NCBI RefSeq assembly: GCF_900090235.1
Contig: NZ_LT607750.1
Location: 2,182,501 to 2,246,500 of the forward strand
Length of the DNA stretch: 64,000 nucleotides
DNA from: Micromonospora echinaurantiaca
GTDB taxonomy: Bacteria > Actinomycetota > Actinomycetes > Mycobacteriales > Micromonosporaceae
Reading direction: 5' to 3'
Shown one piece after another: positions 1 to 64,000 of this stretch. The first letter of the stretch is position 1, and every line of letters starts with the position of its first letter. Position numbers and translations under genes: made by a program. The notes beneath the pieces are model-generated. The model had not been told where the DNA came from. It saw only the letters and a list, made by a program, of their open reading frames with translations, and made no database searches.

Positions 1-794
1 ATGCGTGCGTCGTCCACACTCGTGAGCGTCTCGTCGGTGAGCAGGCGCCCCAAGGCGTCCGTGCTCAGCCCGCTGCGGGCGGCCAGATCCGGCACGCCGA
101 ACCCCGCGGTCCAGATGGTCACGCCGCTGGGCAACTCGCGGCCGTCGGCGAGCTGGACTGCATCACCTGTCACGCCGGTCACCGTCGCGCCGGGGCCCTC
201 GATCATGGTCACGCCGAGCTTGGTGAGCCGCTCGGCCACCGAGCGCCGGGCACGGGGATGCAGGTAGGGTCCGAGTACCTTTCCGCACACGAGGGTCACC
301 TTCCGGCCCAGCTCCGCCAGCTCGGAAGCGGTTTCAAGGCCGGTCGACCCGGCTCCCACCACCGTGACCGTGGCCGATGCGGGCGCGGCGTCGATGACCG
401 GCCGCAGCTGCTGCGCATCCTCCAGGGTGGCGATCGGGTAGGCGTGCTCTGCCGCGCCGGGCACGCTCGGGTCGGCGTTGCCGCTGCCCACAGCGTAGAT
501 CAGATAGTCGTAGCCGAGCGTTCCGCCGCTCGCCAAGGTCACGCGACGCCCGGCCGCGTCGATCCGGGTCACGGTGTCGACCACGAGCCCGACGCCGCCG
601 GCCAGAATCCTCTGGTAGTCCACAACCGCGTCGTCCGACCCGCCGACGAGCTGGTGCAGGCGGATCCGCTCGACAAAAGCCGGACGCGGGTTGATCAGGG
701 TTACCGTCACGCCGTCGCGCCGAGTCAGGCGGTTGGCCGCCATCACGCCGGCGTATCCGCCGCCGACCACGATGACATCGGTGTTCTCAGCCAT
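1..794 (-). CDS. NAD(P)/FAD-dependent oxidoreductase (NDH-2-like), 3' end outside window
   Basis: The ATG lies at 794 and the reading frame runs off the left edge after about 264 residues, so the C-terminal third is missing. The N-terminus reads MAENTDVIVVGGGYAG, a Rossmann FAD-binding GxGxxG motif. A second dinucleotide-binding motif, VVGAGSTGLE, lies near the middle, which is the two-fold layout of type II NADH dehydrogenases and related disulfide-reductase-fold flavoproteins. The family transfers electrons from NAD(P)H through FAD to quinones or other acceptors, usually at the inner face of the membrane. The substrate cannot be told from this fragment. The family call is firm; a specific NDH-2 role is inference. 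Confidence 0.85.
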   Translation of the reverse strand, partial: MAENTDVIVVGGGYAGVMAANRLTRRDGVTVTLINPRPAFVERIRLHQLVGGSDDAVVDYQRILAGGVGLVVDTVTRIDAAGRRVTLASGGTLGYDYLIYAVGSGNADPSVPGAAEHAYPIATLEDAQQLRPVIDAAPASATVTVVGAGSTGLETASELAELGRKVTLVCGKVLGPYLHPRARRSVAERLTKLGVTMIEGPGATVTGVTGDAVQLADGRELPSGVTIWTAGFGVPDLAARSGLSTDALGRLLTDETLTSVDDAR

Positions 795-864
795 GGCCTC
801 TCCTTCGTCTTCAAGGTGCGGCATCAAGACACCGCGCGCCCGGCGGCGCGTGACGATCAGTGCG

Positions 865-1018
865 TCAGATCACGCGCTGAGCGCCGAGTCGAGCACCAGA
901 TGGATCAGCCCCCGCCAGCTCGCTGTCGTCGTGGGGCGCGTGGTTGGCGTACTTCTGGGCGATGAGCAGGCGGCTGTGGGTCTTGAGCACCAGCTCCGCG
1001 AAGCTCGACCCGGCGCTG
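865..1018 (-). pseudogene. C-terminal remnant of an unidentified gene
   Basis: On the minus strand a protein-like stretch (FAELVLKTHSRLLIAQKYA) begins abruptly at about 1018 and has no start codon. It appears to change frame near 905, where the next frame gives WRGLIHLVLDSALSA and a stop. It therefore looks like the 3' end of a decayed gene. I do not recognise the family. It abuts a fragment on the opposite strand, also lacking its 5' part, at about 1017. Confidence 0.35.
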
Positions 1019-1162
1019 CCGCCCACCTGGCTGGCCGCCACCACCATCGCCCTGGGCCACGCCGCCGGCGCCGAGGTCGCCGCCGGGCGGATGGCCGCCG
1101 ACCAGGCCGCCGCCGCGCTGCGCACCAGCATCCTGCGGGTGTACGGCGCCGCCCGGCCCTGA
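1017..1162 (+). pseudogene. C-terminal remnant of a TetR-like regulator
   Basis: This frame reads LPPTWLAATTIALGHAAGAE, then AAGRMAADQAAAALRTSILR and a stop at 1162. It resembles the last roughly 48 residues of actinobacterial TetR-family ligand-binding domains. No helix-turn-helix part precedes it in any frame: the similarity starts at about 1017 and the sequence to the left belongs to another fragment on the other strand. I read it as a truncated regulator whose DNA-binding half was deleted. The TetR assignment rests on remembered family appearance only. Confidence 0.45.
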
Positions 1163-1166
1163 CCGG

Positions 1167-1859
1167 TCACTCCTCGATCGCCCCACCCACCCGGCGCAGG
1201 TGCTGGCGGAAGGTGTAGCCGGGCTCCGCCGCGCGCCGGGCCAGGTAGTCGTCGAACGCGGTCTGCTGGCGCAACGTCTCACCGGCGCGGATCCGGGCCG
1301 CCTGGGTCCGCTCGGTGCGCCGGATCCGCGCCGCCGCCGCCAGCACCTCCTCGGCGCGGGCGGCGGGCAGGAAGAGCACGCCGTCGTCGTCGGCGCAGAC
1401 CAGGTCGTCGGCGGTGACCAGGTGCGCGCCCACCCGCGCGCTGACCAGCGTCTGCGCCTCCCGATCGTCCAGCCGGGTCGGCCCGAGCGGGCAACTGCCG
1501 TAGCTGAACACCGGCAGGCCGATCTCCACCAGCTCGGCGGTGTCGCGGTGCAGTCCCCACACCACCAGCCCGGCCACCCCGGCCGCGGCGGCCTCCAGCA
1601 CCGCCAGGTCGCCCACGCACGCCTCGTCCGTCCGCCCGCCGTTGTCGATCACCAGCACGTCCCCGGGCGCCGCCGAGCCGTACGCCTCCAGGAACACGTC
1701 CACGCTGCCGTGGTGCCGCACCGGCAGCACCCGGCCGGCCACCCGCTGGCCGGGCACGACCGGCCGGACGCCCGCGGGTGCCACCCGCAGCGGCACGTCC
1801 AGTCGTACGCAGGCGTCGGCCAGCAGCGGCGTGGGCAGGTCGGCGAGGTGCTCCACCAT
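1167..1859 (-). CDS. RraA / HMG-aldolase superfamily protein
   Basis: This 230-residue protein has the RraA fold signature. GDVLVIDNGGRTDEA is at about residues 65-80, and the metal/substrate loop with WGLHRD at about 100-107 corresponds to the usual DGxxRD. Members are either RNase E-binding regulators (short, about 160 residues) or longer class II pyruvate aldolases that cleave 4-hydroxy-4-methyl-2-oxoglutarate or oxaloacetate. The length and the retained Arg-Asp pair favour the enzymatic, longer type, but the substrate is unknown. A purine-rich GGAGG lies about 6 bases upstream of the ATG. The gene is monocistronic, running away from the DIP1984 gene. Confidence 0.8.
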   Translation of the reverse strand: MVEHLADLPTPLLADACVRLDVPLRVAPAGVRPVVPGQRVAGRVLPVRHHGSVDVFLEAYGSAAPGDVLVIDNGGRTDEACVGDLAVLEAAAAGVAGLVVWGLHRDTAELVEIGLPVFSYGSCPLGPTRLDDREAQTLVSARVGAHLVTADDLVCADDDGVLFLPAARAEEVLAAAARIRRTERTQAARIRAGETLRQQTAFDDYLARRAAEPGYTFRQHLRRVGGAIEE

Positions 1860-2026
1860 GGCGTCCTCCGGGGCGACTGGGAATAGTGGGTCGCCATCGT
1901 AGGGAGGCCGACCGGCGCGGCAGCCAGGTCCAATCCGGATCGGCTGGCCCGCGTACGCCCGAAAATCGGTCTCCGCCGGCGACCGAGATCATCTAGTCTT
2001 GCCGGGCTCGACGCGGGAGGTGGGCA

Positions 2027-2491
2027 TTGAAGCTCGGTGAGGCGCTGGCGGATCGGGCCGACGCGGTCCGGCGGGTGGAACAGCTACGCGCGCGGATCGT
2101 GGGCAGCGCCCGGTACCAGGAGGGCGAGGTGCCGCCGGAGGACGCCAACGCCCTGCTCGGCGAGCTGGCCGAGACGCTCGACCAGCTGGAGTCGCTGATC
2201 CGCCGGATCAACCGGACCAACGCCTCGGCGCCGGCCGGCGACCACGGCACGCTCACCGACGTGCTCGCGCGCCGGGACGTACTGCGGCTGCGGCACTCGG
2301 TGCTCACCGCGGCCGCCGACGCGGCCGCGGGCGGGCGGCACGCGGTCCGGCAGCTGCGCTCGGAGCTGAAGATGCTCACCGCGCTCCCGGTGGCCGAGCT
2401 GCGCGGCCAGGCCGACGCGCTGGCCCGTGAACTGCGCGAGCTGGACGTGCTGATCCAGCGCACCAACTGGGAGGCGGACCTGCTGGACTAG
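2027..2491 (+). CDS. DIP1984 family protein
   Basis: This 154-residue, mainly helical protein (MKLGEALADRADAVRRVEQL at the N-terminus) matches the DIP1984/septicolysin-like family in length and in its Arg/Glu-rich heptad pattern. It contains LIRRINRTNAS in the middle and the C-terminal LDVLIQRTNWEADLLD. Two short R-x-N-x-T segments (INRTN and IQRTN) suggest an internal repeat. The start is TTG at 2027, chosen because GGAGGTGGG lies just upstream and the translation begins exactly at the family N-terminus. Biochemical function is not established to my knowledge. A tRNA-like element begins only a few bases after the stop codon. Confidence 0.8.
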   Translation: MKLGEALADRADAVRRVEQLRARIVGSARYQEGEVPPEDANALLGELAETLDQLESLIRRINRTNASAPAGDHGTLTDVLARRDVLRLRHSVLTAAADAAAGGRHAVRQLRSELKMLTALPVAELRGQADALARELRELDVLIQRTNWEADLLD

Positions 2492-2820
2492 CCAGGTGTG
2501 GAGCAGGTAGCCGTCGTGGAGGCGTGCACAGCACAAAAGCCGGCTGCGAACCGGCCTCCTTTCTCTGGCGCGCGACGGGCAGCGCGGAGGTTCGACTCCT
2601 CGACTCACAGAGCCGCCCAGCACAGAGGACAGGTGACAGCGCACCGCGCACAGCACATCACCACGTGCAGATCCACGACGGCGAGGGCGGGCTCGGGGAA
2701 CTCCACACCCAGCCGGAGAATGACGCTGGACGGCTCGGGCGGCCATCGTTCGTCGTCGCGGCGGCTCGGTGACCGGCAGCGGCCCCACAAGGGAAAGCGG
2801 ATCACCGCTGACGAACGCCG
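2492..2820. other. 329-bp intergenic region between DIP1984 and DinB genes
   Basis: This gap separates the plus-strand DIP1984 gene from the 3' end of the minus-strand DinB gene. Its first third holds the tRNA-like element. From 2610 to 2820 I see no open frame with convincing start and coding character, no perfect hairpin and no promoter-like pair. Confidence 0.6.
2497..2609 (+). ncRNA. tRNA-like element downstream of the DIP1984 gene
   Basis: Several tRNA hallmarks occur in order. At 2539-2555 a perfect 5-bp stem GCCGG/CCGGC closes a 7-base loop CTGCGAA, with T in the U33 position and GCG where an anticodon would sit. At 2569-2586 a CGCGC/GCGCG hairpin sits where a long variable arm would be. 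At 2587-2601 a 4-bp stem closes a 7-base loop TTCGACT, which fits the TTCRANY T-loop rule. The acceptor is poor: only 2497-2501 can pair with 2605-2609. A short GTGC/GCAC hairpin replaces a normal D-arm, and no CCA is encoded. It may be a degenerate tRNA or a tRNA-mimicking small RNA. Strand follows the T-loop direction. Confidence 0.4.
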
Positions 2821-3408
2821 TCAGGCAAGGGTTGGATCGCCCGCCCGGGCGGCCCGCTCGATCTCCGCGCGCCGGGCTGCCCAGAAGGCCGCGTCGCGCT
2901 GCCCGTCGGCGTACCGGGCGGCGAACCCCGTCGACCCGTCGAGGTGTTCGCGCAGGATGTCGGCGTGCCCGGCGTGGCGGTTCGTCTCGGCGAGCACGTG
3001 GACCAGGATGTTGAACAGCATGACCTGTGGGCGCGGCCACCAGGGCACGTAGCCGGGCGAGTCGATGGCCAGGGCGAGGATCGTCGCGTCCGAGTGCTCC
3101 CACACCCGGCGGTAGCGGTCGACGATCTCCTCGCGCGTTTCGTGCTCGCTAGCCCACATCTCGGTCTCGCCCGCCTCGGCGTCGTCCCAGCGGGCCAGGG
3201 GTTCGGGGAACGGCCGCCCGAAGACCTCGCCGAAGTACCGGGCCTCGCAGACCGACAGGTGCTTGACCAGACCGAGCAGATTGGTGCCGGTCGCGGTCAG
3301 GGGGCGGCGGATGTCGTACTCACCGAGCCCGTCGAGCTTCCAGACGACCACCTCACGAACATGCCGCAGATCGTCGTGCAGGTACGTCTTCGCGAAGTCA
3401 TCGATCAT
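2821..3408 (-). CDS. DinB-family protein (DUF664-type, mycothiol-transferase-like)
   Basis: This is a protein of about 195 residues starting MIDDFAKTYLHDDLRHVREV. It contains the LLGLVKHLSVCEARYFGEVF segment and the C-terminal ETNRHAGHADILREHLDG. Histidines in these two segments (VKH and RHAGH) are the metal triad of the DinB four-helix bundle. DUF664/DinB proteins of actinomycetes include metal-dependent thiol transferases using mycothiol. I place the start at the ATG at 3408 because the family N-terminus begins there; an earlier in-frame start at 3426 would add six residues. The gene stands alone, followed (upstream side) by a DUF4926 gene on the same strand. Confidence 0.8.
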   Translation of the reverse strand: MIDDFAKTYLHDDLRHVREVVVWKLDGLGEYDIRRPLTATGTNLLGLVKHLSVCEARYFGEVFGRPFPEPLARWDDAEAGETEMWASEHETREEIVDRYRRVWEHSDATILALAIDSPGYVPWWPRPQVMLFNILVHVLAETNRHAGHADILREHLDGSTGFAARYADGQRDAAFWAARRAEIERAARAGDPTLA

Positions 3409-3486
3409 GAGGCACGACCCTGCCACGTGCTCCCGCCGCCCTCAACCCGCGCCCACTATCGAAGCCCTGCTCGGACCGCTGGACCT

Positions 3487-3687
3487 CTATCGTGATGGGC
3501 GGATTTTGTCCGGCGTCAGGGCGACCGCCGCGAGCGTGCGCCCATCGTCGTCGACGAACTCCACTTCATAGGCGAGTTCCGGCCGCTCGAAGACGTGCAC
3601 GATCGTGCCGATCGAGCCCGCCGCAAGGCGCTCCTCGGGGAGGTCGGTCGTCAGCTCGACGACGTCGTACAGGTCCACGAATGACAT
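3487..3687 (-). CDS. DUF4926 domain-containing small protein
   Basis: This 66-residue protein has the compact DUF4926 form: MSFVDLYDVVELTTDLPEER, then GSIGTIVHVFE, EVEFVDDDGRTLA and the terminal LTPDKIRP. The family is a small beta-barrel (SH3-like) of unknown role, often encoded beside toxin/immunity or YbaB-type genes. The ATG at 3687 overlaps the end of a truncated YbaB-like reading frame, so the two may be translationally coupled. An in-frame start 10 codons earlier is possible but lies inside the YbaB remnant. Confidence 0.75.
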   Translation of the reverse strand: MSFVDLYDVVELTTDLPEERLAAGSIGTIVHVFERPELAYEVEFVDDDGRTLAAVALTPDKIRPSR

Positions 3688-3859
3688 CCTCGGCGTCGAC
3701 GGTCGCCTCGACCGCACCGTCGGGGCTGCGGGCCGTCGCGGTGAGCGCCGCCAGTTCGCGGGTCAGCGCGGTGGTCCGCGTCGCCCGCTCGGCGATCGTG
3801 GCCTCCCAGTCGTCGACCCGTCGTCGTGCGGCGTCCAGCGCCGCCTCGTCCGTCCACAC
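3688..3859 (-). pseudogene. Truncated YbaB/EbfC-like nucleoid protein (N-terminal half only)
   Basis: The frame starting at 3859 reads MWTDEAALDAARRRVDDWEA, continues through a coiled helix and reaches TATARSPDGAVEATVDA. This is the N-terminal helix and first strand of actinobacterial YbaB/EbfC proteins, which normally continue for another 40-60 residues. Here family similarity stops at about 3690, exactly where the DUF4926 start codon lies. The frame then runs on to 3566 as low-complexity Arg-rich sequence out of frame with DUF4926. A recombination event probably replaced the second half. It might still yield a 97-residue protein, but that product would lack the dimerisation core. Confidence 0.6.
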
Positions 3860-4014
3860 CTCGGAGCCTCCCCGTCCCGCCGGTGCGAGCCCCGGTCACG
3901 TTACCAACCGAAGTCGATCCGTTCCGCCCCGTAACGGCCGGCAGGCGTGTCCGGCGATTCAACGGGTATGCGGCGTCCCGGGCGGCGGCCGTGGCCGCCC
4001 GGATCGGGGGTGCC

Positions 4015-4875
4015 GTGGAGGCCACGGTGATCGGCGTGGTGATCGTCCTCGCGCTGCTGGCGCTGCTCGGGGCGCTCAGCGTCCGGCTGGTGCAGCAGTA
4101 CCAGCGCGGCATCGTCTTCCGGTTCGGCCGGGTGCTCGACCGGGTCCGACAGCCGGGCCTGCAGTTCATCGTTCCGGTCGCCGACCGGATGGTGCGGGTG
4201 AGCATGCAGACCGTGGTGATGGGCGTGCCGCCGCAGGGCGCCATCACCCGGGACAACGTGACGCTGACCGTCGACGCGGTCGTCTACTACCGGGTGGTCG
4301 ATCCGGTGAAAGCGCTGGTCAACGTGCACGACTATCCCTCGGCGGTGCTTCAGGTGGCGCAGACCGCGCTCCGCTCGGTGATCGGCAAGGCCGACCTGGA
4401 CACCGTGCTCGGCGACCGGGAACGGGTCAACGCCGAGCTGAAGGCGGTCATCGACGCGCCGACCGAGAAGCCCTGGGGCCTGCTGATCGAGCGGGTCGAG
4501 GTCAAGGACGTGGCGCTGCCCGAGGGGATGAAGCGGTCGATGTCCCGCCAGGCCGAGGCGGAGCGGGAACGCCGGGCCCGGGTGATCGCCGCCGACGGCG
4601 AGTACCAGGCGTCCCGCCGGCTCGCCGACGCCTCCCGGGCGATGGCGGCCACGCCGGGGGCGTACCAGCTGCGCCTGCTGCAGACCGTGGTGGACGTGGC
4701 GGCGGAGAAGAACAGCACCCTGGTGATGCCGTTCCCGGTGGAGCTGCTGCGCTTCTTCGACCAGTTCAGCCGTACCACGCCGGAGCAGAGTGCGGCGGGC
4801 GGGCCGGATCTCGGGCCGGTCACCGGGACGGTCGCGGCGGCCGCCGAGCCCGACGGCGGCTCCCCGGCGACCTGA
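4015..4875 (+). CDS. Slipin / SPFH (Band 7) membrane protein
   Basis: This 286-residue protein has one N-terminal membrane helix (VIGVVIVLALLALLGALSV) followed by the SPFH domain: QQYQRGIVFRFGRVLD, GLQFIVPVADRM, the strand VTLTVDAVVYYRVVDP and the helix ALRSVIGKADLDTVL. It ends with a coiled region RQAEAERERRARVIAADGE and a tail rich in Ala/Gly. Slipins are stomatin-like scaffolds that form oligomers on the cytoplasmic membrane face. The partner NfeD protease gene often found beside them is absent. I chose the GTG at 4015 because it has GGGGG upstream and places the helix at the N-terminus; the same frame is open further left without family similarity. Confidence 0.85.
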   Translation: MEATVIGVVIVLALLALLGALSVRLVQQYQRGIVFRFGRVLDRVRQPGLQFIVPVADRMVRVSMQTVVMGVPPQGAITRDNVTLTVDAVVYYRVVDPVKALVNVHDYPSAVLQVAQTALRSVIGKADLDTVLGDRERVNAELKAVIDAPTEKPWGLLIERVEVKDVALPEGMKRSMSRQAEAERERRARVIAADGEYQASRRLADASRAMAATPGAYQLRLLQTVVDVAAEKNSTLVMPFPVELLRFFDQFSRTTPEQSAAGGPDLGPVTGTVAAAAEPDGGSPAT

Positions 4876-4979
4876 CGGGACAGCTGTACCGGCAACCTGT
4901 CATGTGCCGCCGGCATGAGCCCCCCGGGCCTGCCTGGCCGTCGCCGCCGTCGCGCTGCTGGTCGCGGTCGCCACCCGGC

Positions 4980-6590
4980 TCAGGCCGGGACCGCCGACTC
5001 CGCCGCCGGCTCGGCCGGCTGTTCTGGTACGGCGGGCGGCGCCGGGCGGGGCAGCGTGAACCGGAACCGCGCCCCGCCGGTGTACGTCTCGTCCAGGCTC
5101 AGGGTGCCGCCGTGGTACTCCACGATCTTCTTGCAGACCGCCAAGCCGATGCCGGTGCCCGGGTACGAGCCGCGGGGGTGCAGCCGCTGGAAGATCACGA
5201 AGATCTTCTCGGCGTACCGGGGGTCGATGCCGATGCCGTTGTCCTCGACCGTGAACGACCAGCCGTCCGGCGTGTCGGCCACCGTCACCCGGACCCGGGG
5301 GTCCCGCTCCGGGCTGCGGAACTTGACCGCGTTGCCGAGCAGGTTCTGCCACAGCATGGTCAGCAGCGTCGGGTCGCCCTGCACGGTCGGCAGCGGATCG
5401 CGGGTGATCTCCGCGCCGGCCTCCTCGACCGCGCCGGACAGGTTCGCCGCCGCCTGTTCGAAGACCTCGGCCAGATCCACCTCGCGCAGGTCGCTGTAGA
5501 CCCGGCCGATCCGGGAGAACGCCAGCAGGTCGTTGATCAGCTCCTGCATCCGGGTCGCCCCGTCGACCGCGAAGCCGATGTACTGCCGGGCCCGGTCGTC
5601 GAGCTGGTCGCCGTAGCGGCGCTGCAGCATCTGGCAGAACGAGGCCACCTTGCGCAGCGGCTCCTGCAGGTCGTGCGACGCGACGTAGGCGAACTGCTCC
5701 AGGTCCTCGTTCGACCGGCGCAGCTCGGCGGCCTGCTGTTCGAGGGCGTCCCGGTCGTGCTGGCCGCGCTCCAGCGCGTCCACCATCCGCTGCCGCATCG
5801 TCTCCACGTCGTCGGCGAGCCGGGCGATGTCGGCCGGCCCCTGCGGGCGCAGCCGGTGGCGGAAGTTCCCGCCGGCCACCTGCCGCACCGACTCGCCGAG
5901 CCGCTCCAGTGGGCGGAGCACCGTCAGCCGTACCAGCACGGAGCTGACCACGCTGGTCAGCAGCAGCGCGGCGAGGATCGCCACGAAGGTGAGGTCCCGC
6001 AGCCCACGGGCCCGGTCGAGGTCCGCCCGGCTGGCGTCCCGGATCTGGTCCAGCCGCGCCACCAGCGCGCTGAACTCCGCCCGGAGCGCCTCGAAGGTGT
6101 CCAGGCCGCGGGTCGCCACCGCCGCCAGCTCCGCCGGGTCGGTGCCGGCCTGCCGGCCCCGGATCAGCGGCTCGGCGACGTCGTTGTGCCACCGGCCGGC
6201 GAGCGCCTCGGCGTGTTCCAGGTCGCGCAGCGCCGCCGGCTCGTCGGCCAGCAGGTCGCGCAGCCGGGCCATCGTGACCGGTTCGGCTTCGAGGTTCTGC
6301 CGGTACGTGGCGAGGTATCGGTCCTCGCCGCTGAGGGCGTACGCGAACACGGCCGCACGCTGGCTCACCAGCTCGCTGTCGAGCTCCCCGACGGCCGTAC
6401 GGGCCGGGGCGATCCGGTCGGCCAACCGGTCGGACACGGCCGCGGTGTGCGTGAGGGCGGCGGCGCCCAGGCCACCACCGAGCACGACGAGGGCGGCCAT
6501 GGTCAGCAACATGACACTGAGCCACCACCGGGTCGTCCTCCGCCGGCTGTCCGTCGCCGGAACCGTTCCGCTGTCGCTCACGGCCTGCAC
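4980..6590 (-). CDS. Sensor histidine kinase with CHASE3-like sensor and HAMP
   Basis: This 536-residue kinase has a first membrane helix at about 22-46 and an extracytoplasmic helical sensor at about 50-195 typical of CHASE3. A second helix at about 200-222 is followed by a HAMP segment (LRPLERLGESVRQVAGGNF) and a coiled coil. The HisKA motif YVASHDLQEPLRK has its phospho-accepting His at about 306. The ATPase domain shows NLLGNAVKF (N box), VEDNGIGIDP (G1) and PGTGIGLAVCKKI (G2). No response regulator gene is adjacent, so it is an orphan here. This architecture is common in bacteriophytochrome-like light and oxygen kinases, but no chromophore domain is present. The start ATG is the furthest upstream with a plausible site. 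Confidence 0.88.
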   Translation of the reverse strand: MQAVSDSGTVPATDSRRRTTRWWLSVMLLTMAALVVLGGGLGAAALTHTAAVSDRLADRIAPARTAVGELDSELVSQRAAVFAYALSGEDRYLATYRQNLEAEPVTMARLRDLLADEPAALRDLEHAEALAGRWHNDVAEPLIRGRQAGTDPAELAAVATRGLDTFEALRAEFSALVARLDQIRDASRADLDRARGLRDLTFVAILAALLLTSVVSSVLVRLTVLRPLERLGESVRQVAGGNFRHRLRPQGPADIARLADDVETMRQRMVDALERGQHDRDALEQQAAELRRSNEDLEQFAYVASHDLQEPLRKVASFCQMLQRRYGDQLDDRARQYIGFAVDGATRMQELINDLLAFSRIGRVYSDLREVDLAEVFEQAAANLSGAVEEAGAEITRDPLPTVQGDPTLLTMLWQNLLGNAVKFRSPERDPRVRVTVADTPDGWSFTVEDNGIGIDPRYAEKIFVIFQRLHPRGSYPGTGIGLAVCKKIVEYHGGTLSLDETYTGGARFRFTLPRPAPPAVPEQPAEPAAESAVPA

Positions 6591-6893
6591 ATTAACCGAG
6601 CCGGGTCGGCCCGGCGCGGTGGGCGGACGGCCAGCGCGCAGGCTTGCCGGGAGCTGCTACCTGTGTGGACGTGTGTCCGCGATCGACCATGCCAGCACCC
6701 GACCGTGACGCCGTCACCCGGCCGCCCAGCGGTGACCGTCGGGCGGGCGGGTCCGGCCCGGCCCGGCCCGCCGCGCGCCGGCCGACGTCCGGGGCGGCGG
6801 AAGCACCCGTTGCGCCGATGGCCCGACCCACAGCGGCGGCCACAATGACCAGCGTGGCGCCCGTGACGACTCGCCGAGCGGGGAGGTGATCGC
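6591..6893. other. Divergent promoter region, kinase genes
   Basis: These 303 bases separate the histidine kinase (minus) from the Ser/Thr kinase (plus). GGGAGG lies about 7 bases before the GTG at 6894 and is the likely ribosome-binding site. I see no protein-coding frame with a believable product and no long inverted repeat. Promoters for both genes must lie here, but I cannot point to a clear -10/-35 pair. Confidence 0.5.
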
Positions 6894-8522
6894 GTGACCG
6901 GCTGGCAGGTGTCCGGCTACACGCCGGTGCGGCAGCTCGGCGCGGGCGCGTCGGGCCGGGTGGACCTGGCCGTGCACGACGCGACCGGCACCCCGGTGGC
7001 GATCAAGTACCTCACCGGTGGCGTCGGCGACGACCCGTCGTTCCGGACCGCCTTCCGCGACGAGGCCCGGCTGCTCGGCGAGATCGACGACCCGCACGTC
7101 TCGCGCCTCTACGAGTACGTCGAGTCGCCCGACGGCGCGGCGATCGTGATGGAGCTGGTCAACGGCGTGTCGCTGCGGCAGATGCTGCGCGCGCACGGCC
7201 CGACCGCGCCGGAGTCGGCGCTCTGCGTCCTCAAGGGATCGCTGGCCGGGCTCGGGGCGGCGCACGCCCGCGGCGTGGTGCACCGCGACTACAAGCCGGA
7301 GAACGTGTTGGTGACCGCCGAGGGCGCCAGCAAGCTGGCCGACTTCGGCATCGCCATGCCGGTCGGCGCCGGTTCGGGCGTCTCGGTCACCGGCACGCCC
7401 CGCTACATGGCCCCGGAGCAGTGGACCGGCGCCCCGGCCAGCCCGGCCTGCGACATCTACGCGGCGACCGCGACCTTCTACGAATGCCTCACCGGGCGTC
7501 CACCGTACGACGGGCGGGACCTGCTCACCCTGCGCCAGCAGCACGCCACCGCGCCGATCCCCACCGACCCGGCCCCCGCGCCGGTGCACGACCTGCTGCG
7601 GCACGGCATGGCCAAGCAGCCGGCCGACCGGCCGCAACCCGCCCAGGCGTTCCTCGTCCTGCTCGAACAGGTGGCGGGCCGGGCGTACGGCGCGGACTGG
7701 GAGGAGCGCGGGCTGCGGGAACTGGCCCGCCGGGCGGCGTTGCTGGCCGCCCTCTTCCCCTTCCCGGCCGGCACCGGCGGTGCCACCAGCCTGGCCAGCA
7801 CCGCCCTCGGCGCGAGCACCGGACGGTGGACGTGGCTGCGCCCCGGCCGGGCCCGTAGGTCGCTGGTCGGCGCCGGGGTGGTGGCCACCCTGCTGGTCGG
7901 TGGTGCCGGGCTCAGCTACGCCGCCCGGGACGAGCCGCTGCCCGCGGCCGGGGCGGGCACCTCGGGCTCGACCACCGTGACCGGCGGCGCGGCGGCGACG
8001 CCCGGCGCCGGGTCGCCCACCCCGACGCCGAGCGCCACCCCCACCCCGTCGGGCGAGCCGGGCACGACGACGGCGGCGCCGGAGCCGCCCACCCCCGGTG
8101 CGACGACCCGCCCGCCCACCCGGAGCCCGAGCCCGAGCGCGTCGACCGGCACCAGCCCCCCGCCGCCGCCGGACACCGTCGCCCCGACGGTGGGGAAGGT
8201 GGCGGCCAACCCGACCAGGCTCGATCCGCGGGGCTGCCCGTACGGGCCGACGTCGAGCACCATCGCCGCGGCCGTCGCCGACGACCGTACGCCGGTCGGC
8301 TCGCTGCGGGTGCGGCTCCGCTACACCCTCGACGGCCGGTCCACCGACGTCGCCATGTCCCCGAGCCGCGACGGGTCGTTCCGGGGCGCCTTCGGCGACC
8401 TGCCGCGGCCCGCGAACGCCATCCGGATCCCGGTCCGCGTGCTCGCCACCGACCAGGCCGGCAACACCGCCGAGGGCGGACCGGTGTACGTCACCCTCGA
8501 CTCGAACTGCACCCCGGGCTGA
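6894..8522 (+). CDS. PknB-type serine/threonine protein kinase, membrane-anchored
   Basis: This is a 542-residue transmembrane kinase. The N-terminal kinase domain (about 9-265) has the Gly-rich loop GAGASG, VAIK with Lys38, the catalytic HRDYKPEN (Asp132), DFG (150-152) and APE (173-175). The activation loop VSVTGTPRYMAPE holds candidate autophosphorylation Thr residues. HRDY replaces the common HRDL, a change seen in active actinobacterial kinases. A single membrane helix lies at about 322-344. Then come a Pro/Thr/Ser-rich extracellular stalk and a C-terminal Ig-like beta domain (about 440-540) with two cysteines, instead of PASTA repeats. The next two genes, on the same strand, encode membrane proteins with repeated Thr motifs and are plausible substrates. 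Confidence 0.93.
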   Translation: MTGWQVSGYTPVRQLGAGASGRVDLAVHDATGTPVAIKYLTGGVGDDPSFRTAFRDEARLLGEIDDPHVSRLYEYVESPDGAAIVMELVNGVSLRQMLRAHGPTAPESALCVLKGSLAGLGAAHARGVVHRDYKPENVLVTAEGASKLADFGIAMPVGAGSGVSVTGTPRYMAPEQWTGAPASPACDIYAATATFYECLTGRPPYDGRDLLTLRQQHATAPIPTDPAPAPVHDLLRHGMAKQPADRPQPAQAFLVLLEQVAGRAYGADWEERGLRELARRAALLAALFPFPAGTGGATSLASTALGASTGRWTWLRPGRARRSLVGAGVVATLLVGGAGLSYAARDEPLPAAGAGTSGSTTVTGGAAATPGAGSPTPTPSATPTPSGEPGTTTAAPEPPTPGATTRPPTRSPSPSASTGTSPPPPPDTVAPTVGKVAANPTRLDPRGCPYGPTSSTIAAAVADDRTPVGSLRVRLRYTLDGRSTDVAMSPSRDGSFRGAFGDLPRPANAIRIPVRVLATDQAGNTAEGGPVYVTLDSNCTPG

Positions 8523-8568
8523 CCGCTCCCGGACGCCAAGCCGACGACGACGAGACAGGACGGCCGCC

Positions 8569-9861
8569 GTGACCCAGCCGAACGACCCGACCGAGGCGCT
8601 GCCCACCCGCGCGTGGTACGACGACCCGCCCGACCCGCCCGACCCGCCCGACCCGCCCGGCCAGCCCGACCCGCCCGGCCCGCTCGGCCGGCCCGCCGGC
8701 CCGGCGCCGCCGGCCGAGCCCACCGTGCGGCTCGCCCCCGAGTCCGCCGAGCGTCCGGAGCCGGTCGAGCCGACCGTCCACCTGGCCCCGCCGCCGAGGC
8801 AGCCGGGCGGAGCGGAGCCGACGGTGCACCTGGGCGCGGGGGAGCCGACGGTGCACCTGGGCGCGGGGGAGCCGACGGTGCACCTGGGCGCGGGGGAGCC
8901 GACCGTGCACCCCGGCGCGGGGGAGACGGTGCACCTGGGCGCGAGGGAGTCGACGGTGCACCTGGGTGCGGGGGAGGCGACGGTTCAGTTGGGCGGTGGC
9001 GAGCCGACGGTCCGCTGGGGTGCCGCCGGGTCGACCGGTCATCGGGCGGCTGGATGGTCTCCGCCGTCGGCGGGGGAGTCGACAGTCGACATGGGCGCGG
9101 CCGGTCGCCCCGGTCCGGCGGCCTGGCCGGCCGCGCCGGATTCGACCCATCCGACCCATCCGACCGGTGGGGCCACCACCGCCGCCGGGACCGGCACGCT
9201 CTACGGCCCGCGTACCGCCGCAGCCACGCCCGGCAGCACCGGTGTGACCGGCGCGACCACGCCGGGCGGAACCGGCGCGACCACGCCGGGCAGGGCCGGC
9301 GCGGCCACGCCCGGCAGGGCCGGCGCGGCCGCCGGGGCACCCGGTGCGGCTGCCGTACCGGCCGGCGGCGAGGTGCGGTTCGGACCCGGCGTCCCGGCCA
9401 CGCCGCCGGCCGCACCGGCCTGGCCGGCGCCGCCGCCGCCGCGACGCCCACGGTCGGTCTGGCGGACGCTCACCTCGGTGCTGTCCACTCTGCTCACCCT
9501 GGCGCTGCTCGCCGCCGTCGGAATCTACCTGTGGCAGCGAATCAGCCCGCTGGAGATCACCGGGGTGACCGTGGCGGTGCCCGAGCCGGCCGGTGACCGG
9601 TGTGACGTCACCGTCGACGTGGTCGCGACGGTACGCACCAACGGCCGGGGCGGGGTCGTCGAGTACCAGTGGCTGCGCTCCGGCAGCCCGCCGAGCAACG
9701 TGCTGACCGAGCGGGTCGGCCGGGGGCAGCGCACCGTCGACCTCACGCTGGAGTGGACGTTCACCGGCGTCGGCAGCACCCGGCAGACGGCCACCGTCAA
9801 CATCACCTCCCCGGCGCCGATGCAGGCGCAGACCGAGGTCGCGTACGACTGCCGACCGTGA
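8569..9861 (+). CDS. Single-pass membrane protein with tandem E-x-T-V-x-L repeats
   Basis: This 430-residue protein starts at the GTG at 8569, 46 bases after the kinase stop. The cytoplasmic N-terminal half is disordered: a DPP-rich stretch (18-37), then eleven copies of E-x-T-V or E-T-V between residues 50 and 175 (Thr at 52, 69, 85, 94, 103, 112, 120, 129, 138, 147, 172). Seven copies lie on a pitch of 8-9 residues. Ala/Thr/Gly repeats follow, then one membrane helix (TLLTLALLAAVGIYLWQRIS) and an extracellular Ig-like domain of about 110 residues with two Cys. Most motifs have Leu at +3 from Thr, the form that FHA domains bind once phosphorylated. I recognise no named family. A scaffold phosphorylated by the adjacent kinase is my inference. 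Confidence 0.75.
   Translation: MTQPNDPTEALPTRAWYDDPPDPPDPPDPPGQPDPPGPLGRPAGPAPPAEPTVRLAPESAERPEPVEPTVHLAPPPRQPGGAEPTVHLGAGEPTVHLGAGEPTVHLGAGEPTVHPGAGETVHLGARESTVHLGAGEATVQLGGGEPTVRWGAAGSTGHRAAGWSPPSAGESTVDMGAAGRPGPAAWPAAPDSTHPTHPTGGATTAAGTGTLYGPRTAAATPGSTGVTGATTPGGTGATTPGRAGAATPGRAGAAAGAPGAAAVPAGGEVRFGPGVPATPPAAPAWPAPPPPRRPRSVWRTLTSVLSTLLTLALLAAVGIYLWQRISPLEITGVTVAVPEPAGDRCDVTVDVVATVRTNGRGGVVEYQWLRSGSPPSNVLTERVGRGQRTVDLTLEWTFTGVGSTRQTATVNITSPAPMQAQTEVAYDCRP
8815..9024 (+). repeat. Tandem 27-bp coding repeats (unit E-P-T-V-H-L-G-A-G)
   Basis: Three adjacent units are nearly identical at DNA level (from about 8815 to 8895). Diverging copies follow to about 9020, including one that lost a codon (ETVHL) and later ones with Ser or Ala after Glu. 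The nucleotide identity of the first units points to recent tandem duplication, while the T-V core is kept in every copy. Confidence 0.85.
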
Positions 9862-9946
9862 CCTCCCGGCGCCGCCGCGCCCGGGTTTCCGGTGGATCCC
9901 CACGGGGTAGGTCGGCCGGGACGAACCGGTGCTGTGGAGGATTTCG

Positions 9947-10885
9947 ATGCGAGACAACTTCGGTGACGCCGTGGGGGACGCCCTCCGTTCGGTGCTGCTC
10001 TTCCTGCCCAAGGCCGTCGGCTTCGTGGCCATCCTGGTGGTCGGCTGGCTGGCGGCGAAGGCGCTGCGCAAGCTCGTGGACAAGGTGCTGGAGCGGGTCG
10101 GCTTCGACCGGGCCGTCGAGCGCGGCGGCATCCGCCGGGCACTGGCCCGATCGCGGTACGACGCCAGCGACATCGTCGCCAAGCTCGTCTACTACGGCGT
10201 GCTGCTGGTGACCCTGCAACTCGCGTTCGGCATCTGGGGGCCGAACCCCATCTCGGACCTGATCGCCGGGGTCATCGCCTGGCTGCCGAGGGCCTTCGTC
10301 GCGATCGTCATCGTGGTGGTGGCCGCGGCGATCGCCAACGCGGTCAAGGACATCATCAGCGGCGCCCTCGGCGGGCTGTCGTACGGCCGGATCCTGGCCA
10401 CCATCGCGTCGGTGTTCATCCTCGGCCTGGGGATCATCGCCGCGCTCAACCAGATCGGCGTGGCCACCGCGGTGACCACCCCGGTGCTGATCGCCGTGCT
10501 GGCCACGGTCGGCGGCATCCTGATCGTCGGCGTCGGCGGCGGGCTGGTCCGGCCGATGCAGAGCCGTTGGGAGTCCTGGCTGACCCGGGCCGAGCAGGAG
10601 TCCCAGGCGATCGCCACGCACGCCCGGGCGTACCAGGCCGGCCGCCGGGACACCGCGGCCCGGCTGGCCGAGTCGGCGCCCGCCGCGGGTCCGGCCGGCG
10701 GCGACCCGGAGGCCACCCAGGTGGTGCCCGCCACGCCCGGCCACCCCGGAGCCGTCGCTCCGGCGCAGACCGACCCGGACGCCACCCAGCCCACGCCGCG
10801 GGGCGCCACCATCCCAGCGCAGCCGACCGGTGACGACGCCGAGGCCACCATGGTCATTCCGCCGGTGGACCGCGACCGGCGCTGA
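9947..10885 (+). CDS. Conserved-TM-helix (mechanosensitive channel-like) membrane protein
   Basis: This 312-residue protein has about five hydrophobic helices in its first 210 residues: LLFLPKAVGFVAILVVGWLA, a helix at about 82-100, LPRAFVAIVIVVVAAAIANA, a helix at about 145-165 and a Gly-rich one at about 180-205. The pattern matches the conserved TM helix family related to MscS-like channels but lacks the MscS beta domain. The cytoplasmic tail (about 210-312) carries three spaced motifs, DPEATQVVP, DPDATQPTP and DAEATMVIP, with Thr at about 257, 280 and 301. These resemble phospho-Thr/FHA sites and the Thr repeats of the preceding gene. The ATG at 9947 follows GGAGG; a longer frame from 9929 lacks a site. 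Confidence 0.8.
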   Translation: MRDNFGDAVGDALRSVLLFLPKAVGFVAILVVGWLAAKALRKLVDKVLERVGFDRAVERGGIRRALARSRYDASDIVAKLVYYGVLLVTLQLAFGIWGPNPISDLIAGVIAWLPRAFVAIVIVVVAAAIANAVKDIISGALGGLSYGRILATIASVFILGLGIIAALNQIGVATAVTTPVLIAVLATVGGILIVGVGGGLVRPMQSRWESWLTRAEQESQAIATHARAYQAGRRDTAARLAESAPAAGPAGGDPEATQVVPATPGHPGAVAPAQTDPDATQPTPRGATIPAQPTGDDAEATMVIPPVDRDRR

Positions 10886-10902
10886 CCCGTCGCCGACCGT
10901 CC

Positions 10903-10929
10903 GGGGTGGGACCCGTCGGGTCCCACCCC
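10903..10929 (+). terminator. Perfect hairpin terminator
   Basis: GGGGTGGGACCC, a 3-base loop and GGGTCCCACCCC form a perfect 12-bp stem 18 bases after the preceding stop codon. No T-run follows, as is usual for actinobacterial terminators. It separates the kinase cluster from the MFS gene. Confidence 0.85.
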
Positions 10930-10975
10930 GGCGCGTGTCCGGCGAATGGGCATGACCGGCCCGGCCCGGTCCGAC

Positions 10976-11085
10976 TACCATCGCCGCATGACCTGGCGAT
11001 GTTGATGCTCCGCTAGAGGCCACTGCCGTGGGCCGCCGCGGTCGCCGTACGTCCGGCGTCCGTTTCGTCCTTCCGGGAAGGCCTC
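10976..11085 (+). promoter_or_regulatory. Promoter, leader and possible attenuator of MFS gene
   Basis: The region holds the -10 TACCAT (10976-10981), the leader peptide, a CCAC/GTGG hairpin at about 11021-11032 and a pair of complementary hexamers. GAGGCC at 11016-11021 can pair with GGCCTC at 11080-11085, directly before the MFS ATG. That pairing would cover the Shine-Dalgarno end (GGGAAGG) and the start. A ribosome paused on the leader peptide would prevent it. The architecture suits induction by translation inhibitors; no experimental basis. Confidence 0.45.
10988..11005 (+). CDS. Putative leader peptide MTWRC upstream of MFS exporter
   Basis: A five-codon frame, ATG ACC TGG CGA TGT TGA, begins 6 bases after a TACCAT -10 box (10976-10981), the spacing expected of a leaderless transcript starting at its A. 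It lies 80 bases before the MFS start. Leader peptides of this kind, rich in rare or stall-prone codons, control resistance and amino-acid genes by ribosome-mediated attenuation. The codons Trp-Arg-Cys could sense charged tRNA or drug-stalled ribosomes. This is inferred from position and spacing only. Confidence 0.45.
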   Translation: MTWRC

Positions 11086-12522
11086 ATGACTCCCATCACC
11101 GCGCGCGTGCCCGATCCGCGTGTCCGCCGGCTGGCGGCCACCCTCTACGGGTACGCGTTCCTCAGTGAACTCGTCCTGCTCTATCCGGTGTACGCGCTGC
11201 TGTTCAGCGACACCGGCCTGTCCGTGTGGCAGATCAGCTCGCTCTTCGTGATCTGGTCGGCCAGCAGCATCCTGCTGGAGGTGCCCTCCGGGGCCTGGGC
11301 CGACGCGGTCTCCCGCCGGCTGCTGCTCTGTCTCGCTCCGCTGGTCAGCGCCGCCGCGTTCGCGCTCTGGGTGATCGTCCCGTCCTACCCGGCCTTCGCC
11401 GTCGGCTTCGTGCTCTGGGGCGCCGGCGGGGCGCTCGCCTCCGGCGCGCTGGAGGCGCTGGTCTTCACCGAACTGGACCGCCTCGGCGCGGCCGGCCGGT
11501 ACGCCCGGACCATCGGTCGGGCACGGACCGCCGAGACGCTCGCCGTGCTCGCCTCGATCGTGCTGGCCGCCCCGGTGCTCGCCGCCGGCGGGTACCCGGC
11601 GGTCGGCGCGGCCAGCGTGCTGGCCTGCCTGCTCGCCGCCGCCGTCGCCACCCGGTTCCCGGAACACCGCACCGCGGTGACCAGCCCCGCCGCCCCGCTC
11701 GGCGCCGGACCGACCAGCGCCGCACCGACCAGCCCTGCCAGCGGCATCCTCGACGACCTGGACACCCGCACCCCCGAGGCGCCGGTCAGCGCCGCACCAA
11801 CGGTCTCCGTTCTGTCCGGTCCCGGCACGGCCAGCCCCGACACGGCCGGCGCGCCCGACCCGGCCGGGGTGGGGGAGCCGGAGGAGGACGACCTGGGTTG
11901 GTGGGCCAGCCTGCGCGCCGGGCTGGCCGAGGTGCGCGCCGACCCGGCGGTCCGCTCGGCGGTGCTGCTGGTCGCCGCGGTCACCGCGGTGTGGGGCGCG
12001 CTGGACGAGTACACCCCGCTGCTGGCCCGGGACACCGGCGTCGCCGCCGAGACCGTGCCGCTGCTGCTCCTGCTGACCTGGGTCGGGGTGAGCGTCGGCG
12101 GGCTGCTCGCCCCGGCCGGTGAGCGGCTCGGCCGGCGCGGTCAGGCGGCCCTGCTGGCGTTCGCCGGTCTGGCCCTGGCCGCCGGGGCGCTGCTCGGCCG
12201 GCCGGTCGGCTTCGTCCTGGTCGGCCTGGCCTTCTGCGGCTTCCAACTGGCCAGCGTGCTGGCCGAGGCGCGGTTGCAGGCCCGGATCACCGGCCCCGGG
12301 CGGGCCACCGTCACGTCGCTGGCCGGGATGGCCACCGACCTGACCATCATCGTGGTCTACGCCGGGTACGGAGTGGTCGCCACGGCGGCCGGCAACGGGG
12401 TGGCCTTCGCGGTGGCCGCGGCGGTGTACCCGCTGCTCGCGGTGCCGCTGGCGCTCGGCGGGCGGCGGCGAGGGGCGCCCGCGCCCGGTCGTGGCGGGCG
12501 GCGCGCGGCAGCCGGGCGCTAG
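11086..12522 (+). CDS. MFS transporter (drug-efflux-like)
   Basis: This is a 478-residue major facilitator with twelve predicted helices in two halves separated by an unusually long, Pro/Ala/Thr-rich cytoplasmic loop (about residues 195-270). The helix 2-3 loop contains SGAWADAVSRRLLL, a variant of the MFS motif A (G-x-x-x-D-x-x-G-R-R). The first half begins MTPITARVPDPRVRRLAATL and the tail is Arg/Gly-rich. It is an exporter-like protein; the substrate is unknown. The leader and possible attenuator upstream suggest induction by ribosome-targeting compounds, which would fit an antibiotic exporter. It stands as a single gene, with a minus-strand PPOX gene converging on it. Confidence 0.85.
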   Translation: MTPITARVPDPRVRRLAATLYGYAFLSELVLLYPVYALLFSDTGLSVWQISSLFVIWSASSILLEVPSGAWADAVSRRLLLCLAPLVSAAAFALWVIVPSYPAFAVGFVLWGAGGALASGALEALVFTELDRLGAAGRYARTIGRARTAETLAVLASIVLAAPVLAAGGYPAVGAASVLACLLAAAVATRFPEHRTAVTSPAAPLGAGPTSAAPTSPASGILDDLDTRTPEAPVSAAPTVSVLSGPGTASPDTAGAPDPAGVGEPEEDDLGWWASLRAGLAEVRADPAVRSAVLLVAAVTAVWGALDEYTPLLARDTGVAAETVPLLLLLTWVGVSVGGLLAPAGERLGRRGQAALLAFAGLALAAGALLGRPVGFVLVGLAFCGFQLASVLAEARLQARITGPGRATVTSLAGMATDLTIIVVYAGYGVVATAAGNGVAFAVAAAVYPLLAVPLALGGRRRGAPAPGRGGRRAAAGR

Positions 12523-12543
12523 CCGCCGGTGGCCTTCGCCGGG

Positions 12544-12972
12544 TCAGTCGGCGATGCCGGTGAAGGCCACCACCCGCTCCACCCGCAGCCGCACCAGCAA
12601 CTCGCCCGGCACCGCGTTGCGCCGGCCATATCGCTGCGCCTGGTCGTCGCCGACGTAGCGGGCGGCGATCCGGGTCGCCCAGGTGAGCATCTCGTCGAGG
12701 TCCTCGCTGACGGTGACCCGGCCACGCACCGCGACGAACGCGTACGGCGGGTGCTCCTCGTCGACGGTCAGCGCCGCCCGCGGGTCGCGCCGCAGGTTGC
12801 GCCCCTTCACGCTGCTCCGCCCGGTGTTGAAGACCAGTTCGTCGCCATCGAGCACGAACCAGACCGGCGCCACGTGCGGCGAACCGTCGGCCCGTACGGT
12901 GGCCAGCTTGCCGGTCCGGGTGCCGTGGCTGACGAACGCCCGCCACTGTTCGTCGGTCATCTCCTGCGCCAT
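12544..12972 (-). CDS. PPOX-class F420-dependent oxidoreductase
   Basis: This 142-residue split-barrel protein shows MTDEQWRAFVSHGTRTGKLA, then LATVRADGSPHVAPVWFVLD and NTGRSSVKGRNLRRDPRAAL. This is the layout of the small pyridoxamine-5'-phosphate-oxidase-like flavin/deazaflavin proteins of actinomycetes (TIGR03618-like). They bind F420 or FMN as dimers and reduce small substrates such as biliverdin or nitroaromatics. The conserved K-x-R-N-L-R-R segment fits the F420 phosphate pocket. The cofactor choice is inferred from the family; the physiological substrate is unknown. It converges on the MFS gene with a 21-base gap. Confidence 0.82.
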   Translation of the reverse strand: MAQEMTDEQWRAFVSHGTRTGKLATVRADGSPHVAPVWFVLDGDELVFNTGRSSVKGRNLRRDPRAALTVDEEHPPYAFVAVRGRVTVSEDLDEMLTWATRIAARYVGDDQAQRYGRRNAVPGELLVRLRVERVVAFTGIAD

Positions 12973-13096
12973 GGCGCCATTCTGGTCGATCGTCAGACGC
13001 GCCCGCCCGGGGCCCGCGGCTCGGCTGGGGCGGCGTCGGCGGAGGCGGTGGCGCGACCGCTGGGCGGTGCGGGGCCGGGGCTACCGGATGGCTGCC

Positions 13097-13130
13097 GGTC
13101 CGGTGGCGGCCGACCGACCGCCACCGGACC
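13097..13130 (-). terminator. Hairpin terminator after VOC gene
   Basis: GGTCCGGTGGCGG (13097-13109) and CCGCCACCGGACC (13118-13130) form a perfect 13-bp stem with an 8-base loop, six bases past the stop codon of the minus-strand VOC gene. Confidence 0.8.
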
Positions 13131-13136
13131 CGGCGA

Positions 13137-13523
13137 TCAGCCGCCGACGTGCAGGAACGACCACTGGTGGCCGTCGAGGTCGCGGAAGCCGCCCATGTAG
13201 AGGCCGCCCCGCTCCTGCGGTTCGCCGAGGCTCTCGGCCCCGGCCGCCACGGCCCGGCCGATCAGGTCGTCGACCTGCTCCCGGCTGTCCAGGCCGAGCC
13301 CGACGATCACCTCCCGGGTGGTCGCCGTGTCCGGCACGTCGACGCCGGTGTAGGCGGCGAACGAGCTGGAGTTGTGCAGCATCAGGTGGGTCGTGTCGGT
13401 GAGGGTGAGCTGGATGCTGGTGCCGTCCGGCGACAGGTCGCTGGCGTGGAACCCGAGGATCCGGAAGAACTCGGTGGAGGTGGTCAGGTCGCGGACCGGC
13501 AGGTTGATGAAGGTCGTCGTCAT
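13137..13523 (-). CDS. VOC family (glyoxalase-like) protein
   Basis: This 128-residue protein, MTTTFINLPVRDLTTSTEFF at the N-terminus, ends with GGLYMGGFRDLDGHQWSFLH. It has the two beta-alpha-beta-beta-beta modules of the vicinal oxygen chelate fold. The DLDGHQW segment is the usual C-terminal signature, with residues available for a metal site. Proteins of this exact type are annotated as glyoxalase/bleomycin-resistance-like with unknown substrate. The ATG overlaps the stop of the upstream SRPBCC gene by four bases (ATGA), so the two are translationally coupled. A terminator hairpin follows. Confidence 0.85.
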   Translation of the reverse strand: MTTTFINLPVRDLTTSTEFFRILGFHASDLSPDGTSIQLTLTDTTHLMLHNSSSFAAYTGVDVPDTATTREVIVGLGLDSREQVDDLIGRAVAAGAESLGEPQERGGLYMGGFRDLDGHQWSFLHVGG

Positions 13524-14380
13524 CGCGGGTCTCCGTCCGATTCGAGGAGCTGCTTGAGCGCGGCCAGCCGCTCCCGCCAGTACGCCTTCAGCCGCGCCGC
13601 CTGCTCGGCGTCCGCGAGCTTCTCGTGCTGCACCGCCACCCGGGACTTCGACTCGCCGGCGGCCGCGAAGCCGACCAGGATCCGGCTCGACCCGTCGGTC
13701 CAGTCCGCGCGGAACGACTTCGGTGCGGTGGCCGTACGGACCCGGACGTCCTCGGGCAGCCACCGCCGGCGCAGCGCGTCGTCGGCGAACGCGTCGAAGA
13801 GCCGCCGCACCGGCACCGCGACGGTACGGGAGCCGTTGGCGGAGAACCCGCCGCCGCGCCGCTGCCCGGGTGCCCGCAGACCGCGCGCCTGCTCGTAGCC
13901 GACGGTGACCGTCTGCGCCCACCAGCCGGGCACCTCGTGGGTGGTGACCAGCCAACGGGCGATCTCGGTGTGCGTACGCCCGGTGCCGCCCCACTCGTCG
14001 AGCAGGGCGAACCACTGCGCCCAGGCGCGCCCGGTGCGCTCGCTGAGCAGCGCGTCGGAGATCCGTTCGGTCTGCTCCGCCGGCCCGGTGGCGGTCTCGG
14101 CCGCCGCCGGACCGGCCTGGTCGGGTACCGACGCTCCCGCCGGGCCCGTGGCCGCGGAGATCGGGGCCGCCGCTGGGACCGTCGGCTCGGCCGGGGTCGC
14201 CGGCTCGGCCGGGGCTGCTGCGGCCGGGGTCGTCGGGTGGGCCGGGGCGGCGGGTGCGGCGGGCTCGGTCGGGGTGGCCTGGGCGCGGGCGAGCAGTTGC
14301 CGGCGGGCGGTGGTGTAGCTCTCGCCGGTCTTGGCCATCCGGCTGCGGACCCGGTCCTTGAAGGTGCGCTGATGCGTCAT
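13520..14380 (-). CDS. SRPBCC (AHSA1-like) domain protein with Ala/Pro-rich linker
   Basis: This 286-residue protein starts MTHQRTFKDRVRSRMAKTGE, a short basic helical segment found at the start of several actinobacterial small-ligand proteins. An Ala/Pro/Thr linker follows (about 30-110), then a helical module with WAQWFALLDEWGGTGRTHTE. A C-terminal SRPBCC/START-like domain (about 180-286) includes VPVRRLFDAFADDALRRRWL and SFRADWTDGSSRILVGFAA. The GGAG at the start of the mRNA supports the ATG at 14380 over an extension further upstream. It is coupled to the VOC gene. The pair (SRPBCC plus VOC) is common; function unknown. Confidence 0.75.
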   Translation of the reverse strand: MTHQRTFKDRVRSRMAKTGESYTTARRQLLARAQATPTEPAAPAAPAHPTTPAAAAPAEPATPAEPTVPAAAPISAATGPAGASVPDQAGPAAAETATGPAEQTERISDALLSERTGRAWAQWFALLDEWGGTGRTHTEIARWLVTTHEVPGWWAQTVTVGYEQARGLRAPGQRRGGGFSANGSRTVAVPVRRLFDAFADDALRRRWLPEDVRVRTATAPKSFRADWTDGSSRILVGFAAAGESKSRVAVQHEKLADAEQAARLKAYWRERLAALKQLLESDGDPR

Positions 14381-14597
14381 CACATGCTCCCTGTCAACGG
14401 CACGGTCGCAGGGACTCACGCTCCCGTCGACCGCGCCGGAGAAGGCATGTGGCACGGCATCCCGAGAACACCAGGTTCCCTTTGCCTCCGCGCGGCCGGC
14501 GGCGTGAGCACCGGTAAGGAGGTGGGGCGCGGGACGGCGCCGCCACCAGCATACGCGGGCGGGTGGAGCTTCGGGAGGGACGCGCGGAAGGGGCCGG

Positions 14598-15371
14598 TCA
14601 GGAAACGTCCGGCTCGGCGCTCTGCTCCCAGATCGACTTCATCTCGTCGAACGCCTGCTCCATGAGCTGCACCATCGCCCGCCGGGCGCGTTCGCCGTCG
14701 TGCCGCTGGATCGCCTGGGCGACGTCGGCGTGCAGCTGGAGGGCCTCGTCGCTCGGGTGGTGCGGCATCAGGTGGTGCTTGTGCCGGCCGGTGAGCACTT
14801 CGGCGATCAGGTCCTGCAACCGGACGAACATCTCGTTACCGGACGCGACCAGTACCCGCCGGTGGAACTCGATGTCGAGGCTCAGGAACCGCTCCTCGTC
14901 GCCGGCCTTGCCGGCGGCCCACATCTTCGCCGCGAGCCCGACCAGGTCGCTCGCCTCGTCGTGGTCGGCCCGGGTGGCGGCCAGCCAGGCGGCGTGCGGC
15001 TCGACCGCGGTACGCAGCTCGGTGATCGACCGGAGCTGGGTGATCCGCCCGGCCGAGGCGAGCCGCCAGCGGATCACCTGCGGGTCGAAGACGTTCCAGT
15101 CGTTCGCCGGCCGGATCATCACCCCGACCCGGCGGCGGGTCTCGATGAACCCGATGGAGGCGAGGACGCGCAGCACCTCGCGGATCACCGAGCGGGACAC
15201 CGCGTACCGGTCGACCAGCTCGTCGATGTTGAGGACCGCCCCGGGGGCCAGGTCGCCGCCGCAGATGGCCGTGCCGAGGTGGTCGAGGACACGTGCGTGC
15301 AGCCCGGCCTCGGCAGGGGCGTTCTGGGCGGCTGCGCCCCCGGAGGAGTACCGTTCCACGCCACGGATCAT
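14598..15371 (-). CDS. FCD-domain GntR (FadR subfamily) transcriptional regulator
   Basis: This 257-residue regulator has a winged helix at about 18-85 (NIDELVDRYAVSRSVIREVL is the recognition region) followed by an all-helical FCD domain. The FCD motifs DIEFHRRVLVASGN and the downstream His-Ala-Asp segment can form the usual metal site. FCD regulators sense sugar acids or other carboxylates. It is divergent from the hexonate transport and catabolic operon starting at 15497, so repression of that operon, relieved by a keto-deoxy sugar acid or aldonate, is the natural reading. I chose the ATG at 15371 because it precedes the family region; the frame is open further upstream to 15512 but would invade the target promoter. 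Confidence 0.85.
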   Translation of the reverse strand: MIRGVERYSSGGAAAQNAPAEAGLHARVLDHLGTAICGGDLAPGAVLNIDELVDRYAVSRSVIREVLRVLASIGFIETRRRVGVMIRPANDWNVFDPQVIRWRLASAGRITQLRSITELRTAVEPHAAWLAATRADHDEASDLVGLAAKMWAAGKAGDEERFLSLDIEFHRRVLVASGNEMFVRLQDLIAEVLTGRHKHHLMPHHPSDEALQLHADVAQAIQRHDGERARRAMVQLMEQAFDEMKSIWEQSAEPDVS

Positions 15372-15496
15372 ATCAGTTAGATCAACCTCTTGAATAAGTC
15401 CGCTTTTTCGGCCTAGCATCCCGACGTTAAGCGGATGTAAACACCGAGGTAGCGCCCTAGCCAGGGCAGCGACCGGGGACAGAAGGAGAGACAAGC
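15372..15496. promoter_or_regulatory. Divergent control region of the hexonate operon
   Basis: This AT-richer stretch between the FCD regulator and the transport operon carries the small inverted repeat TCAA-CCTC-TTGA at about 15382-15393, a candidate operator half. GAAGGAGAG lies just before the GTG at 15497 as ribosome-binding site. A GCCCT/AGGGC mini-hairpin occurs at about 15455-15469. No stronger palindrome is visible, so the operator position is uncertain. Confidence 0.4.
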
Positions 15497-16786
15497 GTGC
15501 GACGTCGATCAATAATCGGCACTTCTCTGGCCGTGGTCGCCGCCATGGGCCTGTCCGCCTGCGGCGGCGGGGACGACGGCGGCAGCGGTTCGAACACCCT
15601 CCGGGTGACGCTGGTCAACCACGTCTGGACGGAGAACATCAAGAAGGCCCTGCCGGAGTTCGAGAAGCAGACCGGCCTCAAGGTCGAGGTGACCCAGCTC
15701 GGCGAGGACCAGCTGTCGGACCAGTACAACGTCAAGCTGAACGCCGGGTCCACCGACCTGGACGTGATGATGTACCGGCCGCTGCAGGAGGGGAAGCTGT
15801 TCGCCAAGAACAAGTACCTCGCCGACCTGACCGACAAGGCCAAGTCGGACGGCGCCTTCGAGTTCAGCGACTTCCAGGCCGGCCCGGTGCAGGCCACCTC
15901 GTACGAGGACAAGCTGGTCGGCGTGCCGATCATCACCGAGCAGGAGGTCCTCTACTACCGCAAGGACCTGCTGGAGAAGTCCGGCTTCACCGCCCCGCCG
16001 AAGACCCTTGACGAGCTCAAGGCGCAGGCGGCCAAGGTCGAGGCCGACAACCCGGGCGTCGCCGGCTTCGTGGCCCGTACCGGCAAGTCCGCCGCGGTCA
16101 CCCAGTTCTCCAGCTTCCTGTACAGCTTCGGCGGCGACTTCGTCGACGCCAGCGGCAAGGCCACGGTCAACACCGAGCAGGCCAAGCAGGCGTACGCCTA
16201 CTACGGCGGGCTGCTGCGCGACCACGGCCCGGAGAACATCAGCACCGACATGAGCTGGTCCGAGGCGATGGCGATCTTCACCCAGGGCAAGGCGGCCTTC
16301 TACACCGAGGCCAACTCGCTCTACAAGAACGCCACCGACCCGGCCAAGTCGAAGGTCTCCGACACCGTCGGCTTCGCCACCTTCCCGGCCGGCCCGGCCG
16401 GCTCCAAGCCGTACAACGTCCCGTCCTGGGCGCTCGGCATCAACGACGCGTCTAAGAACAAGGACAACGCCTGGAAGTTCATCCAGTGGGCGGCCGGCAA
16501 GGACCAGTCGCTGGCGCAGCAGAAGGCCGGCGTCCCCGGCGCCCGCGCCTCCGTCTGGGCGAACCCGGAGGGCACCTCGACCTACCCGAAGGACCTCGCC
16601 GAGGCCACCGCGGTCAGCACCACCAACGGTGTCGGCCACGACCGTCCGCTGGTCGTGAAGGTCGCCGAGGCGCGGGAGATCGTCGGTCAGCCGATCGTCG
16701 ACGCGATCACCGGCAAGGACGCGGCCGCCTCGGCGGACGCGGCGAACGAGAAGTTCCAGAAGTTCCTCGACGACGAGGCGAAGTAG
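15497..16786 (+). CDS. ABC transporter substrate-binding lipoprotein (sugar/sugar acid)
   Basis: This 429-residue lipoprotein has a basic N-terminus, a hydrophobic core and the lipobox LSAC with Cys22. It then folds as an extracellular solute-binding protein of the maltose-binding (family 1) type. Internal features include DVMMYRPLQEGKLF, GVPIITEQEVLYYRKDLLEK and NVPSWALGINDASKNKDNAW, typical of the class. It should capture the operon's substrate outside the membrane and hand it to the two permeases that follow. Linked dehydratases and kinases suggest an aldonate or an oligosaccharide that yields one. A strong hairpin follows the gene, allowing more binding protein than permease to be made. 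Confidence 0.88.
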   Translation: MRRRSIIGTSLAVVAAMGLSACGGGDDGGSGSNTLRVTLVNHVWTENIKKALPEFEKQTGLKVEVTQLGEDQLSDQYNVKLNAGSTDLDVMMYRPLQEGKLFAKNKYLADLTDKAKSDGAFEFSDFQAGPVQATSYEDKLVGVPIITEQEVLYYRKDLLEKSGFTAPPKTLDELKAQAAKVEADNPGVAGFVARTGKSAAVTQFSSFLYSFGGDFVDASGKATVNTEQAKQAYAYYGGLLRDHGPENISTDMSWSEAMAIFTQGKAAFYTEANSLYKNATDPAKSKVSDTVGFATFPAGPAGSKPYNVPSWALGINDASKNKDNAWKFIQWAAGKDQSLAQQKAGVPGARASVWANPEGTSTYPKDLAEATAVSTTNGVGHDRPLVVKVAEAREIVGQPIVDAITGKDAAASADAANEKFQKFLDDEAK

Positions 16787-16793
16787 TCCGACC

Positions 16794-16829
16794 GCGGGGT
16801 GGCGGGGCCGACCGGCTCCGCCACCCCGC
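16794..16829 (+). terminator. Intra-operon hairpin after the binding-protein gene
   Basis: GCGGGGTGGCGG (16794-16805) and CCGCCACCCCGC (16818-16829) form a 12-bp perfect stem, with a second GCCG/CGGC stem inside. It lies between the binding protein and permease genes. Such hairpins act as partial terminators or mRNA stabilisers and set the binding-protein to permease ratio. Confidence 0.75.
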
Positions 16830-16863
16830 GCCGGGACCCTGGCCCTGAGCACCCGGAGACCCC

Positions 16864-17811
16864 ATGTCAGTCGTCACCACCCCAGCCACCAGATCGCCCG
16901 CGGCCCCGTCCGGGCCGACCGAATCGGCCTGGTCGCGCTGGGCCAACGCGCACCGCAAGTGGCTCTTCGCGGCACCCGCCATGGCGTTCGTCGCCGTGCT
17001 GATCGTCTTCCCGGTGGCGTGGACCGGGTACCTGAGCCTCACCGACGCCGAGGGTTCGGTCCGCGCCGAGAGCGAGTTCATCGGCTTCCAGAACTACCTG
17101 GACGTGCTCTCCGACACCGACCGGTTCTGGCCGGCGGTGTGGCGCACCGTCCTGTTCACCGGCGTCGTGCTCCTGGTCGAGGTCGTCCTCGGCATGGCGA
17201 TCGCCCTGCTGCTGTGGCGGCCCTTCCGCGGTGAGAAGTGGGTCCGGGTCGCCATCCTGCTGCCGCTGGTGGCCACCCCGGTCGCGGTCGGCATGATGTG
17301 GCGACTGATCTTCGACCCCAACATCGGCATGGCCAACCAGCTGCTCAGCTGGGTGGGCATCGGGCCGCAGCCCTGGCTCTCCGGGCAGAGTTCGGCCCTG
17401 CCGACGACGATGTTCATCGACATCTGGCAGTGGACCCCGATGGTCGTGCTGATCCTGCTCGCCGGCCTGACCTCGCTGTCGGACGAGCCGCAGGAGGCGG
17501 CGCTGATCGACGGCGCCAGCACCTGGCAGCGGTTCCGGCACGTCACCCTGCCGCTGCTGATGCCGACCGTGATCGTCGCGGTCCTGCTGCGCGGCATCGA
17601 CGCGCTGAAGACCTTCGACATCCTCTACGCGACCAAGGGGCGCGGCGGCGGGTCGTTCCACGAGGTGGAGACGCTCAACGTCTACGCCTACGGGCTGAGC
17701 TTCGACTACAACGACTACGGCGTCTCGTCGACCGTCCTGATCATCTTCTTCCTGATCATCATCGGGGTGATGTGGGCCCTGACCTACCGCAAGAAGGGGC
17801 TGGAGCGATGA
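16864..17811 (+). CDS. Sugar ABC transporter permease (MalF-like)
   Basis: This is a 315-residue inner-membrane permease with six helices. The first is at about 37-57, and the ATPase-contact EAA loop reads EAALIDGASTWQRFRHVTLP near residue 217. The N-terminus is a Pro/Thr/Ala-rich cytoplasmic tail. It pairs with the next gene, whose ATG overlaps its stop (ATGA). No ATPase gene is in the operon, so it probably uses a shared ATPase of the MsiK type encoded elsewhere, as is common in actinomycetes. Confidence 0.88.
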   Translation: MSVVTTPATRSPAAPSGPTESAWSRWANAHRKWLFAAPAMAFVAVLIVFPVAWTGYLSLTDAEGSVRAESEFIGFQNYLDVLSDTDRFWPAVWRTVLFTGVVLLVEVVLGMAIALLLWRPFRGEKWVRVAILLPLVATPVAVGMMWRLIFDPNIGMANQLLSWVGIGPQPWLSGQSSALPTTMFIDIWQWTPMVVLILLAGLTSLSDEPQEAALIDGASTWQRFRHVTLPLLMPTVIVAVLLRGIDALKTFDILYATKGRGGGSFHEVETLNVYAYGLSFDYNDYGVSSTVLIIFFLIIIGVMWALTYRKKGLER

Positions 17812-18623
17812 AGCCGAGCAGGCCGTTCAAGGTGTTCCGGGCGGTGGCCCTGGTCGCCGTGGTGTTGTCGCTGGTCGCCCCGCTGATCTGGATGATCCTC
17901 GCGTCGCTGAAGACGAACGTCGACATCTACGACACCGAGAAGGCGTTCTCCTTCTCGCCCACCCTGGACAACTACGGCACCGTGCTGGAGCAGGCGAACT
18001 ACGTCCAGTTCATCGGCAACAGCCTCTGGGTGGCGTTCGCGGCGACCGTGCTGTCGCTGATCCTCGGCGTGCCCGCCGCGTACTCGATGAGCCGCTTCAA
18101 CATGAAGAAGTCCGCGCTCGTCGTGCTGATGGCCCGGGTCATCCCCGGCGTCTCGCTGCTGGTGCCCTGGTACTACGTCTTCTCGAACCTGCAGATGGTC
18201 GGCGGCTACACCGTGCTGATCCTCAGCCACATGTTCGTCTCGCTGCCGTTGATCGTCTACATCATGATGGGCTACTTCGACGGCCTGCCCGCCGAGCTCG
18301 AAGAGGCGGCCCTGGTCGACGGGCTGACCCACATCGGCGCGTTCCGGCGGATCACCCTGCCGCTGTCGGTGCCCGGCGTGGCCACCGCGGGCATCCTGTC
18401 GTTCATCTTCTCCTGGAACAACTTCATGTTCGCCCTGGTGCTCTCGGGCGCCGACACCAAGACGCTGCCCGTGGCGATCTTCGACTTCGTCGGCTACGCC
18501 AGCATCGACTGGGGCGGCCTGATGGCGGCGGCCACCGTGGTCACCGTGCCGATCATGGTGATCGCGCTGTTCGTGCAGAAGTACATCGTCTCCGGCCTCA
18601 CCGCCGGCGCCACGAAGGGCTGA
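17808..18623 (+). CDS. Sugar ABC transporter permease (MalG-like)
   Basis: This 271-residue six-helix permease has its EAA loop at about 165-185 (EEAALVDGLTHIGAFRRITL). The N-terminal helix VALVAVVLSLVAPLIWMILA and the ending VQKYIVSGLTAGATKG, a hallmark of MalG-type subunits, are both present. The ATG at 17808 overlaps the upstream stop by four bases. It is the second half of the channel with the preceding gene. Only four bases separate it from the galactonate dehydratase gene, tying import to catabolism. Confidence 0.9.
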   Translation: MKPSRPFKVFRAVALVAVVLSLVAPLIWMILASLKTNVDIYDTEKAFSFSPTLDNYGTVLEQANYVQFIGNSLWVAFAATVLSLILGVPAAYSMSRFNMKKSALVVLMARVIPGVSLLVPWYYVFSNLQMVGGYTVLILSHMFVSLPLIVYIMMGYFDGLPAELEEAALVDGLTHIGAFRRITLPLSVPGVATAGILSFIFSWNNFMFALVLSGADTKTLPVAIFDFVGYASIDWGGLMAAATVVTVPIMVIALFVQKYIVSGLTAGATKG

Positions 18624-18627
18624 GGCC

Positions 18628-19776
18628 ATGACGACGATCGCACGGGTGGAGACCTTCCTGGTCGCGCCCCGCTGGCTCTTCGTCCGGGTGGAGACCACCG
18701 ACGGGATCGTCGGCTGGGGCGAGGCCACCTGCGAGGGCCGCTCGGAGACCGTCCGCACCGCCGTCGAGCAGCTCAGCGAGTTGCTGATCGGCCAGGACGC
18801 GCTGCGCATCGAGGACCACTGGCAGGTGATGACCAAGGGCTCGTTCTACCGCGGCGGGCCGATCCTGGCCAGCGCGGTCGCCGGGCTCGACCAGGCGCTC
18901 TGGGACATCGCAGGCAAGCACTTCGGCGCGCCGGTGCACCAGCTGTTCGGCGGCCCGGTCCGGGACCGGATCCGGGTCTACGGCTGGGTCGGCGGCGACG
19001 AGCCCGCCGAGGTCCGCGACCAGATCAGCGCCGCCGTCGAGAGCGGCCTGACCGCGGTGAAGATGAACGCGTCCGGGAAGATGAGCCCGGTCGCCTCGGT
19101 CGCCGAGCTCGACGGCGTGGTCCGGCGGGTGGCCGCCGCCCGCGAGGTGCTCGGCGACGAGCGGGACGTGGCGGTCGACTTCCACGGCCGGTTCAGCCTG
19201 GCCAGCGCCCGCCGGGTCGCCCCGCTGCTGGAGGAGTTCCGGCCGTTCTTCCTCGAGGAGCCGGTGGTGCCGGAGAACTCGCACCTGATCGGCGAGTTCG
19301 TCCGCTCCACCACCACCCCGGTGTCCACCGGGGAGCGGCTCTACAACCGGCAGGAGTTCCTGCCGGTGCTCCAGGCCGGCATCGCGGTCGCCCAGCCGGA
19401 CCTGTCGCACGCCGGCGGCATCACCGAGGTGCGCAAGATCGCCGCGCTGGCCGAGGTGTACGACGTGCAGCTCGCCCCGCACTGCCCGCTCGGGCCGATC
19501 GCCCTGGCCGCCTGCCTCCAGGTCGGGTTCGCCACCCCGAACTACCTGATCCAGGAACAGAGCATCGGCATCCACTACAACCTCGGCGCCGAGGTGCTCG
19601 ACTACTGCCTCGACAAGACCCCGCTGACCTTCGTCGACGGCTACGTCGAGCGGCTCACGGCGCCCGGCCTCGGCATCGAGATCGACGAACACGCGGTGCG
19701 GACGGCCGACAAGCGCGGCCACGCCTGGCGCAGCCCCACCTGGCGGCACCGCGACGGCTCCTACGCGGAATGGTGA
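18628..19776 (+). CDS. dgoD: D-galactonate dehydratase
   Basis: This 382-residue enolase-superfamily enzyme has the exact length of E. coli DgoD and can be followed through the whole protein. Seen are KMN near residue 145, the metal ligand Asp184 with catalytic His186 in DFHGR, Glu210 in EEP, Glu236 in TGER, and His285 in PHCPLGP. GIHYNLGAEVLDYC lies near the C-terminus. The reaction is D-galactonate to 2-keto-3-deoxy-D-galactonate plus water, in the cytoplasm. It sits between the permease and aldolase genes as the first catabolic step. The dgoD call over other acid-sugar dehydratases rests on these motifs and the length; related aldonates cannot be excluded. Confidence 0.88.
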   Translation: MTTIARVETFLVAPRWLFVRVETTDGIVGWGEATCEGRSETVRTAVEQLSELLIGQDALRIEDHWQVMTKGSFYRGGPILASAVAGLDQALWDIAGKHFGAPVHQLFGGPVRDRIRVYGWVGGDEPAEVRDQISAAVESGLTAVKMNASGKMSPVASVAELDGVVRRVAAAREVLGDERDVAVDFHGRFSLASARRVAPLLEEFRPFFLEEPVVPENSHLIGEFVRSTTTPVSTGERLYNRQEFLPVLQAGIAVAQPDLSHAGGITEVRKIAALAEVYDVQLAPHCPLGPIALAACLQVGFATPNYLIQEQSIGIHYNLGAEVLDYCLDKTPLTFVDGYVERLTAPGLGIEIDEHAVRTADKRGHAWRSPTWRHRDGSYAEW

Positions 19777-19780
19777 TCAC

Positions 19781-20419
19781 ATGACCGTCAACCTCACCGC
19801 CGAACTCGCCGACGCCCGCATCCTCGCGGTCATCCGCGGCACCGACACCGCCGGCGCGATCGCCGCCGGCACGGCCCTGCTCGAAGAGGGCGTACGCATC
19901 GTCGAGGTGGCCCTCACCACGCCGGACGCCCTGCGCGCCATCGAGGCGCTGCGCGCGGCGGCGCCCGCCGGCTCCCTGGTCGGCGCCGGCACCGTGCTCA
20001 CCGCCGCCGACGTCGCCGACGTGGTCGCCGCGGGCGCCCAGTTCGTGGTCACGCCGGCCGTGGTCGAGTCGATCGCCGAGGCGGCCCGCCGGGGCGTCCC
20101 GGTCGCCGCCGGCGCGTTCACCCCGACCGAGGCGTACACCGCGATGCGGATGGGGGCCTCGGCGATCAAGCTCTTCCCGGCCTCGGTCGGCGGGCCGGCG
20201 TACCTCAAGGCGGTGCGCGACCCGTTCCCGGACATCCCGTTCGTCGCGGTCGGCGGCGTGGGCTTCGACGACGTGCCCGGCTACCTGGCCGCCGGCGCGA
20301 TCGCGGTCGGCGTCGGCGGGCCGCTGGTCGGCGACGCCGCCTCCGGCGGCGACCTGGCCGCCCTGCGGGAGCGGGCCCGCACCTACCTCGCCGCGGTCCG
20401 GGAGACGGCCCGCCGATGA
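19781..20419 (+). CDS. KDPG / KDPGal aldolase (class I)
   Basis: This 212-residue TIM-barrel aldolase has the Schiff-base lysine in SAIKLFPAS (Lys130) and the catalytic Glu42 in [11 protein letters not shown] phosphate-binding Gly-rich end (VAVGGVG and GVGGPLVG) is present. The family cleaves 2-keto-3-deoxy-6-phosphogluconate, or its galacto epimer in the DgoA branch, to pyruvate and glyceraldehyde-3-phosphate. Next to DgoD the galacto form is expected, but the nearby mannonate dehydratase would need the gluco form, so dual use is likely. It overlaps the sugar kinase gene by four bases. Confidence 0.88.
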
Positions 20420-21369
20420 CCGCGCCGGATCTGCTCACCTTCGGCGAGGCGATGGTGTCGCTGCGCTCGGCCGGCCCGCTCGCCGCCGGGGGTTCGCTGA
20501 CCATGCACCTGGCCGGCGCCGAGTCCAACGTGGCCGTGGGGGTGGCCCGGCTGGGTCACCGGGCCGCCTGGGTCGGCCGGGTCAGCGGCGACGAGTTCGG
20601 CGAGTACACGCTGCGCCAGTTGCGCGCCGAGGGCGTCGAGGTGGCCGGCGTCAGCCGGGACGCGGACCGGCCGACCGGGCTGATGTTCCTGGAGCAGCGC
20701 ACCGCCGACCTGACCCGGGTGCAGTACCACCGCGCCGGATCGGCGGCCTCCGCGCTGCGCGTCGACGACCTGCGGGCACCGCTGGCCGCCGGCGCGCGGA
20801 TGCTGCACCTGACCGGGATCACCCCGGCGCTGTCCGACACCGCCCGGGAGGCCACCCGGTGGGCGGCCGAGGCCGCCGCCGCGGCCGGCATCCCGGTCTG
20901 CCTGGACGTCAACTACCGGGCCCGGCTCTGGTCCCGGGAGAGCGCCCGCGCGGTGCTCGCCCCGCTGGCCGGGCACGCCGCCATCGTCATCGCCTCCGCC
21001 GACGAGCTGGACCTCGTCGGCGAGCCGGGCGCGGACGAGTCCACCCTGGTGGCCGACCTGTTCCGCCGGGGCGTGCACACCGTCCTGGTCAAGCTGGGCG
21101 CCGACGGCGCCCGGGCGCACACCCCCGACGGGGTCCAGCACGTCGGGACGCTGACCGTGACCGCCGTCGACCCCGTCGGCGCCGGGGACGCGTTCACCGC
21201 GGGCTACCTGTCCGGCTGGTTCGACGGGCTCGACCTGCCCGGCCGACTCCGCCGGGCGGCCACCCTCGGCGCCTTCGCCGTCTCCACCAGGGGCGACTGC
21301 GAAGGACTGCCCCGCCGGGCGGAACTGTCCCTTCTCGAGGGCCACGAGACCGGAAGCGTCCTCCGTTAG
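20416..21369 (+). CDS. kdgK: 2-keto-3-deoxy-gluconate/galactonate kinase (PfkB family)
   Basis: This 317-residue ribokinase-like enzyme reads [20 protein letters not shown] at the N-terminus. It has the sugar-binding G-A-E-S-N-V-A motif near 33-40 and the C-terminal anion-hole signature [14 protein letters not shown] with catalytic Asp near 258. It phosphorylates 2-keto-3-deoxy sugar acids at C6 before aldolase cleavage. It is coupled to the aldolase by ATGA overlap and followed 35 bases on by manD. With a single kinase in the operon, it probably serves the products of both dehydratases. Confidence 0.85.
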
Positions 21370-21404
21370 CCGCCGCCACACCCCGTGCAGAAAGGCACCA
21401 CCCC

Positions 21405-22634
21405 GTGAAGATCACCGCAGCGGACGTCATCGTCACCAGCCCGGACCGCAACTTCGTCACCCTCAAGATCACCACCGACGAGGGCATCGTCGGCCTGGGT
21501 GACGGCACGCTCAACGGCCGGGAACTGTCCGTCGCCTCGTACCTGCGCGACCACGTCGTCCCGCTGCTGATCGGCCGGGACCCGCACCGCATCGAGGACA
21601 CCTGGCAGTTCCTGTACCGCTCGGCGTACTGGCGGCGCGGGCCGGTCACCATGGCGGCCATCGCCGCCGTCGACGTGGCCCTGTGGGACATCAAGGCCAA
21701 GGCCGCCGGCATGCCGCTCTACCAGCTGCTGGGCGGCGCGTCGCGCACCGGCATCATGGCGTACGGGCACGCGTCCGGCCGGGACCTGCCGGAGCTGTTC
21801 GACTCGATCCGCCGGCACCTCGACGACGGCTTCCGGTCCATCCGGGTGCAGACCTCGGTGCCGGGCATCAACGCCGTCTACGGGGTGGCCGCCCAGCCCA
21901 GCGCCGACGGCAAGCGCTACGACTACGAGCCGGCGCAGCGCATCCCGCTCCCGGCCGAGGAGGACTGGGACACCCGGGCCTACCTGCGCCACCTGCCCGG
22001 CGTCTTCGAGGCGGTGCGCAACGAGTTCGGCCCGGAACTGCCGCTGCTGCACGACGGCCACCACCGGATGACCCCGATCCAGGCCGCCAAGCTCGGCAAG
22101 GCGCTGGAGCCGTACGACCTGTTCTGGCTGGAGGACTGCACCCCGGCGGAGAACCAGGAGGCGCTGCGGCTGGTCCGCCAGCACACCACCACCCCGCTGG
22201 CCATCGGCGAGATCTTCAACACCGTCTGGGACTACCAGACCCTGATCCGCGAGCAGCTCATCGACTACGTCCGCTCGGCGGTCACCCACACCGGCGGCAT
22301 CACCGCCATGCGCAAGCTGCTCGACTTCGCCGCGCAGTACCAGATCAAGTCCGGCATCCACGGCCCCACCGACATCTCGCCGGTCGGCATGGCCGCCGCC
22401 CTGCACCTGGACCTGGCGATCCACAACTTCGGCATCCAGGAGTACATGCGGCACGGCCCGCTCACCAACGAGGTGTTCCGCCAGTCGTTCACCTTCACCG
22501 ACGGCTACCTGCACCCGGGCGAGCAGCCGGGCATCGGCGTGGAGCTCGACGAGACGGCCGCCGCGAAGTTCCCATACCAGCCGGCCTACCTGCCGTTCAA
22601 CCGGCTCAAGGACGGCACCGTCCATGACTGGTGA
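21405..22634 (+). CDS. manD: D-mannonate dehydratase, ManD/RspA subgroup
   Basis: This 409-residue enolase-superfamily protein begins [20 protein letters not shown]. The pair Arg147 and Tyr159 in [15 protein letters not shown] falls at the same numbers as the catalytic pair described in characterised ManD enzymes. Other sites are LLHDGHHRM (metal Asp and His), [16 protein letters not shown] and the C-terminal GIQEYM. Those features favour genuine D-mannonate dehydration to 2-keto-3-deoxygluconate over the low-activity subgroup. GTG at 21405 is chosen because the translation then starts at the family N-terminus. The last codons overlap gntK. Confidence 0.88.
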
Positions 22635-23208
22635 GCGGCGGCCGGCCCCGGCCGGCGCCACCCGGCACGTGGTCGTGATGGGGGTGTCCGGGGCCGGCAA
22701 GACCACGGTGGCCCGGGGCATCGCCGCGCGCACCGGGCTGACCTTCGCCGAGGCCGACGAGTTCCACCCGCCGGCCAACGTGGAGCGGATGCGGGCCGGC
22801 GTGCCGCTGGACGACGCCGCGCGCCAGCCCTGGCTGCGCGAGCTGGCGGCCTGGATGGCCGCCCGGGCCGCCGAGGGCGTGTCGACGGTGCTGGCCTGCT
22901 CGGCGCTGCGCCGGTCCTACCGCGACGTGCTCCGGCAGGGACCGCCGCAGGTGGAGTTCGTGCACCTGGACGGGCCGGCCGAGGTGATCCGGGAACGGCT
23001 GTCCCAGCGGGCCGGGCACTACATGCCGGCCAGCCTGCTGGAATCGCAGCTGGCCACGCTGGAGCAGCCCGACCCGGACGAGTCGGTCCTGGTGCTCGAC
23101 GTGTCGCTGACGCCGGAGGAACTGGTCGAGGCGGCGGTCGGCAAGCTCGGCCTGCCCCGGGTCGCCGACCTGACCCGCCCGGGTCACTCGGGCAGCGCGT
23201 CGAGGTAG
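22624..23208 (+). CDS. gntK: Gluconokinase
   Basis: This 194-residue P-loop kinase of the GntK family has Walker [10 protein letters not shown] at 20-28 and the gluconate-binding stretch [20 protein letters not shown]. Further features are [15 protein letters not shown] and the lid [17 protein letters not shown]. It phosphorylates D-gluconate to 6-phosphogluconate for the pentose phosphate route. Its ATG lies inside the end of manD (11-base overlap), so it is the last gene of the operon. The 3' end overlaps the convergent YchJ gene by 25 bases. Confidence 0.9.
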
Positions 23209-23603
23209 ACCCAGCGGCCGTCCTCGCGGACGAAGCGGCTGCGCTCGGCCAGGGTGCCCGACCGCCCGCCGTGCCGGTAGTGGGCCCGGAACTCGACGGT
23301 GCCGGTGGTGTCGAAGAGACCGCCCCGGTCGGTGTCGACCACGTCGAGCCGGAGCCAGCGCTGGCCCGGGTCGAGGGCCAGCCGGGCCGGCCGGGTCGAG
23401 GAGTGCCAGCTGCGCAGCAGGTAGCCGGCGTCGCCGAGGGCGAACGCGCTGAACCGGGAGCGCATCAGCGCCTCTGCGGTCGTCGCGGCCGCGGCACCCC
23501 GGTGCAGCGGGCCGCAGCAGTCCACGTACGCCGCACCCGAGCCGCACGGGCACGGCCCGGCCGGGTCGGGCGCGGCGGTGCGGCGGGCGTCAGGTGGCGG
23601 CAT
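23184..23603 (-). CDS. YchJ-family SEC-C metal-binding protein
   Basis: This protein of about 139 residues starts MPPPDARRTAAPDPAGPCPC. The SEC-C zinc motif CPCGSGAAYVDCCGPLH is at about 17-33. The YchJ core RSRFSAFALGDAGYLLRSWH and a C-terminal cystatin-like sheet ([23 protein letters not shown]) follow. The family, UPF0225, is of unknown role, possibly binding zinc. I use the ATG at 23603; an open extension further upstream is Arg/Gly-rich and unlike the family. It converges on gntK with overlapping ends. Confidence 0.85.
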   Translation of the reverse strand: MPPPDARRTAAPDPAGPCPCGSGAAYVDCCGPLHRGAAAATTAEALMRSRFSAFALGDAGYLLRSWHSSTRPARLALDPGQRWLRLDVVDTDRGGLFDTTGTVEFRAHYRHGGRSGTLAERSRFVREDGRWVYLDALPE

Positions 23604-23717
23604 CAGGTCATTCTGACCCACCGCCGGGCCGGCTCCGGACCGGGCCGCCGGCAGGTCCCGGCAGCGGCGCCGCCCCGGCCCCGGCACCGGGTGCGGGCGG
23701 ACCGGTGCGGCGACCGG

Positions 23718-24146
23718 TCAGCCGGTCGTGCGGGCGCCGCGCCGGGTGCCGTACGACTCCATCGTGGTCTTCCTGGTCGTCGTCTTCTTCGCCGGCGCCG
23801 TCGTCGTCGCGCGGGACCGGCTCGCCGCGGCCTTCTTCGCCGGCGCCTTCTTCGCCGCCGCCTTGGTGCCGGGCGCCTTCGCCGGCGCCGTCGTGCCGGG
23901 CGCCTTCGCGGCGGTCGCCGACACCCGGGGTCGCCGGGTGGGGGCGGCCGTGGCCGAGGTGTCCTTCTTCCGCGCCGCGCGGGCCGTGGTCGGCGTGGGC
24001 TTCTCGCCGGGTGTCTTGGCCGCGCTCGTCCCGGTCGCCCGCTTCGTGGCCGCCGCGACCTTCTTCGCCGCCGCCTTCCGGTTCAGCGGGCCCCCGTGGG
24101 GCCCGCCGGTCGCCCTGCTGGTACCACCGGTGGATCTGGCCGCCAT
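23718..24146 (-). CDS. Histone H1-like Lys/Ala-rich protein
   Basis: This 142-residue, very basic low-complexity protein reads KAAAKKVAAATKRATGTSAA, KAAAKKAPAKKAAASRS and similar repeats of K-A-A-K and A-P-A-K. Pro/Thr and Arg-rich spacers resemble eukaryotic H1 tails and the C-terminus of actinobacterial HupB. There is no HU fold, so it is a stand-alone tail. A nucleic-acid-condensing role is inferred from composition. The minus-strand reading is preferred because Lys codons (AAG) are frequent there and the frame has a clean start and stop. Confidence 0.65.
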   Translation of the reverse strand: MAARSTGGTSRATGGPHGGPLNRKAAAKKVAAATKRATGTSAAKTPGEKPTPTTARAARKKDTSATAAPTRRPRVSATAAKAPGTTAPAKAPGTKAAAKKAPAKKAAASRSRATTTAPAKKTTTRKTTMESYGTRRGARTTG

Positions 24147-24548
24147 CGTCCCTCCTCACGGATCCGCCCTGCCCGCCGTCGCTGGCGGGACGGGTGCTGA
24201 CCGGCCGGCGCGGGCCGACGACCCGCCCGGCGCGACGGTCTTCCCGAGGCCCCAGCCGCCAAACGCCGGCCGGCGCTCGGGCGTCCGGCTTACTCGGACG
24301 GTACGCCCGGGCCTTCCACGAGGAGTACGGCTCGTCGTTCTCCCGGGTCGGCGGTCTGTTCACCGGAGCGGAGGGCCGCAAGAACGCGGCCGAGGCGGAA
24401 CTGTTCGGCAGGGTGGCCGAGGTCTCCCGGCTGGCCGGGCCCGATTGGACCAGGAAACGGGACGCGGATCGGCACTGCCGGGGAGCCAATCCGGCCGGCA
24501 GGGTGGGGGACGACCGCCGACCCGACCGGAAGGACCGGAACACCCACC
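24147..24548. other. 402-bp gap with a decayed coding segment
   Basis: Between the H1-like gene and the thioredoxin-fold gene, the plus strand from about 24285 to 24470 reads like protein with strong third-position GC: LLGRYARAFHEEYGSSFSRV, then LFTGAEGRKNAAEAELFGRV. No ATG, GTG or TTG precedes it in frame at a sensible place. I take it for a remnant of a deleted gene, family unknown. The last 60 bases before 24549 contain GGAAGGACC, a possible ribosome-binding region. Confidence 0.3.
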
Positions 24549-25166
24549 ATGACGACGACCGCCGACATGTGGTTCGACCCGCGCTGCCCGTGGGCCTGGA
24601 ACGCCTCCCGCTGGCTGCTGGAGGTGGAGCAGGTCCGGGCGGTCAGCGTCCGGTTCCACGTGATGAGCCTGTCCGTGCTCAACGAGGGCCGCGACGGGCT
24701 GGAGGAGTGGTACCAGGAGTGGCTCAAGCCGGGGATGGGCCCGGTGCGGGTGGCCATCGCCGCCGAGCAGAAGTACGGCAACGAGGTGCTGCGCGACCTC
24801 TACACGGCGCTCGGCCACCGGATCCACCACGAGCGCGCGCCGATCGGGCCGGAGCTGTACCGGGCGGCGCTGGCGGAGGTGGGACTGGCCGTCGACCTCG
24901 CCGACGCGGCGGAGTCCACCGACCACGACGAGGCGCTGCTGGCCAGCCACCACGCCGGCCTGGCGCCGGTCGGTGAGGACCTCGGCACGCCGACCATCCA
25001 CGTCACCGCTGACGGCCGGCGGACCGCCTTCTTCGGCCCGGTGGTCGCCCCGATCCCGCGGGGTGAGGCGGCCGGCCGGCTCTGGGACGGGGTGCTCGCG
25101 TGCGCCGACACCGACGGGTTCTTCGAACTCAAGCGGGCCCGTACCCGCCCGCCGATCGAGCGCTGA
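24549..25166 (+). CDS. Rv2466c-like DsbA-fold oxidoreductase with altered active site
   Basis: This 205-residue protein is collinear with mycobacterial Rv2466c (mycothiol-dependent nitroreductase): FHVMSLSVLNEGRDGLEEWY, GPVRVAIAAEQKYGNEVL, VGEDLGTPTIHV and FFELKRARTRPP. The thioredoxin-like site is FDPRCPWAWNASRW, with Cys13 kept but the second Cys (normally CPWC) replaced by Ala16. A single-Cys site could still accept mycothiol in a monothiol mechanism. The role is probably mycothiol-linked reduction or disulfide repair in the cytoplasm. Confidence 0.85.
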   Translation: MTTTADMWFDPRCPWAWNASRWLLEVEQVRAVSVRFHVMSLSVLNEGRDGLEEWYQEWLKPGMGPVRVAIAAEQKYGNEVLRDLYTALGHRIHHERAPIGPELYRAALAEVGLAVDLADAAESTDHDEALLASHHAGLAPVGEDLGTPTIHVTADGRRTAFFGPVVAPIPRGEAAGRLWDGVLACADTDGFFELKRARTRPPIER

Positions 25167-25531
25167 CCCCACCCGGCCGCGGTCGCGCTCCCGTGTCCGC
25201 CGCCCGCGTCGGTCTACGCCGATCGACGCCGGGCGGGCCTGCCGATCGCCGCCCGATACGCCTGCCGGTCGCGCTGGGCACGCCCGCCGATCGACGGCGA
25301 CCCGGGCGCGTCGCCGTCGGCGTGTCCCGCGACCGGGGCGGTATCCCCGGGAGGTCTGATACCTGAGAGTCATCATGATGACTCTCAGGTATCGCCGTCG
25401 GAACTGGACGGCACTCGCCGGTGACACCGGCGACCGGCAAGGCGGTGCGGCGTCGCGGCGGACGGTGACGACACGGCGTCCGGGATGGCGCGCTGTCGGC
25501 GTGGCCGGGGGCCGGGGGTGGCGCGGTCGGC
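25167..25531. other. 365-bp gap between convergent genes
   Basis: No coding frame looks real here. The region is GC-rich with short repeats of CCGATCGACGCCG at about 25217-25231 and 25288-25304. It holds the 36-bp palindrome listed separately. Both flanking genes end at this gap, so no promoter is required. Confidence 0.6.
25358..25393. promoter_or_regulatory. Perfect 36-bp palindrome
   Basis: The 18-base arm GATACCTGAGAGTCATCA is followed directly by its exact reverse complement with no loop. The AT content is well above its surroundings. Its shape is that of a high-affinity operator for a dimeric regulator of the TetR/MarR/PadR kind (TGAGAGTC...GACTCTCA core), yet it lies between the ends of convergent genes with no start codon to control. 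It may be the operator of a lost gene or a bidirectional terminator. Confidence 0.7.
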
Positions 25532-26302
25532 TCAGGGGAGGTCGACGGGCAACGGCACCGGGCGCTTGGCGACCCGGTCGTCACCGGAGGACCGGCCGCG
25601 CAGGTGCCGGCCCAGCCAGGGCAGCAGGTGCCGGCGGGCCCACGCCAGCTCGGCGCGGACCACCTCGTGGCGGTGCCGGCGCGGCGCGGCGGCCAGCGGC
25701 AGCGACCAGCCGTCGTCGGCGCCGGGCAGGCCGACGGTGTGCGCCAGCGCCGCGGCGATCCGCTCGTGCCCGGCGCTGTTGGCGTGCAACCGGTCGTCGC
25801 TCCACAGCCGGGGGTCCGAGGCGACCGGGTGGGCGCCGAGGTCCAGCAGAGTTGCCCCGGTACGCGCGGTGGCCGCGCGCAGCGCCGCGTTGAGCGCGAG
25901 CACCCGACCGCGCAGCGGGCGGGCCACCGGCATCACCGGCACCGGGTCGGGCAGCGTGAAGGTCAGCACGGTCGCCCCCTGCCCGACCAGGGCGTGCTGC
26001 ATCGCCTCGACGTCGGCGGCCACCCGGGCGGCGTCGAAGGACGGGCGCAGCACGTCGTTCATGCCGGCCACCACGGTGGCCAGGTCCGGCGCCAGATCGA
26101 GCGCGACCGGCAGCTGCTCGGCCCGGATCCGGGCGGCGGTTCGGCCCCGGATGGCCAGGTTCGCGTACTCCAGCCCGCCCTGGGCGCGGGCCACCGCGAG
26201 GGCGAACCGGTCCGCCCAGCCCCGGTAGCCACCGCCGCCGTCGGGGTCGTCGAGCCCTTCGGTGGTGCTGTCGCCGATCGCCACGTACCGCCGCCACATC
26301 AC
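25532..26302 (-). CDS. SGNH/GDSL-family hydrolase
   Basis: This 256-residue esterase or lipase-like protein has block I YVAIGDSTTEGLDDP with the nucleophile Ser, block II YANLAIRGRT with Gly, and block III VVAGMNDVLRP with Asn. Block V DDRLHANSAGHERIA carries the Asp and His. Substrates of such cytoplasmic SGNH proteins range from acyl esters to acetylated sugars; none can be chosen here. The GTG at 26302 lies 7 bases after a TACCCT -10 box on the minus strand, so the transcript is probably leaderless. An adjacent ATG three bases later is the alternative start. Confidence 0.85.
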   Translation of the reverse strand: MMWRRYVAIGDSTTEGLDDPDGGGGYRGWADRFALAVARAQGGLEYANLAIRGRTAARIRAEQLPVALDLAPDLATVVAGMNDVLRPSFDAARVAADVEAMQHALVGQGATVLTFTLPDPVPVMPVARPLRGRVLALNAALRAATARTGATLLDLGAHPVASDPRLWSDDRLHANSAGHERIAAALAHTVGLPGADDGWSLPLAAAPRRHRHEVVRAELAWARRHLLPWLGRHLRGRSSGDDRVAKRPVPLPVDLP

Positions 26303-26403
26303 GGCGCCGAGGGTAGCGAAACGGGGCAGGGCCGGGCCCGCCGTGGTCGCCGGCAGGATCCGCGGGACAGCGACGGGCGACGATGGGCCGGTAGACTCGG
26401 CCG

Positions 26404-27114
26404 ATGGCGCGATCTGCCGCGATTCCGCTCGCCCCGGGGGTCTGGCGCATCCCCACCGTCGGCCGCGCGTTCATCAACTCCTACGCCCTGGCCGACGACG
26501 ACGGCAGCGTCACGCTCGTCGACTGTGGGGTGAAGCGGGCGCCGGCCCGGATCGTGCGCGGGTTGGCCGCGATCGGCCGGACACCGGCCGACGTCACCCG
26601 GATCGTGCTGACCCACGCCCACCCCGACCACGCCGGCGGGGCCGCCGAGGTGGCTCGCCGCACCGGCGCCCCGGTCGCCGTGCACGCCGCCGACGCGGGC
26701 TACGCCGAGGCGGGCCAGGCCCCGCCCCGGGACCCGGCGGTCACCGGGGCGCGGCTCTTCGCCCGGCTCCCCGGCGGCCGCTTCCCGGCCGTCGGCGTGG
26801 CGCAGCAACTCGCCGACGGCGACGTGCTGCCGGTCGGCGGCGGCCTGCGGGTGGTGCACACCCCCGGCCACTCGCCGGGGCACGTCTCGCTGCTGCACGA
26901 GCCGACCCGGGTGCTGATCACCGGCGACGCGCTGTTCAACGTCGCCGGCGTCCGCTGGCCGGTCAAGCTCTTCTGCACCGACTTCCGGATGACCCAGCGG
27001 ACCGCGCACGTGCTCGGCGAGCTCGACTACGACGTGGCCGCCTTCACCCACGGCCCGGAGATCACCGACAACGCCCGCGAACGCGTCCGCGCCTTCCTCA
27101 CCCGGCTCCGCTGA
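26404..27114 (+). CDS. MBL-fold metallo-hydrolase
   Basis: This 236-residue protein contains the metal motif THAHPDHAGG, a further His in VVHTPGHSPGHVSLLH, Asp in TGDALFN and a C-terminal THGPEI His. That is the full metal set of the metallo-beta-lactamase/glyoxalase II fold. Substrate unknown; the group includes lactonases and thioester hydrolases. The ATG lies six bases after TAGACT (26392-26397), indicating leaderless expression. It diverges from the SGNH gene, 101 bases apart. Confidence 0.85.
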   Translation: MARSAAIPLAPGVWRIPTVGRAFINSYALADDDGSVTLVDCGVKRAPARIVRGLAAIGRTPADVTRIVLTHAHPDHAGGAAEVARRTGAPVAVHAADAGYAEAGQAPPRDPAVTGARLFARLPGGRFPAVGVAQQLADGDVLPVGGGLRVVHTPGHSPGHVSLLHEPTRVLITGDALFNVAGVRWPVKLFCTDFRMTQRTAHVLGELDYDVAAFTHGPEITDNARERVRAFLTRLR

Positions 27115-27126
27115 GCGCGCCGCGGC

Positions 27127-28260
27127 TCAGAGCCAGCCGGAGCGGCGGAACAGGCGGTGCAGGATGAACGCGACCGCCGCCATCAGACCGAGTGCCGCGA
27201 AATAGCCGTAGCGCCAGCCCAGCTCCGGCATGTTGGTGAAGTTCATGCCGTAGATGCCGGCGATGCCGGTCTGGGTGGCGGCGATGGCGGCCCACGCCGC
27301 GATCTTGCGCATGTCGTTGTTCTGCTCCACGGTCAACTGGGTCAGCCGGGACTGCACGATCGAGGTGAGCAGGTCGTCGTAGGCGGCGACCCGGTCCACG
27401 GCCCGGGCCAGCCGGCCGTCCACGTCGGCGAACCACCGGTGCAGCCCGCGCGGCAGGCCGTCCGGCCGCGGTTCCAGCAGCAGCGAGCGCAGCGGCGCCT
27501 GCAACGGCAGCACCGCCCGCTTGAACTCCACCACCTCCCGCTTGAGCTGGTAGAGCTGCTGGATATCGGCGGACCGGTCCCGGGCGAAGACGTGCTCCTC
27601 GGCCCGCTCCAGGTCCCGCTCGACGTGCCCGGCCACCTCCAGGTAGAGGTCCACCATGCGCGAGCAGACCGCGTACGCCACCGCCCACGGCCCCTCGGCC
27701 AGCACCGCCGGCCGGCCCTGGATCTCCTCGCGTACCGGGGTCAGCGCACCGGAGGCGCCGTGCCGGACGGTGATGACGAACCGGTCGCCGAGGAAGACCA
27801 TGACGTCGCCGGTGTCGATCACCTCGGAGGTGTCGGTCAGCTCGTGCTGCCCGACGTAGCCGGCGGTGCGCAGCACCAGCAGGGTGACGTCGCCGTGCCG
27901 CTGCACGGTGGGCCGGTGACCGTCGGCGAGCGCCTGGGCGACGGCGAACTCGTCCAGGCCGAACGTGCGGCCGACGGCCGCCATCACCGCCGCGCCGGGG
28001 TCGTGCAGGCCGAGCCAGACGAAGGCGTTACGGCCGCGCCGGGCCCCGGCGTACGCGTCGGCGTAGTGCGGTCGGCCCGGTTCGCGGCGGCCGTTGACGT
28101 AGACCGCGCAGTCCACCACCGCGTCCGGGTTGATCCGCCGGCGGGGTGCCGGGACGGCCGCGGGGGCGGGCCGGCCGAGCAGCCGGGTGACCAGTTTCGT
28201 CAGCCGCACCCGGGGCCGTACGGGTTGCTGCTCCACGTCCACCTCCGCGTCGCCGGGCAC
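27127..28260 (-). CDS. corA: CorA-family magnesium/cobalt transporter
   Basis: This 377-residue protein has an N-terminal cytoplasmic alpha/beta domain (about 45-200), long helices (for example HVERDLERAEEHVFARDRSA) and two C-terminal membrane helices. The pore signature YGMNFTNMPEL lies between the helices, as in all CorA channels. The last residues are basic (LFRRSGWL). It conducts Mg2+ into the cell as a pentamer. A poorly conserved Arg-rich N-terminus of about 40 residues precedes the domain. The gene converges on the MBL-fold gene with a 12-base gap. Confidence 0.9.
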   Translation of the reverse strand: MPGDAEVDVEQQPVRPRVRLTKLVTRLLGRPAPAAVPAPRRRINPDAVVDCAVYVNGRREPGRPHYADAYAGARRGRNAFVWLGLHDPGAAVMAAVGRTFGLDEFAVAQALADGHRPTVQRHGDVTLLVLRTAGYVGQHELTDTSEVIDTGDVMVFLGDRFVITVRHGASGALTPVREEIQGRPAVLAEGPWAVAYAVCSRMVDLYLEVAGHVERDLERAEEHVFARDRSADIQQLYQLKREVVEFKRAVLPLQAPLRSLLLEPRPDGLPRGLHRWFADVDGRLARAVDRVAAYDDLLTSIVQSRLTQLTVEQNNDMRKIAAWAAIAATQTGIAGIYGMNFTNMPELGWRYGYFAALGLMAAVAFILHRLFRRSGWL

Positions 28261-28321
28261 TGACCCGACACCGTACGCGGATCATGGCCGGTGTCGTGTC
28301 CGGCCGCCGACCGTCGGCGGG

Positions 28322-28942
28322 TCAACCCGTCCGGGTGGCGAAGACGACGACGTTGTCGACGTAGTTACCGCTGCGCTCGTCGAACCGGCCGCCGCAGGTG
28401 ACCAGGCGCAGGCCGGCGGCCGGGTTCGGGCCGTAGACGAGTTCGGCGGGGAACCGGTCCTTCGGGTACGCCGCCACACCGTCCACGGTGAACGTCGCCA
28501 CGCCGGCGTCGGCGCGGGTGACCCGAACCTCGTCGCCGCGGCGCAGCCGGCCCAGGTCGAAGAAGACGGCCGGGCCGGTGGGGGCGTCCACGTGCCCGAC
28601 GATCACCGCGTTGCCGGTCTCGCCGGGGCTGACGCCGAGGGAGTACCAGCCGGTCAGGCCGGGCCGGTCCAGGGGCGGCACCTCCAGGACCCCGGCCGCG
28701 TCGGCCGCGACGGGCACCACCTCCGCGCGTACGCCGATGGCCGGGACCTCGACCCGGACGGGGTCGGCGCGGGGCAGCGGCGGCAGGGTGGGCGCGGGCC
28801 GGGGGGTGACCGGCGCCTCGGCGGCGTCCGGCCGTGGTGGTCGGGTCGGCGCGGCGGTCAGCCCGGACGCGATCAGCCCGAGCCCGGCCGTGCCGAGCAG
28901 CCCCACCGCCGCGACGGCCGCACCCGGCCCGCGCCACCACAC
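28322..28942 (-). CDS. Class F sortase
   Basis: This 206-residue protein has one N-terminal membrane helix (AAVAAVGLLGTAGLGLIASG), a Pro-rich linker and the sortase beta-barrel. The catalytic His is in VIVGHVDAPTG, Cys in LRLVTCGG and Arg in FDERSGNYVDN, complete for class F. It should cleave and attach surface proteins in the cell envelope. The start is GTG at 28942, chosen for GGAGGT six bases upstream; the longer frame to 28999 would read through a terminator hairpin. The neighbouring gene encodes a small secreted surface protein. Confidence 0.88.
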   Translation of the reverse strand: MWWRGPGAAVAAVGLLGTAGLGLIASGLTAAPTRPPRPDAAEAPVTPRPAPTLPPLPRADPVRVEVPAIGVRAEVVPVAADAAGVLEVPPLDRPGLTGWYSLGVSPGETGNAVIVGHVDAPTGPAVFFDLGRLRRGDEVRVTRADAGVATFTVDGVAAYPKDRFPAELVYGPNPAAGLRLVTCGGRFDERSGNYVDNVVVFATRTG

Positions 28943-28969
28943 GTCAGCACCTCCGGGCACGCTCGGTCC

Positions 28970-29001
28970 GGGTGCCCGCGCCGGCGTCGGCGCGGGCACC
29001 C
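28970..29001 (-). terminator. Strong hairpin between surface-protein and sortase genes
   Basis: GGGTGCCCGCGCC (28970-28982) and GGCGCGGGCACCC (28989-29001) make a perfect 13-bp stem with a 6-base loop. It lies just past the stop of the minus-strand surface protein and before the sortase ribosome-binding site, so it likely keeps most transcripts from entering the sortase gene. Confidence 0.8.
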
Positions 29002-29027
29002 GTTTCAGGGATGGTGTGTCGGTCGGG

Positions 29028-29513
29028 TCAGGCGGCGCCGGCAGGGTGTCGCCGGCGGCGGGCCAGGATGAGAGCGCCGCCCACGGCGGTGCCGAGCAGC
29101 GTGGCGCCGGCGGCGAGCGAACCGGTGCCGTCCGTTCCGTCGCCGCCTCCGGCGGGTGCGCCGCCGATCGGCGTGACGGTGAAGGTGGCGCTGCCGGCCG
29201 AGCTGCCGTCGCCGCAGGTGGCGGTGACCGTGTAGGTCCCCAGGGTGAACCCGGCGGTGAAGAGTTCGGCGCTCAGCCCGCCGCCGGCCGCGGCGGTGGT
29301 GGACCGGACGTTGATGTCACGGTTGGGACCGGTGACGCGGAAGATCGCGTCGCCGGACTTCGGATTGCAGGTCGTCGCGGTGAGCACGACGGTCCCGCCG
29401 ACCGGGGTGCTGGCCGGTGACACGATGGTCTCGGCCAGCGCGGCGCCCGGGAGCAGCAGCGTGCCGAGACCCACGCCCACCGCCGCCGATACGAGAACTG
29501 TCTTAGCCTTCAT
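29028..29513 (-). CDS. Secreted Ig-like surface protein with C-terminal membrane anchor
   Basis: This 161-residue protein has a signal peptide ending ALA at about residue 27 and a beta-sandwich domain of about 85 residues with Cys pairs (TTCNP and TATCG). A Gly/Asp/Thr linker leads to a C-terminal helix (AAGATLLGTAVGGALILA) and the tail RRRRHPAGAA. This is the layout of a sortase substrate, and a class F sortase follows. However, no LPxTG or LAxTG motif precedes the helix; the sequence there is DGTDGTGSLAAG. It may be sorted by an unusual signal or simply be membrane-anchored. Function unknown. Confidence 0.75.
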   Translation of the reverse strand: MKAKTVLVSAAVGVGLGTLLLPGAALAETIVSPASTPVGGTVVLTATTCNPKSGDAIFRVTGPNRDINVRSTTAAAGGGLSAELFTAGFTLGTYTVTATCGDGSSAGSATFTVTPIGGAPAGGGDGTDGTGSLAAGATLLGTAVGGALILARRRRHPAGAA

Positions 29514-29761
29514 ACGCGTCTTCCCTCACATTTCGTCCGCTGACTGCGTGGGACGTCGTTCGGGTGGCCAACTCCGTGACTAGCACCGGTGTGCCCAACA
29601 CTAGGAGGGTTGGGCCCTCGATCCGGTGAAAATGAGAAATCTTCGTTGCCGTCACGTGTCCACCCGGCGGCGGCCGAAGCCGCAGGTGGGAGGCGATACG
29701 CGGGACGCGAGCCCCGCGAGGAAAGCCGCCGTTGCGCACTCTCCGCGGCGTACGTTCCGCC

Positions 29762-30439
29762 TCAGCCGGGACCCCGCCGCCCCGGGCGGACGATCCCGGT
29801 CTCGTAGCAGAGCACCACGGCCTGCACCCGGTCGCGCAGCCCCAGCTTGGCCAGGATCCGCTTGACGTGGGTCTTCACGGTCGACTCCTCGATCACCAGC
29901 TCGGCGGCGATCTCGGTGTTGGACAGCCCTCGGGCCACTCGTTCCAGCACGTCCCGCTCGCGCGGGGTCAGCTCCGCCAGCCGCCGGCGCAGCGCCGGAT
30001 CGACCGGCTCGTCGTGGTCGACCATCCGGCTGATCACCGTACGGGTCACCGCGGGGGAGAGCAGCGCCTCGCCGCCGGCCACGGTGTGGATCCCGGCGAT
30101 CAGCTGCTCCGGCCGGGTGCGTTTGAGCACGAACCCGGACGCCCCGGCACGCAGCGCGCCGAAGACGTAGTCCTCGTCCTCGAAGGTGGTCAGCACCAGC
30201 ACCCGGGCCCGGCCGCCCGCGGCCACGATCTCCCGGGTCGCGCTCACCCCGTCCAGCCGGGGCATCCGCACGTCCATCAGCACCACGTCCGGGTCGAGCG
30301 CCCGGCTGCGCTCGACCGCCTGCCGCCCGTCGGCGGCCTCGCCGACCACCTCGATGCGGTCGTCGACCGACAGCACCGCGCGCAGGCCGGCGCGCATCAG
30401 GTCGTCGTCGTCGACCAGCAGCAGCCGCAGCGCACTCAT
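29762..30439 (-). CDS. NarL/FixJ-type response regulator
   Basis: This 225-residue regulator has a receiver domain with VDDDD acidic pocket, phospho-acceptor Asp56 in VVLMDVRMP and Lys in GFVLKRT. The LuxR-type HTH is LTPRERDVLERVARGLSNTE followed by IAAELVIEESTVKTHVKRIL. It is activated by the kinase encoded immediately upstream, with which it overlaps by four bases. Target genes are unknown. The divergent MMPL exporter beyond the kinase is a candidate. Confidence 0.93.
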   Translation of the reverse strand: MSALRLLLVDDDDLMRAGLRAVLSVDDRIEVVGEAADGRQAVERSRALDPDVVLMDVRMPRLDGVSATREIVAAGGRARVLVLTTFEDEDYVFGALRAGASGFVLKRTRPEQLIAGIHTVAGGEALLSPAVTRTVISRMVDHDEPVDPALRRRLAELTPRERDVLERVARGLSNTEIAAELVIEESTVKTHVKRILAKLGLRDRVQAVVLCYETGIVRPGRRGPG

Positions 30440-31599
30440 CGGCCGACCCCGTCGTACGGCAGACGGGCCCGCAGCCGGAACTCGCCCTGCTCGGCCGCGG
30501 TCTCCAGGGTTCCGCCCAGCATGGTCGCCCGCTCCCGCATGCCCACGATGCCGTGCCGCCGCCCCCGCACGCCGGCGGGCGTCGCCGGGGCGGGGTTGCT
30601 CACCGCGATCTCCACCGCGTCGGCGCGGAAGTCCACGGCGACCCGCGCCGTGCCGCAGCCGTGCCGGGCGGCGTTGGTCAGCGACTCCTGCAGGATCCGG
30701 TAGGCAGCCCAGGAGACGCTGCGGGGCAACGCCCGGTCCGGGCCGTTCAGCTCGGCGTCGATGCGCAGCCCGTCGACCCGGTGCCGGTCCAGCAACTCCT
30801 CCAGCGCCCCCGGGTCGGCCGGTACGGGTTCGGCGTCGTCGTCGCGCAGTGCCCGTACCAGTCGCTCCATCTCGACGATGGTGCTCCGGGCCACCTCCTC
30901 CACGGTGGCGATGGCGCGCAGCGACCGCTGCGGGTCCCGGTCGTGCGTCAGCCGGGCCGCGCCGGCCTGCACCAGGATCACGTTGACCGCGTGGCCGGCG
31001 GAGTCGTGCAACTCCCGGGCGATGCGGGTGCGCTCCTCGGCCACCGCCAGCCGGCGCTCGCGTTCGATCTCCCGGGCGGCGCGGGCGGCCCGCTCCTCCA
31101 GCTCGTCGATCCGCTCCCGGCGTACCCGGGACAGCTCGCCGGCCAGCCAGGCGCCCGCGAACGTCAGCGCCCAGGCGCCGATCCCGGAGACCACCCCGTG
31201 GCCGCGGAAGCCGGCCGCGGCGTACGCCCCGGCGGCCACCGGGACGAACGCCCCGACGGCCAGCCGGGCCGCCCAGCGCCGGCCGCGCCGCGGGTCGCCG
31301 CCGTACACCGCGGCCAGGGTGTAGATCGCGACGGCGCAGCTGAACGGAAAGTCCAGCGGGTAGCGCAGCACGAGCAGGGCGGCGGTGCCGACGGCGGTGC
31401 CGAGGTACGCCACCAGGGGCGCCCGGCGCCGGACCAGCAGCGGCAGACAGGCCGCGGCGACCAGCGCCACGCCGGTGGCGTCCAGGGCGGTCGCGTCCGG
31501 CGACGGCGTGCCGATCCCGTCGAGGACGAGCACCAGCAGCGACGCGGCGAGCACGGACACCGTCACGCCGGCGTCCACCAACTGGTCACGACGGGTCAC
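30436..31599 (-). CDS. NarX/DesK-type sensor histidine kinase
   Basis: This 387-residue kinase has five or six membrane helices in the first 155 residues, then a coiled linker (RVRRERIDELEERAARAARE). The HisKA_3 H-box is ARELHDSAGHAVNVILV, with a HATPase region containing RILQESLTNAARHG and GIVGMRERA. The transmembrane sensor has no extracellular loop of size, so it probably senses membrane or intramembrane signals. It forms a two-component operon with the response regulator. The promoter region (31600-31764) is shared with the divergent MMPL gene. Confidence 0.92.
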   Translation of the reverse strand: MTRRDQLVDAGVTVSVLAASLLVLVLDGIGTPSPDATALDATGVALVAAACLPLLVRRRAPLVAYLGTAVGTAALLVLRYPLDFPFSCAVAIYTLAAVYGGDPRRGRRWAARLAVGAFVPVAAGAYAAAGFRGHGVVSGIGAWALTFAGAWLAGELSRVRRERIDELEERAARAAREIERERRLAVAEERTRIARELHDSAGHAVNVILVQAGAARLTHDRDPQRSLRAIATVEEVARSTIVEMERLVRALRDDDAEPVPADPGALEELLDRHRVDGLRIDAELNGPDRALPRSVSWAAYRILQESLTNAARHGCGTARVAVDFRADAVEIAVSNPAPATPAGVRGRRHGIVGMRERATMLGGTLETAAEQGEFRLRARLPYDGVGR

Positions 31600-31764
31600 G
31601 ACACCGAGGTTAGCGGGGGTGCGGCGGCCCCCGAATCACCCGGCGGGAGCATCCGTCCTCCCTCCCCGGGGGTACGCGGAGATCACCACCCGGGGCGTCG
31701 CCGGGTGCGGCCCGGCGCTCCTAGCGTCGGCGGCACCCGTGCACGTCAGGAGGTCGTCCCCGCG

Positions 31765-33942
31765 ATGGTCCAGTCCAGTTCGGCGCCGAGCGCGCCCCCG
31801 ACAACCCCACCCGCCAGCCGGTTCGAGCGACTGGCCGGCTGGGCCCACCGGCACCGGTGGCAGGCCCTGCTCGCCTGGTTGGTGACGCTGATCGCGGTCA
31901 GCGTCGGCGCGCAACTCGTCGGCGCGAACTACCGCAACGACGTCTCGCTGCCCGGCACGGAGTCGCAGCGGGCGCTGGACACGCTGCGCGAGCGGGCGCC
32001 GGTCGCGGCGAACACCAGCGTGCAGCTCGTGCTGGCCGACCCGGCCGGGCTGGAGCGACCGGCGACCCGGGACCGGGTGGGGCAGCTGCTCGACCGGGTA
32101 CGCGGTCTGCCCTCGGTCGCCGAGGCCCGCGACCCGTACGCCGATCCCGGCGCCCTCTCCGCCGACCGGACGGTCGGCTACGCCACGGTGACCCTCACCG
32201 GGCAGGCCGGTGACGTGCCGGACGAGGACGTCCGGCGGCTGGTCGACACCGCTCAGGACGCCGCCGGCGACGGGCTGCGGGTGGAGGTCGGCGGCGACCC
32301 GGTGGTGGCCGTGGAGGAGGGCGGCGGCGGACCGGCGGAGGGCATCGGCCTGCTCGCGGCGTTGGTGATCCTCGTCGTGCTCTTCGGCTCGGTGCTCGCG
32401 GCCAGCCTGCCGATCATCATCGCGGTCTTCGCCGTCGGCACCGCGATGGGGCTGGTCCTGCTCGCCTCACACGTCGCGACGGTCGCCGACTACACCACCC
32501 CGCTGATGGCCCTGGTCGGCCTCGGCGTCGGCATCGACTACGCGCTGCTGCTCTTCTCCCGCTACCGCGCGGAACTGCTCGCCGGGGCGAACCCCGAGCA
32601 GGCCGGACGCCGGGCGGTGGACACCGCCGGCCGGACCGTGCTGTTCGCCGGCACCACGGTGATCCTGGCCCTGCTCGGCCTGGTGGTGCTCGGCCTGGGC
32701 TCGTTGCAGGGCGTGGCGGTCGCCGTGGCGGTGACCGTGGCGGCCACCATGGCCGCCGCGCTGGTCCTGCTGCCCGCGCTGCTCGGCGTGATGGGCGGCC
32801 GGATCGAGCGGACGGTACGCCGGCGGGCCACCCGCCGCCGCGGCGACGGGTCGCGCTGGGCGGCCTGGTCGACCCTGGTGCAGCGGCACCCGTGGACGGC
32901 CACCGTGGTAGCGGTCGGTGCCCTGCTGGCGCTGGCCGTGCCGGTGCTCGACATGCGGCTGGGCATCGCCGACCCGGGCAACGGCGCGCCGGAGCGCACC
33001 AGCCGGCAGGCGTACGACCTGCTGGCCGAGGGTTTCGGCCCCGGCTTCAACGGGCCACTGGTGGTGGTGGTCGACGCCACCGCCGCGCCGGGTGGCAACG
33101 CGCGGGCGGCGGCCGAGGCGGCCCGCCCGGTGCTGGCCGGCACGGCCGGTGTCGCCACGGTCGTGCCGCCCGTACCGACCGCGGACGACCGGGTCGCCAC
33201 GATGATCGTCATGCCGGACGCCAAGCCGCAGGACGCCCATACCCAGCAACTGGTGGACCGGTTGCGCACCGACGTGCTGCCCGGGCTGGGCGGCCCGGGG
33301 GTGAGCTTCCTGGTCGGCGGGACCACTGCGGCGACGGTGGACTTCTCGACCGCCGTGGCCGACCGGCTGCCGCTGTTCGTGCTGGTCGTGGTGGGACTCT
33401 CCACCCTGCTGCTGGTCCTGGTGTTCCGCTCGCTGCTGATCCCGCTCAAGGCCGCGCTGCTCAACCTGCTCAGCGTCGCCGCGTCGCTGGGCGCGATCAC
33501 GCTGGTGTTCCAACACGGCGTGCTCGCCGACGCGCTCGGCGTCCAGCCGGGCCCGGTCGAGGCGTTCGTGCCGGTGCTGATCTTCGCGATCGCGTTCGGG
33601 TTGTCGATGGACTACGAGATCTTCCTGCTCGCCCGGATGCACGAGCACTGGGAGCAGCACCAGGACGCCCCGGCCGCGGTCCGCCACGGTATGGCGACCA
33701 CCGGCCGGATCATCACCGCCGCCGCGGCGATCATGGTGGTGGTGTTCGGCTCGTTCCTGTTCGACCCGGGCCGGATGCTCAAGCAGTTCGGCCTCGGGCT
33801 GGCCGTGGCGGTGCTGGTCGACGCGCTGGTCATCCGGTGCCTGATCGTGCCGGCCGTGATGCAGCTGTTCGGCCGGCGCGCCTGGTGGCTGCCCGCCTGG
33901 CTGGCCCGGCGGCTGCCCCGGCTCGCCCTCGAACACCGCTGA
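31765..33942 (+). CDS. MMPL-family RND-type transporter
   Basis: This 725-residue membrane protein has two homologous halves: an N-terminal helix at about 33-52, a large extracytoplasmic loop, and a bundle with LMALVGLGVGIDYALLLFSRYR. The second half has a loop and FAIAFGLSMDYEIFLLARMH. The paired G-x-x-x-D-Y motifs in each half carry the proton-relay Asp-Tyr of actinobacterial MMPL/MmpL transporters. These export lipids or drugs using the proton gradient. AGGAGG lies about 13 bases before the ATG at 31765. The frame is open far upstream but that part is antisense to the kinase. Confidence 0.9.
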   Translation: MVQSSSAPSAPPTTPPASRFERLAGWAHRHRWQALLAWLVTLIAVSVGAQLVGANYRNDVSLPGTESQRALDTLRERAPVAANTSVQLVLADPAGLERPATRDRVGQLLDRVRGLPSVAEARDPYADPGALSADRTVGYATVTLTGQAGDVPDEDVRRLVDTAQDAAGDGLRVEVGGDPVVAVEEGGGGPAEGIGLLAALVILVVLFGSVLAASLPIIIAVFAVGTAMGLVLLASHVATVADYTTPLMALVGLGVGIDYALLLFSRYRAELLAGANPEQAGRRAVDTAGRTVLFAGTTVILALLGLVVLGLGSLQGVAVAVAVTVAATMAAALVLLPALLGVMGGRIERTVRRRATRRRGDGSRWAAWSTLVQRHPWTATVVAVGALLALAVPVLDMRLGIADPGNGAPERTSRQAYDLLAEGFGPGFNGPLVVVVDATAAPGGNARAAAEAARPVLAGTAGVATVVPPVPTADDRVATMIVMPDAKPQDAHTQQLVDRLRTDVLPGLGGPGVSFLVGGTTAATVDFSTAVADRLPLFVLVVVGLSTLLLVLVFRSLLIPLKAALLNLLSVAASLGAITLVFQHGVLADALGVQPGPVEAFVPVLIFAIAFGLSMDYEIFLLARMHEHWEQHQDAPAAVRHGMATTGRIITAAAAIMVVVFGSFLFDPGRMLKQFGLGLAVAVLVDALVIRCLIVPAVMQLFGRRAWWLPAWLARRLPRLALEHR

Positions 33943-33949
33943 CGGCGAC

Positions 33950-33985
33950 GCCGGGAGGTGGTGCCGCCCGGCACCGCCTCCCGGC
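33950..33985. terminator. Bidirectional terminator hairpin
   Basis: Arms at 33950-33966 and 33969-33985 pair over 17 bp with a single G-U/T-G position and a 2-base loop (core GCCGGGAGG / CCTCCCGGC). It lies 7 bases after the MMPL stop and serves the convergent ArsR-SRPBCC gene too. Confidence 0.8.
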
Positions 33986-34056
33986 GGCCTCGTCCCCTCC
34001 GGGCCGGCGCGGCGGCCCGGCCCGCCGCGCGATCGCGAGCCGGGCAGGCGGCCGGG

Positions 34057-34896
34057 TCAGGAAGCGGGTGCGGCGGGCTCGGCTACCGGCTCGGGCAGCG
34101 GCTCACCCGTCTCCAGCAGGGTCTTCAGGCTGGCCAGCAGCTCCGGCCAGCCGCCGCTGCCGTCGAGCTGCCCGCTGACCGCCCGGTGCATCTCGCTGTC
34201 GGGGGAGAAATCGTCGTGCACGACGGTCAGCCGGACCGCCCCGCCGTGCGGGGTGATCTCGAAGGTCACCGTGGAGCGGCGCTCGCCCAGGCGGGCGGCG
34301 AGCTCCTCCTCGGACCAGCCGAAGTGCGCCGCGTGCTCCGGTTGGAAGCCGTGCCAGCTGTAGCTGAGCAGCCGGTACGGCTCGGCGGCCAGCACCCGCT
34401 GGCCGAGGTCGCGGTACTCGCCGTCCGGGGCGTCCTGCCACAGCACGGGGGAGCCCACCTGCCAGTCGGACTTCAGCGCCACGCCACCCCAGTAGCGCCG
34501 GGTGAACGCCGGCTCGGTGAGCGCGGCCCAGAGCCGCTCCGGGGTGGTGTTGATGTAGGTCGTGTAGACGAACGTCGGACTCTGCATGGACTCCCGCTCC
34601 AATGCTGTCTGCAGGTCGGCGAGCGCGTGGACCCGCTGCCGGTCGTACCGGTTGATCCAGCGGTCGGCGATGGCGTTGATCGGCGCCGGGTTGAGGTAGT
34701 GCAGCTTCTCCCGGCCGCGGCGCACGGTGGTCACCAGGTTGGCCGCCTCCAGCACGGCCAGGTGCTTGCTGACCGACTGCCGGGTCATCGCCAGCCCGGC
34801 GCACAGCTCGCGCAGGCTCTGCCCGTTGCGCAGGTTCAGGTCGTCGAGCAGCCGGCGGCGGCTGGCGTCGGCCAGCGCCCGGAACACCTCGTCCAC
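34057..34896 (-). CDS. ArsR-family regulator fused to SRPBCC (AHSA1) domain
   Basis: This 279-residue fusion protein has an N-terminal winged helix (EVFRALADASRRRLLDDLNL with recognition helix MTRQSVSKHLAVLEAANLV) at about 1-95. A C-terminal SRPBCC/AHSA1 domain follows from about 110 (TTYINTTPERLWAALTEPAF, then FTRRYWGGVALKSDWQVGS). The SRPBCC cavity probably binds a hydrophobic ligand that alters DNA binding. I use the GTG at 34896, where the family begins; the frame is open to a TTG at 34944 inside the operator, and GTG at 34908 is an alternative. The large inverted repeat just upstream makes autoregulation likely. Confidence 0.85.
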   Translation of the reverse strand: MDEVFRALADASRRRLLDDLNLRNGQSLRELCAGLAMTRQSVSKHLAVLEAANLVTTVRRGREKLHYLNPAPINAIADRWINRYDRQRVHALADLQTALERESMQSPTFVYTTYINTTPERLWAALTEPAFTRRYWGGVALKSDWQVGSPVLWQDAPDGEYRDLGQRVLAAEPYRLLSYSWHGFQPEHAAHFGWSEEELAARLGERRSTVTFEITPHGGAVRLTVVHDDFSPDSEMHRAVSGQLDGSGGWPELLASLKTLLETGEPLPEPVAEPAAPAS

Positions 34897-34910
34897 CCCG
34901 CACCCCACAT

Positions 34911-34958
34911 ATGCAGCCGCTTGGTTGCCTGTCACTATAGGCAACCAAGCGGCTGCAT
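34911..34958 (-). promoter_or_regulatory. Operator/promoter of the ArsR-SRPBCC gene
   Basis: Perfect 20-bp arms (34911-34930 and 34939-34958) flank an 8-base loop. Each arm is itself nearly symmetric (GCARCC...GGYTGC), giving two binding sites back to back. On the minus strand TATAGT (34939-34934) is a good -10 box and TTGGAC lies 19 bases further upstream, so the promoter is embedded in the operator. A bound dimer pair would shut it off. Confidence 0.75.
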
Positions 34959-35038
34959 GTCCAACCGGTCAGGGTAACCTGAGGTGTTCCCTCGGTTCGG
35001 CCGCTGGGTGGCGTGACGCCGACGGCGGCCGCCGGAGA

Positions 35039-35914
35039 TCAGCTCTGCCGGAGCAGGTCCACCAGCGCGGAGAGGCCGTCCGCGCCGTGCCCCGCGCGCA
35101 CCGCGTCGTCGAGCAGCCGGCGTACCGGCTCCAGGAGCGAGGTGCTGACGCCGCCCTCGCGGCTCGCCGCCAGCAGGTTGCCGAACGCCGCGGCCTGCAT
35201 GCCCACGGCGGATCCGTCGGCGGCGTGGTCGCCCGAGTCGACGCCCCGGGCCAGCGCCGGCAGCGCGCCCAGCATCGCGGTCAGCCAGTCGGTCGCCAAC
35301 GGGGTGAACCCGGTGGCCGGCACGCCCGCCGCGCGGATCATCGCGACCGCGTGCAGGTAGCCGCCGAACATCCCGTACATGGCGGCGAGCAGGGCCAGGT
35401 CGTGCAGGGCGGCCGCGCCGGGGTCGGCGCCGAGCCAGTGGGCCGCGCCGAACGCGGCCAGCGTCTCCCGGCCGGCCCGGAAGACGTCCTCCGGGCCGCT
35501 GTAGAGGATCAGCGCGCCGGGCTGCCCGATCATGGCCGGCACCGCCATGATCCCGCCGTCGAGGTGGTCCGCACCGTGCGAGGTCGCCCACTCGGCCAGC
35601 CGCCGCGCCTGCTCCGGCGTGCCGTTGGTGAGGTTGACCAGGGTGCGGCCGGCGAGCACCGGGGCCACCAGCGCGAGCACCTGCCGGGTGACCTCATCGT
35701 CGAGCAGGCAGACCACCACGAGGTCGCCGGCGGCGACCGCCTCGGCGGCCGTACCCGCCTCGGTGGCGCCGGCCGCGGTCAGCGCCGCCGCCCGGCCCGG
35801 GGTCCGGTTCCACACAGTGGTCGGGTGGCCGGCGGCGACCAGCGCGCCGGCCAACGCCCGGCCCATCGCGCCGAGCCCGAGCACGGTCACCGGTCGACGT
35901 GCCGGGACGCTCAC
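35039..35914 (-). CDS. Imine-reductase-like NAD(P)-dependent oxidoreductase (copy 2)
   Basis: This 291-residue member of the beta-hydroxyacid dehydrogenase/imine reductase group has the Rossmann motif VTVLGLGAMGRALAGAL at about 8-24, then TTVWNRTPGRAAAL for NADPH selection. NLTNGTPEQARRLAEWA and the long C-terminal helical dimerisation domain (AMYGMFGGYLHAVAMI) follow. The catalytic Lys of hydroxyisobutyrate dehydrogenases is not evident, as in IREDs. The GTG overlaps the stop of the upstream paralogue (GTGA). The two are tandem duplicates, expressed together and divergent from the HxlR gene. Confidence 0.85.
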   Translation of the reverse strand: MSVPARRPVTVLGLGAMGRALAGALVAAGHPTTVWNRTPGRAAALTAAGATEAGTAAEAVAAGDLVVVCLLDDEVTRQVLALVAPVLAGRTLVNLTNGTPEQARRLAEWATSHGADHLDGGIMAVPAMIGQPGALILYSGPEDVFRAGRETLAAFGAAHWLGADPGAAALHDLALLAAMYGMFGGYLHAVAMIRAAGVPATGFTPLATDWLTAMLGALPALARGVDSGDHAADGSAVGMQAAAFGNLLAASREGGVSTSLLEPVRRLLDDAVRAGHGADGLSALVDLLRQS

Positions 35915-36795
35915 CCGGCCGCCTCCTCGTACGTCCGGGTCAGCCGGGAGAAGTCGTCGTCGCCGTGCCCGGCCCGGATCGCCCGCCCGGCGACGGCGTG
36001 TGCGGCCCGGAGCACGCTGGCGTCGATGCCGTGCCCCTCGGCGGCGTCGATGATGTGCGCCATCCCCGCGGCGGCGGAGGCGACGCTGGAGACGTCCGCG
36101 ACGTGGTCGTCGGCGTCCAACCGCCGGGCCAGGTCGTCGATCAGGTCGGGCAGCAGGCCGCCGATGCCCCGGGCGTACGGGGCGAGCTCGGCCGCCCGGA
36201 TCTTCTCGGCCCGGGCCAGCGCGAACGCGTGCGCGATCCCGCTCATCGCCGTCCAGAAGACGTCGAGCAGGGCGACGTCGTAGCCGGCGGCCCGGGCCGG
36301 GTCCGCGCCGAGCCACCGGGCTTCGCCGCCCAGGTCGGCCAGGGTCGCCCGGTGGGCGTGCCAGGTCTGCTCCGGTCCGCTGTAGAGCACCAGCGCGGCC
36401 GGCCCCCCGATGGTCGGCGCGGGCGTCATGATCGCCCCGTCCAGGTAGTCGATGCCGTGCCCGGCGGCCCAGTCGGCCATCGCCCGGGCCCGCTGCGGGG
36501 TGTCCGCGGTGAGGTTCACCAGGGTGCGGCCGCGCAGCGCGGCGGCGGCCGGCTCGACGATGGCCCGGGCGGCGGCGTAGTCGACGACGCAGGCGAGCAC
36601 CAGCGGGCTGGCCCGGACCGCCTCCTCGACGCTGGCCGCGCGGCGTGCGCCGCGCTCGACCAGCTGATCGGTCCGGGCGGCCGTCCGGTTCCAGACGGTG
36701 GTGGGATGGCCCGCCGTGAGCAGCGCGCCGGCCAGCGCGCGGCCCATCGGCCCGAGCCCCAGCACGGTCACCGGGGCGGGGGAGTGTTCGGTCAT
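35911..36795 (-). CDS. Imine-reductase-like NAD(P)-dependent oxidoreductase (copy 1)
   Basis: This 294-residue paralogue of the next gene shares VTVLGLGPMGRALAGALLTA and TTVWNRTAARTDQLVERGA. LTADTPQRARAMADWAAGHG and a helical C-terminal half with LLDVFWTAMSGIAHAFALAR follow. It reduces C=N or C=O bonds with NADPH by family. The ATG at 36795 has GAGGAGCGG upstream. It is the first gene after the HxlR-controlled divergent promoter, so reactive carbonyl or imine stress could induce the pair; that link is inferred from position. Confidence 0.85.
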   Translation of the reverse strand: MTEHSPAPVTVLGLGPMGRALAGALLTAGHPTTVWNRTAARTDQLVERGARRAASVEEAVRASPLVLACVVDYAAARAIVEPAAAALRGRTLVNLTADTPQRARAMADWAAGHGIDYLDGAIMTPAPTIGGPAALVLYSGPEQTWHAHRATLADLGGEARWLGADPARAAGYDVALLDVFWTAMSGIAHAFALARAEKIRAAELAPYARGIGGLLPDLIDDLARRLDADDHVADVSSVASAAAGMAHIIDAAEGHGIDASVLRAAHAVAGRAIRAGHGDDDFSRLTRTYEEAAG

Positions 36796-36902
36796 GGATC
36801 CGCTCCTCGCAGGGATCAGGGAAGGGGTGGAGGCGCCGGATCGGGGCTCTTGCGCGTCCCGCCGGGCAGTCCCATCCTGGGTGCGGTACGTGCGAAGCGA
36901 CA

Positions 36903-36943
36903 AGTACCTACTATTTACTCAGGTACCTACCTTTTGGTAAGTA
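36903..36943. promoter_or_regulatory. HxlR operator region
   Basis: TACCTACC (36924-36931), TTTT and GGTAAGTA (36936-36943) form an inverted repeat with one mismatch. A direct copy of GTACCTAC also sits at 36904-36911. The AT-rich block lies between the divergent reductase and HxlR genes, and this kind of GTAC...GTA repeat is typical for HxlR-type regulators. Confidence 0.65.
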
Positions 36944-36956
36944 GGGGAGGGGTGAG

Positions 36957-37334
36957 GTGAAGAAGCGGACCTACTCGTGCGGCCTCGACGCCGCCGTGGA
37001 CGTGGTGGGTGGCAAGTGGAAGGCGCTGATCCTGTGGGAGCTGCACCACGGGCCGCGCCGCTTCGCCGAGGTGCGGCGCGGGGTCTCCGGCATCAGCGAG
37101 AAGATGCTGATCCAGCAGCTGCGCGAGATGGAGGCGTACGGCCTCGTGCACCGCGAGGTCTACCGGCAGGTGCCGCCCAAGGTGGAATACTCGCTGACCG
37201 CCTTCGGTGCGTCGCTGAACGAGGCGCTGATCCCGCTCGGCGAGTGGGGTGAGCGGCACATGGCGACGATCGAGGCGATCCCGCGGGACCAGCCGTCCGA
37301 AAAGCGTTCGGAGGCCGCCGGGCCGGTTGGCTAG
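36957..37334 (+). CDS. HxlR-family winged-helix transcriptional regulator
   Basis: This 125-residue regulator has the early cysteine motif YSCGLDAAVDVVGGKWKAL, in which the Cys can sense electrophiles or oxidants. A winged helix follows: WELHHGPRRFAEVRRGVSGI, then SEKMLIQQLREMEAYGLVHR and the wing VPPKVEYSLTAFG. HxlR/YodB proteins repress reductases until quinones or aldehydes modify the Cys. Here it is divergent from the two reductase genes. GTG at 36957 is preceded by GGGGAGGGG. Confidence 0.9.
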   Translation: MKKRTYSCGLDAAVDVVGGKWKALILWELHHGPRRFAEVRRGVSGISEKMLIQQLREMEAYGLVHREVYRQVPPKVEYSLTAFGASLNEALIPLGEWGERHMATIEAIPRDQPSEKRSEAAGPVG

Positions 37335-37343
37335 GGTCGGCCG

Positions 37344-37877
37344 GTGACAGAGATCAGAACCCGGCGGCTGCTGCTGCGCGACTGGCAGGAGTCCGACCTC
37401 GCGCCCTGGGCCGCGATGAACGCCGACCCCGAGGTCCGCGAGCACCTGGGTCCGCTGCTCACCCCGGAGCAGGCCACCGCCTCCGCCCGGCGGTTCCAGG
37501 CCGACCTGGCCCGCGACGGCTTCGGCTTCTGGGCGGTGGAGGTCCGCGACACCGGCGAGTTCATCGGCTTCGCCGGGCTCGACCGGGTCGACCCCGGCAT
37601 GCCGTTCACCGGGGTCGAGGCGGGCTGGCGGCTGGCCCGCGCCGCCTGGGGCCACGGCTACGCCACCGAGGCGGCCCGCGCCGTGCTGGCGTTCGGCTTC
37701 GACACCATCGGGCTGGCCGAGATCCTCGCCGTCACCACCGCCACCAACCTGCGCTCGCAAGCGGTGATGGGCCGCCTCGGGATGACCACCGACCCGGCCG
37801 ACGACTTCGACGACCCGAGCGTCCCGGCCGGCCCGCTGCGCCGCAGCGTGCTCTACCGCAAGCGCCCCGACCGCTGA
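37344..37877 (+). CDS. GNAT acetyltransferase (RimJ/RimL type)
   Basis: This 177-residue acetyltransferase reads IRTRRLLLRDWQESDLAPWA and FGFWAVEVRDTGEFIGFAGL. The acetyl-CoA loop region GWRLARAAWGHGYATEAARA and TTATNLRSQAVMGRLGM complete the GNAT3 pattern used for N-terminal or small-molecule acetylation. The GTG lies six bases after TAGGGT (37332-37337), so it is probably leaderless, and the -10 box overlaps the HxlR stop codon. Substrate unknown. Confidence 0.85.
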   Translation: MTEIRTRRLLLRDWQESDLAPWAAMNADPEVREHLGPLLTPEQATASARRFQADLARDGFGFWAVEVRDTGEFIGFAGLDRVDPGMPFTGVEAGWRLARAAWGHGYATEAARAVLAFGFDTIGLAEILAVTTATNLRSQAVMGRLGMTTDPADDFDDPSVPAGPLRRSVLYRKRPDR

Positions 37878-37890
37878 TCGCCGCCCCGAC

Positions 37891-38718
37891 TCAGCCGCGT
37901 TTGCGGGCCTGGAGGGTGTAGGTCTGCGGCAGCCGCCACGGCCGGTCCCGCAGCCGGTGCTCGCCATGCCCGTCGCGGACCGTCTGACCCGGCAGGGCGT
38001 CCCACGGCGCGCTGTCGTGCTCGGTCAGCATGGTCAGGTCGAGGCCCGCGTCGAGCAGCGCGGTCACCACCTCACCCAGCCCGTGGTTCCACTCGTACGA
38101 CAGGGTGTGGGTGAACGTCACGTCGGTCTCGACGTACGTGCCGGGCTCGTCCCACGCCGTCGGTTCCGGCCGTTCGAAGTACGGGTGCTCGACCGCCAGC
38201 AGGCCGTCCGGCCGGGGATCGGCCAGCGCCCAGAGCATCGGGTGGCCCTCCCGCAGGAACAGCCGCCCGCCGGGGCGCAGCAACGCGGCGACGACCTCGG
38301 CCCAGCGGCGGATCTCCGGCAGCCAGCACAGCGCGCCGACGCCGGTGTAGACCAGGTCGAATTCGGCCTCGCCGAGCGCCTGCGGGGCGTCGTACACGTC
38401 CGCCTGCACGAAGTCGACCGCCGCGCCGGTGCGCTCGGCCAGCCGGCGGGCCTGCACCAGCGACGCGCCGGAGAAGTCCAGGCCGGTCATCCGGGCGCCG
38501 AGGCGGTGCAGCGAAACGGTGTCGGTGCCGATGTGGCACTGCAGGTGCACCCCGCGCAGCCCGGACACGTCGCCGAGCCGGGGCAGGTCGAACCGCACCA
38601 CCTCGCTGAGGTGCTCGGGATCGGCGACGAAGCGTTCCACGCCGTACTCCGGTGACGCGGCGTGGGCGGGGGCCCGCTCGTCCCAGGTGACCCGGTTGAC
38701 CGTCCGATGGTCGTTCAC
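37891..38718 (-). CDS. Class I SAM-dependent methyltransferase
   Basis: This 275-residue protein has motif I VHLQCHIGTDTVSLHRLGA (a Cys/His variant of the Gly-rich loop), LDFSGASLVQARRLAERTG and motif IV FDLVYTGVGALCWLP. Motif VI LRPGGRLFLREGHPM and a C-terminal beta lid follow. The closest types are cytoplasmic small-molecule methyltransferases of unknown substrate. GTG at 38718 is used; a frame extending to 38928 is Arg-rich without family sequence. It converges on the GNAT gene. Confidence 0.82.
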   Translation of the reverse strand: MNDHRTVNRVTWDERAPAHAASPEYGVERFVADPEHLSEVVRFDLPRLGDVSGLRGVHLQCHIGTDTVSLHRLGARMTGLDFSGASLVQARRLAERTGAAVDFVQADVYDAPQALGEAEFDLVYTGVGALCWLPEIRRWAEVVAALLRPGGRLFLREGHPMLWALADPRPDGLLAVEHPYFERPEPTAWDEPGTYVETDVTFTHTLSYEWNHGLGEVVTALLDAGLDLTMLTEHDSAPWDALPGQTVRDGHGEHRLRDRPWRLPQTYTLQARKRG

Positions 38719-38855
38719 CGCCAGACCGTCGCACACCCGCCCGCCCCCGGCCAACGGGGTTTCGCCACCGAGCGGAACGGCGACCAACGCGGCGCCGTCC
38801 GCGGCCCGAGAAATGCGGAGGCCCTGCCTCCCCACCGCTGGTAGGTTGGCCCGCC

Positions 38856-40184
38856 GTGACCAGGAACGCGGGGGAGAGCCTGGGGGCGCGGTTCGCCAAG
38901 CTCTGGGCGGCGAGCACGATGTCCGCACTCGGCAGCGGCCTGGCCACCGTCGCCGCCCCGCTGTTCGTCGCCTCCCGCACCGACGACCCGCTGGTCGTCG
39001 CCGCCGCGTCCGGGGTGGCCTGGCTGCCCTGGCTGCTCTTCGCGCTACCCGGCGGCGTGCTGGTCGACCGGGTCGACCGCCGTCGGCTGATGATCGTCAT
39101 CGACTGGGTACGGGTCGCCGCGCTGGCCGTGCTGGCGGCGGCCATCATGACCGACCGGGCCGGGGTGGCGCTGCTGTACGCCGTCCTCTTCGTGGTCAAC
39201 ACCGGCGAGATCGTGTTCCGCGCGGCCAGCCAGGCGATGGTGCCCGCGGTGGTGCCCCGCGACCTGCTGGAGCGGGCCAACGGCTGGCTCAGCGGCGGCA
39301 GCATGCTGATGCACGGGATGCTCGCCGGCCCGCTCGGCGGGTTCCTGTTCGTGCTGGCCGCGAGCAGCCCGTTCCTGGCCAACGCCGTCACGTACGCGCT
39401 GAGCGCGGTGCTGCTCGCCCTGATCGCCGGCAGCTACCGGGCCGGCCCGGCGAGCGTCGGCGGCGCGACGGCCCGCTCGGTGCGCGCCGACATCGACGAG
39501 GGCTTCCGGTGGCTGGCCGGGCAACGCCTGCTGCGCACCATGACCGTCCTGATCGGACTGCTCAACCTCACCCTGACCGCCGCGATCGCGGTGCTGGTGC
39601 TGCTCGCCGCCGAGCGGCTGCACCTCGGGTCGGTCGGCTACGGCGCCCTGTTCACCTGCATGGCCGTCGGCGGTGTGCTCGGCGCCGCGGTCGGCGACCG
39701 CCTGATCGCCCGGATCGGCGCCACCTGGACCATCCGGGTCGGCCTGCTGGTCGAGGCGGGGCTGCACCTGGCCCTGGCCGCCTCGCGCAGCGCGGCGGTG
39801 GTCGGGTTCGCGCTGTTCGCCTTCGGCGTGCACGGCGCGCTGTGGAACATCGTCGCCAACTCGCTGCGCCAGCGGCTCACCCCGACCGCGTTGCAGGGCC
39901 GGGTGGGCAGCACCACCCTGTTCATCGCCGCCGGCGGCAACTGCCTCGGCGCGCTGCTCGGCGGGGCGGTCGCGGCGACCTTCGGGCTGACGGTGCCGTA
40001 CTGGATCGGATTCGTGGTGGCGGTCGGCGTGTCCGCCGCGACCTGGCGGGTCTTCGACCGGGCCACCGTCGCCCGGGCGTACGCCGCGCCCGCGCCCGAC
40101 CAGCCCGCCGCACCCGCGCCCGGTCAGCCCGCCGCGTCCGACCGGCCCGCCGACGAGGGGGCCGCGGCCAGCCCGGTCGCCTGA
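38856..40184 (+). CDS. MFS transporter (macrolide-efflux-like)
   Basis: This 442-residue facilitator has twelve helices. The helix 2-3 loop PGGVLVDRVDRRRLMIVIDW matches motif A of the MefA-like subgroup, and a Pro/Ala-rich tail of about 40 residues follows the last helix. A -10 box TAGGTT ends 8 bases before the GTG, indicating a leaderless message. Its convergent neighbour is a paralogue of the same subgroup, now frameshifted. Substrate unknown, probably a lipophilic drug. Confidence 0.85.
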   Translation: MTRNAGESLGARFAKLWAASTMSALGSGLATVAAPLFVASRTDDPLVVAAASGVAWLPWLLFALPGGVLVDRVDRRRLMIVIDWVRVAALAVLAAAIMTDRAGVALLYAVLFVVNTGEIVFRAASQAMVPAVVPRDLLERANGWLSGGSMLMHGMLAGPLGGFLFVLAASSPFLANAVTYALSAVLLALIAGSYRAGPASVGGATARSVRADIDEGFRWLAGQRLLRTMTVLIGLLNLTLTAAIAVLVLLAAERLHLGSVGYGALFTCMAVGGVLGAAVGDRLIARIGATWTIRVGLLVEAGLHLALAASRSAAVVGFALFAFGVHGALWNIVANSLRQRLTPTALQGRVGSTTLFIAAGGNCLGALLGGAVAATFGLTVPYWIGFVVAVGVSAATWRVFDRATVARAYAAPAPDQPAAPAPGQPAASDRPADEGAAASPVA

Positions 40185-40196
40185 CGAGCGGGCGGC

Positions 40197-41443
40197 TCAG
40201 GCCGGGTCGGCCGGCGCGGCGAGGTGCGAGGAACGCCACCAGGCCAGCGTGGCCACCACGGCGACCGCACCGCTGAACAGGAACGGCGCCTCGACGCCCG
40301 CCCGGGCGGCGAGCGCGCCGCCGGCCAGCGTGCCCAGCGCCGTGCAGCCGAAGGTGAGCATCCGCGAGGCGGCGACCACCCGGCCGAGTAGGCCCTCGGG
40401 TACGAGGCGGTGCCGGATCGACAGCGCGGCGACGTTGAGCACCGCGAACGACGCGCTGGTGGTGACGACGACGGCCACGGCGGCGACCCGGTGCGGTGCC
40501 ACCACCAGCAGCAGCGGCACGCCGGCCGTCGTGGCCAGGGACCAGGTCAGCACGTGCCGGTGCCGGAACCGGGCGATCAACCGGTCGGCGGCGAACGATC
40601 CGGCGAGCCCGCCGGCCGCGCCGGTCGCCAGCAGCAGGCCGAAGCCGAGCGCGCCGAGGCCGAGGCTTTCCCGCGCGTACAGCACGAAGATCGCGAACCA
40701 GGCGCTGTCCGCGGCGGCTACGGCCGCGCCCACCACGACCAACGTCCGCAGCAGGGGTTGCCGCACCAGCCAACGGAGCCCGGCCAACGCCCCGCCCCGT
40801 ACCGCCGCCGGTCCGGTGGTGCTAACCCCCGCGTCGGCGGCACGTGGGTCCCGGCCGGGGCGGGCCAGGCTCAGCGGCAGGGACAGCACGAGCATGACCG
40901 CCAGGGCGAGCGCCGCGCCGTTGACCGCGAACGGCAGCGCGGCGCCGACGACGAAGAGCAGCGCGCCCACCGGCGGGCCGAGGAATTCGTTGCCCACGAT
41001 CTCGCCGGCGACCAGGCGGCCGTTCGCCTTCTCCAACTGCGCGTCGGTCACCAGGCGGGGCACCGCCGTCTGGGCGGCGGTGTCGCGCAGGGTCTCGCCC
41101 ACGCCGAGCAGGAACGCGGCGGCGATCACCAGCGGGATCGAGGCCCGGCCGGTCGCCACGGCCGCGGCCAGCACCGCCAGGACCACCACCCGGCCGGCGT
41201 CGGCGGCGGCGATGACGGTACGCGCGCCGCGCCGGTCGGCCAGCGCGCCGGCGAGCAGACCCGCGACGAGCCAGGGCAGGAACTGCGCCGCGGCGACCCC
41301 GGCCACCGCCACCGGGTCGTCGCTCAGCGCGGCGGCCAGCAGGGGAACGCCGCCACCCGGATGCCGTCACCCAGGTTGGCCAACGCGGCGGCGCCCCAGA
41401 AGGTCCAGAACGGGCGCCCCAGCGACCGGGACCGCTCCACCAT
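40197..41443 (-). pseudogene. MFS transporter with a single-base frameshift near the N-terminus
   Basis: The ATG at 41443 (7 bases after a TACGGT -10 box) begins MVERSRSLGRPFWTFWGAAA and reads into helix 1 up to RVAAFP. There the frame runs into a stop (CWPPR then TGA). The next frame continues the protein with LLAAALSDDP, then AVAGVAAAQFLPWLVAGLLA and 370 more residues of intact MFS sequence to the stop at 40197. Adding one C to the four-base C run (G run at 41342-41345 on the plus strand) restores a normal protein of about 415 residues. It is either a real mutation, a sequencing error or phase variation in a short homopolymer. It is a paralogue of the gene at 38856. Confidence 0.8.
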
Positions 41444-41566
41444 GTTGGCCACCGTAGTCGAGCCACCGCCGTCCCGTGGTTCCGCCTGGCCTGGTCCGCC
41501 GCGGCTCGGCCCCGTCGGCGTGGGGCGGGCCGTTGCCCAGCCGGGCCCGCGCCCTAGGCTGCCCGG

Positions 41567-42103
41567 ATGACCCGGTCGACGCTGATCCTGCTGTCCGGCC
41601 CGGTCGTGGTGGCCGCCGCGGGTGCCGCCACCGGCGCGCTGCTCGGGTACGGCTTCGCGTTCGCCTGGGTGGTGCACTTCGGGCTGATGGCCTGGATCGC
41701 CGCCTGGGTGGACGCCGCCCGGCCGGGGCTGGGCGGCGACCACTGGCGGATCCGCCGGTGGGAGCCGGGGCTGTACCGACGGCTGGGGGTCGGGGCGTAC
41801 CGGCGACTGCTGCGCCGGGTCGGCTGGGAACGGCTGATGGGGCACTCCTTCGCCGGCACCCGCGCCGCCCTGCCGGCGCTCGACCTGCGCGCCCGGCGGT
41901 CCGAGTTCGGGCACTCGGTGCTCGCCGTCGTCGCCCTCGGGCTGGCCGGGGCGGCGGCCCTGCTCGGGGCGGGCCCGGCCGCCGGTTGGTTGGCCGGGCT
42001 GACCGTGCCGCTGCACGGCTACCCGATCGTGCTCCAGCGGGCGCTGCGGGCCCGGATCCACTGGGTCACGGCGACCACTGCACGGGCCCGGGGAACTGTG
42101 TGA
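41567..42103 (+). CDS. CrtO-like (glycosyl-carotenoid) acyltransferase family membrane protein
   Basis: This 178-residue protein has an N-terminal hairpin of two helices, then RIRRWEPGLYRRLGVGAYRR with basic and Trp residues. The short motif ARRSEFGHS precedes two further helices, and the protein ends HGYPIVLQRALRARI. The spacing matches staphylococcal CrtO (TRRAELIHW and VPIIIVQRYNRPRL), a family that esterifies carotenoid glycosides. The lycopene cyclase gene starts 12 bases downstream, which supports a carotenoid role. The ATG is six bases after TAGGCT, so the operon is probably leaderless. Function is inferred from motif and context. Confidence 0.6.
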   Translation: MTRSTLILLSGPVVVAAAGAATGALLGYGFAFAWVVHFGLMAWIAAWVDAARPGLGGDHWRIRRWEPGLYRRLGVGAYRRLLRRVGWERLMGHSFAGTRAALPALDLRARRSEFGHSVLAVVALGLAGAAALLGAGPAAGWLAGLTVPLHGYPIVLQRALRARIHWVTATTARARGTV

Positions 42104-42115
42104 CACCGTGACCGG

Positions 42116-43309
42116 GTGAACTCCGCACCGGTCGACGTCGACCTCGCCCTCGTCGGCGGTGGCGGCGCCGCGTCCCTGGTGCTCGCCGCGCTCGACCGGC
42201 ACGGGGTGCGGGACCTGCGGGTCGCCGTGGTCGACCCGGTGCACCGGCGCGGCCAGGATCGCACCTGGGCGTTCTGGGACCGCCCGAGCAACGATCTCGA
42301 CCCGGTGCTGAGCGCGAGCTGGCGGCAGGTCGAGGTGGTCACCGCGCGGCGCCGCCGGGTGCTCGACCTCGCCCCGCTGCGGTACGCCATGCTCCGCTCC
42401 GGCCCGGTCTACGACCGGGCTGCCGCCGCCGAGCGGCGCCTCGGGGTGACCCGGGTCGTGGCCGCCGCCGACGCCCTCGACGACGACGGCGATCGGGTGC
42501 TGGTCCGCGCCGGCGACGCCGCCGTGGTCCGGGCGTCCTGGGTGCTGGACTCCCGGCCCCGCCCGCCGCGCCGGCCCGGGCGCACCAACTGGCTCCAGCA
42601 CTTCCGGGGCTGGTGGTTGGCCTCGGACACGCCGGTGTTCGACGCCGACCGCGCGGTGCTGATGGACTTCCGCACCCCGCAGCCGGCCCGGGGCGTCTCG
42701 TTCGGCTACGTGCTGCCGGTGAGCGACCGCTACGCCCTGGTGGAGTACACCGAGTTCTCGCCCGCGCCGCTCACCGACGCCGGCTACGACGCGGCCCTGA
42801 TCGGCTACCGCGACCTGCTCGGCCTCGACCCGGCCCGGCTGACCGTCCGGGAGGTGGAGGACGGGGTGATCCCGATGACCGACGCGCCGTTCGACGCCCA
42901 CCCGTCACCCCGGGTGGTCCGCCTCGGCACGGCCGGCGGCGCGACCCGCCCCTCCACCGGCTTCACCTTCTCCGCCATGCGCCGGCAGGCCGACCAGGTG
43001 GCTTCGGCCCTGGCGGCCGGGCGGCCACCGGTGCCGGCGCCCGCGTACCCCCGACGGCACCTGTGGATGGACGCTGTCGCGCTGCGCGCGCTGGACCGGG
43101 GCGCGGTGAGCGGTCCGGACTTCTTCGACCGGCTCTTCGACCGCAATCCCGCCGAGCGGGTGCTGCGCTTCCTCGACGGCGCCACCAGCCCGGTCGAGGA
43201 GTTGGCGGTGATGAGCTCCACCCGCCTGCCACCGATGGTGGCCGCCACGGCGGGCGACGCCGCCGACCGGCTGCGCGCCCGGCTCGTCCGTGGCCGGCGG
43301 AGCCGTTAG
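42116..43309 (+). CDS. Lycopene cyclase (CrtY/CrtL family)
   Basis: This 397-residue flavoprotein has the N-terminal Rossmann motif ALVGGGGAASLVLAAL, the family blocks RTWAFWDRP and QHFRGWW, and the region YALVEYTEFSP. The C-terminal EDGVIPMTDAP and TRPSTGFTFSAMRRQAD complete the signature. It cyclises lycopene ends to beta rings in the membrane using reduced FAD as an acid-base cofactor. The genes for lycopene synthesis are not within the window. It forms a two-gene operon with the CrtO-like gene. Confidence 0.88.
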   Translation: MNSAPVDVDLALVGGGGAASLVLAALDRHGVRDLRVAVVDPVHRRGQDRTWAFWDRPSNDLDPVLSASWRQVEVVTARRRRVLDLAPLRYAMLRSGPVYDRAAAAERRLGVTRVVAAADALDDDGDRVLVRAGDAAVVRASWVLDSRPRPPRRPGRTNWLQHFRGWWLASDTPVFDADRAVLMDFRTPQPARGVSFGYVLPVSDRYALVEYTEFSPAPLTDAGYDAALIGYRDLLGLDPARLTVREVEDGVIPMTDAPFDAHPSPRVVRLGTAGGATRPSTGFTFSAMRRQADQVASALAAGRPPVPAPAYPRRHLWMDAVALRALDRGAVSGPDFFDRLFDRNPAERVLRFLDGATSPVEELAVMSSTRLPPMVAATAGDAADRLRARLVRGRRSR

Positions 43310-43341
43310 GCCGGCGATCCAACCGGCGGGCGGGCGTGGAA

Positions 43342-43902
43342 TCAGACGCCGGACGCGCTGCCGTCGGCCAGCTCGCGCAGCCGCTCACCGTCGAGTCGCA
43401 GTACGTCGATCTCGTCCAGCGAGCGGGCCCGCAGCCGGCGGTAGAACCGCAGCGCCGGGTCGTTGGTGCGCAGCACCCACCACTCCAGCCGGGCGCAGCC
43501 CCGCGCCACGGCCAGCGCGGCCAGATGGGCGAGCAGCGCCCGGCCGACCCCGCCGCCGCGCTGCTCGGGCCGGACGTACAGGTCCTCCAGGTGGATGCCG
43601 GGGCGGCCGAGCACCGTGCTGTAGGTGGGGTAGAACAGCGCGAACCCGACCGGCTCGTCGTCGACGGTGGCCACCACCGCCTCCGCCACCGGGCGCGGCC
43701 CGAACAGCGCCCGGGCCACGTCCGCCGGCTCGGCGCGGACCTCGCCCGGGAAGTCCTCCGCCTCGGCCAGCTCCACGATGAACCGGTGCAGCGTGTCGGC
43801 GTCGCCCGGCTCGGCCGGCCGGATCACCGTGCGGCCGGCGCGCCCCACCTCGTCGACGGTCGTGCGTGCCTCGGCCCGCAGGCCGTCCCCGATCACTGTC
43901 AC
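43342..43902 (-). CDS. GNAT acetyltransferase (SSAT-like)
   Basis: This 186-residue acetyltransferase has VIRPAEPGDADTLHRFIVEL, the insert EAEDFPGEVRAEPADVARAL and the acetyl-CoA motif LYVRPEQRGGGVGRALLAHL. LEWWVLRTNDPALRFYRRL is the family pattern of spermidine/spermine or thialysine acetyltransferases. Amine acetylation is therefore the likely class of reaction. Residues before VIRPAE (about 25) may be an over-extended start. It converges on the lycopene cyclase gene. Confidence 0.82.
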   Translation of the reverse strand: MTVIGDGLRAEARTTVDEVGRAGRTVIRPAEPGDADTLHRFIVELAEAEDFPGEVRAEPADVARALFGPRPVAEAVVATVDDEPVGFALFYPTYSTVLGRPGIHLEDLYVRPEQRGGGVGRALLAHLAALAVARGCARLEWWVLRTNDPALRFYRRLRARSLDEIDVLRLDGERLRELADGSASGV

Positions 43903-43984
43903 GGTTACCCAGCCTGCCAGAAGGCCGCCGCGCGGGGCGCGGGCTTTTCACCCGGCGGGACGGTGGCGGTTCCGCCGCCGCCGG

Positions 43985-44713
43985 TCAGTCGGTGAGCAGC
44001 CGCTCCCGCAGCTGGGTGATCGTCTTCTCGGACACGCCGAGCCGGTCGGTGACGTAACCGTGCACCGAGCCGTGCGCCGCGCGCAGGTCGGCCAGCACGA
44101 GTTCGATGATCTCGGCCGGAGCCCGGCCGTAGCCGGGCCAGAGCAGGGTGCGGCCCGGGTGGGCGGCCCGCCAGTCGGCCACCAACCGCTCGGTGGCCAG
44201 CTCGGTCAGCGCGAAGTCGGCGACGATCTGCTCGTCGTCGACGCCGAGCAGGGTGAGCAGCAGGGCGGCCAGCAGGCCGGTGCGGTCCTTTCCGGAGGCA
44301 CAGTGGAAGACCAACGGTCCGTCGGATTCGGCAACCACCTCCAGCGCCTCCCGCAGCTCGGCCGCGCCGTCCTCGGCCACCTCGGCGTAGCGGTCGGCGA
44401 GGTAGCGCCACGGGTCGACCGTCGGGTCGATGGTGGCCTGGTCGTACGGGCGGTGCTCGATGCTCAGGTTGTGCCAGGCCAGGCCCTCGTGGTGCGGCAC
44501 CCGCCCGCGCGCCTCGATCTCCCACGGGTAGCGCAGGTCGATCACGGTACGCACGCCGAGCTCCCGGAACCGGGCCAGGTCGGCTCCGGCCAGCTTGCCC
44601 AGCGAATCCGAGCGGTAGAGCTGACCCCACCGCACGGTGCGGCCGTCGTCGGTGCGGTAGCCGCCCAGGTCGCGGAAGTTGTGCAGGCGCTCGAAGGTGA
44701 TGTGTCGTTCCAC
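43985..44713 (-). CDS. Tyrosine-protein phosphatase (PTP-like, PtpB type)
   Basis: This 242-residue phosphatase begins VERHITFERLHNFRDLGGYR. The Asp-rich loop and active site VFHCASGKDRTGLLAALLL contain the CX5R P-loop with nucleophile Cys and Arg. The family is the secreted or cytosolic dual-specificity phosphatase group including mycobacterial PtpB. The GTG at 44713 lies six bases after TACCGT, so the message is probably leaderless and an upstream extension to 44851 is unlikely. It is a single gene, divergent from rnhA (76 bases). Confidence 0.85.
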   Translation of the reverse strand: MERHITFERLHNFRDLGGYRTDDGRTVRWGQLYRSDSLGKLAGADLARFRELGVRTVIDLRYPWEIEARGRVPHHEGLAWHNLSIEHRPYDQATIDPTVDPWRYLADRYAEVAEDGAAELREALEVVAESDGPLVFHCASGKDRTGLLAALLLTLLGVDDEQIVADFALTELATERLVADWRAAHPGRTLLWPGYGRAPAEIIELVLADLRAAHGSVHGYVTDRLGVSEKTITQLRERLLTD

Positions 44714-44789
44714 CGGCCGACGGTAGCTGACGCCGCGTGGCGGATACCCGAGCAGTCGGTCCGGGACCGGCGCCGGGTAGGTTGCCGGC

Positions 44790-45269
44790 ATGGTGGAGCC
44801 GACGACCGGCAGGGTCGTGCAGATCTGGACCGACGGTGCGTGCAGTGGCAATCCCGGCCCGGGCGGCTGGGGCGTGCTGCTGCGCTACGGCAGCCACGAG
44901 CGGGAGATCTGCGGTGGCGAGGCCGCCCCGACCACCAACAACCGGATGGAGCTGATGGCCGCCATCCAGGCGCTGGAGAGCCTGACCCGCCCGGTCGCGG
45001 TGGAACTGCACACCGACAGCACCTACGTGCGCAACGGCATCACCAGCTGGCTCGCCTCGTGGAAGCGCAACGGCTGGCTGACCGCGGCCAAGCAGCCGGT
45101 CAAGAACGCCGACCTGTGGCAGCGGCTGGAGGCGGCGTGCGCCCGGCACCGGGTCACGTGGCTCTGGGTGAAGGGGCACAACGGACACCCGGAGAACGAG
45201 CGGGCGGACGCACTGGCGAACCGGGGGATGACCGAGGCCCGCGCCGCCGCAGTGTCCGCCGGCCGCTGA
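44790..45269 (+). CDS. rnhA: Ribonuclease HI
   Basis: This 159-residue protein shows all four carboxylates: [38 protein letters not shown] and [11 protein letters not shown]. The substrate-handle segment [20 protein letters not shown] is of E. coli type. It removes RNA from RNA/DNA hybrids in replication and repair. The ATG is six bases after TAGGTT (44778-44783), so it is probably leaderless. It is adjacent to a small acidic protein gene on the opposite strand. Confidence 0.95.
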
Positions 45270-45327
45270 CCCCGGCGCCGTCGGGGCTCGGCGCGTACCG
45301 GCTGGCCGGCGCCGGTGGCGCGGCTGG

Positions 45328-45567
45328 TCAGCGGGTCGCGTCCGGGTGGCCGGGCATGGTCGAACCGCCGCTGCTGGTGCCCGACGCCCCGCCCGCCACC
45401 CCGGAGCCGTCGTCCTCGGTGACGATGTCCGGCTTGAGCTCGGTGTCGTCCGGCGCCGGGACGTCGGTGTCCGCCCCGACCTGGACCAGTCGGGCCTGGC
45501 CGGCCTCGTCCTCGGCGTGCTCCGGGTCGACCGGCTGTACGCCCTGGCGTGTCCGAAATCCCACCAT
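45328..45567 (-). CDS. Small acidic hypothetical protein
   Basis: This 79-residue protein starts MVGFRTRQGVQPVDPEHAED and is rich in Asp, Glu, Gly and Ser (PAPDDTELKPDIVTEDDGSG). It has no hydrophobic segment and is probably disordered. The start is chosen because GGGGAGG lies six bases upstream. I recognise no family. It sits directly downstream of an MFS gene on the same strand (23 bases), so it may be co-transcribed with it. Confidence 0.55.
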   Translation of the reverse strand: MVGFRTRQGVQPVDPEHAEDEAGQARLVQVGADTDVPAPDDTELKPDIVTEDDGSGVAGGASGTSSGGSTMPGHPDATR

Positions 45568-45590
45568 CGCCTCCCCGCTCGTGCCGTCGG

Positions 45591-46802
45591 TCAGCCGGCT
45601 ACCCGACCGTCCGGCACCGAAACGTCGCGCTCCGGCACCGGCGGGCCAGCGGGCGTCGCGTCCGGCGCGGCGGGCAGCCACCGGCGGCGGGTGAGCGCGA
45701 CCGCGACGGCGATCGCCAGCGCCCCGGAGACGATCAGGAAGGCCGGCGTGGTGCCGAACCGGTCACTGACCGCGCCGCTGCTGGCCGCGCCGAGAGCGGT
45801 GCCGAGCTGACCGACGGTCTGCAACCAGCCGTACGCCTCGGCGGTGTGCGGGGCCGGGGCGGCGCGGGCCATCAGCCCGTCGGTGACGGCGAGCCACGGG
45901 GCGAGGGCGAGCCCGAAGACGGCGAGGGCGACCGCCATCTGCGGCACGGTACGCGGCCAGGGCAGCGCCGCCGAGGTGAGCGCCATGGTGGCCAGCAGCG
46001 CCAGGTAGGCGCGACGCGGGTCGCCCAACCGGCCGCGCCGGGCGAGCACCAGACCGCCGGCCAGGCTGCCCACCGACCAGACGGTGATCAGCACGCCGGC
46101 CTGGTTCGGGTGCCCGGCGCCGGCGGCGAACGCCGGGACCAGGACCCACATGGCACCCATGCACGTCGCGTAGCCCAGGTGCACGCCGAGCAGGGTGCGT
46201 ACGGTGCGTCGGGTGGCCGGGCGGGCGGGCCGGTCGGCCGCGCCGGCGGCGTCCCGGCGGGGAACGACGAGGGCGTTGCCGACGAGGGCGAGGCTGCCGA
46301 CGGCGGCGAAGGCGAGCATCGCCCCGGCGGGGCCGGTCAGCAGCAGGCTCAGCGTCACCGCGAGCGGGCCGCCGACGTAGAGCAGTTCCTGCCCGACCGC
46401 GTTGACGGCGTACGCGCGGGTCAGTGCCGTCGCGGGCACCAGCCGTGGCAGCAGCGACCGGCCGCTGCTCAGCGCCGGCGGGGTGGCCAACCCGGCGGCC
46501 GCGGCCAGCGCCACGAAGGCGGCCGGGCGGGTGCTCAGCGCCAGCCCGGACAGGGCCGCGAGGTGGGCGAGGCCGGAGCCGAGCAGCACCACCCGGTCGC
46601 CGAGGCGGGGCAGCAGCCGGCCGTAGAGGGGTGCGGACACCGCCAGGCCGAGCCCGCAGGCGGCGCTCGCGGCGCCGGCGGCGGCGAAGCTGCCGGTGTT
46701 GTGGTGACCGAGCAGCACCACGAGCAACTGTCGCATCGCGACCGGAAGCTGCGCGAGGTTCATCAGCACGATGACCGCGACCGCCCGACCGGGTAGATTC
46801 AT
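45591..46802 (-). CDS. MFS transporter regulated by the adjacent MarR
   Basis: This 403-residue facilitator has twelve helices, a short N-terminus (MNLPGRAVAVIVLMNLAQLP) and the loop SAPLYGRLLPRLGDRVVLLG in motif A position. The tail is Pro/Val-rich. It starts inside a palindrome five bases from the oppositely oriented MarR gene, so its expression is surely tied to that repressor. Substrate unknown; aromatic or phenolic drugs are usual for MarR-linked exporters. A later ATG (residue 14) could be the true start. Confidence 0.85.
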   Translation of the reverse strand: MNLPGRAVAVIVLMNLAQLPVAMRQLLVVLLGHHNTGSFAAAGAASAACGLGLAVSAPLYGRLLPRLGDRVVLLGSGLAHLAALSGLALSTRPAAFVALAAAAGLATPPALSSGRSLLPRLVPATALTRAYAVNAVGQELLYVGGPLAVTLSLLLTGPAGAMLAFAAVGSLALVGNALVVPRRDAAGAADRPARPATRRTVRTLLGVHLGYATCMGAMWVLVPAFAAGAGHPNQAGVLITVWSVGSLAGGLVLARRGRLGDPRRAYLALLATMALTSAALPWPRTVPQMAVALAVFGLALAPWLAVTDGLMARAAPAPHTAEAYGWLQTVGQLGTALGAASSGAVSDRFGTTPAFLIVSGALAIAVAVALTRRRWLPAAPDATPAGPPVPERDVSVPDGRVAG

Positions 46803-46821
46803 GACTTATGAATCTACCCGG
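46789..46821. promoter_or_regulatory. Palindromic MarR operator containing both start codons
   Basis: Arms CCGGGTAGATTCAT (46789-46802) and ATGAATCTACCCGG (46808-46821) flank GACTT. The ATG of the MarR gene is in the right arm and the ATG of the MFS gene in the left, so both proteins begin Met-Asn-Leu-Pro-Gly. A dimer bound here covers both starts. Confidence 0.85.
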
Positions 46822-47353
46822 GGACGCCACCGCGAACCTCCTCGGCGCTCTGGCGCTCGCCGTGAACTCCCGGATGCGGGCCGCGGTCGTCGACGCGGCC
46901 GGCGCCGGCGGGGCGCTGGCCGAGGCGGTGGTGGTCATCAAGGACCAGCCCGGCGTGACCGCCGAGTGGTTGGGCGGGGTGCTCGGGCTCACCCAGCCCG
47001 GCGCGGCGCACCTGGTCCGTCGCCTGGTCGAGCAGGGCTGGGTGCAGCGGCGACCCGGCGCGGACGCGCGCAGCCGCGCGCTGCACCTGACCCCGGCCGG
47101 CCGGCGCGCCGCCGGGGAGATCCTGCGGGCCCGGCAGCGGACGCTCACCGACCTGGTGGCCCGGCTCAGCGATCCCCAGCGCCGGCAGCTCACGGAGATC
47201 GCCGGCGGGCTGCTGCGCTGCGCGCCGGGGGACCGGCAGGAACTGGCCCGGCTGTGCCGGCTCTGCGATCGCTCCCGCTGCCCGGCCTGCCCGGTGCACG
47301 ACAGCTACCGGCACCCACCCGCGCCGGCTGACGGCGCCGAACCGGTCGCCTGA
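46808..47353 (+). CDS. MarR-family regulator with C-terminal Cys cluster
   Basis: This 181-residue regulator has helices 1-2 (LLGALALAVNSRMRAAVVDA), then the winged helix GVTAEWLGGVLGLTQPGAAH and LVEQGWVQRRPGADARSRAL. A long dimerisation helix follows. The last 35 residues hold CRLCDRSRCPACPVH, five cysteines with a His that could bind Zn or sense metals or oxidants. This is unusual for MarR. It presumably represses itself and the divergent MFS gene through the shared palindrome. Confidence 0.85.
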   Translation: MNLPGDATANLLGALALAVNSRMRAAVVDAAGAGGALAEAVVVIKDQPGVTAEWLGGVLGLTQPGAAHLVRRLVEQGWVQRRPGADARSRALHLTPAGRRAAGEILRARQRTLTDLVARLSDPQRRQLTEIAGGLLRCAPGDRQELARLCRLCDRSRCPACPVHDSYRHPPAPADGAEPVA

Positions 47354-47543
47354 CGACCCGCCTGTCGACGACGGGACCACCGCCTGGGTGGCGGGCGGAT
47401 CGTCGCCCGTCTGGGTGGCTGGGGGCCGCCGCGCCTGGTGGCGGACGGACCGTCGCGCGGGTGGCGGAGGGACCGCCCGGCCGGGCGCGGCGGGGATGGG
47501 CTCAGCGCGTGTCCGAGGTGCGCGCCCGGGCCACGACCGCTGC

Positions 47544-48437
47544 TCAGCGCCGCCGGGCGGTGCGGGCCGGGCGGGCGCCGGGCGCCCGGCGTACCGGGGT
47601 GAGTGGCAGCGCCGACCAGTGCGCCGGCCGGACCAGCGTCGCCGGCAGCCCGGTGTGCCGGTCGCCGCGGGCCGCGTCGAGCTGGGACTGGTGCAGGAAG
47701 AGGCTGCCGGACAGGTCCGCCCCGCGCAGGTCGGCGCCGCGCAGGTCCGCGCCGGTCAGGTCGGCCAGGCGCAGGTCCACCCCGCGCAGGTCCGCACCGA
47801 TCAGCAGCGCGCCGCGCAGGTTGGCCGCGCGCAGGTCGGCCCGGCGCAGGTCGGCTCCGAACAGCCGGGCGCCCCGGTGGTCGGGGCCGGGTCGCCCGGC
47901 CCGGCCCCGCACCAGATCGCCGGTGCGCGACAGCAACGCGTTGACCCGCCCCCGGTACGCGTCGACGTCCAGCCCGAGCAGCGTCTCCGGGTCGGCGTTG
48001 GTCAGCCGGGTGGTCTCGGCCAGGGCGGCGGCCAGCTCGTCGGGCAGCGGCCGCGGCGGGCGCAGCGCGACCGCCTGGGTCAGGTACCAGAGCAGCTCGT
48101 ACAGCGGCCGCATCACGGCGAACGTGTCGAACATCCGGGCCGCCGTCTCCGGAGCCTGCCGCCAGTCCCGCCCGCCGAACGTCACCCGGGACACCTGCTG
48201 CCCGGCCCCGAAGCAGTCGAAGACCGTGCAGCCCGGGAAGCCCCGCTCGCGCAGCTGGGTGTGGATGCCGCAGCGGAAGTCCGACGCCAGGTGCCGGCAG
48301 GGCTGGCCGGCCGGCTTGTCGACGGCGAAGTCGGCGGACGCGGCGAAGGCCGGCGCGACGCAGCAGAGCCCGAAGCAGCGGGCGCAGTCGGCGCGCGGCT
48401 CGCCGGCCGGCGACGGGGCCTGGGCGGTTTCCGACAC
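47544..48437 (-). CDS. Pentapeptide-repeat protein with N-terminal Cys-rich domain
   Basis: This 297-residue protein has a Cys-rich N-terminal domain, [19 protein letters not shown] then [20 protein letters not shown] and [10 protein letters not shown]. It resembles the YkgJ-type CxxCxxxCC metal cluster. A helical middle follows, then pentapeptide repeats of A(D/N)LRxx form ([20 protein letters not shown] onward). The repeats form a right-handed beta helix. The start is GTG at 48437 with GGAGAAC upstream. Such fusions occur widely in actinomycetes; function unknown. Terminal Arg-rich residues may be unstructured. Confidence 0.82.
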
Positions 48438-48519
48438 GCTGACCGTTCTCCTGTCGATCCGGGACCTTCCCGCCCGGCGGCGGCGCGGGCGGACCCACCC
48501 ATTGTCCCAGCCCCGCCGG

Positions 48520-49632
48520 TCAGCCCTCGGGCGGCTCGGCCGCGTGGGCGGCACGGGGCGCCGGGGTGCGGTCGTTAGCCCGGCGATGTGGCACCAGCCG
48601 CAGCACGGTGCGGGTGCCGTCGGCCCGGCCGTACTTCTGGTCGAAGAGCCGGGCCACCACCGGGGGCGGGACCGGGTCGTCGTCGGCCGGCTCCGCCAGC
48701 CCGAACACTCCCGGGGTACGCGCCGGCGGCCGGGCCCGCACGGTCAGCGGCCGGACCAGCTTGAACGCCTGGCAGTCCAGGTAGTGCTGCCCGTCCACCG
48801 TCACGTACGGCACCTGCATCTCGACCAGGTCGGAGTCCTCGTCCTGGAGGGTGACGGTGGTGGTCCAGTAGCGCTCCAGCGACGAGGTGGCCTGCTCGTG
48901 CTCCCACAGCTCCTCGAACCGGGCGTGCACGAACCCGCCCCACGGGCTGTCCATGTCCACCTCCAGCTGCGGGACGTTGAACGACAGCTTGCCGATCGGG
49001 AAGAACGAGATCAGCGCGTGCCCGTCCCACTGGTAGAGCTGGATCGAGGGGGAGGCGTCGTAGATGCGTACCTGGAACCGGCGGGCCAACTTCGGCCGCA
49101 GCCGGAGCGACTCCTGGAACGCGGCGAGGTGGCGCAGGTTGGCCCGGATCTGCCGGGGCACGTCCACCCGCTGCCGTTCCAGCTCCTCCGAGCGCTGCTG
49201 CGCGGCGGTGCAGTCCGGGTCGAGCAGCAGCAGCTGCACCTCGGCACCGGACTCCAGGGCCGCCTCGACCGCCCGCAGGGTCTCCGCCCGGTGCTGGTCC
49301 TCCAGCAGGATCGTCCAGGTGTCCAGGATCCGCACCCGGCGGCCGGTACGGCACAGCCGGTCGACGAACGCCTTCTGGTCGAAGCTGAGGTGCTCCTGCA
49401 CCCGGGCCCGGCGGGCCTCCTCGAACAGCGGGTCGAAGATGACGTACGAGATCGCCGCGAGCACCACGCTGGCCCCGAGGTTGAGCAGCAGGTCACTGGC
49501 GAAGCCGGTGCTGCGCCAGGCGGCCAGCAGCATGACCGTGGCGACGACCAGCAGCCCGCCGCCGCCGACGAACGCCCGCCGCTGCCGGCCGGTGCGCCCG
49601 CGCCAGCGACGCCACCCGCCCGCCCCCGCCAT
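48520..49632 (-). CDS. Membrane protein with PLD-like (DUF5919-like) cytoplasmic domain
   Basis: This 370-residue protein has two close N-terminal helices ([16 protein letters not shown] and [18 protein letters not shown]) and a long soluble domain. The domain starts [20 protein letters not shown] and continues [18 protein letters not shown], then [20 protein letters not shown]. The pattern is that of a PLD-superfamily alpha/beta fold seen in DUF5919 effector domains, but no HKD catalytic motif is visible. It could bind nucleotides or lipids. I do not recognise a named family; no operon partner is clear. Confidence 0.6.
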
Positions 49633-49826
49633 CCGGCCCCCTCGGCGTCGCGCCGGTCGTGCCGGCCTGCGTGATCACCCGGAAAGCGGAGGATACGATG
49701 CCGGGAACCGCCCGCGCTGTCCCGTTCACGACCGGTCCGCTCTCTCCACCTGGCACCCGCCTCGCTGGCCGGTCGGGTGGCGCAGTGCGGCGCCCGCCCG
49801 GGGGCGGACGCCGCGCGACGTACAGG

Positions 49827-50237
49827 TCAGAAGGCGAACAGCGATCCGGTCTCGCGCAGCAGCGCGCAGCGGTTGCCGAAGGTCTTCACCCAGGACACCG
49901 GCTGGTCCTGCCAGAAGCCGAGCGCGCGGGCGGTGACCGGCGCGTACTCCAGGGTGCACGGCCCCGGCTCGGGGGTCATCGCGCCGAGGTCGCCGTCCAC
50001 GGCCGCCACCGCCTGGCAGGCGGTCGTCGCCGCAGGGTGCGTCCCGCCGGCCGGGTCGCAGCGCAGCGCGGCGGCCCGCGGTTCGCCGTGCACGTGCGGC
50101 AGGACGGTCAGCAGCAGCACCGAGGTGGGCCGGTCGGGAGCGGCGTGCGCGGCGCGGGGGGTGGTCGCGGCGGTGAGCGCGCCGGTGGCCAGGACGGTCA
50201 CCGCGAACAGGGCGGCGACCCGCTGGACGAAGGGCAT
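49827..50237 (-). CDS. Subtilisin-inhibitor-like (SSI) secreted protease inhibitor
   Basis: This 136-residue protein has a signal peptide to about residue 32 (TPRAAHA before the cut) and a mature SSI domain: LLTVLPHVHGEPRAAALRC, GTHPAATTACQAVAAVDGDL, then CTLEYAPVTARALGFWQ. The ending FGNRCALLRETGSLFAF is typical. Four Cys form the two conserved disulfides. In SSI the reactive bond follows the position two residues after the third Cys; here that is Leu-Glu (C-T-L-E), so Leu is the probable P1 residue, suiting subtilisin or chymotrypsin-like targets. GGAAGGACC precedes the ATG at 50237. Confidence 0.88.
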   Translation of the reverse strand: MPFVQRVAALFAVTVLATGALTAATTPRAAHAAPDRPTSVLLLTVLPHVHGEPRAAALRCDPAGGTHPAATTACQAVAAVDGDLGAMTPEPGPCTLEYAPVTARALGFWQDQPVSWVKTFGNRCALLRETGSLFAF

Positions 50238-50351
50238 GGTGGTCCTTCCGGTCGGGGCCCCGGGTAGGGGCCGGCGGTCGGCCCGGCCGTCGTGTGACCG
50301 GGCCCCCGACCACGCTAAGTGGACACTGTGAACCGGAATCATCACCAACTG

Positions 50352-51167
50352 TTACGAGGACTCGACCTGGCGCCAGTCGTCCGACCGCAGCGCGTTGGCC
50401 TGCGGGCCCATCGTCAGCATGCCGCCGTCCACCGGCCACGACGCACCGGTGACGTACGCGGCGGCGGGGGAGGCCAGCAGCGCGACCACCGCGGCCACCT
50501 CGCGGGCGTCGCCCGGCCGCCCCACCGGTACGCCCGGGCGTACCTGGGTGAACGGGTCGACGTCCTCCTGGCCGGTCATCGGGGTGGCGATCTCGCCGGG
50601 GGCGACCGCGTTGACGGTGATGCCGTCGGCGGCCAGTTCCTGCGCCATCACCTTGGTGAGCAGGCCGAGCCCGCCCTTCGCCGCGCAGTACGCCGCCGAG
50701 CCCACCCGCGGCGCGTGCTCGTGCACGCTGGTGATGTTGACGATCCGGCCGCCGCTGCCGTCCGCCCGCATCCGCCGGGCGGCCCGCTGTGAGCAGAGGA
50801 ACGGCCCGTCCAGGTCGACCGCGAGCACCTCGCGCCACTGCTCCCAACCGGTGTCGACGAACGGCACGGAGGCGCCGGTGCCGGCGTTGTTGACCAGCAC
50901 CCCGATCCCGCCGAGCCGGTCGGCCAGCTCGTCGATCACGGCGGCGGCGCCGGGCAGCCGGGTCAGGTCCAGCTCGGCGACCTCGCAGCGGCGCCCGGTG
51001 GCGCGCACCTCGGTGGCGGTCCGGTCGGCGCCCTCGGGGTCGCCGTACCAGGTGATGCCGATGTCGAATCCGGCCTCGGCGAGCGCCACCGCGCAGGCCT
51101 TGCCGATGCCGGAGTCGGCGCCGGTGACGACGGCGATCCGCGGGTAGTTCTCGTAGCGAGCTGGCAT
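50352..51167 (-). CDS. SDR family oxidoreductase
   Basis: This 271-residue classical short-chain dehydrogenase has the cofactor motif VVTGADSGIGKACAVALAEA, NNAG and the catalytic Ser-Tyr-Lys in NITSVHEHAPRVGSAAYCAA plus K. The C-terminal block GASWPVDGGM is typical of glucose-1-dehydrogenase-like members. It reduces or oxidises a sugar, steroid or small alcohol with NAD(P). The start MPARYENYPR is at 51167; longer frames are Arg-rich and unlike the family. It is divergent from the secreted BNR gene, 171 bases apart. Confidence 0.88.
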   Translation of the reverse strand: MPARYENYPRIAVVTGADSGIGKACAVALAEAGFDIGITWYGDPEGADRTATEVRATGRRCEVAELDLTRLPGAAAVIDELADRLGGIGVLVNNAGTGASVPFVDTGWEQWREVLAVDLDGPFLCSQRAARRMRADGSGGRIVNITSVHEHAPRVGSAAYCAAKGGLGLLTKVMAQELAADGITVNAVAPGEIATPMTGQEDVDPFTQVRPGVPVGRPGDAREVAAVVALLASPAAAYVTGASWPVDGGMLTMGPQANALRSDDWRQVESS

Positions 51168-51338
51168 GCCCGGCGCAATACCCGTCGCATGCGAATACAA
51201 CCATCCGTCGAGGTCGGTCCAGGCAGGGGATTGCCGGCGACCGATCGCTCTGACATCCTCCAGCGTGGACGCTGCCAGTGACGGTCGCCAATCCGGTGCC
51301 GCGCGGCGGCGACGCCTTCTCGTGCCGGAGGGACCCTC

Positions 51339-54131
51339 GTGAAGCGCAGACGTCGCCATCTCTTCGCAGGACTAGCGGTCGCCGCCCTGGTGGCGTCGAC
51401 GGGTGCCGCCGGCATCCACTTCACCGGCGCCGAGGTGCCGGCCGCCGCGGCGGTGGGCGACGGCGAGATGCCGGGCGCCACCGGCGCCCACCTCGACCGG
51501 CTGCGCCAGGCGGTGCCCGGCAGCGACGGGATGTCGCCCGAGGGGCCGGGCAACGCCGCCCAGCAGGAGTTCCTGGAGCGCGCCTTCCCGGCCGACTCGA
51601 TCAGCATCGCCCAGGTCGATCGCTCGAAGGCCGCGTACGCCGCCGCCGAGCGGCGCCTGCGCGGCGGGCAGCGGTGGACCAATGTCGGGCCCAGCGAGGC
51701 GCTCTACCCGTTCACCGAGTTCCGCAACGCCTACAACTACGTGCCGAACGAGTACGTCGCCGGCGGGCGGGTCACCTCCATCGACATCGCCCCGGACTGC
51801 AACGCGCTGCTCTGCCGGGCCTACGTGACCCCGGCCGGCGGCGGCGTCTGGGGCACCCTGAACGTGCTCGCCCCCGAGCCGAAGTGGTTCTACCTCGGCG
51901 GGCCGCTGGGCATCAACGCCGCCGGCTCGGTGAAGATCGACCGTAACGACAAGACGGGCCTGACCATCTACGTCGGCACCGGCGAGGCGAACACCTGCGG
52001 CTCCGGCTGCGTCGCCGGCGTCGGCCTGTACAAGTCGACCAACGGCGGCCTGACCTGGCAGGGCCCGCTCGGCAAGGACGTGCTCGCCGGCAAGGGCCTC
52101 GCCGAGATCACCATCGTCCCGGGTCAACCGAAGACGCTCTACGTCGCCACCACCATCGCGTTGCGCGGCATGTCCAGCTCCTGCTGCACCGGCGTCACCC
52201 GGCCGGTGCCGGACGCCGCCAAGTGGGGCCTGTACAAGTCCACCGACGGCGGCAAGAGCTGGCGGTTCATCCACAACGGCTCGGCCGACGCGACCCAGTG
52301 CACCGGCAGCGCCGCGGAATACAACAACACCGCCGCCTGCTCGCCGCGTGGGGTCCGCTACGTCAAGCTCGACCCGCGCGACTCGAACATCGTCTACGCC
52401 TCCTCGTACGCCCGCGGGGTGTGGCGCTCGCCGGACGGCGGCGCCACCTGGACGCAGATCAAGCCCTCCCTCAACGCCGCGGTCTTCCAGACCCGGGCCG
52501 CGATCGACGTGACCGCGCTGCCCGGCGGCAAGACCCGGATGTACGTCTACGAGGGCAACCTCGGCAACCCCTACTCGCGGCTGTTCCGCAGCGACGACGT
52601 GGCCACCGGGGCGCCCACCTTCACCGACCTGACCAGCGCCAACCCGGCCGACCCGGGCTTCGCCACCTACAACCAGTGCACCGGCCAGTGCTGGTACGAC
52701 GTGTTCGTGCACACCCCGGCCGGGCACCCGGACATCGTCTACACCGGCGGCTCCTACGTCTACGGCGAGACGGTGGCGCACAAGCGGGCGGTGGTGCTCT
52801 CCACCGACGCCGGGGTCAGCGGCACCGACATGACCTACGACGGCACCGACGAGCTGCACCCCAACGGCCTGCACCCCGACCAGCACGCGCTGGTCACCAA
52901 CCCGCGCAACCCGTACCAGTTCTTCGAGGCCAACGACGGCGGCGTGATGCGCTCCAGCGGCCAGTTCGTGGACCGCTCGGCCTGGTGCGACAACCCGGAC
53001 CGCAACCTGACCACCCAGGCGCAGAAGGACCGCTGCCGGCAGATGCTCTCCCGGATCCCGTCGAAGCTGGACGGCATCAACAAGGGCATGAACACCCTGC
53101 AGTTCATCAGCCTCTCGGTCAGCCCGCACGACCACCGGATGCTGCAGGGCGGCACCCAGGACAACGGCACCTGGGAGAACAAGGGCCAGCGCGCCCGCTG
53201 GGTGAACACGATGATCGGTGACGGCGGGGCGTCCGGCTTCGACGTCGGCCGGCCGGAGTTCCGGTTCCACACCTTCTACGACGCCACCCCCGAGGTGAAC
53301 TTCAACAACGGCGACATCGGTAGCTGGATCTCCATCTACGACGGCGTCTTCGGCCAGGCCGGCACGCTCTTCTACGCACCGGTGATCAGCGACCCGAAGG
53401 TCAGCGGGACGATGTTCGCCGGCACCGCCCGCTCGGTGTACCGCACCAAGACCTTCGGCCTGGGTGACCGGACGATGGAGGAGGCCAACCGGATCTGCAA
53501 CAGCTGGACCGGCACCTTCGAGGCCCGGTGCGGCGACTGGGAGCAGCTCGGCGCGGTCGCGCTGACCGACGCCGCCTGGGGCGACCGGGCCGGCGGCGCC
53601 GTCTCGGTGGTCCAGCGGGTCGCCAGCGACTCCTCGACGGCGTACGCGGCCACCAGCACCGGCCGGGTGTTCGTCACCCGCAACGCCGACGCCGAGCCGG
53701 CCGCCGCGGTGACCTGGACCCGGATCGACACCGCCAGCACGCCGAACCGCTTCGTGACCAGCATCCACGTCGACCCGGCCGACCCGGCCCGGGCGTGGAT
53801 CTCCTACAGCGGGTTCAACTCGAACACCCCGGCCACCGTCGGGCACGCGTTCGAGGTGCGACTGGCCGGCACCGGGGCGACCTGGGCCGACCGCTCGTAC
53901 GACTTCGGCGACCAGCCGATCACCGACCTGGTCCGCGACGACGTCACCGGCGACCTGTACGCGGCCACCGACTTCGGTGTGCTGCGGCTGGCCAAGGGGA
54001 CGACGAGCTGGGTCAAGGCGGCCGGCGGGATGCCGAACGTGGAGGTCGCCGGGCTCACCATCGTGCCGGGCAAGCGGATCCTCTACGCCGCCTCGCACGG
54101 GCTCGGCGCCTGGCAGCTCCCCCTGCGGTAG
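51339..54131 (+). CDS. Secreted BNR-repeat (VPS10/sialidase-like beta-propeller) protein
   Basis: This 930-residue exported protein has a basic signal sequence (KRRRRHLFAGLAVAALVAST) and a short linker to about residue 110. A series of BNR/Asp-box repeats follows: GLYKSTNGGLTWQG, GLYKSTDGGKSWRFIHN and GVWRSPDGGATWTQ. Many Trp and aromatic positions and more than ten Cys occur. Such propellers bind or cleave glycans, or sit in exo-xyloglucanase-like folds. No complete sialidase FRIP motif is seen. Start GTG at 51339. The sugar transporter genes that follow may import the released product. Confidence 0.75.
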   Translation: MKRRRRHLFAGLAVAALVASTGAAGIHFTGAEVPAAAAVGDGEMPGATGAHLDRLRQAVPGSDGMSPEGPGNAAQQEFLERAFPADSISIAQVDRSKAAYAAAERRLRGGQRWTNVGPSEALYPFTEFRNAYNYVPNEYVAGGRVTSIDIAPDCNALLCRAYVTPAGGGVWGTLNVLAPEPKWFYLGGPLGINAAGSVKIDRNDKTGLTIYVGTGEANTCGSGCVAGVGLYKSTNGGLTWQGPLGKDVLAGKGLAEITIVPGQPKTLYVATTIALRGMSSSCCTGVTRPVPDAAKWGLYKSTDGGKSWRFIHNGSADATQCTGSAAEYNNTAACSPRGVRYVKLDPRDSNIVYASSYARGVWRSPDGGATWTQIKPSLNAAVFQTRAAIDVTALPGGKTRMYVYEGNLGNPYSRLFRSDDVATGAPTFTDLTSANPADPGFATYNQCTGQCWYDVFVHTPAGHPDIVYTGGSYVYGETVAHKRAVVLSTDAGVSGTDMTYDGTDELHPNGLHPDQHALVTNPRNPYQFFEANDGGVMRSSGQFVDRSAWCDNPDRNLTTQAQKDRCRQMLSRIPSKLDGINKGMNTLQFISLSVSPHDHRMLQGGTQDNGTWENKGQRARWVNTMIGDGGASGFDVGRPEFRFHTFYDATPEVNFNNGDIGSWISIYDGVFGQAGTLFYAPVISDPKVSGTMFAGTARSVYRTKTFGLGDRTMEEANRICNSWTGTFEARCGDWEQLGAVALTDAAWGDRAGGAVSVVQRVASDSSTAYAATSTGRVFVTRNADAEPAAAVTWTRIDTASTPNRFVTSIHVDPADPARAWISYSGFNSNTPATVGHAFEVRLAGTGATWADRSYDFGDQPITDLVRDDVTGDLYAATDFGVLRLAKGTTSWVKAAGGMPNVEVAGLTIVPGKRILYAASHGLGAWQLPLR

Positions 54132-54151
54132 GCGAACATCGGCACCAACCG

Positions 54152-54181
54152 GGTGAGGGGCCGCGCGAGCGGCCCCTCACC
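54152..54181 (+). terminator. Perfect hairpin overlapping the start of the next gene
   Basis: GGTGAGGGGCCGC (54152-54164), loop GCGA and GCGGCCCCTCACC (54169-54181) make a 13-bp perfect stem. It follows the BNR gene stop by 20 bases and contains the GTG start proposed for the permease gene (54153). It can act as a terminator and hide the start codon. Confidence 0.75.
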
Positions 54182-55010
54182 GCTGCCCGAGCGGGCCGCG
54201 CGCGTCTGGCGCACCCTCGGCGCGGCCTTCGTGATCCTCGTCTTCGTCCCGCCGCTGCTGCTGCTGGTCTCCGGCTCGCTCACCGAGCCCGGCCTGCCGC
54301 CCCCGCCGACGCCGCAGCTGGTGCCGGAGCCGGTCTCCACCACCGGTTACCAGCAGGCGGTGGAGCTCGGCGGGCTGCTGCGCGCGTCGTTGAACTCGGT
54401 GCTGGTGGCGGTCGTCGCCGTGCCGCTGAGCGTGCTGGTCGCCGCCCTGGCCGGGTTCGCGCTGGCCCGGGTCGCGCCACGCGTCACCGCCACCGTGGTC
54501 GCGGCCTCCCTGGTCGCGCTGATGGTGCCGGCCACCGCGCTGCTGGTGCCCCGGTTCGCGATCTTCCGGACGCTCGGGCTGACCGATACCCTGGTGCCGT
54601 TGATCGCGCCGGCGCTGGTGGGCACCTCACCGCTCTACGTCCTGGTCTACTACCTGGCCTTCCGGGCCCTGCCGGCCGACCTCTACGACGCCTGCCTGGT
54701 GGAGGATCTCTCCCCGATGCGCATCTGGTGGCGGGTCGCCCTCCCGCTGGTCCGCCCGGTCACCGCCGCGCTCACCGCGCTCACCTTCGTGCTCACCTGG
54801 TCGAACTTCCTCGACCCGCTGGTCTACGTCTACGACCGCGACCTGTTCACCCTGCCGCTGGCGCTGCGCTCGCTGTCGGTGCTGGACCCGACGAACTTCC
54901 CGGTGTTCCTGGCCGGGGCGGTGCTCGCCACGGTGCCCGCGCTGGCCGTGTTCGTGCTGGCCCAGCGGCGCTTCCTTCACCACGACGACCCGACGGGACG
55001 GAACCGATGA
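54153..55010 (+). CDS. Carbohydrate ABC transporter permease (MalG-like)
   Basis: This 285-residue six-helix permease has a first helix FVILVFVPPLLLLVSGSL, and its ATPase-contact region reads YDACLVEDLSPMRIWWRVAL, a diverged EAA loop (ACL-VED). The C-terminus FVLAQRRFLHHDDPTGRNR differs from the usual GLTAGAVKG ending. GTG at 54153 is the only start that keeps the N-terminal tail; it lies within a terminator-like hairpin, so the exact start is uncertain. It is coupled to the binding protein by ATGA overlap. Confidence 0.82.
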   Translation: MRGRASGPSPLPERAARVWRTLGAAFVILVFVPPLLLLVSGSLTEPGLPPPPTPQLVPEPVSTTGYQQAVELGGLLRASLNSVLVAVVAVPLSVLVAALAGFALARVAPRVTATVVAASLVALMVPATALLVPRFAIFRTLGLTDTLVPLIAPALVGTSPLYVLVYYLAFRALPADLYDACLVEDLSPMRIWWRVALPLVRPVTAALTALTFVLTWSNFLDPLVYVYDRDLFTLPLALRSLSVLDPTNFPVFLAGAVLATVPALAVFVLAQRRFLHHDDPTGRNR

Positions 55011-56329
55011 GACCGAAGGCCCTGCTGGCACTGCTGCTCTCCGCCGTGCTCCTGACCACCGGTTGCGGGTCCGGGTCGGGTTCGTCCGCCGACGGCCCGG
55101 TGCGCCTGCTGGTCTTCGGCGCCCCGGAGGAACTGGCCGCCTACCGCACCCTGATCGAGGCGTACGAGAAGGCCCGGCCCGGCGGCGAGGTGCAGCTCAT
55201 CGAGGCCAGCGACCGTAAGGACCTGCTGGCCCGGCTGGCCACCTCGGTGGCCGGCGGCGCACCGCCGGACCTGTTCCTGATGAACTACCGCTTCTACGGC
55301 CAGTTCGCGGCCAAGGGCGTCGTCGAGCCGCTGGACGACCGGATCGCCGCCTCCGACGCCGTCGATCCGGCCGACTACTACCCGGTGGCGATGGACGCGT
55401 TCACGTGGAACGGCAAGCAGCTCTGCCTGCCGCAGAACGTGTCCAGCCTGGCCGTCTACTACAACCGCACGCTCTTCACGAAGTACGGCGTGCCGGAGCC
55501 GAAGCCGGGCTGGACCTGGAACGACCTGGTCGGCACGGCCACCGCGATGACCCGCGACGCCCGCGGGGTGGTGGTCAAGGCGACCGAGAGCGAGGGCGCC
55601 GCGCTGCGCCCGGCCGTGCACGGGCTCGGCGTCGAACCGTCGATCATCCGGCTCGCCCCGTTCGTCTGGTCCAACGGCGGCGAGATCGTCGACGACCCGG
55701 CGAAGCCGACCCGGTTGACGCTGGACACCCCCGCCGCCCGGGAGGCGCTGAAGAACCTGGTCGACCTGCGGCTGGCGTACGGGGTGGTGCCCACCGACGA
55801 GGAGGTGGAGGCGGAGGACGACGAGTCGCGCTTCGCCAACGGCCGGCTGGCCATGCTGATGAGTTCCCGCCGGTCCACCACCACGTTCCGCTCGATCACC
55901 GACTTCGAGTGGGACGTGGCGCCGCTGCCGGTCTACCGCGAGCAGGTCGGGGTGCTGCACTCCGACGCGTACTGCATGACCCGGGGCGCCAAGCGCAAGG
56001 ACGCCGCCTGGCGGTTCCTGGAGTTCGCCATCGCCGAGGAGGGGCAGCGGATCATCGCGGCCACCGGCCGCACCGTGCCGTCGCACGTCGGAGTGTCGCA
56101 GTCCCCGGCGTTCCTCGGCCCGGCCCAGCCGCCGCGCAGCGCCAAGGTCTTCCTCGACGCCATCCCCACCGTCCGGGCGTTGCCCACCGTCTCCACCTGG
56201 CCGGAGATCGAGGACGTCACGTACGGGATCCTGGAGAACGCCATGCACCGCGGCGACCGGCTCGACGACGTGATCCGTGACCTGGACCAGCAGACCCGGC
56301 CGCTGTTCGCTCGTGGGGAGCACGGGTGA
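55007..56329 (+). CDS. ABC transporter substrate-binding lipoprotein (family 1)
   Basis: This 440-residue lipoprotein has the lipobox TTGC with Cys20 and a two-lobe solute-binding fold: APPDLFLMNYRFYGQFAAKG, LCLPQNVSSLAVYYNRTLFT and VLHSDAYCMTRGAKRKDAAW. It is the external receptor of the transporter made by this four-gene operon (permease, binding protein, ATPase, permease). The substrate is a sugar or oligosaccharide of unknown type. The next gene's GTG overlaps its stop. Confidence 0.86.
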   Translation: MRPKALLALLLSAVLLTTGCGSGSGSSADGPVRLLVFGAPEELAAYRTLIEAYEKARPGGEVQLIEASDRKDLLARLATSVAGGAPPDLFLMNYRFYGQFAAKGVVEPLDDRIAASDAVDPADYYPVAMDAFTWNGKQLCLPQNVSSLAVYYNRTLFTKYGVPEPKPGWTWNDLVGTATAMTRDARGVVVKATESEGAALRPAVHGLGVEPSIIRLAPFVWSNGGEIVDDPAKPTRLTLDTPAAREALKNLVDLRLAYGVVPTDEEVEAEDDESRFANGRLAMLMSSRRSTTTFRSITDFEWDVAPLPVYREQVGVLHSDAYCMTRGAKRKDAAWRFLEFAIAEEGQRIIAATGRTVPSHVGVSQSPAFLGPAQPPRSAKVFLDAIPTVRALPTVSTWPEIEDVTYGILENAMHRGDRLDDVIRDLDQQTRPLFARGEHG

Positions 56330-57381
56330 GCGAACCGGGGCTCGTCCTCGACGGGGTCAGCGCCGCGTACCGGTCCGCGACCGTGCTGCACGAGGTCGAC
56401 CTCACGGTGCGCCGCGGTGAACTGCTCGTCGTGCTCGGACCCTCGGGGGCCGGTAAGTCGACGGTGCTGCGGGTGGTGGCCGGGCTGGAACCGGTCACCG
56501 GCGGCCGGATCCGAATCGCTGGGCGGGACGTCACCGGCGACCGTCCCGGCCGACGCAACGTGTCCATGGTCTTCCAGTCGTACGCGCTCTTCCCGCACCT
56601 GAGCGTGGCCGAGAACATCGCGTTCGGGCTGGAGGTGCGGGACACGCCCCGCGCGGTCGCCCGGGAGCGGGCCCGGGTCGCGGCCGAGTCGGTCGGCTGT
56701 GCGGCGCTGCTCGACCGCCGTCCCGGGCAGCTCTCCGGCGGCGAGCGGCAGCGGGTGGCGCTGGCCCGGGCGCTGGTGCGGGAGCCGGACGTGTTCCTGC
56801 TCGACGAGCCGCTGTCCAACCTCGACCTCGCGCTGCGGGTGGAGATGCGCGCCGAACTGCGCGCCCTGCACGACCGGGTCGGCGCCACCATGGTGCACGT
56901 CACTCACGACCAGACCGAGGCGCTGGTGCTGGCCGACCGGATCGCGGTGCTGCGCGACGGCCGGATCGAGCAGGTCGGCACCCCCGACGAGATCTGGCGC
57001 ACCCCGGCGAGCACCTTCGTGGCCCGGTTCGTCGGCTCCCCGGCGATGAACCTGCTGCCCGCCGACGGGCCGGTTCGGCCGGCCGGCAGCCCGCCGCCCG
57101 GTGCGCCGGTCACCGAGAGCGGCCGGCTCGACCTCGGCTTCCGGCCCGAGGCGGTCACCCTGGGCGGCGCCGACGCCGCGGGCACGCCGGCCACCGTGGA
57201 GCGGGTGGACGTCGTCGGCGAGGACGCCTACGCGTACCTGCGGCTGGCCGGCGGGGAGCCGGTGGTCGCCCGGGTGCCGGCCGCCCGCCGCCCCGACCGG
57301 GGAGCGGCGGTACGCCTCACCGTCCGCTGGGCCGACGTGCACGTCTTCCACGCCGGCTCCGGGCGACGGTACGCCCCGTGA
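56326..57381 (+). CDS. Sugar ABC transporter ATP-binding protein (MalK-like)
   Basis: This 351-residue ATPase has Walker A GPSGAGKST, Q-loop VFQSYALFPH, signature LSGGERQRVALARALVRE, Walker B VFLLDEPLSNLD and switch His VTHDQTEAL. A C-terminal TOBE-like domain follows (about 235-351). Unlike the hexonate operon, this transporter has its own ATPase. It overlaps both neighbours by four bases (GTGA), so the four genes form one tightly coupled operon. Confidence 0.92.
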   Translation: MSEPGLVLDGVSAAYRSATVLHEVDLTVRRGELLVVLGPSGAGKSTVLRVVAGLEPVTGGRIRIAGRDVTGDRPGRRNVSMVFQSYALFPHLSVAENIAFGLEVRDTPRAVARERARVAAESVGCAALLDRRPGQLSGGERQRVALARALVREPDVFLLDEPLSNLDLALRVEMRAELRALHDRVGATMVHVTHDQTEALVLADRIAVLRDGRIEQVGTPDEIWRTPASTFVARFVGSPAMNLLPADGPVRPAGSPPPGAPVTESGRLDLGFRPEAVTLGGADAAGTPATVERVDVVGEDAYAYLRLAGGEPVVARVPAARRPDRGAAVRLTVRWADVHVFHAGSGRRYAP

Positions 57382-58289
57382 CCCGACCGGACACCCGCTC
57401 CCGCCGGCAGTTGGCGCTGATGCTGGCGCCGTACCTGGTCGGCCTGGTCGGGTTGGTGCTGCTGCCCGCCCTGGTGACCCTGGCGCTGGCGTTCACCGAG
57501 TACGACCTGCTGCGCCCGCCGACCTGGGTCGGGCTGGACAATCTCACCGCACTGGTCGACGACCCGGTCTTCCGGGTGTCGCTGACCAACTCGCTGGTGT
57601 TCGGGCTGGTGGCCGTACCGCTGCGGGTGCTGCTCGCGCTCGGCCTGGCGCTCCTGCTGCACCGCCGCGCGCTCGGCGTCGGCAGCGCCCGCACGGCGGC
57701 GGTGCTGCCCACCGCGGTGCCGGAGATCGCCTACGGCCTGCTCTGGCTCTGGCTGCTCAACCCGCTGTACGGGCCGATCAACCAGCTGCTGCGCACCGGC
57801 GGCGAGAACGGGCTGACCGCGCTCGGGCGCACCCCGCCGCAGTGGCTCACCGACCCGACCGACGCCCGGGCGGCGATCATCCTGATGAGCCTGTTCACCA
57901 TGGGGGAGACCTTCGTGGTGCTACTGGCCGCTCGGCGGGCGCTGCCCCGCGACGTGTACGAGATGGCGGCCCTCGAGGACGCCACCGGCTGGGACGTGTT
58001 CCGCCGGATCACCCTGCCGCTGATGGCGCCGGTGCTGGCCCTGCTCGCGGTGCGTGACCTCATCCAGAGCCTGCACTTCTCCTTCGTGCCGGCGTTCGTG
58101 GTCACCGACGGCGGGCCGCCGCCGTACGCCACCACCTACCTGTCGCTGTTCGTCTACCGCAACGCCTTCGAGTACCTGCGCTACGGCTACGCGGCCGCGG
58201 CGACCCTGGTGATGATCCTGCTGACCGTGGCGGCGGTGGTGGTGCAGTGGCGGCTGGTCCGCCGCTACCGTGCCTTCTACGGTGTCTGA
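57378..58289 (+). CDS. Sugar ABC transporter permease (MalF-like)
   Basis: This 303-residue permease has six helices and a canonical EAA-type loop YEMAALEDATGWDVFRRITL. The first helix LALMLAPYLVGLVGLVLLPA follows a short Arg-rich N-terminus. It pairs with the permease at 54153. Its GTG overlaps the stop of the ATPase gene. It is the last gene of the operon; 49 bases later a small lipoprotein gene begins. Confidence 0.88.
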   Translation: MTRPDTRSRRQLALMLAPYLVGLVGLVLLPALVTLALAFTEYDLLRPPTWVGLDNLTALVDDPVFRVSLTNSLVFGLVAVPLRVLLALGLALLLHRRALGVGSARTAAVLPTAVPEIAYGLLWLWLLNPLYGPINQLLRTGGENGLTALGRTPPQWLTDPTDARAAIILMSLFTMGETFVVLLAARRALPRDVYEMAALEDATGWDVFRRITLPLMAPVLALLAVRDLIQSLHFSFVPAFVVTDGGPPPYATTYLSLFVYRNAFEYLRYGYAAAATLVMILLTVAAVVVQWRLVRRYRAFYGV

Positions 58290-58338
58290 GGAACCGGGTG
58301 CCCGGCCGGACCGTCCCAGCTGGCGGAGGTGTCGTGTC

Positions 58339-58812
58339 ATGCGCAGAGCGTTCCTGCTGCTCACCGCCATCGGTCTGGGGTGGTCGATGACCGCCTGTTC
58401 CGCCGGCGACGCGTCCGACCCGGCGGCCACCGGTCAGCCGCCGTCCGCGCCGCCGTCCGCGGCCACCCCGTCGCCGGGCGGCCCGACGCCGCCCGTCGAA
58501 CGGCCGCCGGCCACCGCGCCGCCCCGACCCACGCCGAGCCCGCCGGCCGCGACGCCACCGCCCGGTGGCGGTGAGGTGCCCGGGCCGCTGCCGTTCGGCG
58601 CCCGCACGCTCACCGGCACGGTGGAGCGCGCCGGGGACTGCACCATGCTGCTGGTGGGCGAGCGGCGCTGGGCGTTGACCGGCGAGGTGGCGGCGGCGCT
58701 GCGCCCCGGCGCGCGGGTGACCGTGCGGGGCAACGTGGCACCCCGCCCGGCCGCCTGCGGCGACCGGGACCTCGCGCAGACCGTCGCCGTCACCCGGGCC
58801 GACCCGGCCTGA
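58339..58812 (+). CDS. Proline-rich lipoprotein
   Basis: This 157-residue lipoprotein has the lipobox MTAC (Cys20), a Pro/Ala/Thr-rich region of about 60 residues and a compact C-terminal domain. The domain reads RTLTGTVERAGDCTMLLVGE then LRPGARVTVRGNVAPRPAAC and is beta-rich with one Cys pair. The end resembles small OB-fold-like envelope proteins. ATG at 58339 is chosen as it starts a good signal peptide; a longer frame from 58270 lacks one. Function unknown; may be co-transcribed with the ABC operon. Confidence 0.7.
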   Translation: MRRAFLLLTAIGLGWSMTACSAGDASDPAATGQPPSAPPSAATPSPGGPTPPVERPPATAPPRPTPSPPAATPPPGGGEVPGPLPFGARTLTGTVERAGDCTMLLVGERRWALTGEVAAALRPGARVTVRGNVAPRPAACGDRDLAQTVAVTRADPA

Positions 58813-58828
58813 CCGCGCCGGAAACCGG

Positions 58829-58870
58829 CGGTGACCCGGGCCGGACGGAAAACCCGGGCCGGGGTCACCG
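58829..58870 (+). terminator. Imperfect hairpin after lipoprotein gene
   Basis: CGGTGACCC (58829-58837) pairs exactly with GGGTCACCG (58862-58870), with GC-rich partial pairing inside and an A-rich loop (GGAAAA). It lies 17 bases beyond the stop and is a probable terminator. Confidence 0.55.
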
Positions 58871-58918
58871 GGCCCGTGCGATGATCGCCGACCGGACGGG
58901 CAGGGGAGGTCGGGGGTC

Positions 58919-59524
58919 GTGGACATCGAGGTACGGCGGATCGGGCCGGAGTTGGCCGGTGCGGCGGCCGAGGTGCTGGCCGAGGCGTTCGACGGGTATC
59001 CCTGGACCGCGTGGACGGTGGCGGCCGACCGGCACCGGGAACGGCTGGCCGGCCTGTTCGCCGCCACCGTGTCGGCGGTCGGCCTGCCGTACGGGGAGGT
59101 GTGGGCGGCCCTGGACGGCGGCCGCCCGCGCGCGGTGGCCGTGTGGCTGCGGCCCGACCGGCCGGTACCCGAGCAGGTCTGGGGCGAGCTGACCGCGCGC
59201 GACGCGGAGCTGGCCGGCGACCGGCACCCGGCCAGGGTCGCCGCCGAGGCGGCGTGCGCCCCGCTCCGGTCGCCGGAGCCGGCCTTCGTGCTGGCCACCG
59301 TCGGCGTGTGCCCGGCGGACCAGGGCCGGGGGATCGGCGGGCGGCTGCTGCGCCCCGGCCTGGCCGAGGCGGACCGGACCGGCCGGCCGGCGGTGCTGGA
59401 GACGTCGTCGCCGGCGAACGTGCGGTTCTACCGGCGGCTGGGCTTCGAGGTGACCGGGGAGGTGACCGTGCCCGGCGGTGGGCCGCGGGTGTGGGCGATG
59501 CGCCGTCCCGCTCCCGGCGTGTAA
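58919..59524 (+). CDS. GNAT-family acetyltransferase
   Basis: This 201-residue protein begins VDIEVRRIGPELAGAAAEVL. It has the acetyl-CoA binding motif VGVCPADQGRGIGGRLLRPG and the following ETSSPANVRFYRRLGFEVTG, typical for the GNAT group that also includes puromycin acetyltransferase-like enzymes. The acceptor is unknown. GTG start with AGGGGAGG upstream. It is a single gene, 28 bases before rtcB but with the RtcB -10 box between, so probably separate. Confidence 0.85.
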   Translation: MDIEVRRIGPELAGAAAEVLAEAFDGYPWTAWTVAADRHRERLAGLFAATVSAVGLPYGEVWAALDGGRPRAVAVWLRPDRPVPEQVWGELTARDAELAGDRHPARVAAEAACAPLRSPEPAFVLATVGVCPADQGRGIGGRLLRPGLAEADRTGRPAVLETSSPANVRFYRRLGFEVTGEVTVPGGGPRVWAMRRPAPGV

Positions 59525-59552
59525 CACCCGCCGGACCGGGTAGGACGCGCGG

Positions 59553-60971
59553 ATGGAGCTGGTGGAGGAGTCGCCGTACCGGTTCCGGATCGACCGGCAC
59601 GACCCGATGCGGGTACCGGGGGTGGTCTTCGCCTCCCGGTCGCTGTTGCCGGACGCCGGGGCGGACCGGTCGCTGGAGCAGGTGGCGAACGTGGCCACGC
59701 TGCCCGGCATCGTCGGCGCCTCGTACGCCATGCCCGACGTGCACCTGGGCTACGGCTTCCCGATCGGCGGCGTCGCCGCCACCGACGTCGAGGCCGGCGG
59801 GGTGGTCTCCCCGGGCGGGGTGGGCTTCGACATCTCCTGCGGCGTGCGGCTGCTCGCCGCCGACCTCGACGGCACCGAGCTGGGCACCCGGCTGGAGCCG
59901 CTGATGGACGGGCTGGGCGCGGTGACCCCGCGCGGCATGGGCAAGGGCGCGGTGTGGCACCTGTCCAAGCAGTCGGAGCTGGACGCGGTGTTGCGCGGCG
60001 GCTCCCGGTACGCGGTGGAGCGGGGCTACGGCGTCGAGCGGGACCTGGCCCGTTGCGAGGACTACGGGGCGGTCGACGACGCCAACCCGGCCGAGGTGAG
60101 CGAGCGGGCGGTGGAGCGCGGCGCCCGGCAGGTCGGCAGCCTCGGCTCCGGCAACCACTTCCTGGAGGTGCAGACCGTCGAGGAGGTGTACGACGACCGG
60201 GTCGCCACCGCGTTCGGGCTGCGCCCGGGCCAGGTCTGCGTGATGATCCACTGCGGTTCGCGCGGGCTGGGCCACCAGATCTGCACCGACTACGTGCGCC
60301 GGATGGAGAAGGTGATGGCCCGGTACGGCATCAAGGTGCCGGACCGCCAGCTGGCCTGCGCGCCGGTGGACTCGCACGAGGGCCGCGCCTACCTGGGCGC
60401 GATGGCGGCCGCCGCGAACTACGCCCGGGCCAACCGGCAGTTGCTGGCCGACGCGGCCCGCAAGGTGTTCAAGCGGGAGACCGGCCGGGGACTCGACCTG
60501 GTCTACGACATCTCGCACAACCTCGCCAAGATCGAGACGCACGGGGTGGACGGCGGGCAGCGCAGTCTCTGCGTCCACCGCAAGGGGGCCACCCGGGCGT
60601 TGCCGCCGGGCCACCAGGACCTTCCCGACGACCTGCGCGACGTGGGGCAGCCGGTGCTGATCCCCGGCTCGATGGGCACCGGCTCGTACGTGCTCACCGG
60701 GGTGCCGGGCGCGCCGGCGTTCGCCTCCACCTGTCACGGGGCCGGCCGGGTGCAGAGCCGCAAGCAGGCGGTCAAGGCCGAGCGGGGGATGGACCCGCGC
60801 GCCCAACTGGAGGCCCAGGACATCGTGGTACGCGGCGCGTCCCGGCGCGGGCTGGCCGAGGAGATGCCGGCGGCGTACAAGGACATCTCGGCGGTGATCG
60901 AGTCGGCCGAGGGAGCCGGGCTGTGCCGGAAGGTCGCCCGGCTGGCGCCGATCGGCGTGGTGAAGGGCTGA
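59553..60971 (+). CDS. rtcB: RtcB RNA ligase
   Basis: This 472-residue protein has the RtcB active site in full: Asp93 and Cys96 in GFDISCGVR, His202 in GSGNHFLEV, His233 in [11 protein letters not shown], His322 in DISHN and the guanylylated His395 in STCHGAGR. Asn201 and the two-Mn pocket are also present. It ligates RNA 2',3'-cyclic phosphate or 3'-phosphate to 5'-OH ends with GTP. The archease gene lies convergent just downstream. TAGGAC six bases before the ATG suggests a leaderless message, though its last base is not the usual T. Confidence 0.95.
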
Positions 60972-61013
60972 CCCGGCGCGTCGACCTCACCGGGCGCTGA
61001 CCCGCCGGGTCAG
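60968..61013. terminator. Stem spanning both stop codons of rtcB and archease
   Basis: CTGACCCGGCG at 60968-60978 pairs with CGCCGGGTCAG at 61003-61013 (11 bp) around a loop of about 24 bases. The rtcB stop (60969-60971) and the archease stop (61010-61012) lie in the two arms, suggesting a shared bidirectional terminator. Confidence 0.5.
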
Positions 61014-61438
61014 ACGTCCAGGGTCACCGCGCACGACCACCCGGCGCCGTCGCTGCCGAAGCGCAGCTCGTGCAGGGCCACCGCCTTCGGCACCGCGCCG
61101 ACCAGCTCCACCGCGTCGGTGTCGGTGGTGCGCCAGCGCACCAGCAGGCCGCCCGCCCCGTCGTCGGTGACCTCGGTGCTCAGCGGCAGCTCGCCCTCGG
61201 TCTCCATCCGGAAGATCACCTCGTCGAGCACGCTCACCAGCAGATCCGCGTCGTCGCCGGCGGGCGCCCGGAACTCCCGCTCGGCCGCCGGCCGGGCGCC
61301 GGCGGGGTCGGTGAACGTGTCGACCAGCGCGGTGACCGCCTCGGCCACGCACGCCTCCCGGGTGGGCGCCCACGCCTCGATCCGTACGTCGGCGGTGTGC
61401 GGCACGCACCGGTGTCCCCGTTCCGCTGGTCGCTCCAT
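61010..61438 (-). CDS. Archease
   Basis: This 142-residue protein starts MERPAERGHRCVPHTADVRI. It has the archease metal/acid motif in HTADVRIEAWAPT, FTDPAGARP and the C-terminal KAVALHELRFGSDGAGWSCA. Archease makes RtcB a multiple-turnover enzyme by promoting guanylylation and broadening nucleotide use. Here it is convergent with rtcB instead of sharing an operon, and diverges from a multicopper oxidase gene. The ATG at 61438 was chosen as the family N-terminus. Confidence 0.9.
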   Translation of the reverse strand: MERPAERGHRCVPHTADVRIEAWAPTREACVAEAVTALVDTFTDPAGARPAAEREFRAPAGDDADLLVSVLDEVIFRMETEGELPLSTEVTDDGAGGLLVRWRTTDTDAVELVGAVPKAVALHELRFGSDGAGWSCAVTLDV

Positions 61439-61606
61439 GCCCCGATCATCCGCCCCGCGCCCCGGCCGGGCGGGGTGGTTGTCGCAGCCGCCCCGGAAGC
61501 CGGTCCGGGGGAACCCGGAGCGGCCCCGGAAACCGGCCGGATCCGCTGGGCACCCGGACGGATATGCAGTCATGCTACAGGTACCGAATCTACAGGAGGT
61601 GCCATC

Positions 61607-63142
61607 GTGGTGGCCGGACGACGATCCCTGGCCCGGGTGACCATCGGCGTGCTCGCCGTCGTGCTCGTACTCTGCTGCGGCGGCGTGGCCGTCGGCGGCT
61701 GGGCTCTCGCCCGCGGCGGTACGGACACCGTCGGCCAGGTGGATTTCGTCCGCCCGCTGGCCGTTCCGCCGCTGGCCGAGTCCCGCGTCGACGAGCGCGG
61801 GCGGCGGGTGTTCGACCTGCTCGCCCGGGACGGCCAGCGCGACTTCCACGGCGACGGGCGGCTGACCCGCACGGCCGGCTTCGACGGCGACTTCCTCGGC
61901 CCGACGCTGCGCGCGAAGCGCGGTGAGCAGGTCGTGGTCAACGTGGTCAACCGGCTCGCCGAGGAGACCAGCGTGCACTGGCACGGTATGCACCTGCCGG
62001 CCCGGATGGACGGCGGGCCGCACCAGATGGTCCGGCCCGGGGCCACCTGGTCGCCGACCTGGACGGTGAACCAGCCGGCCGCCACCCTCTGGTACCACCC
62101 GCACCCGCACGGCCAGACCGAGGAACACGTCTACCGGGGGCTGGCCGGGATGTTCATCCTGGACGACGACCGGGAGGCCGCGCTGCCGCTGCCGCGCCGC
62201 TACGGCGTCGACGACATCCCGGTCATCGTGCAGGACCGCAACTTCTCCCGCAGCGGCCAGTTCAAAAAGACCCGCAACCTGATCGCCGGCATCGGGGTGC
62301 TCGGCGACACCCTGCTGGTCAACGGCACCGTCGGGCCGTACCTGGACGTGCGGACCGAGCGGGTGCGGCTGCGCCTGCTCAACGGCTCGACCGCCCGCAC
62401 GTACGACTTCGGCCTCTCCGACGACCGGCCCTTCGCGCTGATCGCCAGCGACGGCGGACTGCTGCCGCGCACCGCCCGGGTCGACCGGGTGCGGTTGTCC
62501 CCGGGCGAGCGCGCCGAGATCGTGGTGGACGTGCGGCCGGGGGAGCGGGTGACCCTGCGCAGCAACCCGCCCGAACTGGGCGCGGGCGCGCTGGCCGACC
62601 GCTTCGCCGGCGGGGCGGACCGGTTCGACGTGCTGCAACTGCGCGCCGCCGACACCCTCGCCGGGTCGCCGCCGGTGCCGGAGACGCTGGCGCCCACCGA
62701 GCGGCTGGACCCGGCCGACGCCGAGCGGACCCGCCGGTTCACCCTCACCGGCCGTAGCATCAACGGCCGCTCGATGGAGCTGGACCGGATCGACGAGACG
62801 GTCACCCGCGGCGCCACCGAGGTCTGGGAGGTGACCAACCGGGACGGCGCCCCGCACAACTTCCACGTGCACGACGTGCAGTTCCAGGTGCTCTCGGTCG
62901 GCGGGTCCGCTCCGCCGCCCGCGTGGAGCGGCTGGAAGGACACCGTCTACCTGGCACCCGACCGGCCGGTGCGACTGATCATGCGGTTCACCGACCACAG
63001 TGACCCGGACATGCCGTACATGTACCACTGCCACCTGCTGTACCACGAGGACGCCGGCATGATGGGCCAGTTCGTGGTGGTCGAGCCGGGCCAGCGGGCC
63101 GGCCGCCCGCCGCGGTCGAGCCACCACGCCGGCCACGACTGA
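61607..63142 (+). CDS. Multicopper oxidase (CueO/bilirubin-oxidase-like)
   Basis: This 511-residue exported three-cupredoxin oxidase has a signal or anchor helix at 12-30. The four copper segments are HWHG (124-127), WYHPHPHG (His164-168), HNFHVH (417-422) and HCHLLYHEDAGM (His474, Cys475, His476, His480, Met485). Met485 is the axial T1 ligand, so all T1/T2/T3 ligands are present. It oxidises metals or phenolics with O2. GTG at 61607 follows AGGAGGT by six bases. It may protect against copper; no copper sensor gene is next to it. Confidence 0.92.
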   Translation: MVAGRRSLARVTIGVLAVVLVLCCGGVAVGGWALARGGTDTVGQVDFVRPLAVPPLAESRVDERGRRVFDLLARDGQRDFHGDGRLTRTAGFDGDFLGPTLRAKRGEQVVVNVVNRLAEETSVHWHGMHLPARMDGGPHQMVRPGATWSPTWTVNQPAATLWYHPHPHGQTEEHVYRGLAGMFILDDDREAALPLPRRYGVDDIPVIVQDRNFSRSGQFKKTRNLIAGIGVLGDTLLVNGTVGPYLDVRTERVRLRLLNGSTARTYDFGLSDDRPFALIASDGGLLPRTARVDRVRLSPGERAEIVVDVRPGERVTLRSNPPELGAGALADRFAGGADRFDVLQLRAADTLAGSPPVPETLAPTERLDPADAERTRRFTLTGRSINGRSMELDRIDETVTRGATEVWEVTNRDGAPHNFHVHDVQFQVLSVGGSAPPPAWSGWKDTVYLAPDRPVRLIMRFTDHSDPDMPYMYHCHLLYHEDAGMMGQFVVVEPGQRAGRPPRSSHHAGHD

Positions 63143-63271
63143 CGGGTGGGTGCCGCGGGTGGGTGCCGCGGAGCCGCGGACCGGCCGAGCGTCACGGGGC
63201 CGGCGCCCCGGCCGTCGACGCCGGTGCCTGGCGGGACGGCGGCGGCGCACGGCTGGGCGTACGGTCGGCGG

Positions 63272-63874
63272 GTGCGGATCATCAAGTTCACCCACGCCTG
63301 TGTCCGGATCGAGCACGACGGGGCGGTTCTGGTGATCGATCCGGGCACCTGGAGCGAGCCGCGGGCGCTGGCCGGCGCGGACGCCGTGCTGGTCACCCAC
63401 GAGCACACCGACCACATCGACGTGCTGCGGCTGGCCGGCCTCGGCGTCCCGGTCTTCGCGCCCGAGCGGGCGGTGCTGCCCGACCTGGCCCCGCTGCCGG
63501 TCACCCGGGTCCGTGCCGGCCAGCGGTTCACCGCCGCCGGGCTCACCGTGACCGCGTACGGCGGGCGGCACGCCGCCATCCACGACGGACAGCCCGACTG
63601 CGCCAACCTCGGCTACCTGGTCGAGGAGAGCGTCTACCACCCGGGCGACTCGCTGTACCGCCCCGAGCAGCCGGTGCCGACGCTGCTGGTGCCGGCCCAG
63701 GCGTCCTGGCTCAAACTCACCGAGGCGATCGACTTCGCCCGCGCCGTCGGCGCCGAGCGGGTGTTCCCGATCCACGACGCGCAGCTCAACGAGCGGGGGC
63801 TGGCCAGCGTCAACGGCTGGTTCGGCGAGACCGTCCCCGGCTACCGCTACCTCGCACCCGGCGAAGCCGCCTGA
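63272..63874 (+). CDS. MBL-fold metal-dependent hydrolase (UlaG-like)
   Basis: This 200-residue protein begins VRIIKFTHACVRIEHDGAVL and has the metal motif VTHEHTDHIDV, with further ligands in YGGRHAAIHDG, YHPGDSLY and FPIHDAQLNE. This is the short UlaG/RNase Z-like branch of the metallo-beta-lactamase fold. The GTG at 63272 lies six bases after TACGGT, so the message is probably leaderless. Substrate unknown. Confidence 0.85.
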   Translation: MRIIKFTHACVRIEHDGAVLVIDPGTWSEPRALAGADAVLVTHEHTDHIDVLRLAGLGVPVFAPERAVLPDLAPLPVTRVRAGQRFTAAGLTVTAYGGRHAAIHDGQPDCANLGYLVEESVYHPGDSLYRPEQPVPTLLVPAQASWLKLTEAIDFARAVGAERVFPIHDAQLNERGLASVNGWFGETVPGYRYLAPGEAA

Positions 63875-63948
63875 GCCCTCCGCCGTTCACCCGGCCGCGG
63901 CGCGGCGGCTCGGTTACGCTCGGCCCACCGTCCCCGGCAGGGAGCAGG

Positions 63949-64000
63949 ATGAGCAGCGAGACCGTGTCCACGGTGATGCCCGCGGCCTTCTTCGGGCACG
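63949..64000 (+). CDS. DODA-type extradiol dioxygenase (N-terminal fragment)
   Basis: Only 17 codons are in the window: MSSETVSTVMPAAFFGH and onward. The MPAAFFGH block is the N-terminal start of class III extradiol (4,5-DOPA-type) dioxygenases, where the His is a metal ligand (usual form MPALFIGHGSPM). GGGAGCAGG lies just before the ATG. The rest lies beyond the right edge, so the call is tentative. Confidence 0.6.
   Translation, partial: MSSETVSTVMPAAFFGH

Follow-up and report, generated by a model that had tools for sequence, protein, structure and literature searches.

A receptor Ser/Thr kinase and a neighbouring membrane protein with a conserved threonine array in Micromonospora echinaurantiaca

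Results

The window analysed here, a stretch of 64,000 nucleotides of the M. echinaurantiaca genome, contains a cluster of three genes, which we call K, P2 and P3 (Table 1). K matches Pfam Pkinase at 4.7e-43 and is a PknB-type kinase with a complete kinase domain: the Gly loop, the VAIK-type Lys, HRD, DFG and APE are each found in all 31 K sequences longer than 400 aa, the window copy included. Its outer part lacks the PASTA repeats looked for; the PknB_PASTA_kin model scores 182 bits against a cut-off of 450 and matches the kinase part only. The outer domains of K orthologues show weak matches to Invasin_D3 (15 of 36) and Big_1 (4 of 36), both of which are Ig-like. Neither was matched by the window copy, and profile searches of the K and P2 outer domains against the PDB gave no convincing match.

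Table 1. Coordinates of genes and features of the K-P2-P3 cluster in the window
Feature	Position	Strand	Details
K, receptor Ser/Thr kinase	6894..8522	+	kinase domain aa 9-252, TM aa 323-341
K outer part: Pro/Thr-rich outer stalk, then outer domain with two Cys	within 6894..8522	+	
K outer domain, two invariant Cys	8178..8519	+	
P2, membrane protein with one TM helix and a Thr array on the cytoplasmic side	8569..9861	+	GTG start, 430 aa
P2 Thr array, eleven E(x)TV sites, Thr 52 to Thr 172	8716..9093	+	consensus [DE]-x-T-V-H-L
27-bp tandem repeat in P2	8814..9011	+	7.4 copies
GGEVRFGPGVP box of P2, conserved	9364..9396	+	between array and TM helix
P2 TM helix	9469..9525	+	aa 301-319, RRPRSVWR just before
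P2 outer domain	9541..9858	+	Cys345/Cys428, both invariant in 36/36 aligned sequences
P3, MS_channel_1st_1 (conserved TM helix) membrane protein	9947..10885	+	core aa 1-225
P3 tail Thr sites	10703..10861	+	DPEATQVV, DPDATQPT, DAEATMVIP
Hairpin immediately 3' of P3	10886..10950	+	-55.2 kcal/mol, z -6.4

For P2, a single TM helix is predicted, and searches of Pfam and NCBIfam gave no match at E 0.1. Its N-terminus is probably inside, because RRPRSVWR precedes the helix. The array comprises Thr 52, 69, 85, 94, 103, 112, 120 (E-T-V), 129, 138, 147 and 172; TVHL is found at six of these eleven sites, and +3 is Pro or Trp at two. The tandem repeat represents the recently amplified portion of this array. 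P3, whose start is best placed at the ATG at 9947, contains two MS_channel_1st_1 stretches (6.2e-20) and with them the conserved TM helix; no MscS pore or vestibule domain and no other Pfam match at E 0.1 was found in it, and it scores 45 bits as NCBIfam msc, under the cut-off of 100. Both motif descriptions of the earlier note, eleven E(x)TV motifs (one of them E-T-V) often with His-Leu in P2 and three D-x-(E/D)-A-T motifs in the P3 tail (DPEATQ, DPDATQ, DAEATM), are thus correct. The hairpin behind P3 is a possible operon end; it has no T run, it was negative in the terminator scan, and the scan of the locus for promoters and terminators returned none. No FHA match was found within the cluster.

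The array of P2 is not a chance product of composition, which is ruled out by shuffled sequences, the genome background, the contrast between Thr and Ser, and the stalk of K. In the N-terminus of the window P2 the motif counter, which may score one Thr twice, gave nine matches (the Thr-centred count is ten), compared with a mean of 0.24 and a maximum of 4 in 5000 shuffles; in the N-termini of 31 P2 proteins, 207 matches were counted versus 9.6 in shuffles. A survey of 864 kb of this genome, made up of the window and 40 further stretches of 20 kb each, covered 4488 open frames of at least 100 codons; P2 alone exceeds three such sites within 150 residues, and two other frames reach three. The motif includes 227 of the 735 Thr versus 2 of the 209 Ser in the P2 N-termini, and only 4 of the 547 Thr in the Thr-rich outer stalk of K. 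Where [DE]-x-any-V-x-L occurs in P2 N-termini, the free position is Thr 119 times, Ser once, and never another residue. Taking all Thr of the 31 N-termini together (654 unique 11-mers), position -2 is enriched in Glu (4.9-fold) and Asp (2.7-fold), +1 in Val (4.1-fold), +2 in His (5.5-fold) and +3 in Leu (6.2-fold), a pattern that Ser-centred windows do not show.

These comparisons draw on 31 other genomes with a P2 match, 28 of which were fetched (G001, G010 and G014, being contig ends or fragments, were left out); N-terminal statistics use 31 of 34 P2 rows, leaving aside L059 (which repeats L039), L045 (frame break) and L046 (no anchor box). The motif is present in every one of the 31 N-termini, in 1-15 copies with a median of 7, and low counts are confined to three sequences with two sites and one with a single site. 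The repeats are thus neither absent nor degenerate in orthologues, as the earlier note had considered fatal to its proposal, even though some cores decay. The spacing of sites is 9, 15, 17 or 6 residues and varies by species around one core, and orthologues with no tandem cores, for example L066, still have many sites. In 13 sister pairs the residue class is kept at 128 of 145 core Thr cells versus 281 of 398 at other Thr, at 127 of 147 motif acids versus 179 of 243 like residues elsewhere, and at 131 of 146 +3 positions versus 198 of 301, in a test that requires the motif in one sequence of each pair and whose cells are not independent. The arrays are conserved in kind and constrained at positions relevant to kinases and to FHA domains. 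The proposed match of the acid before Thr and the hydrophobic +3 residue to a kinase site and FHA ligand is accordingly borne out by enrichment and constraint; of the suggested selection on copy number, the presence and core of the motif prove constrained while the number varies widely (1-15). Between related species, T to A was observed eight times among 145 aligned core cells. By eye, some cores are decayed even in the nearest relative.

K adjoins P2 in all 33 P2 loci. Of 41 P2-less genomes of the genus, 20 were examined, and both genes are missing in 17 while K is present in three; a repeated strain was counted twice in the Fisher test. Presence or absence of K thus mostly coincides with that of P2, and the two are the real unit of the cluster. 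P3 behaves differently. It is retained together with its array, whose consensus [D/E]-x-T-Q-[P/V]-V is akin to that of P2 but separate and independent of K, in the 20 P2-less genomes examined, with no fewer sites than in P2-bearing genomes (mean 5.85 versus 4.18, p 0.08; 28 rows, leaving out L059 and also L049, whose tail is apparently out of frame, and keeping L035 although its terminal site is apparently lost by a frame change). Since the P3 array persists there, P3 must be served by a different kinase in the 17 genomes that also lack K. The view that all three genes form one phospho-switch did not hold and was rejected, because the distribution of P3 with its array is not tied to that of K and P2. 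A joint rise of P2 and P3 site numbers was likewise not established (Spearman 0.31, p 0.12, 27 genomes).

On the P3 tree, in which only 13 of 46 inner branches are starred, P2 presence is clustered, with nine changes (five of them forced by starred branches) against a shuffled mean of 15.7. The test of the K/P2 pair on this tree, which is unable to reach 0.05, gave a median p of 0.06. Both K and P2 occur in L037 ('Actinoplanes italicus') and in L046 with no P3 in the fetched stretch, and in L048 and L051 P3 lies some kilobases away.

Distant P2 homologues were found in 23 genomes, 12 of which were fetched; one of these (L288) had no P2 match on re-search. Homologues in eight other genera bear a degenerate kinase domain, whose profile matches solved kinases at 1.5e-11 over approximately profile positions 14-149 of 217. 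Their layout is pseudokinase, linker, TM helix and outer domain; strict sites lie in the linker behind the kinase-like domain in 9 of 11 and are absent from it in the other two. The 6-kb stretch yielded no K homologue in 3 of the 11. P2 of Micromonospora and of genus g127 is devoid of a pseudokinase (8 of 9 fetched g127 loci were parsed for site counts): in the window, 33 genus-level loci (some K above E 1e-3), L188, L189 and L289-L296, the pseudokinase profile A4 matched K frames only and no P2 frames. This profile is strong in its 11 source loci and partial in L187, where the pseudokinase part is in another frame than the remainder of P2.

Discussion

Judged from its residues, the P2 array combines the hallmarks of Ser/Thr-kinase sites with those of FHA ligands of the pTxx[I/L/V] type. 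FHA domains are described as requiring phospho-Thr and preferring pTxx[I/L/V] or pTxx[E/D] (PMC8786283), and P2 sites share with such ligands a Thr that has Ile, Leu or Val at +3 and that is hardly ever replaced by Ser. Building on the genes, topology signals, constrained arrays, co-inheritance of K and P2, and pseudokinase relatives observed here, we think it somewhat probable that K and P2 form a receptor module in which K phosphorylates the array and FHA proteins read it as a multivalent dock by avidity. K would sense an outside stimulus via its outer domain and phosphorylate Thr in the disordered cytoplasmic tail of its membrane neighbour; phosphorylated [D/E]-x-T-V-x-L could then serve as a pT-x-x-L/V/I ligand, so that the array would act as a membrane-tethered dock gathering FhaA, FhaB, a GarA-like protein or a small fourth FHA protein. 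The P3 array could join the same FHA-based clusters. Phosphosites that disappear when M. tuberculosis PknA is depleted have acidic residues at -1 and -3 to -6, Pro at -1 and Leu/Val at +3 (PMC7164672), which counts in favour of this explanation; the -2 acid of P2, which that list lacks, counts against it. So do the absence of an FHA gene from the cluster, the decayed cores, the orthologues with one or two sites, the Pro or Trp at +3 of two window sites, and the pseudokinase relatives lacking a strict site or a K homologue.

Because kinase-site and FHA-ligand signatures coincide, a charge switch that needs no FHA protein fits the sequence equally well. K would phosphorylate the array, and stepwise negative charge would alter P2 in its conformation, its approach to the membrane or its clustering, which might act back on K as a feedback receptor tail. 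Kinase recognition alone could explain the constraint at -2, Thr and +3, variable spacing suggests that no fixed multi-site geometry is required, and P2 brings no FHA gene. We nevertheless regard this as rather unlikely, as Ser is nearly excluded (2 of 209), more strictly than charge needs, although a Thr-preferring kinase could be the cause, and as the site behind the kinase-like domain in 9 of 11 pseudokinase relatives is where MviN has its FHA dock. A dedicated FHA reader gained with P2 was rejected; no extra FHA gene accompanies P2, with 90 FHA matches in P2-bearing and 87 in P2-less genomes (20 each).

Less probable still is that the motifs work unphosphorylated, as short linear motifs binding a folded partner such as a kinase lobe, or each other, and thereby joining K and P2. 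The strict neighbourhood of the two genes (33 of 33), their joint absence (17 of 20) and the hydrophobic +1 and +3 residues would suit such a role, which leaves unexplained why the central residue is Thr (119 Thr, 1 Ser) and -2 acidic. A neutral minisatellite, in which slippage in a GC-rich Pro/Ala/Gly/Thr linker produced repeats of no meaning, was already disfavoured and appears very improbable: tandem 27-bp copies, site numbers from 1 to 15 and decayed cores in the nearest relative speak for it, but Thr, acid and +3 are selectively conserved, the same few spacings recur across species around one core, the Thr-rich stalk of K is without the motif, and many sites persist where tandem cores are lacking.

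To our knowledge, dedicated docking proteins for receptor Ser/Thr kinases are little known. The layout is less isolated than the earlier note assumed when it knew of no described system with this layout, given its resemblance to MviN/FhaA and the pseudokinase relatives in other genera. For Mycobacterium MviN, PMC12599244 describes a receptor Ser/Thr kinase that phosphorylates the cytoplasmic pseudokinase tail, which recruits the FHA domain of FhaA. The relatives of P2 appear to share with the C-terminal half of MviN in the PknB/FhaA system a pseudokinase and a linker with Thr sites, a likeness of layout, and P2 itself has cytoplasmic Thr sites before its membrane helix. Unlike MviN, P2 has no MurJ/MviN flippase region (one TM helix, no Pfam match), the pseudokinase is lacking from the Micromonospora and g127 proteins, and those of Micromonospora usually have many sites. 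As its relatives combine pseudokinase and sites, as MviN does, P2 looks like a pseudokinase receptor minus the pseudokinase, with the docking site multiplied. The ancestor may have been a receptor with a pseudokinase, followed by one or a few Thr sites beside the membrane; the pseudokinase would have been lost in Micromonospora and g127 and the site multiplied in Micromonospora.

Other systems share single aspects with P2. M. tuberculosis Rv1747, an ABC transporter that has FHA domains joined to a disordered linker, forms membrane clusters, and according to a review its condensates are promoted when PknF phosphorylates it (PMC9312465); there the FHA domains reside in the same protein, and P2 has none. 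Seven phospho-Thr in a juxtamembrane stretch help Streptococcus pneumoniae StkP recruit division proteins (PMC12077195), but these belong to the kinase rather than to a partner protein, and they deviate from the substrate motif of StkP. In the disordered N-terminal tail of PknG several phospho-Thr anchor the FHA protein GarA/OdhI (PMC8546545), an autophosphorylated kinase tail which in that account has few sites and, unlike P2, no separate docking membrane protein. Rv0312/MSMEG_0692, listed in the FhaA interactome with an ATP-binding annotation (PMC11898655), is Pro/Thr-rich with one TM helix and is comparable to P2 by that description.

Taken further, K and P2 might be a sensor kinase with a dedicated multi-site phospho-Thr docking membrane protein, a stripped pseudokinase receptor whose site number tunes the FHA load, with P3 as a second, kinase-independent client; we put this forward tentatively, as possible but short of probable. 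K and P2 could then be read as a bacterial counterpart of the animal plan of receptor plus docking protein, and P2 suggests a route from pseudokinase receptor to pure scaffold. The natural series, which runs from a site following a pseudokinase to as many as 15 in its absence, makes multivalency in bacterial phospho-Thr signalling testable. It also touches on the question how so few FHA proteins can work for so many receptor kinases; 4 FHA domains and 19 kinase-domain matches were counted here. The GarA of Micromonospora has an N-terminal T-L-N-L-G, which is near T-V-H-L-G of P2.

The kinase and the threonine array beside it

The receptor kinase gene K and the genes of the membrane proteins P2 and P3 (see table) are co-directional with gaps of 46 and 85 bases, and a strong hairpin follows the cluster. 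K retains its catalytic motifs and has one predicted transmembrane helix; its outside part consists of a Pro/Thr-rich stalk and a two-Cys domain, for which weak Ig-like matches were obtained in orthologues. In P2, for which no family was matched in Pfam or NCBIfam, a disordered-looking N-terminal half and a conserved RFGPGVP box are followed by a single transmembrane helix (residues 301-319) and by an outer domain whose two Cys do not vary among the 36 sequences aligned; among five named records, the closest to this outer half was a Micromonospora protein (94%). Because basic residues directly precede the helix and the Cys pair follows it, the Thr-bearing half is predicted to be cytoplasmic. 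An SPFH/band-7 protein and a CHASE3-HAMP histidine kinase are encoded just upstream of K. On its cytoplasmic side, next to the membrane, K contains a GGATSLAST stretch, possibly an autophosphorylation site; 21 of the 31 K sequences match a loose pattern for stretches of this type.

Positions of the features discussed
Feature	Location	Positions	Strand
SPFH/band-7 protein	window	3826-4875	+
CHASE3-HAMP histidine kinase	window	4980-6590	-
K, PknB-type receptor Ser/Thr kinase	window	6894-8522	+
GGATSLAST stretch	window (K residues 295-303)	7776-7802	
P2, single-pass protein with Thr array	window	8569-9861	+
P3, MS_channel_1st_1 membrane protein	window	9947-10885	+
Small fourth FHA protein	L003	1411-1956	
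Small fourth FHA protein	own genome	445544-446086	
Second copy of the P3 core (L166)	own genome	4112447-4113112	

The array of E-x-T-V motifs described in the earlier note was confirmed, with eleven E(x)TV sites counted in P2. When every Thr in 31 P2 N-termini was taken without preselecting a motif, the flanks showed an acidic residue (E/D) at -2 and V, H and L at +1, +2 and +3, respectively, a pattern not seen around Ser in the same N-termini; in [DE]x(any)VxL the free position is held by Thr 119 times, by Ser once and by other residues never. Motif matches numbered 207 (by a counter that may score one Thr twice), whereas 500 shuffles gave 9.6 on average and 23 at most; counted by Thr, whatever the residue at +1, the total was 227. 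A merely Thr-rich composition as the source of the pattern is ruled out by the Thr-rich stalk of K, where only 4 of 547 Thr (31 sequences) lie in the motif. In an 864-kb sample of the same genome, one of 4488 open frames had more than three sites within 150 residues, namely P2.

The core of the site, that is the acid, the Thr and the +3 hydrophobic residue, is constrained, while site spacing and number are free. In 13 sister pairs, whose cells were tallied in both directions and are not independent, core Thr was conserved in 128/145 aligned cells versus 281/398 for other Thr (Fisher p 1.6e-5), the acidic class in 127/147 versus 179/243 elsewhere (p 3.3e-3), the +3 hydrophobic class in 131/146 versus 198/301 (p 2.4e-8) and the +1 hydrophobic class in 89/113 (p 0.01). 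Identity at -1, +1 and +2 (0.61-0.62) was no better than in the spacer (0.65). Sites are most commonly 9 residues apart; other species repeatedly show distances of 15, 17 or 6. Several cores in the nearest relative (L035) are damaged by eye, so decay also occurs.

K and P2 as a unit, and the place of P3

K adjoins P2 in every one of 33 P2 loci (a count that includes one strain twice and two K matches that are partial at contig ends), and among 20 P2-less loci fetched, 17 also lack K. The remaining three, which retain K directly before P3, form one clade on the P3 tree (L071, L072, L080); on this tree, with weak support in places, the presence of P2 changes 9 times and that of K 8 times. The unit is thus K plus P2.

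P3 matches MS_channel_1st_1 in Pfam, and no MscS channel domain was matched in Pfam or NCBIfam. Its core was matched in 151 of 151 genomes of the genus, with a best E <1e-108, taken here to mark the orthologue, in 133 and a paralogue-level match only in the remaining 18. In 48 P3 tails, Thr occupies the variable position of [DE]x(any)Q[PVAI][VTLI] 152 times, Ile once and Ser never, and 47 tails carry a terminal EATMVIP-type site. The array was found in 20 of 20 P2-less genomes examined, with slightly more sites than in P2-bearing ones (5.85 versus 4.18, p 0.08), and outside the genus but within the family, one or more strict sites (often TQVIP-like) occur in 20 of 22 P3 loci; inspection by eye of homologues across the class revealed no such arrays. 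Since the P3 array is independent of K and P2 and extends to other genera, P3 would seem to be part of the general Thr-phosphorylation network, and K need not phosphorylate it. The phospho-switch of K, P2 and P3 proposed in the earlier note therefore stands in part: the array is real and constrained and K and P2 belong together, but P3 is separate, and the roles of kinase and FHA proteins are putative. The second P3-core copy of this genome is 74% identical and, by eye, without an array; S-D-E-T-Q-Q-F near its end is perhaps a single site.

Origin of P2

P2 occurs in 73 of 250 genomes and 12 of 44 genera of the family. Twelve stretches were fetched for distant homologues, and eleven, from eight genera, yielded one; each of the eleven carries a kinase-like domain at its N-terminus. 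Solved kinases are matched by a profile of this domain, PknA best with 1.5e-11 over about positions 14-149 of 217, whereas single proteins stay under the Pfam cut-off (2.7e-4 at best, and no match for one of five). By eye there is no recognisable ATP lysine, HG[DA] replaces HRD, and the DFG position reads E-[VCT]-G (E-V-A in L280), so the domain is, judged from these motifs, a pseudokinase. Eight of the 11 stretches also contain a K homologue, and 9 of 11 proteins have at least one strict site between the pseudokinase domain and the membrane helix (e.g. SEATVQLIG, AESTTLLPG); L277 and L279 have no strict site there. The domain is absent from P2 of Micromonospora and genus g127 (the eight P2 proteins parsed from g127 have 1-4 strict sites each), and in L187 (genus g100) part of it remains in another frame. 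The distribution among genera suggests that P2 evolved by pseudokinase loss and site gain. On the reverse strand of L280 (genus g138), one homologue combines the pseudokinase domain with a five-site Thr array, possibly an intermediate form.

Resemblance to kinase sites and FHA ligands

FHA domains require phospho-Thr, with two listed motif classes, pTxx[I/L/V] and pTxx[E/D] (PMC8786283). On the N-terminal side, sites dephosphorylated upon PknA depletion in M. tuberculosis favour acidic residues (-1, -3 to -6) and Pro (-1); on the C-terminal side they favour Pro (+2), Leu/Val (+3) and basic residues (+4). For PknB sites the same report gives significance at no position (PMC7164672). P2 sites likewise have an acidic side, often Pro directly before the Thr, and Leu three residues after it, although their acid is at -2, and thus look like both kinase sites and FHA ligands. 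The P2 sequence fits a substrate and a substrate that is also an FHA dock equally well, and cannot separate the two.

In M. tuberculosis, the tail of the MviN pseudokinase, once phosphorylated by PknB, recruits FhaA (PMC12599244). Rv0312/MSMEG_0692, a Pro/Thr-rich protein with one TM helix, is among the reported FhaA interactors (PMC11898655). P2 in its pseudokinase form follows the MviN plan without the flippase, and in Micromonospora P2 the putative FHA dock would have been retained and multiplied. Phosphorylation of disordered stretches as a means of clustering or recruiting bacterial proteins is described for Rv1747/PknF (PMC9312465) and likewise for the StkP juxtamembrane domain (PMC12077195); titles and abstract openings of the open-licence literature searched contained no description of P2-like arrays. 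The genome encodes 4 FHA domains and 19 kinase-domain matches. The GarA N-terminus in this genus, D-V-T-S-T-L-N-L-G, is close to T-V-H-L-G of P2, a likeness we take as a lead only, because in our alignment the ETTS phosphosite falls two residues earlier. The tail of the small fourth FHA protein reads R-P-T-L-P-L-P in most relatives compared, and has ERTV and EPTV in this strain.
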